This document shows, one piece after another, positions 1-32,940 of a stretch of 32,940 nt of DNA (positions are counted from its first letter, which is position 1; each line of letters opens with the position of its first letter). The translations under genes were made by a program, and so were the position numbers. The notes beneath the pieces are model-generated. The model did not search any database, was not told the DNA's origin, and saw only the letters and a program-made list of their open reading frames with translations. The stretch is from Candidatus Parvarchaeota archaeon (GTDB lineage: Archaea; Nanobdellota; Nanobdellia; Parvarchaeales; Parvarchaeaceae): contig JAMCSP010000034.1 of assembly GCA_023378865.1 (NCBI GenBank), forward strand, positions 1 to 32,940, read 5' to 3'.

Positions 1-243
1 CGGTAAAAACCAGCTTATAACCCATAATATAAAAAGCACACCTAGCAATGCATCAAAAGCATTCCAAAATATATTATGTGAATAGTTAAATGGAAAAGAA
101 ATTACAGCTAATATCGCTGCAAAAACCGCTGCAGCTATAACAATAAGTATTAAAACATGGAAAACTAAATGGAATAACTGATTAAAAGGATCAAAATCAT
201 ACGAATTGGAGGAGTTATACCTTCTTTGTGTCCTATTTGTCAT
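1..243 (-). CDS. Partial small membrane protein (C-terminus off the left edge)
   Basis: Reverse complement from ATG at 243 reads MTNRTQRRYNSSNSYDFDPFNQLFHLVFHVLILIVIAAAVFAAILAVISFPFNYSHNIFWNAFDALLGVLFILWVISWFLP..., open to the window edge with two hydrophobic segments; not in the ORF track. Confidence 0.7.
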   Translation of the reverse strand, partial: MTNRTQRRYNSSNSYDFDPFNQLFHLVFHVLILIVIAAAVFAAILAVISFPFNYSHNIFWNAFDALLGVLFILWVISWFLP

Positions 244-659
244 ATTATGAAAACAAATTATAAATTTAAATAATCCACTACAATGAATATATTGATATTA
301 AAATAAAGTTATTATAAATAGATATTTTAATATTATAACATTTAATATGCTATAAATAAAGGTAGTATTTTTACCAGTTTATTTTTATACATATCGATAT
401 AATAGTATTATTTATAATAATTATATAAATGATTTTATATTAATATTAATAATATCTTAATATATGTTATATAGAGAATAAAAGAACCATAAATTTACAA
501 ATAACTTACGGTATTTCCTCTTACATAAGCAGAAATTTTAGCTGTCAATTCATTTCTTGTTTTATAGATAGTGTTTCTTATTTATAAGATACAACAGAAA
601 GTGGAAGGACGACTAGCTTATATACGAAGTCTATGCAGGTTATTATCTGTCTTTATACT

Positions 660-1388
660 CTAAATTTTTTCTTCCAAAGGTTTTGCATATACCTTTACAG
701 GAATATCCTTATCCAGGTATAATGTGAAATCATTTTCTGATAAAAGGTTTCCCTTCTTTTTAGCAGGTTCTTTAGGTAAGGGTTTTAGATATTTTAAAGA
801 GTAATTCCCATTAGTGTCTAACTTTACCAACACATTTTTATCATACAATAAAATAAATTTAGTTAGATCTTTTGATGCAATATATTTTAAGTCTATCTCA
901 ATGCTGTGTATATTTCTATCTTTATCCATAGAATAAAATTCATAGTGATTTAAATCTAAAGGTATAATTCTATCTTTATATTTTTTAGCAAAATAATCAG
1001 GAAATTTACCGTATATTTCCTCCTTTCCATAGTGAAGGTGAGACAAAAGCACGTTGCTGTATTCTTCTTGATAAGATTTATTTATAAAACGATTTTCCAA
1101 GCCCCTATTAAACCCTTTTCTAGCCATACCTACCGTTTCGTCTACTAAATCACTCTCTTCCATTTTTGGTTTCCAGTAAGCAAACGATGAATTTAAACGG
1201 AATGCCGATGTAGAGCGGTTATCTCCCCTTATACCTATTAACATGACCTCTAAACTCCTTTTGTGGCCTTTCCTAGTTACCATAAATTGCCCCGGAAACT
1301 CTCCCGGCTCGATAAAATCAAGTTCATCCGGATTATCTACAGGCAGGCTCCCCATATCAAATTTTAGGGCTTTTATCCTTTTTTCCAT
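660..1388 (-). CDS. Hypothetical protein, 242 aa
   Basis: Long ORF with ATG start; no family recognised. Confidence 0.7.
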   Translation of the reverse strand: MEKRIKALKFDMGSLPVDNPDELDFIEPGEFPGQFMVTRKGHKRSLEVMLIGIRGDNRSTSAFRLNSSFAYWKPKMEESDLVDETVGMARKGFNRGLENRFINKSYQEEYSNVLLSHLHYGKEEIYGKFPDYFAKKYKDRIIPLDLNHYEFYSMDKDRNIHSIEIDLKYIASKDLTKFILLYDKNVLVKLDTNGNYSLKYLKPLPKEPAKKKGNLLSENDFTLYLDKDIPVKVYAKPLEEKI

Positions 1389-1472
1389 TTTATTATATGA
1401 TTATACAACTATTAATAATTATTAAGGTATTATAGCTGAACTTGCGGAATTACCTTTACACCTGTAAAAACA

Positions 1473-2249
1473 CTATATTAAAAGATATATGGAAATTGCT
1501 AGTATCCCTGTAAAAATTATTACCAACGATTGGAATAAACGCAGATTCTTGGATTTAATTACTCCAGAAACTCTTGCACCTATAAATGCACCGATGGCCG
1601 CGCCAATGATTAAAAAAGGAATATAAAACAAAGTATTTTCTGAAAAACTAATGGTGCCTAAATGAAGTAAACCACCAAAAACCGATGTTATTATCATAGC
1701 TAGTATTATAGTAGAAAAGATGATTTTTGGATTCATTTTACGTACTGCAGTCATGTATGTACCGGTTATTCCTCCGATACCCATGCCAGTGAATCCTGAT
1801 ATTATGCCTGCTAGTAATCCAATAAAACTTACATCTTTGCCGAGATTTTTACCCGGCTTTGGATAGTTTTTTATATTTCTTTGCCTTATAACAGATATAA
1901 GTGAAAATGTTCCTATCGATAAAGGAATAAAACCAAAAACGCCTTTGAAAATAGCGGTCGGAACCACAAAGCTTAGCAAAGAGCCCAATAAAACGCCCAT
2001 TAGTCCGGTTATTAAAAGAATCTTAAAAAGATACCCGTTTACAAAACCATGCTTAATATTTGAATAAGAGCCTATAATAGAACTGGTTGCTATAGTTATA
2101 AGGCTTAAACCGCCTGCGGAAACAGAACTTAAACCCATATAATAAAGAAAGAAAAGCACAAGCAATGCCCCTCCGCCTATACCGGACATGTTGCCTATGA
2201 ACGCTATAAACATTGCAAATAACGGCAGTATTATTAATATTGCAAGCAT
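1473..2249 (-). CDS. TauE/SafE-family anion permease (COG0730-like)
   Basis: Multi-TM protein with two Gly-rich half-repeat motifs (GNMSGIGGGALLV and SGFTGMGIGGITGTY). Confidence 0.8.
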   Translation of the reverse strand: MLAILIILPLFAMFIAFIGNMSGIGGGALLVLFFLYYMGLSSVSAGGLSLITIATSSIIGSYSNIKHGFVNGYLFKILLITGLMGVLLGSLLSFVVPTAIFKGVFGFIPLSIGTFSLISVIRQRNIKNYPKPGKNLGKDVSFIGLLAGIISGFTGMGIGGITGTYMTAVRKMNPKIIFSTIILAMIITSVFGGLLHLGTISFSENTLFYIPFLIIGAAIGAFIGARVSGVIKSKNLRLFQSLVIIFTGILAISIYLLI

Positions 2250-2314
2250 ACTTAGATAATTACCTATAGGTATTTATAACTCATGATAATTGAAGCTGCA
2301 AAAAGTTGAAGTTT

Positions 2315-2734
2315 TCAGTTTATAGCCGCTATTTTTATATCGAACTTTAGTGTTTTCCCCGCTAAAGGAAAATTAAAATCTAATGTTACATCATTTTCAT
2401 TTACTGCAACTACGGTTGCTTGCATTCCATTATTAGAACTAACCATCATTCCCTCTTTTACTTCTTCTCCCTGAAATTGAGTCTTTGGTATCTTTATTAT
2501 CATTTCTTCATGCCTTTCTCCGTAAGCTTCTTCTGGTTTAATCGTTATGCTCTTATTTTCTCCAACTTTCATTCCGACTACAGCATCATCAAACCCTTTT
2601 ATTACCTGTCCGGCACCGACTTCAAAGGACAGTGCATCCTTGCCCTCATTAGAATCAAAAACTGAGCCATCTTCTAGATAACCTGTATATATTACTTTTA
2701 TTTTATCCCCCTTTTTAACTTCTTCATCTGCCAT
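2315..2734 (-). CDS. FKBP-type peptidyl-prolyl isomerase, SlyD-like, cytosolic
   Basis: VIYTGYLEDGSVFDSN, GAGQVIKGFDDAVVGMKVGE, PEEAYGERHEEMI, DFNFPLAGKTLKFDIKI. Confidence 0.93.
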   Translation of the reverse strand: MADEEVKKGDKIKVIYTGYLEDGSVFDSNEGKDALSFEVGAGQVIKGFDDAVVGMKVGENKSITIKPEEAYGERHEEMIIKIPKTQFQGEEVKEGMMVSSNNGMQATVVAVNENDVTLDFNFPLAGKTLKFDIKIAAIN

Positions 2735-2868
2735 TTAATTCACCTCAAAAATTTAATTTATCAGGTATAGAAACTATACAAGATTCAATTAAAATGCACT
2801 GAAAGTATATTAAGTTTACTACAAAAAGAAGACAGAATTAAAATACTTTTATTAAACTGTCAGCATTA

Positions 2869-4308
2869 TCAGCTGCTTGTTCCTGCTATAGTACCTGTAG
2901 CACTAAATGCATTTGTACCGAAAGAAGAGGTGAGATTGTAGAATATCTTGCCCTCTGCAACGAAAGGTGCTCCGGCAGTGGAACATTTTGCTTCGGGGAA
3001 ATTAACACTAAATGTACTGCCAGGCGTTACAACTGTAGGGCTTATTATTCCATTCATCGGGAAATTGTCATTAGAATCGAAACCGGCAGGAGAAGAAATT
3101 GTAAAGTTATCAAATGTTGCATTATTTGCTCCGAAAGGCAATCCTCCAACAATTCCTGCAAGGTATGTGCCGGTACTATTACAAACGGCAGATCCTATTG
3201 CAAATGGGGAAAAACCACTGCTTGATGCTGTAATAGTTGGTGTACTTAAGGATTCAATCATTCCCAGTAACATACTTTCATTTAGAGTATAAGACCCAGC
3301 TGGGAGAGAGGATAAACCCGAAATTGAAGCAGGGGCCGGATTAAATGCCGACTTAAGAGAAGCAGAAAGGATTATATTGGAGAAATTTGGTGCACCGCCT
3401 GCATTTTCAGATGAATTCAAAAGACTTATTATCTTTGAAGAATCCCTTGTTAAATTAAGTATAAAGTTGCCATATAAAGGCACGCCATAGGTATTGGAAA
3501 AGCAGAAACTAAAGCCCATTGAAGCATTGTATTTGCTTTCAAATGCAGGGGTAGTGTTTATATCCAACAAAGAACATGTATTTCCATTGTAACTTTCACC
3601 TTTTAGATATTTTACCTGTATGTAATTATTGAATTGACTTAGATTTGAAATATTTGCCGAGTTATTACTTAGAATACTTGAGATTGAACTAGTCAAGTTA
3701 CTTGTTTTTAATGAAACGCAAAGCAGTGAATTCTCATTTATATTTGAATCATTTACTGAAGACCCAACAGCTGACAAGCTGATGTTTTGTGCAGATGCTA
3801 TCATTGAAAAAGGAATACATAAAGTACCATAGGAAATGTTCGAGAGTAAAGTAAGATTTACATCATCTAGGAACTTTGGAAATGAAGATACATTTATGCT
3901 GCTGCTTAAGCTAGCTATATCTTTTACAAGTGCTCCTAAATCTATGTCTGCTGTTTCTTTTGTGTAAGGGCTATAGTGAGCTATATAACCGTTAATTGGC
4001 AAATTAAAGGAAAACACTGAAGATCCAGCAGTAGCGCTTAAACTTAAAAGCAAACTGTACGAGAGATTAAATGGCCCGCTGGAATTCTGAAGCTTTGAAA
4101 CTGTAGAACTTAGCTGCTGAACATTAGCAACGCTGTAATAAGGCGTAGAGGAGCTTGACAACTTCAGAAAAGGCACATAACCTTCATAAGATGCAAATAT
4201 GAATATCAAGAAAACTGCTAAAACTATTGCAGCAGCTATTGCAGCAAATTTATGCTTTTTTGAGCCATTGTTTGGAATTCTGTCTATCTGTATACTAGTA
4301 GCATCCAT
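2869..4308 (-). CDS. N-terminally anchored, sequon-rich surface protein, 479 aa
   Basis: One N-terminal TM helix (FAAIAAAIVLAVFLIFIFASY), Ser/Asn-rich ectodomain with many N-x-S/T motifs and several Cys; paralogous core to 4633..5940. Confidence 0.8.
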   Translation of the reverse strand: MDATSIQIDRIPNNGSKKHKFAAIAAAIVLAVFLIFIFASYEGYVPFLKLSSSSTPYYSVANVQQLSSTVSKLQNSSGPFNLSYSLLLSLSATAGSSVFSFNLPINGYIAHYSPYTKETADIDLGALVKDIASLSSSINVSSFPKFLDDVNLTLLSNISYGTLCIPFSMIASAQNISLSAVGSSVNDSNINENSLLCVSLKTSNLTSSISSILSNNSANISNLSQFNNYIQVKYLKGESYNGNTCSLLDINTTPAFESKYNASMGFSFCFSNTYGVPLYGNFILNLTRDSSKIISLLNSSENAGGAPNFSNIILSASLKSAFNPAPASISGLSSLPAGSYTLNESMLLGMIESLSTPTITASSSGFSPFAIGSAVCNSTGTYLAGIVGGLPFGANNATFDNFTISSPAGFDSNDNFPMNGIISPTVVTPGSTFSVNFPEAKCSTAGAPFVAEGKIFYNLTSSFGTNAFSATGTIAGTSS

Positions 4309-4347
4309 ATAAAGGTATAAAAAACCCAGATATAAAAATATATGCTT

Positions 4348-4566
4348 TTATTGAGTTAACGACTTCTTCTGCTTGTGAAAACCTAGAAGAGTTATTATAA
4401 CTCCTGCTACAAATATGCCTAAACTTGCAAAGAGGATAAAGCTTCCAATCGATTCGGCGGCTTTTCCGTAGTACTTTATTATAAAAACATCAATAAATGG
4501 AAGGATTAAACCTGCGGCAAACAACACTAAACCTGCTAAAATGATTAAATTCGGCCTGACTTCCAC
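4348..4566 (-). CDS. Small two-TM membrane protein, 72 aa
   Basis: Two hydrophobic segments and a charged C-terminus (GFHKQKKSLTQ); sits between two same-strand surface-protein genes. Confidence 0.65.
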   Translation of the reverse strand: MEVRPNLIILAGLVLFAAGLILPFIDVFIIKYYGKAAESIGSFILFASLGIFVAGVIITLLGFHKQKKSLTQ

Positions 4567-4632
4567 GTATTTTTAGTGTATCTTTTTATATTTTAAGTTA
4601 TTTAACAACTTCATAAACTTTTATATTGGTAT

Positions 4633-5940
4633 TTATGAAAGAGTAACGAAAGCATTACCACACGCGCCTCCGCCTTTACCTGCACCCAGCCTTATGGTAT
4701 AGTCTTGTGCCGGCAAGTAAACAACATTATTAGCGTTACCATAATAGCAGTTTCCCCATTCTGTAGTACTATTACTAAAATAGGTTTGACCATTCTGACC
4801 AACAATAGAGATACTTGCATAACCTGCAGTTCCACCGGCATATGTTAGGCTAAGATTTCCACCACTCCAAGAACATTCTCCGTAAACATGTGATGGATAA
4901 TTGGATAAAGACAGTGTAAAATTGCTACATGATGATCCGTTAATGCTGCTCTGAGCAGGATTATTACCTGTAGTAATCAAGGACTGATTGTTTTTAGCGA
5001 CAGGAACAGTTAATTGATTATAGCTAGTTGGAGCGGGGTTTATGTGAGATACTATAACCGAGTAAATATTCCCAGACACATTAAGTCCATCTTCAGTTAA
5101 ACTTATAGATGTATTAACATGACCATCTAGCGGGAGTCCAAAAACATCGGAATAGCACAATACTAAAGAACTGTTTTCTTTCCCAGTCACGTTACTAATA
5201 TCAAAAGAAGCGTTTAAAGAGCTTAGGACTTTAGAGCAATTATTGCCATTGTATGTATATTGACCCAAGTACTTTACCCTGATCTTACCATTAGAAATAG
5301 TGCCTGGAACAGGGGCGGGGTTATTGATTAAGTTACTTGTTTGATTTACTGATCCTGTAATAATCGAATTAATATAGTTATATACTATGTACTGTGAAGG
5401 TGTAAAATTTACGAGATAAGATGAGCAGTAAATGCCGTAAAAATAACCGCAGTATGTAAGATTGGTTCTATTTTGTAAAATATATTGTACAGATCCAAGA
5501 GGTGTAGTATTAAAAAATATCTCAAAACTATTTCCATATTTAGCTATTGATGAATTTATGAATTGCCTGGATTCAGAAGAACCAAACAATGATGAATTAG
5601 TCGATTCATTCAAGTAAGAACCCGTGTAACTTATGTTAAATGCATTTGATGAGTTTACTAAATCAGTGACAACGTTATTTAACTGTACAAATGAATTAAC
5701 ACTGGAAAATGTTGTTTTTGAAGTAACCGAATATGAAATAAGATGTGATAAAGTTCCTGTAAAATACAATGCTAACAATACCACTGCTATTACTATTATT
5801 ATTGCAACTGCTAATATTGATTTAAGGATACCGTTTCCTTTTTGTGGTTTCTCAGGAACTTTGGATAGTTCAATAGAATTGTCTACTGTTGTAGAAGGAT
5901 TTTCCTGGTTATTTGGGATCTGTGGTTCGCTTATAATCAT
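4633..5940 (-). CDS. N-terminally anchored, sequon-rich surface protein with C-terminal Cys/Gly-rich domain, 435 aa
   Basis: N-terminal TM (ILAVAIIIVIAVVLLALYF), about 20 sequons counted by eye, core shared with 2869..4308, C-terminus shared with the protein at 30433. Confidence 0.8.
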   Translation of the reverse strand: MIISEPQIPNNQENPSTTVDNSIELSKVPEKPQKGNGILKSILAVAIIIVIAVVLLALYFTGTLSHLISYSVTSKTTFSSVNSFVQLNNVVTDLVNSSNAFNISYTGSYLNESTNSSLFGSSESRQFINSSIAKYGNSFEIFFNTTPLGSVQYILQNRTNLTYCGYFYGIYCSSYLVNFTPSQYIVYNYINSIITGSVNQTSNLINNPAPVPGTISNGKIRVKYLGQYTYNGNNCSKVLSSLNASFDISNVTGKENSSLVLCYSDVFGLPLDGHVNTSISLTEDGLNVSGNIYSVIVSHINPAPTSYNQLTVPVAKNNQSLITTGNNPAQSSINGSSCSNFTLSLSNYPSHVYGECSWSGGNLSLTYAGGTAGYASISIVGQNGQTYFSNSTTEWGNCYYGNANNVVYLPAQDYTIRLGAGKGGGACGNAFVTLS

Positions 5941-6072
5941 AAATTAATTAACTACTTTTTATAGTATAAAAGCCTTCATATACTGATTAATCCTAGTTTG
6001 CTTAAAATCAATCTCTTATCCTATTTTAGTGCTAAGTTAGTATATCTACAACAATTTTAATATTCCCTTCTA

Positions 6073-6603
6073 CTATTTTTTTATACTAACAACTTTTATC
6101 TCAAAAATAAGCGTTTTCCCTGCAAGAGGTGAATTAAAATCAACTGTAACATTTGTAGAGTTTAATACTGTAATCACTCCAGTAGCACCATTTGCATCAG
6201 ATACCTGTTCTCCCACATATAATGAACTGTTGCCAAAATCCGATTTTGGGACAGTTATTATGAGCGAATCATTAACATTTCCATATGCTTCTGCCGGTGA
6301 CAGAGTAACGTTTTTTACCTGTCCTTCTTTCATGCCTATAACAGCATTGCTAAAGCCTTTAATTACCTGCGAAGAGCCTGCTATAAAACTAAAAGGAGTA
6401 GAATTAAAATTGCTCTGGATAAGTGTTCCATTTGAAAGCCAAAGCGAATAAAATACTGTTACATTATCTCCGCTTTTAACTGAAACTGCAGTGCTGCTGT
6501 GACTTAAAAGATAAAATGAAACTATTAAAATGGCAATAACTGCAACTATTACAAGCAGATACGCTTTGTTAAAATGCAATTTAACTGTAGATTCAGATGA
6601 CAT
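6073..6603 (-). CDS. Membrane-anchored extracytoplasmic FKBP-type peptidyl-prolyl isomerase
   Basis: N-terminal TM (AYLLVIVAVIAILIVSFYLL) followed by SlyD-like FKBP: GDNVTVFYSLWLSNGTLIQSN, GSSQVIKGFSNAVIGMKEGQ, PAEAYGNVND, DFNSPLAGKTLIFEIKVV. Confidence 0.9.
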   Translation of the reverse strand: MSSESTVKLHFNKAYLLVIVAVIAILIVSFYLLSHSSTAVSVKSGDNVTVFYSLWLSNGTLIQSNFNSTPFSFIAGSSQVIKGFSNAVIGMKEGQVKNVTLSPAEAYGNVNDSLIITVPKSDFGNSSLYVGEQVSDANGATGVITVLNSTNVTVDFNSPLAGKTLIFEIKVVSIKK

Positions 6604-6733
6604 ATTTTATACAATTACAATTTAATGAATTACCCATGTTTTATTTACTTTTTCCATATTTTTATACTCTGTGGTTCTTATTATCAATAATTATTAAAGA
6701 ATGGTTTTCACAGGCATTAATCTAAAAATTAGG

Positions 6734-6743
6734 GTATAAATAG
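6734..6743 (+). promoter_or_regulatory. TATA box for leaderless GT2 gene
   Basis: gtataaatag about 26 nt upstream of ATG 6764. Confidence 0.6.
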
Positions 6744-6763
6744 CTAAAAAGCGGATTAATAAT

Positions 6764-8005
6764 ATGGTTGTGTATTCGCATTTCCTGTATTTAGCTTATA
6801 TCTATATATCTATAATAATCTCTGTTTCTTCTTCATTGTATATACTCTTAATATTTTATTTTTATAAGAAGAAGGAAAAGACTGAAAGCAATAATAATAC
6901 AAAGGATTCGCTCACAATAATAATACCTGTATATAATGAGGATAAAGAGCTGTTTGAAAAATGTATTGAAGCGGTAAAAAAACAGAAAACTAAGTTTATA
7001 GTCATAGGAAATGGCTGTTATTCACCATATAAGGAGATAACTGAAAGAAATGAAGGAAAGTTCGTTTACCTGCAAAAGAATGTAGGCAAAAAAGGAGCGC
7101 TCGCTGCAGGTATAAAACTAATAAAAAGCGAGTATGTAATGTTTTTAGACAGCGATACAATACTGCCAAATAAGGCCGTTGAAAAGATACTCGGTAAATT
7201 CGATGATAAGACTGCAGGTGTAGGCGCGGAAGTAAGGATTATAAAAGAAAAGGATAAATTTGTTTATTACCCATCGGAAATGCTCCAAAGGCTGCGGCAA
7301 TTATCCTTCAAGGCAATGTCTTATTTCAACAGAGTCATGGTAATAAACGGCCAATGTGCTGTTTATAGAACAGATATAATAAGGGATTTTGTATCGTCAG
7401 ATGACTTTCTGAATTCCAAGTTCTTTGGGAAGAAAATGATAATAGGGGATGATATAACTATTACAAAGTATGTTAACGGCTTGGGATACAAAACAAAGAT
7501 GGCTCAGGATGTTGTTGTTTTGACCAAAGGCCAGAGCTCCTTTAAAAACCTGGTAAAACAGTCGATAAGGTGGTCAAGATCAGGTTACATAAACTTTATA
7601 AACAGTTTTAAGGACAGAAGCATATTCAGAAATGGCCCATTATACACCTTTTCCATGTTTTACATCTACACGCTGCCTTTCCTTGTCTTGGCAGAACTTA
7701 TACTAAGGGGAGGGTTGCTTGCAAGGATAATATTCAGAAGGGGGATCATGGAAGGCGGAATAATACTAATACGCTCTCTTTTCGTAGTCCCAAGGGTTTT
7801 ACAGTCCTTCTCTGCAGTATACACCGGCTTAAAGATAATATCAATCCTGTCTGCAGCTATAATGATATACCTCATAGTAAAGAACATGAAGAAGGATAAA
7901 ATACGTATTTTATCATACGGATCCATAATGCTTCTCGTAATGTTCCTTACAGCAATCTATGCTATGCTCAGCCTGAATAAGCATGATAGATGGCTTACCC
8001 GTTGA
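6764..8005 (+). CDS. Processive family-2 glycosyltransferase (membrane)
   Basis: N-terminal TM, IIIPVYNEDKELFEKCIEA, FLDSDT, GDDITITKYV, KQSIRWSRSGY (QxxRW), C-terminal TM helices. Confidence 0.85.
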   Translation: MVVYSHFLYLAYIYISIIISVSSSLYILLIFYFYKKKEKTESNNNTKDSLTIIIPVYNEDKELFEKCIEAVKKQKTKFIVIGNGCYSPYKEITERNEGKFVYLQKNVGKKGALAAGIKLIKSEYVMFLDSDTILPNKAVEKILGKFDDKTAGVGAEVRIIKEKDKFVYYPSEMLQRLRQLSFKAMSYFNRVMVINGQCAVYRTDIIRDFVSSDDFLNSKFFGKKMIIGDDITITKYVNGLGYKTKMAQDVVVLTKGQSSFKNLVKQSIRWSRSGYINFINSFKDRSIFRNGPLYTFSMFYIYTLPFLVLAELILRGGLLARIIFRRGIMEGGIILIRSLFVVPRVLQSFSAVYTGLKIISILSAAIMIYLIVKNMKKDKIRILSYGSIMLLVMFLTAIYAMLSLNKHDRWLTR

Positions 8006-8068
8006 TGAACACCCATATGATGCTTTAAGATAGTAAATTTTAAGAGTAATATCTAATCAAATATAAAC

Positions 8069-8575
8069 ATGGAAGGGCTTTATATGAATTTTAGAGCATG
8101 GCCACCTAAAACATTAGAAGACATAATTCTAAAAAATTCAGAAGAAGAGATAGATAAAGACATAATACCTTTGGTAAAGGCCATAAACTTATTGGGGGTT
8201 CCCACCTATTCTTCATGTGCTGGTCACGTTAATGGTACTGGTTTACCTTATCCCTGGATTGGCATTCTAAAAAAGCAATACGACCTATTTGATTATTCAC
8301 ATTCAATAGAAAATCTTGACACTAAACAGAAGGAATACCTCCAAGCATATCTAAATAAGTCATTGGAAAGATTTTACATTGTTTTAGATAAATTCAATGA
8401 AAAGAGTAAAGAAAACATGTGGATATTGGATGATATGACTTATTCGCATTTAAGACCACAGAAACCTTGTAAAGATGAAATTGAACTTGATACTGAAAGA
8501 AAAAAATCTGTAATATTAGCCAGCCTATTATTTAATGAATTCAGGGAAAAATATTGCTTTTATGCAGGGCATTAA
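8069..8575 (+). CDS. Hypothetical protein with PTYSSCAGHVNG motif
   Basis: ORF with ATG start; INLLGVPTYSSCAGH...PYPWIGI motif; possible alternative ATG at 8084. Confidence 0.7.
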   Translation: MEGLYMNFRAWPPKTLEDIILKNSEEEIDKDIIPLVKAINLLGVPTYSSCAGHVNGTGLPYPWIGILKKQYDLFDYSHSIENLDTKQKEYLQAYLNKSLERFYIVLDKFNEKSKENMWILDDMTYSHLRPQKPCKDEIELDTERKKSVILASLLFNEFREKYCFYAGH

Positions 8576-8634
8576 AAGTATTTGTATTAAAAACGGCCAT
8601 TTAAGTATATCAAAATGAGGTTTATTGAATTCAG

Positions 8635-9273
8635 ATGGGCATAATAATAATCATAAGACACGGCTTCAGCGAATCAAATAAAAAAGGTTATCTAACACAT
8701 GACATAGATGGATACCCTTTAACAGTAGAAGGAGAAACATACCTTGTAAAATCAGCAGAAGAACTTAAAAAACTAGACAATATCAAAGAAATAATCTCTA
8801 GTCCAATACTAAGGGCCTCACAAACTGCAGAGATAATATCAAAAATCACTGGCTTGAAAGTGAAAAAGGACACAAGGTTAGCTGAGAGATACATGGGCAA
8901 TTATAACAACAAGAAAATACCTAGTGACAACAAAGGCGATCAAACTGATTATAATTGGCACGTAAAAGAGATTTTAAACGGCTATCCAAATGGCTTAGAA
9001 AGGTGGGAAGAAATTGAAAAGAGAGTTAGTGATTTACTGAATGAGATACCTGAAGATGAAAATATAATACTAGTTTCCCACGGGGATATAATAAAAGCGG
9101 TAATAGCTCATTTCCTTGACCTTGACGAATTTGGAGTATGGGGAATAAGGGCCAACCATGGGCATTTTACGGTTATAGACAGAAAGAATAAGAGGATACT
9201 TGCAATAGGAGCCCCTATAATATCAGATGCCATATTAAATAAAATAAAAAAAGCGATGGCTGACACCAAATAA
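8635..9273 (+). CDS. Histidine phosphatase family protein (phosphoglycerate mutase-like)
   Basis: IIIRHGFSESNKKG, SSPILRASQTAEII, LVSHGDIIKAVIAHFL. Confidence 0.9.
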   Translation: MGIIIIIRHGFSESNKKGYLTHDIDGYPLTVEGETYLVKSAEELKKLDNIKEIISSPILRASQTAEIISKITGLKVKKDTRLAERYMGNYNNKKIPSDNKGDQTDYNWHVKEILNGYPNGLERWEEIEKRVSDLLNEIPEDENIILVSHGDIIKAVIAHFLDLDEFGVWGIRANHGHFTVIDRKNKRILAIGAPIISDAILNKIKKAMADTK

Positions 9274-9275
9274 AA

Positions 9276-9812
9276 ATGAAAACCTCAAAAGATGAGCTAA
9301 AAAAGTTGTTTGAAGAACGTGGTTCTATTGAGCTTAATAATAACACGAGAAAATTGCTTTCCGGATCCCACGGAAAGATACTTTCCGGGAAAAAGTTTGT
9401 TGAACTCATTTCAAAACAGAAAAACTATATCATAACTGTCGGGGATATGGTTACACTGACAGCCATATCTGCAGGAATAATACCAAACATGGCAATATTC
9501 GATCTTAAAACCGAAAGGAGAAAAATCGATGGAACGGAGATAATAAAGGCTTATAAAAACATTAAAAAAGTGAAAAACCCTGCAGGAAAGATAACAGGAG
9601 AACTTTTTTCTGTAATAATAAAAAACCTTGGTAAAAAAAGGATAGGAATAAAAGTAAACGGGGAAGAGGATTTGGCAGCCACTTTATGTATAGCTTTATC
9701 TGATTACAATACTATCGTTGCCTGGGGTGTTCCTGGAAAAGGCATAAACGCGGTCAAAATAAATGAAAAAAGAGCAATACATGCACTATCTATAATAAAG
9801 AAAATGAATTAA
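9276..9812 (+). CDS. GTP-dependent dephospho-CoA kinase family (DUF359/PF04019)
   Basis: ITVGDMVTLTAISAGIIPNMAIFDLKTERRKI, NPAGKITGELFSVI, VNGEEDLAATLCIALSDYNTIVAWGVPGKGI. Confidence 0.85.
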   Translation: MKTSKDELKKLFEERGSIELNNNTRKLLSGSHGKILSGKKFVELISKQKNYIITVGDMVTLTAISAGIIPNMAIFDLKTERRKIDGTEIIKAYKNIKKVKNPAGKITGELFSVIIKNLGKKRIGIKVNGEEDLAATLCIALSDYNTIVAWGVPGKGINAVKINEKRAIHALSIIKKMN

Positions 9813-9895
9813 TAACCACGCTTAAGAGACTTAAAATACCTGTAAACGGAATAGCTGGCACTCAAAATGCACAATCCCTGCTTTTATCTGCTATT

Positions 9896-10456
9896 CTATG
9901 AGTATGCTTTCCAGCTTTCCCATACAAAATACATGAAATTTATTACCGACTTTACTGCTTTATTGTCAAGATTGATGAAAACATCTTTATACTTAAAATC
10001 TTTTGGTATGTAAAGGGAATCTATAAGTTTTATTTTTCCTTCTTTTGTAAGCATAATATTGTTTCCACCCAATAAATCGCCGTGTATGTAACCGTTTCCG
10101 TGCAATGTTTCTACAGTATCTTCAAGTTGCTGCTTTACACTGTAAAAAAACTTTTCATCACTGCCCCTTATTTTGTAGAGAGAGTTCATAAGCATGTCTC
10201 CATCTATCTTTTCCAGAACATAGGCTTTTTTGCCATCGACTTCTTCAAGCGCAAGTGGCTTAACGATGTTATCTGGAGCCAGATTGTATTCTCTTTTCAT
10301 CATCTTAAACCGTTCCTTTGGGCTGTATTTTGCCTTAAGATAATTTCCTGCCTTTTTGTCCAGGCCTAGCTGTTCAATTACAAAAAGCTCTGTATCTAAA
10401 CCTGTTTCAGGTTTTACGAACACATCTGAAAGAGCTTCTTCAAGTTTTTTGTACAT
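9896..10456 (-). CDS. Minimal protein-kinase-like phosphotransferase
   Basis: Catalytic-loop-like IHGDLLGGNNIML followed by KIKLIDSLY; hinge-like KAYVLEKIDGD. Confidence 0.75.
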   Translation of the reverse strand: MYKKLEEALSDVFVKPETGLDTELFVIEQLGLDKKAGNYLKAKYSPKERFKMMKREYNLAPDNIVKPLALEEVDGKKAYVLEKIDGDMLMNSLYKIRGSDEKFFYSVKQQLEDTVETLHGNGYIHGDLLGGNNIMLTKEGKIKLIDSLYIPKDFKYKDVFINLDNKAVKSVINFMYFVWESWKAYS

Positions 10457-10593
10457 AGCTAATTATGAAATTAACTAGTATAAATATTTTACTATTCTAC
10501 CATAATAAAAATAAAATACCCTTATATTAAACATTTTCTAATTGAAAATCTATTGTTATCAGGTAGTTTAAAACGGTAAAAAGTAAAAACGAT

Positions 10594-11337
10594 CTATTCC
10601 TCTCTCCATCTGGAACGTTTTACAGCAAATACTATCAAAGCAATGGAAACTGCAATAAGAACTGTCCATGAAATTAATATAAAAGAACTGGAGAACTTAA
10701 CAAAACCTATGCTGCTCTGTGCTATTATTGCAGAAAATGTGGTTGGAGAGATGTAAGCAAGGTACCTAAAAGGCAGTGGTATGTATGTAACAGGGTAGTA
10801 AACCGGCGGCAGAGTAGACAGAACCATAGAAATAAGTCCCATAAACGCCCAGCCCTCTATAACATCCCTGCTTATTGTTGAGATGAAAAAACCCAGAGAA
10901 ATGGAAAACATAAAGGTAAGAAGCATAACCGCTGTAACAGTCAAAGCAGCTATTGCTGAAATATGGATAAATATGACTGCTAAAACCGAAAGAACTATTA
11001 AATCTGGTATTGAAAAAACTAACTCAGACAATGCTATCCCCGCAACATAAATTGCCGGAGAAACGGGAGAGCTGACAAGCATATCCTGCAGTTTCATGTC
11101 ATTCCTTAGATGCGTAAGGTCACCCTGAATAGATATGCCGTTATTTACCATTACCAAAATAAATCCGCCAAGTATGCCGACATTAAGCAGTGTTCCGTGG
11201 CTTACAAAAAATATTATTATAAGTAAACCGAAAGGAGCAAGTATTGTATTCACAAGCATAACCGGAAAGTTTTTCATTGCATAAATCGCATTAGCCATCA
11301 CTGAAGCGGAAAGCTGGCTGAACTTACTGGTTTTCAT
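10594..11337 (-). CDS. ABC-2 type transporter permease
   Basis: Multi-TM 247 aa protein whose start overlaps the stop of the adjacent ABC ATPase by 4 nt. Confidence 0.82.
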   Translation of the reverse strand: MKTSKFSQLSASVMANAIYAMKNFPVMLVNTILAPFGLLIIIFFVSHGTLLNVGILGGFILVMVNNGISIQGDLTHLRNDMKLQDMLVSSPVSPAIYVAGIALSELVFSIPDLIVLSVLAVIFIHISAIAALTVTAVMLLTFMFSISLGFFISTISRDVIEGWAFMGLISMVLSTLPPVYYPVTYIPLPFRYLAYISPTTFSAIIAQSSIGFVKFSSSFILISWTVLIAVSIALIVFAVKRSRWREE

Positions 11338-12254
11338 TTTTCTTCCTCCTTATTTATATCGCCCACAAGCATGTAAAATATGTCTTCCAAAGAAGTAGGA
11401 TTTATGGAAAATTTTACTTTTGTCTTTATCAGCTTTTTAGCAAGATTATTTGCAGTAATTTCATCGGAGAAAACCTGAAAAGTACCGTCGTTTTTCTTTA
11501 CAACTTTTCCATTTAATCTGATCTTTTTACTTAAACCGTTAAATATTTTTATTGCATACGGATAGCCAATGGCATTTCTTATATCGTTTATAGTACCTGC
11601 TTTTACAAGTTTTCCTTTGTTCAGTATGATTATATAGTCAGACAATTCTTCTGCCTCCTCAAGATAATGTGTTGTCAATATGATAAGATGCTCTTTTTTT
11701 AACTGGTTGAGGACATCCCAAAGCTCTTTTCTTGATATAGGATCCAAACCTGTTGTGGGCTCATCTAAAAAGATTATTTTTGCATCGGATGAAATCACTA
11801 AAGCGACCAAAACTTTTCGTTTTGTGCCACCCGATAGTTTTCTGGGCAATTTATCGGCATATTTTTCCAGTTTAAATCTGGATATAACTGCATTTGTCCT
11901 TTCTTTTGCTTCTTTAAAACTTAGACCTCTCCATAGGAGATAAGCGTATATGTTTTCTCTTGCTGTCATCCAGGGTATAAGCTCTGCTTCTTGTGGTATT
12001 ACTGCTATTCTGTCTCTTATTTCTTTTGGATTTTTCACAACATCAATTCCGTCTAAGTACACTCTTCCTGCAGAGGGAAGCAATTCAGTAGAAACTATCC
12101 TTATAAAAGTAGTTTTGCCCGCCCCGTTCCTGCCTATTAATGTAAATATCCCATTTATATCCAAATCCAAAGACACATTTTTTAAGGCAGATGAACTCTT
12201 TCTTTTCTTATCCTTATAGCTCTTGCTTAAGTGTCTTATGATTAGCTTTACCAT
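11334..12254 (-). CDS. ABC transporter ATP-binding protein
   Basis: Walker A GRNGAGKTTF, signature LSGGTKRKV, Walker B IIFLDEPTTGLD, TTHYLEEAEEL. Confidence 0.95.
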   Translation of the reverse strand: MVKLIIRHLSKSYKDKKRKSSSALKNVSLDLDINGIFTLIGRNGAGKTTFIRIVSTELLPSAGRVYLDGIDVVKNPKEIRDRIAVIPQEAELIPWMTARENIYAYLLWRGLSFKEAKERTNAVISRFKLEKYADKLPRKLSGGTKRKVLVALVISSDAKIIFLDEPTTGLDPISRKELWDVLNQLKKEHLIILTTHYLEEAEELSDYIIILNKGKLVKAGTINDIRNAIGYPYAIKIFNGLSKKIRLNGKVVKKNDGTFQVFSDEITANNLAKKLIKTKVKFSINPTSLEDIFYMLVGDINKEEEK

Positions 12255-12343
12255 ACCCGTAAATGGTTTTTTTAAGTATTAAATTATATCCTAAATAAAC
12301 ATAATTTTATTACATATTAATTTTACAAAAACATGATAAAATA

Positions 12344-13072
12344 ATGGAGATAAAGGCCGTTAACCTTACGAAGAGCTTTAAAAACAACCTTGCATTGGAT
12401 TCAATAAGCTTTGACATAAAAGGCAGGGGAATAATAGGTTATCTTGGCCCTAATGGTGCTGGAAAAACAACTACCTTTAAGATACTTTCAAACTTAGCAA
12501 GAGCTGATTCTGGAGAAGCATTTATCAACGGAATAAACATAAAAAACTATAAAACTGCATTGAAAAACATTGCAGCATTGGTTGACGAACCGGAACCATA
12601 TGATGAAATGACAATACGTGAGTTCCTTGAATTTATCGGAAAGATAAGAGAAATGGATAAACTACTGATTGAAAACAGGATAAAGGAGCTTGGAAAGGAA
12701 TTAAACCTAGAAGATCTAAATAAAAAATGCGGCCAGCTTTCTAAAGGAAACCGGCAAAGGGTAGTGATAGCAGCGGTACTTCTGCCTGACACGGGTATTT
12801 TGCTGCTAGATGAACCAACGAGCGGGTTAGATCCGGCGGAAGCATATGACATAAAAAAACTACTTAAAAAGCTAAAGAAAACAAAACTGATAATATTAAG
12901 CTCTCATTTGCTGGATGAAATAAAGGAACTATGCGATTATGTTATACTATTGGATAAAGGAAAAATAATCGCGCAGGGATCAGTAAAGAGCATAATAAAG
13001 AAATTCGGCAGCGGAAAAGGGGAGAAAGGCCTTGAAAAGGCGTATATAAATTTGGTGCGTGGCAAAACATGA
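12344..13072 (+). CDS. ABC transporter ATP-binding protein
   Basis: Walker A GPNGAGKTTT, signature LSKGNRQRV, Walker B ILLLDEPTSGLD. Confidence 0.95.
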   Translation: MEIKAVNLTKSFKNNLALDSISFDIKGRGIIGYLGPNGAGKTTTFKILSNLARADSGEAFINGINIKNYKTALKNIAALVDEPEPYDEMTIREFLEFIGKIREMDKLLIENRIKELGKELNLEDLNKKCGQLSKGNRQRVVIAAVLLPDTGILLLDEPTSGLDPAEAYDIKKLLKKLKKTKLIILSSHLLDEIKELCDYVILLDKGKIIAQGSVKSIIKKFGSGKGEKGLEKAYINLVRGKT

Positions 13073-13830
13073 AAAACAGGGCCTTTTATGCGTTTTTTAA
13101 TGCAGAGTTAAAGATGGCAAAAAGCCAGATCATAGCTTTTTCCTTCCTTTCATTTATAATAGTGGTATTAACAGGCATGCTTTCAATAAAGGCACTGTTC
13201 AACAGCACGGATTTCTTTGAAAGCATCGGTTTAGTGATATGGCTTATGATAGGAATTGCCGCAACTAACGTAGCAGCGGGCATAGGCGTAATAGACTTCA
13301 ATAAAAGAGCAGGTTTGCTTGTTCTATCGCAGCCGGTAGACAGGAAATTAATCTTTTTATCAAGGCTTTTTGCTGCTTTTTTGATAATTTTACTTCCTAT
13401 AACAGTGCTTTATATCTCCGGGTTCGCAATGAGTCTATTGCTTTACAAAGTAAGCATACCTAACATCTTTTTATCATATGCATTATCTGTTCTATACGCT
13501 TTTTCATTCACGGCAATGGTTTCGGGAATAAGTGCAATGTCCAGGGAGAAAAGCACGCCCATAAGCTTCGGTTTGACATTTGCTTTCCTTGCAGTTTTTG
13601 TCTTCGCAATATTCAGCAAGTTCATTGGAATGCAGCCATGGTTCTTTTTGCCCTACGGCGGATTGATAATAAGCAGCGTGATGGCGGCCCCTTATCTAAT
13701 GCACATTAATCCAGGAAACTATTTTTTCTACTATATGCCATATCTGAATGAAGCATTGCTGATAATGCTTTTATACTTACTAATATTCGCAGCACTCGGC
13801 ATATTCTACTACTCCCGAAGAGAGCTATGA
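13069..13830 (+). CDS. ABC-2 type transporter permease
   Basis: Multi-TM 253 aa protein; 4-nt overlap with upstream ATPase. Confidence 0.85.
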   Translation: MKNRAFYAFFNAELKMAKSQIIAFSFLSFIIVVLTGMLSIKALFNSTDFFESIGLVIWLMIGIAATNVAAGIGVIDFNKRAGLLVLSQPVDRKLIFLSRLFAAFLIILLPITVLYISGFAMSLLLYKVSIPNIFLSYALSVLYAFSFTAMVSGISAMSREKSTPISFGLTFAFLAVFVFAIFSKFIGMQPWFFLPYGGLIISSVMAAPYLMHINPGNYFFYYMPYLNEALLIMLLYLLIFAALGIFYYSRREL

Positions 13831-14885
13831 AATTCTTTGAATAATCTTATAAAATGACTTAGACTTCTTACTTTGTTTTCTCCAGCCGCTTTCGCAACTC
13901 TATTTCTTACAGCAAGATCGAATGAATCAAGCTTCATATCGGCTATTAAACCTATCTCTGCATCGATTTCATCCAGCTTCCTAAATGAACTGAAAAGGTT
14001 TCTAGCGATTTCGCTTGGCTTATTTTTACTGCCTAGGATTATTTTTTCATTTCCGTTTACCTTTTTACTGTATTCTGAGGGTATCAAAGCAGCAAACTTA
14101 ACATTTTTTGATTCAAGAAACCTGCTTGCAGATATAAGTTCCCGAATGTTATTAAACAGAAAAAGCGGCTTTTTTGGAGAATAATGCCTGTATTTCATGC
14201 CGGGCGATAGTACTCTGCCCTTTTTTACAGTTTTATTTATTTTACCGGACACATATATTTTTCCTAAGAACTTTTCCAGTTCGGATACATCATAAGAACC
14301 TGGTCTAAGCAGCCTATAAGGTTTCTTGCTTATATCTATAACTGTAGATTCAAGCCCAAATGCTGATTTACCGCCATCAATTATAACTGCAACCTTTCCA
14401 AAGAAATCTGCAATTGCATGCTTTGCTTCGGTTGCACTTGGAAAGGTAGAGATATTTGCACTGGGTGCAGCTATCGGAGCATTGCTTTCTTTTATCAATT
14501 CAAGTGCAATCTTATTTCTGGGCATCCTTACTGCTACAGTATTTAAACCTGCTGTAACCGTTTTTGGCAGACCCCTGCTTTTAAAGATAAAGGTCACAGG
14601 GCCGGGCCAAAGCCTCTTTAAAATTACCATTATATTATCGGGGATAACTGCCACTTCCTTCAGCTGATCAAAGCTGCAGACATGCACGATTAGAGGGTTA
14701 TCTGCTGCCCTATTTTTTACTTTAAATATTTCTTTGCATGCCTTTTCATTGAAAGCATTTGCTCCTATTCCATAAACTGTTTCCGTTGGAAAAACCACAA
14801 GTTTTCCGTTTTTAATCTGATTTGCAGCGTATTTTATTCCTTTTTTATCAATTCTCTTCTCAGACATCTTTATTATCCTTGTCAT
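13809..14885 (-). CDS. sua5: Threonylcarbamoyl-AMP synthase (Sua5/YrdC/YwlC)
   Basis: PTETVYGIGANAFNEKACKEIFKVKNRAADNPLIVHV, LWPGPVTFIFKS, VAVRMPRN, APSANIS, plus C-terminal Sua5 linker SPGMKYRHYSP; 3' end overlaps 13069..13830 by 22 nt. Confidence 0.93.
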   Translation of the reverse strand: MTRIIKMSEKRIDKKGIKYAANQIKNGKLVVFPTETVYGIGANAFNEKACKEIFKVKNRAADNPLIVHVCSFDQLKEVAVIPDNIMVILKRLWPGPVTFIFKSRGLPKTVTAGLNTVAVRMPRNKIALELIKESNAPIAAPSANISTFPSATEAKHAIADFFGKVAVIIDGGKSAFGLESTVIDISKKPYRLLRPGSYDVSELEKFLGKIYVSGKINKTVKKGRVLSPGMKYRHYSPKKPLFLFNNIRELISASRFLESKNVKFAALIPSEYSKKVNGNEKIILGSKNKPSEIARNLFSSFRKLDEIDAEIGLIADMKLDSFDLAVRNRVAKAAGENKVRSLSHFIRLFKEFHSSLRE

Positions 14886-16051
14886 ACATTAATTTTCCAC
14901 TTTCTGAAATTAATATTATTTAATACCAATAAAACAAGTATAAGCAGGGCTATAAAAACAAATGTAAGCTTAAAGCCTACATTATCTATTGAAAAGCCTG
15001 ACAATGTCGGCAAAAGCACACCGACTGCCATCATTATTGCAAAGAAGTAGCTGTTTGCAGCATTTCTGAATTTGTCTTTAAATGATCTGCCTATGGTAAT
15101 TATTGAAATAGGGTATGCGAACCCATGTGGTATACCCAAAAGCATAAATGAAACTATGAATATTTCCAGATTCTTTGACAATATCATTACTGTTATGCCT
15201 ATGAACGTTAAGATTATAGTTCCGTTCATAACAAATTTTATGTTGTGAGGAGGCTTAACCGACAGGTATATCCTGGATAAAAAGGATGTAAGGAAAAACA
15301 ATGAAAACACTAATGTAACAAGGGAGAATGAGATATTAAAAGTATCCTTTTCGTATATCCCTGCAAATGCTATCAAAACCGCAAAAGGTATGTTATATGC
15401 CATTATATTGAAAACTGCTGAACGGAAACCGTAGTTTGAGAATACTTTAATCTTGACTTTTTTCTTCTTTTCAACCGGAAACTTCATAAAGGGAGAAAGA
15501 ACAAATGAAACAAAACCAAATGAAGCAAATATAAGAAAAGCCTCCCTTATGTCTACAAATTTAAGAAGCTCTGATTCTATTAACGGCCCAATTATAAGAC
15601 TAAAACTCAACACAACTGTATAAATAGCGAGTATCCTGTCTCTTGTCTTTGAATCATTGAAAAGGCCCGCAGCAGTTATTATATTCGGCATTATAAAACC
15701 CAGGAGAACTCCCATCACTGCAGCCAATACCCAGATACTATAAAAATTGGAAATCCATATACCTAAAAATACAAGCAGGTAAATAAAATTAGAAGCTATA
15801 AACGCTATGCGCCTTTTATCTGCTGATAATTTAGCATTTAAAAGAGCAGTTGTCAGGAAAGTAGTGAAAGACAATAAAGCCGCTATTAAACCGACTTCTG
15901 TTTCTGAAAATCCAAAGTAATACTTAACAAGCAATGGAACAGAGGTTGTAAGCATGTTGTTGCTTGCACGTATTGAAAAGGTTATTATCATTATAGTTAA
16001 AACTATGCGAATAAACGAAACGCCTGAACTGCTAACTTTATTCTTTATCAT
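14882..16051 (-). CDS. Major facilitator superfamily transporter
   Basis: About 12 TM segments; ORF opens at 16117 but ATG at 16051 (MIKNKVSSSGVSFIRIV) avoids overlap with the upstream small ORF. Confidence 0.85.
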   Translation of the reverse strand: MIKNKVSSSGVSFIRIVLTIMIITFSIRASNNMLTTSVPLLVKYYFGFSETEVGLIAALLSFTTFLTTALLNAKLSADKRRIAFIASNFIYLLVFLGIWISNFYSIWVLAAVMGVLLGFIMPNIITAAGLFNDSKTRDRILAIYTVVLSFSLIIGPLIESELLKFVDIREAFLIFASFGFVSFVLSPFMKFPVEKKKKVKIKVFSNYGFRSAVFNIMAYNIPFAVLIAFAGIYEKDTFNISFSLVTLVFSLFFLTSFLSRIYLSVKPPHNIKFVMNGTIILTFIGITVMILSKNLEIFIVSFMLLGIPHGFAYPISIITIGRSFKDKFRNAANSYFFAIMMAVGVLLPTLSGFSIDNVGFKLTFVFIALLILVLLVLNNINFRKWKINV

Positions 16052-16056
16052 GGACT

Positions 16057-16275
16057 TTACTTGTATTTTATCTTCATTATCTTGAATAAGCCTTTCCAGC
16101 GGTATAAAACAAGCCATCCAAATGCCAGATATACTATTCCTATCAGGCTTGCCCCGTTAGGGCCGAAATACCTTGTTAAAAAGACTAATATGAGGATAAA
16201 ACCAACTAAAAAATAAAGTATGACTACGGAAAAGAATATCTTCTTCTTTCTACTGCTTAATTCTCCAACTATCAT
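16057..16275 (-). CDS. Small membrane protein, 72 aa
   Basis: Two hydrophobic segments; directly upstream of the MFS gene on the same strand. Confidence 0.6.
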   Translation of the reverse strand: MIVGELSSRKKKIFFSVVILYFLVGFILILVFLTRYFGPNGASLIGIVYLAFGWLVLYRWKGLFKIMKIKYK

Positions 16276-16326
16276 TAATAATTTATAATCCAGTCAGTTA
16301 TATCATTTTAATTATATGGAAAACTA

Positions 16327-16336
16327 TTTATATTAT
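16327..16336 (+). promoter_or_regulatory. TATA box for leaderless 16356 gene
   Basis: atttatatta about 25 nt upstream of ATG 16356. Confidence 0.5.
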
Positions 16337-16355
16337 AACTAATCACTATTTTAAA

Positions 16356-17501
16356 ATGAACAATTATATAAAAAACCTTGGAAAATACTCAAAAAAGGAA
16401 GACTTCTTTGAAGGACAGTGGTACGGCTTCAAGGATCCATTTGAAAAAGCACTTTCAAGTAATAGCAGTGAAAATGGCATGTTGATCTGGCTAAAAGCAA
16501 TAGCAAAATATCATATAAACGAAAGCACGGGTTCAAGGTACTGGACAGAAAAAGCAAAGTCAAACGGTATAACCTACGAAAAAATAGACAATGCTAAAGA
16601 CTTAGATTCACTTGTTTCATTGCTAGGAAACTCTGATTCCAGCCTTTTAAAGAAAGAGAACGGCTACAAAGATTATTACATGCCAAAAAATTTCAAACTT
16701 GAGGACATGTTCAAAAGCTCCTCATCAGGCACTACAGGGCCGGCAAAGACTGTTTATCACACCCCTCAGTCTTTGTCTATTTCTGCAGTCAATGAATACA
16801 CGGGAATAAAGGCGCAGTACCCCGTAAAAGATCTAAAAAACAAAAAGTTAGTGGCTGCTGGGCCTATTGGTGCTTATCAGGAAGAACACAAGAAACTTGC
16901 AGAGCTTCTTGGGATGGAATATATAGGAAATGAATTTGAAACAAAGGGATTAAAGCTTTTAAGTCCGGAGCAGATGATGGAAGCAATGAAGCCAGTGATG
17001 GAAAAAGAGATATACACGTTGAAGCAAGGTAACGTCGGAATAGCAACTGCTGCAATGGAAATGCTTTCAATGATGCCAAAAGAAGTATTTTATGGTACAG
17101 ATATAATAAAGGTATCGGGAACGCAGATAAATACAGATATGTTAAAAAAGATGGAGAACAGACTCGGTAAAAAACTCATACCGATGTATGGCCACTATGC
17201 CGGAAAGTCTTCAATAGGCTTTAAAGACGGTGTAAGTATAGTTCATTTAGGCGGCGGAAAGATATATTTCAGCAGTGACATAGCTTATTTCCCACCATTT
17301 CCAGTCACATATATTTATATGAATTACCAAGAGAGAACTACTGCATATGGAGAAAAAGTACCAACAAAGATGATAGTTGCCGAGCCTGAACTTTTGCTAA
17401 TAAATGATGAAGACTACGCAGTAAAAACAAAATCAATGAAAACAACAAAAGCTTTCAAAAAGATAGACGGAATTTCCAATCTTTCAAGATCTTTAAATTA
17501 A
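16356..17501 (+). CDS. Divergent adenylate-forming (AMP-binding) enzyme, 381 aa
   Basis: A3-like phosphate-binding loop SSSSGTTGPAKTVYHT; VSGTQIN and PMYGHYAGKSSIGF; short or atypical C-terminal lid. Confidence 0.65.
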   Translation: MNNYIKNLGKYSKKEDFFEGQWYGFKDPFEKALSSNSSENGMLIWLKAIAKYHINESTGSRYWTEKAKSNGITYEKIDNAKDLDSLVSLLGNSDSSLLKKENGYKDYYMPKNFKLEDMFKSSSSGTTGPAKTVYHTPQSLSISAVNEYTGIKAQYPVKDLKNKKLVAAGPIGAYQEEHKKLAELLGMEYIGNEFETKGLKLLSPEQMMEAMKPVMEKEIYTLKQGNVGIATAAMEMLSMMPKEVFYGTDIIKVSGTQINTDMLKKMENRLGKKLIPMYGHYAGKSSIGFKDGVSIVHLGGGKIYFSSDIAYFPPFPVTYIYMNYQERTTAYGEKVPTKMIVAEPELLLINDEDYAVKTKSMKTTKAFKKIDGISNLSRSLN

Positions 17502-18853
17502 TAGTGTTCTATCCCCCTTTTATCTATAATCTTAGGGCTTTTAATTCTCTTGGGATCATAAAAAGGAATTTTGTCCTTATCTACTAGCTCAACTTCAAGT
17601 GAAGCCAATTTTTTGTCCAGTACATACTTTAGTTCCATCTCTTTTTTGGATAATTTATCTAAGATTAGGTTAACTACCTCCTCTTTACTGCCTTTAAATT
17701 CATTTTTATAAAAGTAAAAAGTCAGCTTATCCAAGCCATTTTCTCTAGTTATCTCAGTGTATCCTTCTCCTAGATTTAATTTTCTTGATGCAAAGGCAAG
17801 AACGTCATCTATTATTATATCATCCAATTTTGATACGCTGAAATTGACAAGCTTATTTGTCCTGCCGAGAAATTCAAGATACATATAATCCTTGTCTATG
17901 CCTATAAACCTGACTTTCTCCTTTGTATTATAATTTATTAAAGGCACGTGATCATAGCCATTTAATCCCTTGCTTATCAAAAGCAATTCGCCTTCAAGCC
18001 CCTTGAGTTTATTATCAGAGGGATAATAAACCTTTCCATCGGAGTAAATACCAAATTCATTGTTATACCTAGAAAGTTTAAATACAGAAATGTCCGGAAT
18101 ACCTTCGCTCTTCAACAGTTCTTCCGAATAAAATTTGCCACCACAAACCCGCTCAGTAGATGCAAGTATGTCTATTACGCCCCTTACTGGTATCAAAGAA
18201 TAAAGAAGCTTGCATCTTTCAAGATTTAGAGGCTCTCCGCCTACTGAGATGTATATTTCATTTTTACGCGCTATGTAATTTAATTCTTCTCTTGATTTTT
18301 CATCTAAGTTATATATTTCTCTAAACAAAATTGATAGCAAGCTGGATATAAGAATCTTTTTATTAATGTTTGGATGCGAATCTATTATGTAATTTGACTT
18401 TTTCAAAAGATCTAAAAGCGTTTGGCCTGGCCCGGGATTTAATTCTATTGATTTCCCAATCTCGGATATATATGACATGGTTATTCCACTTATAGCAGGC
18501 CTGGGTGGAGCAATATTTATAGTTATATAAGGAATTTCTCCAAGTAATCCCTTATAAAATCCTATAAAAGTCTGACCAAAAACATTCATATCACCATAAG
18601 TTACAGGTATAACTTTAGGTTTTCCAGTCGAACCTGAAGTTTGAAGTAAAGACACATTAGTACGCATGTCAGGTATAAATTTATAGAAGTTATCAATGAA
18701 TAGTTCACCTGAAATTACAGGAATATCCCTAATTACACCTCCTAAATTCTTTGAAGTCAAATTTTTCAGGGGTTTATATGAATCCGACTTATAAAAATCT
18801 ATATTATTTAATGCATATTCAAAAACAGACTTAACATTGGGCTTTGCTGTCAT
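17498..18853 (-). CDS. Adenylate-forming enzyme (PaaK-like / AMP-binding), 451 aa
   Basis: LLQTSGSTGKPKVIPVTYG (A3), SVGGEPLN, DILASTERVCGGKFYSEELL, PLINYNTKEKVRFI, LEFLGRTNKLVNFSVSKLDD. Confidence 0.75.
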   Translation of the reverse strand: MTAKPNVKSVFEYALNNIDFYKSDSYKPLKNLTSKNLGGVIRDIPVISGELFIDNFYKFIPDMRTNVSLLQTSGSTGKPKVIPVTYGDMNVFGQTFIGFYKGLLGEIPYITINIAPPRPAISGITMSYISEIGKSIELNPGPGQTLLDLLKKSNYIIDSHPNINKKILISSLLSILFREIYNLDEKSREELNYIARKNEIYISVGGEPLNLERCKLLYSLIPVRGVIDILASTERVCGGKFYSEELLKSEGIPDISVFKLSRYNNEFGIYSDGKVYYPSDNKLKGLEGELLLISKGLNGYDHVPLINYNTKEKVRFIGIDKDYMYLEFLGRTNKLVNFSVSKLDDIIIDDVLAFASRKLNLGEGYTEITRENGLDKLTFYFYKNEFKGSKEEVVNLILDKLSKKEMELKYVLDKKLASLEVELVDKDKIPFYDPKRIKSPKIIDKRGIEHY

Positions 18854-19377
18854 AATTGAACTTCAGATATAAATTTACATTCTGGGTCTCCCTTTGCCTT
18901 GCAGTATATCTCCTTTGTTGAATATTTTTTATCCATTAAACTAGTAAACATCGCGCTTAAACTACCCGCTGAGAAAAAGCACACTGGTTTCTCAGACTTA
19001 CCAAATATCTCTAAATATGCTTCTGCCATTGGAGAAGGATTAATTGTGGTTACAATTTTATCTTTATCAAAACTAAAAACGAATTTTCCAAGGCCGGATG
19101 TTGCAACAACGTTTGATACCAAATCAAGAATTTTATTGATATCATTATTAAATCTATTTTTATAATCGCTTATTATGCCACTTATGCTAATTGAACCGGC
19201 ATTGTATGCTTCATTTTCATCGTATTTTATGAGTTTACCAATTAAAGACGCAAATATACTCATATTTATAAGCACACCTGGCCTATTCATTAACAGTAAT
19301 CTATTATTCTCAAACCTTATGTTTTTGGTCAAGAGCATCTCATTTAAGAAATTATTTGGGGCTGTATCACTTGACAT
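18850..19377 (-). CDS. V4R (4-vinyl reductase-like) domain protein
   Basis: C-terminal KEIYCKAKGDPECKFIS typical of V4R; FSAGSLSAMFTSLMDKKY; overlaps both neighbours by a few nt. Confidence 0.75.
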   Translation of the reverse strand: MSSDTAPNNFLNEMLLTKNIRFENNRLLLMNRPGVLINMSIFASLIGKLIKYDENEAYNAGSISISGIISDYKNRFNNDINKILDLVSNVVATSGLGKFVFSFDKDKIVTTINPSPMAEAYLEIFGKSEKPVCFFSAGSLSAMFTSLMDKKYSTKEIYCKAKGDPECKFISEVQL

Positions 19378-20032
19378 ATATGCCTCCCTTGTCTATTCTC
19401 ATAGGGAGCATTGATCTATCATTATTCGTCCTTCTCATTTTTATTATCTGCATACTTCTATCGAAATCGCCACCCAAACCAGTGTAGAAAAGATTTATAA
19501 CTGCGTCAGAAAGATACTCTCCGCTGAAATAAAGTGTGTCATTATCCGAAACCTGTGGCTGCTCGTCAGTAACTATTGCAGTTACCTTGAACTTTTTAAG
19601 TTCGGTAACTAAATCAAGCATGAATTTCCTGAATTTGCCTCTATCCTCCATATACATTGAAATAGCAGACAAAGAATCAATTACAACCCTGGAAACCTTA
19701 TTTTCATGGATCACGTCAAGCACTCCCAAATATTCAAAATTTATAGGGGAGTTGAATGAAATGAGTAATTTTTTCTTAGAAACGAAATCTCTTATATCAT
19801 TTAATCCGATGGCTTCCATATCACTTATTAGATCATCGACGTTTTCTTCAAATGATACTAGCAAACAGGTTTCTCCGTTCTTCAAACCCTCATATAAAAA
19901 TGACATCCCAAGAAGAGACTTTCCAGAACCTGGCCCCCCCAATACGCTTATTACAGAACCGATTTCAAATCCGCCATCTATCTTTTGGTCTAGGCCGTGT
20001 ATACCACTGGGTATTCTTTTTATTCCTGCCAT
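19367..20032 (-). CDS. KaiC-like RecA-superfamily ATPase
   Basis: GIHGLDQKIDGGFEIGSVISVLGGPGSGKSLLGMSFLYEGLKNGETCLLVSFEE (Walker A), SRVVIDSLSAI (Walker B). Confidence 0.9.
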   Translation of the reverse strand: MAGIKRIPSGIHGLDQKIDGGFEIGSVISVLGGPGSGKSLLGMSFLYEGLKNGETCLLVSFEENVDDLISDMEAIGLNDIRDFVSKKKLLISFNSPINFEYLGVLDVIHENKVSRVVIDSLSAISMYMEDRGKFRKFMLDLVTELKKFKVTAIVTDEQPQVSDNDTLYFSGEYLSDAVINLFYTGLGGDFDRSMQIIKMRRTNNDRSMLPMRIDKGGIYVK

Positions 20033-20037
20033 ATTAA

Positions 20038-20058
20038 TTTCTATACATAATATAGAAA
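20038..20058. promoter_or_regulatory. Perfect inverted repeat between TATA-like element and start of the KaiC-like operon (possible operator)
   Basis: TTTCTATA-CATAA-TATAGAAA, 8-bp arms and 5-nt spacer, 6-26 nt upstream of ATG 20032; TATA-like TTTATTAAATAAG (minus strand) lies immediately further upstream. Confidence 0.45.
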
Positions 20059-20099
20059 GACTTATTTAATAAACTTTTGTATTTAGCTTTTGGAATAAA

Positions 20100-21047
20100 T
20101 TAGTTATTCTTCTGTGTTTTTTCTTCTTTTTGATCTTCTTTATCAGGCAGATTCTTTACATTGCTCTTTTCAAACAGATCTTTTATTCCTTCAACCCCTA
20201 CAGGCGTAGGTATACTAAATCCTTTACTGTCAGTCGGGATAAATATCATAAGATTCTTGCCACTTAGACTTATTTCATACATCATATTAAGCGATCTCAG
20301 CTGCATTGCAAACAAATCTTTTTTGTATTTTGAACTTGCTTCTATAATTTTATCCGCAGCAAGAGACTCGCTCTCCGCCAGTTTAACCCTTGCCTGCTTT
20401 TCCCTGTCTGCTACAGCAACCCTTGCCATTGCATCCTGTAAATCCGGGGGTATGCTTACATCCCTTATTTCAACAGATATTGCCTCTATTCCCCAGTCTG
20501 ATACCCTGTCCTGTATCAAATTCTTTACGTCCTTGCCTATTACGTCCCTGCCAGCCAACATTTCCGACAATTCAGTTTTACCGATTATATCCCTCAAAGC
20601 TGTCTGCGCTGCCAGCTGAACAGAATCTCTATAAATTTGAACGTTCAAAACAGCATTCTCTGAGTTAAGGACTTTCCAGAAAAGAAGGGCGTCAACATCT
20701 ACAGGAACATTGTCCTTTGTAAGCGTTTTCTCTGCTTTGAAAATAGTATTAATTACCCTCAAATCCAATGTAATCGGAGTAGTCTGTACGAAGGGTATCA
20801 AAATGTGTATGCCAGGTCCCATTATACCTACATACTTTCCAAATGAGAGAACTGCCTTCCTATTCCATTGGTTTACTACCCTTATCGCAGCAACTAAAAA
20901 CACAATGAAAAATAATACCCCTATGCCTATACCTGCATACAGATTAACAATGGAAATCAGATAGCCTATAACTGCAGGTATAAAAATAACAAAAAGTATT
21001 CCAAGTGCATCTCCATTAAAATTTTTCATCTCTGTAGCCATAACCAT
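20100..21047 (-). CDS. SPFH/band 7 (stomatin/prohibitin-like) membrane protein
   Basis: Two N-terminal hydrophobic segments, GPGIHILIPFVQTTPITLDLRV, VDALLFWKV, ALRDIIGKTELSEMLAGRD, WGIEAISVEIRDVSIPPDLQDAMARVAVADREKQARVKLAESE. Confidence 0.93.
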   Translation of the reverse strand: MVMATEMKNFNGDALGILFVIFIPAVIGYLISIVNLYAGIGIGVLFFIVFLVAAIRVVNQWNRKAVLSFGKYVGIMGPGIHILIPFVQTTPITLDLRVINTIFKAEKTLTKDNVPVDVDALLFWKVLNSENAVLNVQIYRDSVQLAAQTALRDIIGKTELSEMLAGRDVIGKDVKNLIQDRVSDWGIEAISVEIRDVSIPPDLQDAMARVAVADREKQARVKLAESESLAADKIIEASSKYKKDLFAMQLRSLNMMYEISLSGKNLMIFIPTDSKGFSIPTPVGVEGIKDLFEKSNVKNLPDKEDQKEEKTQKNN

Positions 21048-21090
21048 TAAACAGAATATAGAGTTAAATAGTTTCTATTAAGAATTAAAG

Positions 21091-21100
21091 TAATAAATAG
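21091..21100 (+). promoter_or_regulatory. TATA box for leaderless 21121 gene
   Basis: taataaatag about 25 nt upstream of ATG 21121. Confidence 0.45.
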
Positions 21101-21120
21101 CACAGATTATTACAATTATC

Positions 21121-21603
21121 ATGAAAGGACTTTTTCCTTTAAATATAAAGATAGGCCAGATACAGGGAGTTATCTCCATACTAAAAGAATATAACGGACA
21201 GATTTCCCTGCAGGAACTTTCTGATGAGGCATTAGAGCAGGCTGATGACCTTGTCAATGTACTTCAGGCCTGTAAACTGCTTGGATTTATAAAAATAAAC
21301 AACGGAAATATAAAACTGAATAAAAAAATTGAAGATAAGAACTCTCATGAAATAAACCTGGAAATAAAAAGGAATTTACTGAAAATAGAGCCGTTTTTGG
21401 AAATAAAAAGGGTAATAAGAAAAAACAAGAAGATAACAACTACTGAGTTATTCCAGGATCTGATAAAAAAAGGAGTTATAACATACAGAAACAATTTATC
21501 AGGTATAGAAGCATTCAAAAGAGACCTGCTTGTCATAGGTATAAGGCTTGAAATACTTGCATATGAACATGAGAACGACATTTGGAAAATAAATAACAAA
21601 TGA
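21121..21603 (+). CDS. Stand-alone AAA_assoc_C-like (PF09821-like) domain protein
   Basis: IGQIQGVISILKEYNGQISLQELSDEALEQADDLVNVLQACKLLGFIKINNGNIKLNKK resembles the C-terminal domain often fused to nitrate/sulfonate ABC ATPases; next to such an ATPase. Confidence 0.55.
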   Translation: MKGLFPLNIKIGQIQGVISILKEYNGQISLQELSDEALEQADDLVNVLQACKLLGFIKINNGNIKLNKKIEDKNSHEINLEIKRNLLKIEPFLEIKRVIRKNKKITTTELFQDLIKKGVITYRNNLSGIEAFKRDLLVIGIRLEILAYEHENDIWKINNK

Positions 21604-21606
21604 GAT

Positions 21607-22353
21607 TCACTCGGCAAAAATTGAATATATTTCATTTACCTTCTTTCTGAATTCCCTGCTTCCTCTATCTCTAGGCCGTTTTATATCAACATTCAGCATC
21701 TTCTTTACAACTGCGGGTTTATTTGACAATACAACTATTTTATCTGACATCTCCACTGCTTCCTCTATATTATGTGAAACCATTACAATTACTTTAGGCA
21801 AAGTCTTCCTGTCCTTTAAAACCTCTATAACGGTTTTACGAAGGCTGTTAGCAGTAAGCTCATCCAGTGAGCTGAATGGCTCATCCATTAAAAGCAAAGT
21901 AGGATTTGATACCAGTGCTCGCGCAAGTCCTACTCTCTGCTTCATCCCGCCACTTAAAAGATTCGGGTAAGCATCCTCAAAACCTTTCAGCTCCAGTTTA
22001 TAAAGCATTTCCAATGCGGTTTTTTCTCTTTCGGCTTCTGTTATCGGCTTTGAAGCCAGCCCTATCTTCACGTTTTCAAGGTTTGAAAGCCACGGCAAGA
22101 GCGCAAAATCCTGAAAAACAAATGAAATATCGGTTGAAGGACCGTCTATTTTCTTTCCAGCCAGTACTATACTTCCGCTATCTGCCTTTATTAAGCCTGC
22201 TATTATCCTAAGAAGGGTACTCTTTCCGCAGCCAGAAGGTCCTATTATGGAAACAAATTCTAATTCATTTGCTGAAAAGGATATTCCATCTAATACCGTT
22301 AATCCGCTTTTAGGGTATGCAAAATTTATTTTTTCAACGTTTAGGAATGCCAT
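21607..22353 (-). CDS. Nitrate/sulfonate/bicarbonate-type ABC transporter ATPase
   Basis: GPSGCGKSTLLRIIAGL, FVFQDFALLPWLSNLENV, LSGGMKQRVGLARAL, LLLMDEPFSSLDELT; lacks the C-terminal extension. Confidence 0.92.
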   Translation of the reverse strand: MAFLNVEKINFAYPKSGLTVLDGISFSANELEFVSIIGPSGCGKSTLLRIIAGLIKADSGSIVLAGKKIDGPSTDISFVFQDFALLPWLSNLENVKIGLASKPITEAEREKTALEMLYKLELKGFEDAYPNLLSGGMKQRVGLARALVSNPTLLLMDEPFSSLDELTANSLRKTVIEVLKDRKTLPKVIVMVSHNIEEAVEMSDKIVVLSNKPAVVKKMLNVDIKRPRDRGSREFRKKVNEIYSIFAE

Positions 22354-22355
22354 AA

Positions 22356-23855
22356 CTAAGAATAAACTGAATTTACTCTGTTATATAACCTGCGCCATAC
22401 AAAATAGTTTATAATAATTATCATTGCCACCATATTGGCAAGAAGGACACCCATCAAAAGAAGGTTATTATTGGCTAATGCAACGTTTAATGCCTTGCCT
22501 ATCCCTATAGACACTGAAGTTATAAGTTTACCGCTGCCTGCTGAAAAGTATTCCGCAACTATACTTGCATTCCACTCTGCAGCGATACCTGTTACCGCAC
22601 CGGTTATTACTCCAGGCATTATAGCCTTTAGATATATCTTTTTCCATGCAATTATTCCATCAAGATGAAAGATTTTCTTCACTTCATCTATGCTTTCTGG
22701 CAGGTATTTTGTAGTGGCTACTATACTAAAAATTACATACCATAAGCCGCTTAAAAAGTAGATTATAAATGCTAACAATTCAGAGTTCCCATAAACAAGT
22801 TCGGCTATTGCAGGCAGTAATATGGTAGCGGGTATTGAAGCAAATATCTGAAACAAAAGCAGATATCTTTTTGTCTTGTTTGAAAGGAACACTACGTATA
22901 TGCTTAGTGGAATTGAGACTGCAATTATTGCAAGGAAGGCACCCCAGACCCTTAGAAATGAAAAGGCCAGCGACAAAAGGGAATATCCTTCGTATCCGAT
23001 AAGTTTGCTTAACAGTTGCAGATTTACAAAAGGGATTACTTTGTAGATTATAAAACCAAAAAGCGCTGCAAGCAATACATAAAAAATAAAATTAGCATAT
23101 ACAGTTAACTTATGCCTGCCTTTTCCACTAAGTTTTATCCCTTTATCCCTGAAATAATTAAATGTAAACTTATCCCTTTTTCTTTTCTTGTAGTCCTTTA
23201 AGTAATACCTGTTCGCAAACCTGTCAAACCTTTCAAAGAACAATAAACGGGTTGCTATCACAAATAAAACGAATATTATTATAGAATAAAGATAAAGATA
23301 AAAGTTACCGGTTGCAGCCGCCTTTACAAATTCAACCCCTATACCATGTTTTACTGCGTAGTTCTTTGTGCCTACTGAGAATATTTCGCTTGTAACCAAG
23401 TAAAAAAGCCCGATCGCCCAGGATAAACTCATCTGCTCGGACATTCTAGGAAGCGATGCAGGAATGAATATTTTCTTAAGCCGCTGATAAAAATTAAGTC
23501 TGTATATTTTTGCCATATCCAAATACTCGGAAGGCAGGGATATTATTGCCTGATAAACGCCAAATATGATGTTCCAGAGCATGCTTGTTATTATCAAAAA
23601 TATAACTGCAGCATTTATTCCTATCGAGCCGGGAAAATAAAATACAAAAAGATATATAGCAAACGGAAAGAACGCAAGTATTGGCAGGGTCTGCAGTATA
23701 TCTACAACAGGCATTAGAACCCTGTTCAATTTCTTTGACCTTGCCACAGCTATGCCGGTAAACAAGGCTATTACCATTGAAATCGACAAAGCTATCAACA
23801 TCCTTGTCCAAGAATATACAGTATCCAGTATAACTGAAAAAACCAGCTGTAACAT
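22356..23855 (-). CDS. Tandem (double) ABC permease, nitrate/sulfonate type
   Basis: Two BPD_transp_1-like halves: SLPSEYLDMAKIYRLNFYQRLKKIFIPASLPRM and YLPESIDEVKKIFHLDGIIAWKKIYLKAIMPGVITGAVTGIAAEWNASIVAEYF. Confidence 0.88.
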   Translation of the reverse strand: MLQLVFSVILDTVYSWTRMLIALSISMVIALFTGIAVARSKKLNRVLMPVVDILQTLPILAFFPFAIYLFVFYFPGSIGINAAVIFLIITSMLWNIIFGVYQAIISLPSEYLDMAKIYRLNFYQRLKKIFIPASLPRMSEQMSLSWAIGLFYLVTSEIFSVGTKNYAVKHGIGVEFVKAAATGNFYLYLYSIIIFVLFVIATRLLFFERFDRFANRYYLKDYKKRKRDKFTFNYFRDKGIKLSGKGRHKLTVYANFIFYVLLAALFGFIIYKVIPFVNLQLLSKLIGYEGYSLLSLAFSFLRVWGAFLAIIAVSIPLSIYVVFLSNKTKRYLLLFQIFASIPATILLPAIAELVYGNSELLAFIIYFLSGLWYVIFSIVATTKYLPESIDEVKKIFHLDGIIAWKKIYLKAIMPGVITGAVTGIAAEWNASIVAEYFSAGSGKLITSVSIGIGKALNVALANNNLLLMGVLLANMVAMIIIINYFVWRRLYNRVNSVYS

Positions 23856-23887
23856 ATAAGAATATGTTGCCCTGGATTAAATTACTT

Positions 23888-24664
23888 TTATTTTGTTAAG
23901 CTTTTCTTTCTAAGTATAAGAGGGCCGTTGTCTATCCAGTATTTTACACCATTAGCTGAAATTAAATAATTTTCATTTTTATTTAGATATTCCACAACAT
24001 TTGAGATAGGATCCAGTAAAATTCTTTCGCCTTTTCTGTTTCGCAGCTCTACCCAGCAGTGTTCCGCCTTTTCTCCTTCTCTTTCAACCCAGCCCATAGT
24101 ATAGAAGGCCTTTAAACCAGTTCTTGTTTTTTCTCTATTAAGCAAAACACTTAATGTAACAGCAAATTCATGGCAGAGAAACGGCCCATGAATCAATGAA
24201 CCATCTAAGGATATTGCTTCACCCTTACGCTGATTGTTACCTTCCAGATACAGTAAATCAGAATTTGTCATTATCCCCTTGTCTTTACTATAACTGTCAG
24301 TATATTCCATCATTCTATAATATAGCTGAATGTACAGTGAATTTGCTATTGCTAAGGCCCTTTCTAATCCGTTTTTATCTCCGGCTGCAGACCTTGCAGA
24401 ACTGTAAATTTCGTATAGACTAGAGGATTTACTCCAGGTTTTGTTTATGAATATGCCATAAATTTCTGACAAGAACTGATTTGTAGAATTAGTGTCATAG
24501 ATTCTAGGGGATATCTCAGCGGTTAATCCGGCATTTAACACTATATCTCCATTTTTAATCTTGTTTGGATACTTTAACACGATTCCGTAGTCTTTTAATT
24601 CATTTAATTTAACTGCTTGATTGTATTTACTTTCTTTTAGAATGGCGAATAGATTTAAAGCCAT
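23888..24664 (-). CDS. Transglutaminase-like superfamily protein
   Basis: Cys-His-Asp pattern: GPFLCHEFAVTLSVLLNR ... EHCWVELRNRKGERILLDPISNVVEYL. Confidence 0.65.
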   Translation of the reverse strand: MALNLFAILKESKYNQAVKLNELKDYGIVLKYPNKIKNGDIVLNAGLTAEISPRIYDTNSTNQFLSEIYGIFINKTWSKSSSLYEIYSSARSAAGDKNGLERALAIANSLYIQLYYRMMEYTDSYSKDKGIMTNSDLLYLEGNNQRKGEAISLDGSLIHGPFLCHEFAVTLSVLLNREKTRTGLKAFYTMGWVEREGEKAEHCWVELRNRKGERILLDPISNVVEYLNKNENYLISANGVKYWIDNGPLILRKKSLTK

Positions 24665-24702
24665 TTATTTTATAGAAATCAAACAATATATAAATTTTAT
24701 GA

Positions 24703-25968
24703 TCAAACTTTATTTCCGAAATCTCTTATTTTATGGCCGTCAATATACGCTCTGTTGAATACAAGAATAGAAGATAGTGTAAAGACTATGCTCAATATGA
24801 AAGTAAATATATAGCCAAGATAAAAGGACAAAAAGCCAGAGGAAACTGCCCCTAAAACGCCGGATAAACCTATTATTGCAGACCACAGACCTATATAATG
24901 TGCTTCCATCTTGCCGGCTATATTGACATAGATTATAACTGAAGCAGAAATATTCCAAAGTGCATATCCCAAGCCTGCTACGAAATATGAGAAAAGGTTT
25001 AGATAAAGGACGGCAGTCAACGACAAAATAGAGATTATTGCAATGAAATAGCCAGCCGACCGTACAACAGTTGAAAGCCTATAATATCTTCTTAGTGTAT
25101 TCTTTGCTTTTCCCCACATAAAAACCATATAAACAACGACTTGACCAAAGCCATTCAGCATGTTTATAAGAAATATATCCGAATAGGATATTTTATAGGA
25201 ATAAAGAAATGGAATATAAGACGTGTTAAAAAGATAAATTCCAAAATTTACAAGAGCAATTGCAGCAAATATGGTCATTATCCTTACTGTCTTTTTTCTC
25301 TTCCTTATTTCCGCAAGCTCAATTATAAGGTGATGACCTGCGAGTATCTGTGGAAACTTGCTTAATACATTCAGCATTGGAAACATTCTGTGCAAATGCC
25401 TCTCCTTCTCTTCCTTAATCCGTTGTTTTTCTTCCTTTACGAATAAAACAGTAAATACCAAAGATGCTATATTGAATGCGAACAGTATCAGCAGATACCT
25501 TGCAATTACATCACTGAAAAGCAGCACCCCCGGTATATATCCTATAAGATTGCCTATTATGCTCATCAGACCATAGATTCCGTAATAAGACCTTAATACG
25601 GTCTTTTTCCTCCTGTTCATTATCAGCATATTTATGGCTGGAGAGGAAGCAGTCAGAATAAAGGCATAGGCAGCGTATATTATTACTGCAAGCAGTATGC
25701 TGTGCAATAGATACAAAAGTACTATTAAAGGGATAACCCCAATAACAGAAAGCATTATAAACAACTTTATCTTTCTAAGACGCTGTGTAAGCTCTCCCCA
25801 GAAAAGAGAAGCGGGTATAACCGCAAGCGAATAAGCAGTAGTAGCAAGACTTACATCAACTACATTTCCATGCAATTCTAATATATATAGTGGGATTATA
25901 ACGCTGAAACCCGATGAAATAGCCGCAATCGGAAATATAATTGAAAGCCAATACTTATCCTTCTCCAT
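24703..25968 (-). CDS. Major facilitator superfamily transporter
   Basis: About 12 TM segments; GELTQRLRKIKLFIMLSVIGVIPL; GLWSAIIGLSGVLGAVSSGFL. Confidence 0.85.
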   Translation of the reverse strand: MEKDKYWLSIIFPIAAISSGFSVIIPLYILELHGNVVDVSLATTAYSLAVIPASLFWGELTQRLRKIKLFIMLSVIGVIPLIVLLYLLHSILLAVIIYAAYAFILTASSPAINMLIMNRRKKTVLRSYYGIYGLMSIIGNLIGYIPGVLLFSDVIARYLLILFAFNIASLVFTVLFVKEEKQRIKEEKERHLHRMFPMLNVLSKFPQILAGHHLIIELAEIRKRKKTVRIMTIFAAIALVNFGIYLFNTSYIPFLYSYKISYSDIFLINMLNGFGQVVVYMVFMWGKAKNTLRRYYRLSTVVRSAGYFIAIISILSLTAVLYLNLFSYFVAGLGYALWNISASVIIYVNIAGKMEAHYIGLWSAIIGLSGVLGAVSSGFLSFYLGYIFTFILSIVFTLSSILVFNRAYIDGHKIRDFGNKV

Positions 25969-26102
25969 ATGATATCCAGAATTATACAGGTTTAGTTATT
26001 AAATTTTAACTTTTAAGGCAATGAAAAGGGCTGCTGCGTTTTTATCCTTTTTAAGCTTATTGAAACATAAGTAATTAAAGCAACATTCGTTCTAATATAA
26101 TT

Positions 26103-27525
26103 ATGTCTGACTTTCAGAATGAAGAAACGGCAGAACGTTTGGAAATTACTGCGAAGAAAGAAAGAATAGATACAATAAAGAGAGTCATTACAGAGGTAAA
26201 AAGACATTTTATACCCTTTAATGACTTGGTAAAAACGCCTGCGTCATTAAAATATCCTGATTATAATCTTATGTGGAATAGAGATTCTGCATATTCTTCG
26301 TATTATATTACAGAATTTATAAAAAACGCCAGATTATAATCTTATGTGGAATAGAGATTCTGCATATTCTTCGTATTATATTACAGAATTTATAAAAAAC
26401 GCCAAAAAAAGCCATTTGTATGACTTATTAAATGAAGAGATTGGTGAATTAGATACTTTGAACGGAAAGCTTATAGCGACTTTGTGGGAAAATCTGGATT
26501 CTGAAATCAAAAAAATAAAAATGAATGGATATGAAATGGACATATCCAGGCTTGAATCTAAACTTGGTGATAACCATATACTGTCAAGATTTGACGTTGA
26601 TGAAAACGGCGTAAAACGGACCGACAGGGATAAAGAAGAGGGAAAAACAACAAGAAGCTGGACAATGCAATACGATTCAGCTCCTCTAATAATTATGGCC
26701 ACTGAAAAATACCTGCAGGAGCATGGAATAGACGAATTAAAAAACACGGATAAAAAAATTGTAAAGAATCTGGATTTTCTTGTAAACTACATGTACAACT
26801 TTCATAAGACACCGTGCGCAGATGCATGGGAGCAGTACTATTTCTATGACAGAGACAACACGCTGAATGGACAGAATTACGTTGGCAAAACCATTGATTC
26901 TTATACTGTGTCTTCTCTTTACAGGGGAATAAAAAGCGCAAAGGAGATAGCAAAAACACTGGACATTAAATTAACAGGCGTAAATGAATCAGAAATATCT
27001 GCTTTCCTGCTGGATAATTTCGCTGTAACAGATGAAAAGAGGGGCACTTTTCTTGCAAAATCTAAAATAGAATACGGTGAAACCATGCCGAGTATAGGAG
27101 CAGAAGAAATAGAGATATTCAGCACCTTTAAGCCGGATGGAGTGGAAAAATTGGAAGAAAACACGGTAAATACCATAGAAAATGAGCTTTTTCACGGAGA
27201 TTACCTGCCGATAAGATATAGATTTTTCGGAAAATACCGCGGCATAATAGACACGTACTTTGGCAGAGGTTCCTGGTTCCATCTAGGACTGCAGTATTCT
27301 ATGTACCTTATGAAAAAAGGCAAAAAAGAACAGGCGGAAAACATAATTAACTACATAGAAAGCAAGATAGAAAAAGATGGATCATTGCCTGAGCAGGAAG
27401 TTTATGATAGAAACAGAGTGAATGATGGAAATAAATTCTTTGAAAGAAATGGCAATTCGACCATAAAGTGTCTTCTTTGGGCAGAAACTGCCTATTTAGC
27501 TGCTGTTTCCAGCTTAATAAACTGA
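26103..27525 (+). pseudogene. GH15 (glucoamylase-like) glycosidase disrupted by a 73-bp tandem duplication (frameshift)
   Basis: ORF 26103..26339 and ORF 26344..27525 join in one frame if one 73-bp copy is removed (1350 nt, 449 aa). Motifs: LMWNRDSAYSSYYI, DAWEQYYFYDRDN, TIDSYTVSSLYRGIKSA, DGSLPEQE. Confidence 0.75.
26259..26404. repeat. Exact tandem duplication of a 73-bp unit (26259-26331 and 26332-26404)
   Basis: gattataatcttatgtggaatagagattctgcatattcttcgtattatattacagaatttataaaaaacgcca occurs twice head-to-tail without mismatch. Confidence 0.98.
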
Positions 27526-27554
27526 TTTAAACAACAAAAAACAACTTATAATAT

Positions 27555-27989
27555 ATGATAAAAAGTCAAAAAATAGTAGTAGGTTTTGACGGTTCTAATT
27601 ATTCAAAAAAAGCCGTTGAATACATTATCAATAACTTTGACAGAAATAGCACAATTTACCTTGTTTATGTAGAAGAAATGCTTGCGCCTTTATACCTTTC
27701 TAATCCCAGTCTTTTTATAGATGACAGCATAATTAAAAAAATCAGGGAAAAGACCAAAAAAGAACTTAAACATCAAGTGGATGTAATAAAAAAGAAGGGA
27801 TTCAAAGTGCAGTATGAATACATAGAGGGTTACCCTCCTAATCAGATAATAAATGAAGCAAAGAAGAAAAATGCAGACATAATAGTGGTAGGAAGCCGCG
27901 GAATGGGGAAATGGAAAGGATCAGTCCTCGGCTCTGTAAGCCAGGCATTAACTGTGATTAGCAAGATCCCTTTACTGATAATAAAGTAA
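27555..27989 (+). CDS. Universal stress protein (UspA family)
   Basis: KIVVGFDGSNYSKKAVEYI; ADIIVVGSRGMGKWKGSVLGSVSQALTVISKIPLLIIK. Confidence 0.95.
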   Translation: MIKSQKIVVGFDGSNYSKKAVEYIINNFDRNSTIYLVYVEEMLAPLYLSNPSLFIDDSIIKKIREKTKKELKHQVDVIKKKGFKVQYEYIEGYPPNQIINEAKKKNADIIVVGSRGMGKWKGSVLGSVSQALTVISKIPLLIIK

Positions 27990-27990
27990 T

Positions 27991-28347
27991 CTAAAGCAGA
28001 TATTCCCAGAGATAGTAATCCTGCTTTCCCAGGTATCTTCTTAGCTTTCCAATTTTTCTAAATCCCGCTTTTTTAAGAAACTTTTTGGACTCTTTGTTTA
28101 CACTTAGTGAAACGCACTGTATATTGTGTATCCCGTTTTTCTTGGCATAGTTAATAATGCTGAATATTAGCATTAGCCCTACACCCTGCCGTCTGTATTC
28201 TTTTCCAACTATTAGTTTGTCTATCCGGAGCAAACCCTCTGCATATAATTCAGATATGCATGCGCCAATTATTTTGCTATCCTTTAAACTAGCGGAAAAG
28301 ACAGGATATCCCGTAAGGGGTATATTCTCTAGGGTATAGCGCTTCAA
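27991..28347 (-). CDS. GNAT-family N-acetyltransferase (5' end uncertain)
   Basis: LRIDKLIVGKEYRRQGVGLMLIFSIINYAKKNGI, SVNKESKKFLKKAGFRKIG; TTG start in track, frame open upstream to 28494. Confidence 0.85.
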   Translation of the reverse strand: MKRYTLENIPLTGYPVFSASLKDSKIIGACISELYAEGLLRIDKLIVGKEYRRQGVGLMLIFSIINYAKKNGIHNIQCVSLSVNKESKKFLKKAGFRKIGKLRRYLGKQDYYLWEYLL

Positions 28348-28646
28348 ATCAAAGTTTTTGCTTTCCCCGTTTTCAAGTCTATCTTTTTTTATCCAATTTC
28401 TTATAAAATTTATCGTGCTCCTGCGCCTGTTCTCTGTTTTTTCCAGGTTTACTTTGAATACTATTCTTTCCTTAATTTTAAATTCCGTACAGTGTTAAAT
28501 AGCTACTTACATTGAAACTAGTTATTATTTTAATTATACTGATAAACTTGCAATTATTTATAGTTTTTATTCCTTGTTGTTATCCCAGGATTTAACTATT
28601 GCAAATAGATTCATATTATTTTATTATTTATTAGTAATAATAAAGC

Positions 28647-28657
28647 TTTTATATAAG
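28647..28657 (+). promoter_or_regulatory. TATA box for leaderless gene starting at 28676
   Basis: ttttatataag about 24 nt upstream of ATG 28676. Confidence 0.6.
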
Positions 28658-28675
28658 CAACTTTCATATAAACAC

Positions 28676-29605
28676 ATGGATTTAGTACAAAATTCAGATA
28701 GCAGAATGGAAAAAGCACTGCAGGATAGCTATGTAAAGAAAGAGAACTCTCTTTATAACCATCTCTATAAGTTTTTAAGGGGTGCAGAAAAGGCAGGATT
28801 CAGCTATACTGACATAGATACTAAAGAAAACAGAAAAGAAATATCGCTTATTTTTGGAAATTACAAGGGCAATAATGAATACTATCGAATAAATCTTTCA
28901 AACATCGTATATGGGGATGAAACAGAACACAGCATCAAAAGAACAATAAAAAGTGACAGTAACATTGAAAAACTGATAGGATATAATGAAACCGATGGAA
29001 AATACGATAAAACACAGATACTTTCAAGAGAAAATGAAGTAAGCGCGACACCTAGACAGTATACTAAGCTTTTTATGAGAGAATATAACCTTAATAAAGA
29101 AACTAGTCTACCAAAGATAAGAAACTATGATTTAAGTAAAGTACTTCTTTATTCTTTTGCAGCTGCCTATGGCGCAACTGCAATATCTGCAGTCGATAAC
29201 ACCTCTTTGGTAAATAATGCCTATTATGGTTTACTGCATTTAGGTATGCTATTCGCGCCATTTATACCATTGCAATTCAGTAAGAAAATGAGATCATTAC
29301 CGCAGTTATTCAGTCTAGCGCTTGTTTCATGGGCGGCAAATAGCTTAGCTTATTACCCAATTGGAATGTTGATGGGCCACACTGCTGACAACCTGACAGG
29401 CATTATAAACTTTTACAAATTTCAAATAGGATTGAGAAACAGCAGCTATGTTGACAGATATGGGCCTATTAACTTGAAAATAAATTCTCAGGTAAAAGCC
29501 CTATCTTATGCCGGAAAGCTAGGGTTGGCAGGGGTTTTATCACAATTTGATAAGATTATTAACAAATTTAAAGGTGGAGAAAAGGAGGTAAAACATGGAA
29601 AGTAA
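28676..29605 (+). CDS. Hypothetical membrane protein (about 309 aa from revised start)
   Basis: Soluble N-terminal region followed by hydrophobic segments (VLLYSFAAAYGATAISAV, GLLHLGMLFAPFIPL, LFSLALVSWAANSLAYYPIGML); ORF opens at 28574 but ATG 28676 fits the TATA box. Confidence 0.7.
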   Translation: MDLVQNSDSRMEKALQDSYVKKENSLYNHLYKFLRGAEKAGFSYTDIDTKENRKEISLIFGNYKGNNEYYRINLSNIVYGDETEHSIKRTIKSDSNIEKLIGYNETDGKYDKTQILSRENEVSATPRQYTKLFMREYNLNKETSLPKIRNYDLSKVLLYSFAAAYGATAISAVDNTSLVNNAYYGLLHLGMLFAPFIPLQFSKKMRSLPQLFSLALVSWAANSLAYYPIGMLMGHTADNLTGIINFYKFQIGLRNSSYVDRYGPINLKINSQVKALSYAGKLGLAGVLSQFDKIINKFKGGEKEVKHGK

Positions 29606-30302
29606 CTCGCATAAGCTGGAGGAATTGATAAGGCAGAATAATGATAAAAGAAAGTACATAGACGTTGCTTCTTTGCCGGGAAAATCCAAGATGAACAAAA
29701 TAGGTTATCACTTTGTAGACGAAAAGGGGTATATAATAACAACTACAGCTTATCTATCATTATTCCATCCTGAAAGTGCCGATTTCGCACAATCTATGGT
29801 GGTTAAGAGAGATTTTGAATACGAATTCGAAAATCTTGAAAAAATAAACGGAATTATACCGGAAAATTCAGTAAAACCGATTGCCTTAGTATATGATAAT
29901 TCGGTATCAAAAAACTACATATGCGGGTATCTTACGGAAACAAACGGCAAAATAACCAATATCAAGGATTATATAAACTTAAAAGAAGATAGGAATATGA
30001 ATTTAAGTGCGAATGACATAATTGATATAGAAAACCAGCTTACAACCTTGGCAGACAAGCTTAAAACAGCTGATATGTATAACAAGTTACCTAAAGGTAC
30101 ATTCTCGATAAAGAACATATACATAACAGAAAAAAATAAGGTGATACTAATGAATATGAATTATTTAATAGATTTTTCAGATAAGAATCCTAAAGATCTG
30201 GACAGAGAACTTAAAAACACAATAAAATACCTTGACAAAGCAAAGGTTAAAAGACTACATTATATGCATGGTGGAAAAAACAACGCTACCCCTCATTATT
30301 AA
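29595..30302 (+). CDS. Probable degenerate kinase-fold protein (pseudokinase), coupled to upstream membrane protein
   Basis: Aligns by eye with the kinase at 9896..10456 (IPENSVKPIALVYDNSVSKNYICGYL vs APDNIVKPLALEEVDGKKAYVLEKI) but lacks HGD/DFG-like residues; start overlaps upstream stop and is preceded by ggaggt. Confidence 0.6.
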   Translation: MESNSHKLEELIRQNNDKRKYIDVASLPGKSKMNKIGYHFVDEKGYIITTTAYLSLFHPESADFAQSMVVKRDFEYEFENLEKINGIIPENSVKPIALVYDNSVSKNYICGYLTETNGKITNIKDYINLKEDRNMNLSANDIIDIENQLTTLADKLKTADMYNKLPKGTFSIKNIYITEKNKVILMNMNYLIDFSDKNPKDLDRELKNTIKYLDKAKVKRLHYMHGGKNNATPHY

Positions 30303-30432
30303 CTTTGTAAATTCTGCTTGTTTTAAGTGAAATCCTCTAAGATATTACGGAAGAGCTATATATTCTGAATCAGTGTTTTTAGGTAGCTAAATTCATATAA
30401 AAATTCTAGCTTTCCTTAATTAAATATAAAAT

Positions 30433-32940
30433 TTAACCTTCAAGCGCAATGACTGCATCGTTTGGAGAAGAACATACTCCTCCACCAAGGCCTGTTGTTC
30501 CTGAAACTGAATATATGCCGACAGGCAGGTTTATGTTACTTGCAGCTAAGGTTATACACTGAGTAGTACTTCCAGAGGATATGCTTGCGCCTGTTAAGGT
30601 ATTTGTTAAATCATATGATGCGTAGCCTGGCGAGCCTGCTGCCAAGTAGATATCTGCATTGCCACCTGACCAAGTAACTGAAAAACCATATTTCTGACTA
30701 CTGCTACCGGTAATTTCTGCGTATCCCACAGGAGTTATACTCCCAAAACTTGTAGATGGCATTGAACCGCTTGGAGGATACTCTCTTGCAAACATCCAAT
30801 TAAAATCTTCCCTATATGCATATGCACTTCCAAGAGTATTCCAGGACATAAGAGTTATATATAAATTACTACCAGAAAATGTAAAACCACTATTTACACT
30901 TGCTGATTGACCAGTAGAACTATCTATATACGGGGGTAATAATCCAACATATGAACTATATGTACTGGAACCATCATATTTAGTCTCTGCGTATTGCCAG
31001 TCCCCTGAAACGGAGCCTTTTTCATTATTTCCATGCGAATAGGTACCACTTGCTCCGAAACCACATGAAGTGCCTGTTCTAACGTTATAACTACAGCTGG
31101 TAGTTAAATAACGGTCTGACATATAATCTTGGAAAAGTTGATAACAACCGCCATTACTACAGTCTACACTCTGCCCTCCTGATTGTGTTCCCATCCCCCA
31201 TAATGGCGGAGAGTTAGATGCGGTGCAACTGGTATGAGTAGGGCCAACGCTGCAGCTAGGAGCGCCTGGCACAGCACTATAATTACCGATACCAGCTACA
31301 CCATTATCGGATCCTTCTGCGTTAGTAATATTAAAATTTGTTTCTACTATGGTTGGCTTATTGGGTATGGGATCTGAAGTATATATTGTGTCAGCATAAC
31401 CAGAGTACCCAATGGGGTACCAGGCTCCAGTGGTATAGATAGCATTTATTTTACCAGATGCAGAACCAGGATAGCTAACTGTCTGTTGCGATATGCTAGC
31501 ATCAGCTTCTGAGGATGCAATACTAAAATCAGATGTACTTGTATCTCCATTTGCATAGGCAAGGAAAATATTTGCGCCGTTGTCATACTCACCGTAGGTA
31601 CTAGACAGTTGAGGAGCTTCCCCTACCTGGCCGGAATACTGTGAAAAGAAATTTGTTGATGGAAAACCAAAGCCCATGTATATAACTGCAGAGGAATATG
31701 AACCTATAGAAAAAGGAAGCTTAAGCCAGTATATTGTGCTGCTATAAGTACTATTACCAAGTTCTAACCATGAAGGTATTACCTGCCCTGAAGATGTGAA
31801 GAAAAGAACATTCTGCATGTTATTACTTTCAAATTGGCCGTAATTACCTGCATTAAACTCTATTCTTTGCTGAAAACCGCTTGGAATTGACTGAGAATTC
31901 CCCGCATTGCTTATTGTTACAGGTATATAAAAGATTACTCCTGATGGAACAGAAGTCGGATACTGCTGGGAGTAATCTATACTACCGCTTGTACCTGCAA
32001 GAATTGAAGATGGAGAGTTGGACTGTGTGTACTTTTGACCTGATGCGGTCAGCAAATCCCCTGGAATGTATACGTTGTAAGTTCCTGGAATTGAACTTGC
32101 AGACAAAGAAGTTGAACTACCTGTAGGCTCGCCTGAACCCATTATTACTGCCCAGCTTGTCCCGCTGTTCAGACCGCTCTCAGTAAATGTAGTTACGCAG
32201 TCCCAGTAATTGACACTAAATATATTTGTACTCCCTTCCAAATATCCTACGCTTGTGGCATTATAATTGCATCCAAGGTTTTCTACATCTCCTTGAGTCA
32301 CAGGTTCATCAGAAACCGTAGTTATTCCTGTAGTAGTTATTGGTATTGAATTTGTCACTGCAGTGTATGAAGACTGTTTTCCTGTGTAGGTTATCCTCCA
32401 GCTATAAGAATTATAAGAAGAAGGCAATCCTGAACTGAAGGTAGTTATACATGTCCATGGTGTAAACTGTACTGTATAGCCCATCTGCACCGAGGATAAA
32501 GCAGAATTGCAGTCAAGGTTGTCACTCACTGCACTTGAAGGATAACTTTCAACCGTAACTACATTATTTCTTTTGAAGATGGCATTGCTGCCTACGCTTA
32601 CAAATGAGTCTGAAGATCCATTATAGGATGCATTCCATTTACCGCCCGACGGCAGAGCTGTTTCCGTGAAGGTTGTAGTACAACTCCATGGATTAAAATT
32701 ATTTCCTGATGAGCCCTGTTCAGCTGCTATCGAATCTGTACAATTCAATTCATTCAAAGGATAGCCGGAAGATGATGCTATATAAGAAGACACTGCTGGT
32801 ATATCTTTTTGTGATATTGTTATTATACTCCCAGTAGAAACTGCCGAAGTGGAAACGCCATCATAATCTGTTATATACCACTGCTGACCTGAAGGCAGAC
32901 CTGTTTCACTGAAGGTTGTAGTACAGTTCCATGCACTGAA
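30433..32940 (-). CDS. Large secreted/surface protein, N-terminus off the right edge; repeats plus DUF2341-like domain plus C-terminal Cys/Gly-rich domain
   Basis: Track starts at an internal GTG (32793); the frame continues without stop to 32940 (FSAWNCTTTFSETGLPSGQQWYITDYDGVSTSAVSTGSIITISQKDIPA). DUF2341-like stretch FQQRIEFNAGNYGQFESNNMQNVLFFTSSGQVIPSWLE. Confidence 0.85.
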   Translation of the reverse strand, partial: FSAWNCTTTFSETGLPSGQQWYITDYDGVSTSAVSTGSIITISQKDIPAVSSYIASSSGYPLNELNCTDSIAAEQGSSGNNFNPWSCTTTFTETALPSGGKWNASYNGSSDSFVSVGSNAIFKRNNVVTVESYPSSAVSDNLDCNSALSSVQMGYTVQFTPWTCITTFSSGLPSSYNSYSWRITYTGKQSSYTAVTNSIPITTTGITTVSDEPVTQGDVENLGCNYNATSVGYLEGSTNIFSVNYWDCVTTFTESGLNSGTSWAVIMGSGEPTGSSTSLSASSIPGTYNVYIPGDLLTASGQKYTQSNSPSSILAGTSGSIDYSQQYPTSVPSGVIFYIPVTISNAGNSQSIPSGFQQRIEFNAGNYGQFESNNMQNVLFFTSSGQVIPSWLELGNSTYSSTIYWLKLPFSIGSYSSAVIYMGFGFPSTNFFSQYSGQVGEAPQLSSTYGEYDNGANIFLAYANGDTSTSDFSIASSEADASISQQTVSYPGSASGKINAIYTTGAWYPIGYSGYADTIYTSDPIPNKPTIVETNFNITNAEGSDNGVAGIGNYSAVPGAPSCSVGPTHTSCTASNSPPLWGMGTQSGGQSVDCSNGGCYQLFQDYMSDRYLTTSCSYNVRTGTSCGFGASGTYSHGNNEKGSVSGDWQYAETKYDGSSTYSSYVGLLPPYIDSSTGQSASVNSGFTFSGSNLYITLMSWNTLGSAYAYREDFNWMFAREYPPSGSMPSTSFGSITPVGYAEITGSSSQKYGFSVTWSGGNADIYLAAGSPGYASYDLTNTLTGASISSGSTTQCITLAASNINLPVGIYSVSGTTGLGGGVCSSPNDAVIALEG
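32161..32940 (-). repeat. Four degenerate Cys-containing protein repeats (WxCxTTFxExxLxSGxxW)
   Basis: WNCTTTFSETGLPSGQQW, WSCTTTFTETALPSGGKW, WTCITTFSSGLPSSYNSYSW, WDCVTTFTESGLNSGTSW; DNA spacing about 243, 231 and 252 nt. Confidence 0.85.

Follow-up and report, generated by a model that had tools for sequence, protein, structure and literature searches.

The analysed window (32,940 nucleotides, positions 1 to 32,940 of contig JAMCSP010000034.1 of a Candidatus Parvarchaeota archaeon) belongs to a genome of 807 kb in 35 contigs, designated G000. It contains four genes, referred to below as KaiC, V4R, ADE1 and ADE2 (Table 1). The first three lie on the minus strand and overlap from end to start, KaiC and V4R by 11 bp (19367-19377) and V4R and ADE1 by 4 bp (ATGA, 18850-18853), with a GGAGG motif within KaiC directly upstream of the V4R start. 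Both overlaps and all three positions are exactly those of the original prediction, which was made from the sequence of the window. That prediction was of a three-gene module. The operon is indeed real and conserved, but the unit is a quartet, since the convergent ADE2, whose 3' end overlaps that of ADE1 by 4 bp, had been overlooked. Conserved TATA-like elements precede both ADE2 and the KaiC operon. All of the genes are under purifying selection (dN/dS of about 0.02-0.2 for the close species compared).

Table 1. Positions of the genes, promoter regions and cassette within the window
Feature	Position	Strand	Description	Basis
KaiC-like single-domain ATPase	19367..20032	-	221 aa, operon's first gene	Pfam, alignment, KaiC-family PDB matches
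V4R-domain protein	18850..19377	-	175 aa	Pfam, MopR profile match, alignment
ADE1, PaaK-like adenylate-forming enzyme	17498..18853	-	451 aa, N- and C-terminal domains	profile, AlphaFold2/Foldseek
ADE2, EhpF-like truncated adenylating enzyme	16356..17501	+	381 aa, convergent with ADE1	profile, AlphaFold2/Foldseek, co-occurrence
Intergenic promoter region, KaiC-V4R-ADE1 operon	20033..20099	-	conserved AAAAGTTTATTAAATA, BRE/TATA-like	alignment, eight species
ADE2 promoter region	16300..16355	+	conserved AA(A/C)TATTTATATTA, TATA-like	alignment, six species
Exchangeable V4R-ADE1 cassette	17498..19377	-		identity scan, junction alignments, trees, dN/dS table, distance-matrix correlation

Family assignment of the four gene products

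The KaiC-like ATPase matched PF06745 (Pfam, E 2e-46), and the alignment revealed a RecA-like KaiC domain with intact Walker A (GGPGSGKS), Walker B (VIDSLS) and acidic (SFEE) motifs, which places the protein in the KaiC superfamily. It is not a circadian KaiC proper: its 221 aa form one domain, without the tandem CI-CII arrangement, and its scores are far below the circadian equivalog cut-offs (121.8 vs 408 bits and 76.3 vs 546 bits).

The V4R fold held up in the profile search, with a match to PF02830 (E 1.1e-11) of 45.0 bits against a gathering threshold of 31 bits. The V4R domain of MopR is a phenol sensor. The profile of MopR (5kbe) was also matched (E 6.6e-9), and residues C133, E156, C159 and C167 align with the C/E/C/C positions of the MopR metal site; the N-terminal part aligns poorly. 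MsvR was the best NCBIfam family match (5.9e-9). The protein is not an MsvR proper, because the score reached 36 bits vs the 220-bit cut-off, the match is confined to the C-terminal part and there is no fused helix-turn-helix domain. The spacing of C133, C159 and C167 (26 + 8 residues) is nevertheless identical to that of C206, C232 and C240 of MsvR (PMC3729527), and redox sensing of the MsvR type by these cysteines could be an alternative to the binding of a ligand.

As a single sequence, ADE1 remained under the Pfam cut-offs (AMP-binding, 14.4 vs 29.9 bits). The profile of its family matched PaaK-type ligases (4r1l, E 1e-24), and its AlphaFold2 model (pLDDT 88.7) retrieved the PaaK/BT_0428 structures 4r1m and 2y4o in Foldseek (E 3e-19 to 3e-18). 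The two-domain fold, the conserved P-loop-like motif TSGSTGKPK and the invariant C-terminal K438 are those of a PaaK-type ANL enzyme, and, so far as the model and the alignment show, ADE1 has the architecture and motifs expected of a functional ligase. The family names originally proposed (KaiC-like, V4R and PaaK-like) were thus all correct, on the evidence of Pfam for the first two proteins and of profile and fold for ADE1. In another family, f13 (genomes G043 and G053), the ADE1-like protein gave a match to coenzyme F390 synthetase (2e-86). F390 synthesis was rejected as the main reading on account of sub-cut-off scores against TIGR03335 (at best 290 vs 458.7 bits, in G043, with no match in G000) and of the nature of the CofD-family gene. 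The only match to this family in G000 is YvcK-like and the f13 genomes have none, so that F420 is not indicated. Viral carriage of ADE1 was looked for and none was found.

By profile (3hgu, E 4e-12) and by fold (AlphaFold2 model with pLDDT 83.9, Foldseek E 2e-16), the closest relative of ADE2 is EhpF, which takes part in phenazine biosynthesis; ADE2 shares its truncated ANL fold without a C-terminal domain. A search of plasmids yielded merely distant EhpF-like proteins in other contexts, either annotated as arylcarboxylate reductase or adjoining aldehyde dehydrogenases. In aryl-carboxylate reductases of the GriC/GriD type, an adenylase is paired with an aldehyde dehydrogenase-type reductase; the substrate of GriC/GriD is 3-amino-4-hydroxybenzoate (PMC10179220). 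This pairing does not occur here, and carboxylate reduction was rejected because no aldehyde dehydrogenase is linked to the module: the ten Parvarchaeal genomes that were searched carry one unlinked copy apiece, and G043 and G053 have none. The loading of a carrier protein was likewise rejected, since matches to PF00550 are absent in 12 module genomes.

Distribution and gene order in related genomes

The synteny sample comprised 55 genomes (G000 and relatives). V4R directly adjoins ADE1 in each of the 13 genomes with ADE1, and a KaiC orthologue adjoins this pair in 13/13, on the V4R side in all except G020, where it lies next to ADE1. The three-gene synteny on which the original prediction depended is therefore conserved in relatives, far beyond chance. 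In most of the genus the order is KaiC-V4R-ADE1 with a convergent ADE2. In G030 and G031 the order is ADE2-KaiC-V4R-ADE1, with all four genes in the same direction and abutting or overlapping, and in G020 it is V4R-ADE1-KaiC, with ADE2 starting another contig. A DDE transposase gene adjoins V4R at the rearranged module of G020 (L043:10039-10983). The SPFH loci of G022, G010, G015 and G011 contain none of the four module genes. Genomes free of the module have merely KaiC paralogues (28-35% identity), the exception being two with a contig end inside the orthologue.

ADE2 was found in 13 of the 378 genomes of the class, and the phylum sample added no further case. Twelve of these 13 genomes also have V4R and ADE1; in the remaining one (G025) contigs end inside KaiC and ADE2. 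ADE2 is missing from G029 despite the presence of ADE1 and V4R, and is otherwise found wherever the assembly allows. One protein-pattern scan that reached beyond the phylum returned four close relatives only, labelled Candidatus Parvarchaeota or, once, Nanoarchaeota.

The two f13 genomes have kept V4R, ADE1-like and ADE2-like genes. A 99-aa gene precedes V4R in G053, and in G043 a 90-aa gene with a weak match to HTH_20 (0.003, below the cut-off) lies ahead of another V4R; at a guess, such genes may encode a DNA-binding partner for V4R. In 9 of the 16 other genomes examined, KaiC is placed beside V4R or one gene away, without ADE1 or ADE2. KaiC and V4R are thus a general pair, common in this archaeal class, to which the two adenylating enzymes are a special addition; it follows that only the combination with both enzymes is unusual.

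Several further observations concern V4R genes and the surroundings of the locus. In other genomes of the class, V4R is adjoined by other genes (L099:4944-6335, with similar-looking ones in L101, L102, L104 and L108), one of which, when tested, matched the nitric-oxide sensor NosP (1e-18, below the cut-off). G000 itself encodes two V4R-domain paralogues of 344 aa in duplicated neighbourhoods (L113:3790-4824 on contig C35 and L114:3750-4784 on contig C13), the former matching PF02830 at 1e-11. Within the window, ABC transporter genes and the gene of an AAA_assoc_C protein (21121-23855) lie beside the SPFH gene and are absent there in G004, G009 and G026, forming a second local presence/absence block. 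Positions 23888-24664 encode a fast-evolving protein of 258 aa with no Pfam or NCBIfam match, whose interspecies identity is 50-73% where that of SPFH exceeds 80%.

Exchange of V4R and ADE1 as a two-gene cassette

Between G001 and G004 the V4R proteins are 95% and the ADE1 proteins 94% identical, whereas the identity of either genome to other members of the genus is 44-53% for V4R and 38-44% for ADE1; the flanks mostly remain similar in the same comparisons (SPFH 85-96%, KaiC 81-93%). DNA identity drops between KaiC and V4R and rises again at the end of ADE1, so that the breakpoints coincide with gene ends, the last ADE1 codons being common to both cassette types. Synonymous divergence between G001 and G004 follows the same boundaries, with a dS of 0.18 for V4R and 0.36 for ADE1 (partial in G001) vs 0.88 for KaiC and 1.44 for SPFH. 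The V4R tree and the ADE1 tree each unite G001 and G004 with full support, and the SPFH+KaiC DNA tree rejects such a clade (p-AU 6e-5); the latter data set was chosen because the protein tree of KaiC by itself did not suffice to reject this grouping (p-AU 0.15). A single clade of the core genomes is rejected by ADE1 (p-AU 0.005) but not by V4R alone (0.07). Distance matrices of V4R and ADE1 are correlated at 0.99, a value dominated by the single G001/G004 exchange, vs 0.03-0.06 for V4R and KaiC. These data demonstrate that V4R and ADE1 have moved between species as a two-gene cassette, while KaiC and ADE2 stayed in place. Enzyme and receptor were exchanged as a matched pair, in the manner of quorum-sensing-type cassettes, with one clear exchange and two clear types.

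The KaiC gene of G002 (L038:9346-10011) likewise seems to have been replaced, the donor lineage resembling G009: it is 91% identical to that of G009, and its dS in relation to G000 is 1.50 vs 0.22-0.41 for V4R, ADE1 and SPFH. Recombination is therefore frequent in this region, and one block swap may reflect neutral linkage. Contig breaks within V4R or ADE1 (G001, G007 and G025) are merely suggestive of strain mixture and were not counted as evidence.

The joint exchange suggests that V4R and ADE1 recognise the same molecule, and it constitutes the best evidence for a shared specificity, although it is by inference that we read it as the matching of a ligand. The original idea that the V4R protein and the ligase handle one ligand has thereby gained independent support.

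A possible function of the module and its relation to known systems

We consider it evenly balanced whether the quartet serves small-molecule signalling, with a ligand specificity common to V4R and ADE1 and with KaiC as the output. V4R, with its MopR/MsvR fold a sensor of the metal-binding type, would recognise a small hydrophobic acid or its product. ADE1 would activate the same compound as an adenylate, probably en route to a thioester, and ADE2, which lacks a C-terminal domain, would perform a second adenylation. The KaiC-like ATPase would read out the state of V4R and serve as the shared output switch. The shared specificity, the class of the ligand, the direction of information flow and the V4R-KaiC contact are all inferred. 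Given that there is no aldehyde dehydrogenase linked to the module, none found in the two f13 genomes and no carrier domain found, we read the module as one of sensing and activation of a single small acid or its product. The open-access literature searched for V4R with KaiC or PaaK yielded no description of the full module, the KaiC survey of 2017 lying outside this coverage, which agrees with the earlier statement that no characterised system with the KaiC-like/V4R/PaaK-like trio is known.

Alternatively, the locus might serve substrate-inducible metabolism, with ADE1 and ADE2 degrading, detoxifying or salvaging an aromatic or acyl acid from the environment, V4R and KaiC only switching the enzymes on, and different cassette types corresponding to different acids. 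Both enzymes are indeed nearest to families that activate aromatic acids (PaaK and EhpF), the EhpF-like plasmid proteins bear the annotation arylcarboxylate reductase or adjoin aldehyde dehydrogenases, the V4R domain of MopR senses phenols, and transporters flank the locus. These transporters, however, belong to the local backbone and not to the module; the module has no conserved catabolic gene downstream, and at other genomic sites just its four genes recur. We regard this explanation as possible but rather unlikely. The enzymes might instead produce what is sensed. The PaaK-like/EhpF-like pair would synthesise an acyl or aryl signal, to be sensed by V4R of the matching type and relayed by KaiC, in an undescribed archaeal system of cell-cell communication. 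In such a system the V4R-ADE1 cassette would be a pherotype locus, comparable with the types of agr or ComQXPA. The exchange of a matched enzyme-sensor cassette between species with shared flanks is what such a system might produce, as is a divergence of the cassettes far above that of the flanks. However, between the shared flanks just two clear types occur (plus the diverged G013), each with a low internal dN/dS, and exporter and signal remain putative, which makes both the communication system and its pherotype locus doubtful.

We attach still less probability to the view that V4R senses redox state in the manner of MsvR and acts on KaiC, with no organic ligand and with the adenylating enzymes as effectors. 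The family match to MsvR and the equal cysteine spacing favour it. Yet V4R is far under the MsvR cut-off, these cysteines together with the Glu also align with metal-site positions of MopR, which binds a ligand, and redox sensing offers no reason for the co-exchange of V4R and ADE1.

KaiC-like ATPases have been proposed as archaeal signalling hubs, and their triggers are mostly obscure. If the signalling reading is correct, the locus ties a KaiC-like protein to a sensor and to predicted enzymes for the sensed compound, so that the ligand may be approached via enzyme specificity, and the two cassette types on a constant KaiC provide a built-in comparison. It would also represent a signalling cassette exchanged between species of ultra-small archaea (Parvarchaeota relatives).

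Each component has a known counterpart from which it departs in some respect. As in the archaeal KaiC-like hubs (Makarova, Galperin and Koonin 2017, cited in PMC5847659 and PMC6393860), a single-domain KaiC-like ATPase lies beside a sensor-domain gene; the module differs in the addition of two adenylate-forming enzymes, a comparison that does not extend to the neighbourhoods of the 2017 survey. V4R shares the aligned C/E/C/C metal-site residues with the phenol sensors MopR, PoxR and DmpR, but is a stand-alone protein of 175 aa with no fused AAA+ or DNA-binding domain; it shares the three-cysteine spacing with methanogen MsvR, but not the fused helix-turn-helix. ADE1 resembles the PaaK/coenzyme F390 synthetase family in fold and core motifs while remaining below all cut-offs, and ADE2 has the truncated ANL fold of EhpF and GriC/GriD, without an aldehyde dehydrogenase beside it. 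With due reserve, we consider the two-gene exchange of V4R and ADE1 to be new, and the module otherwise to be a variant of archaeal KaiC/V4R signalling rather than something categorically new.
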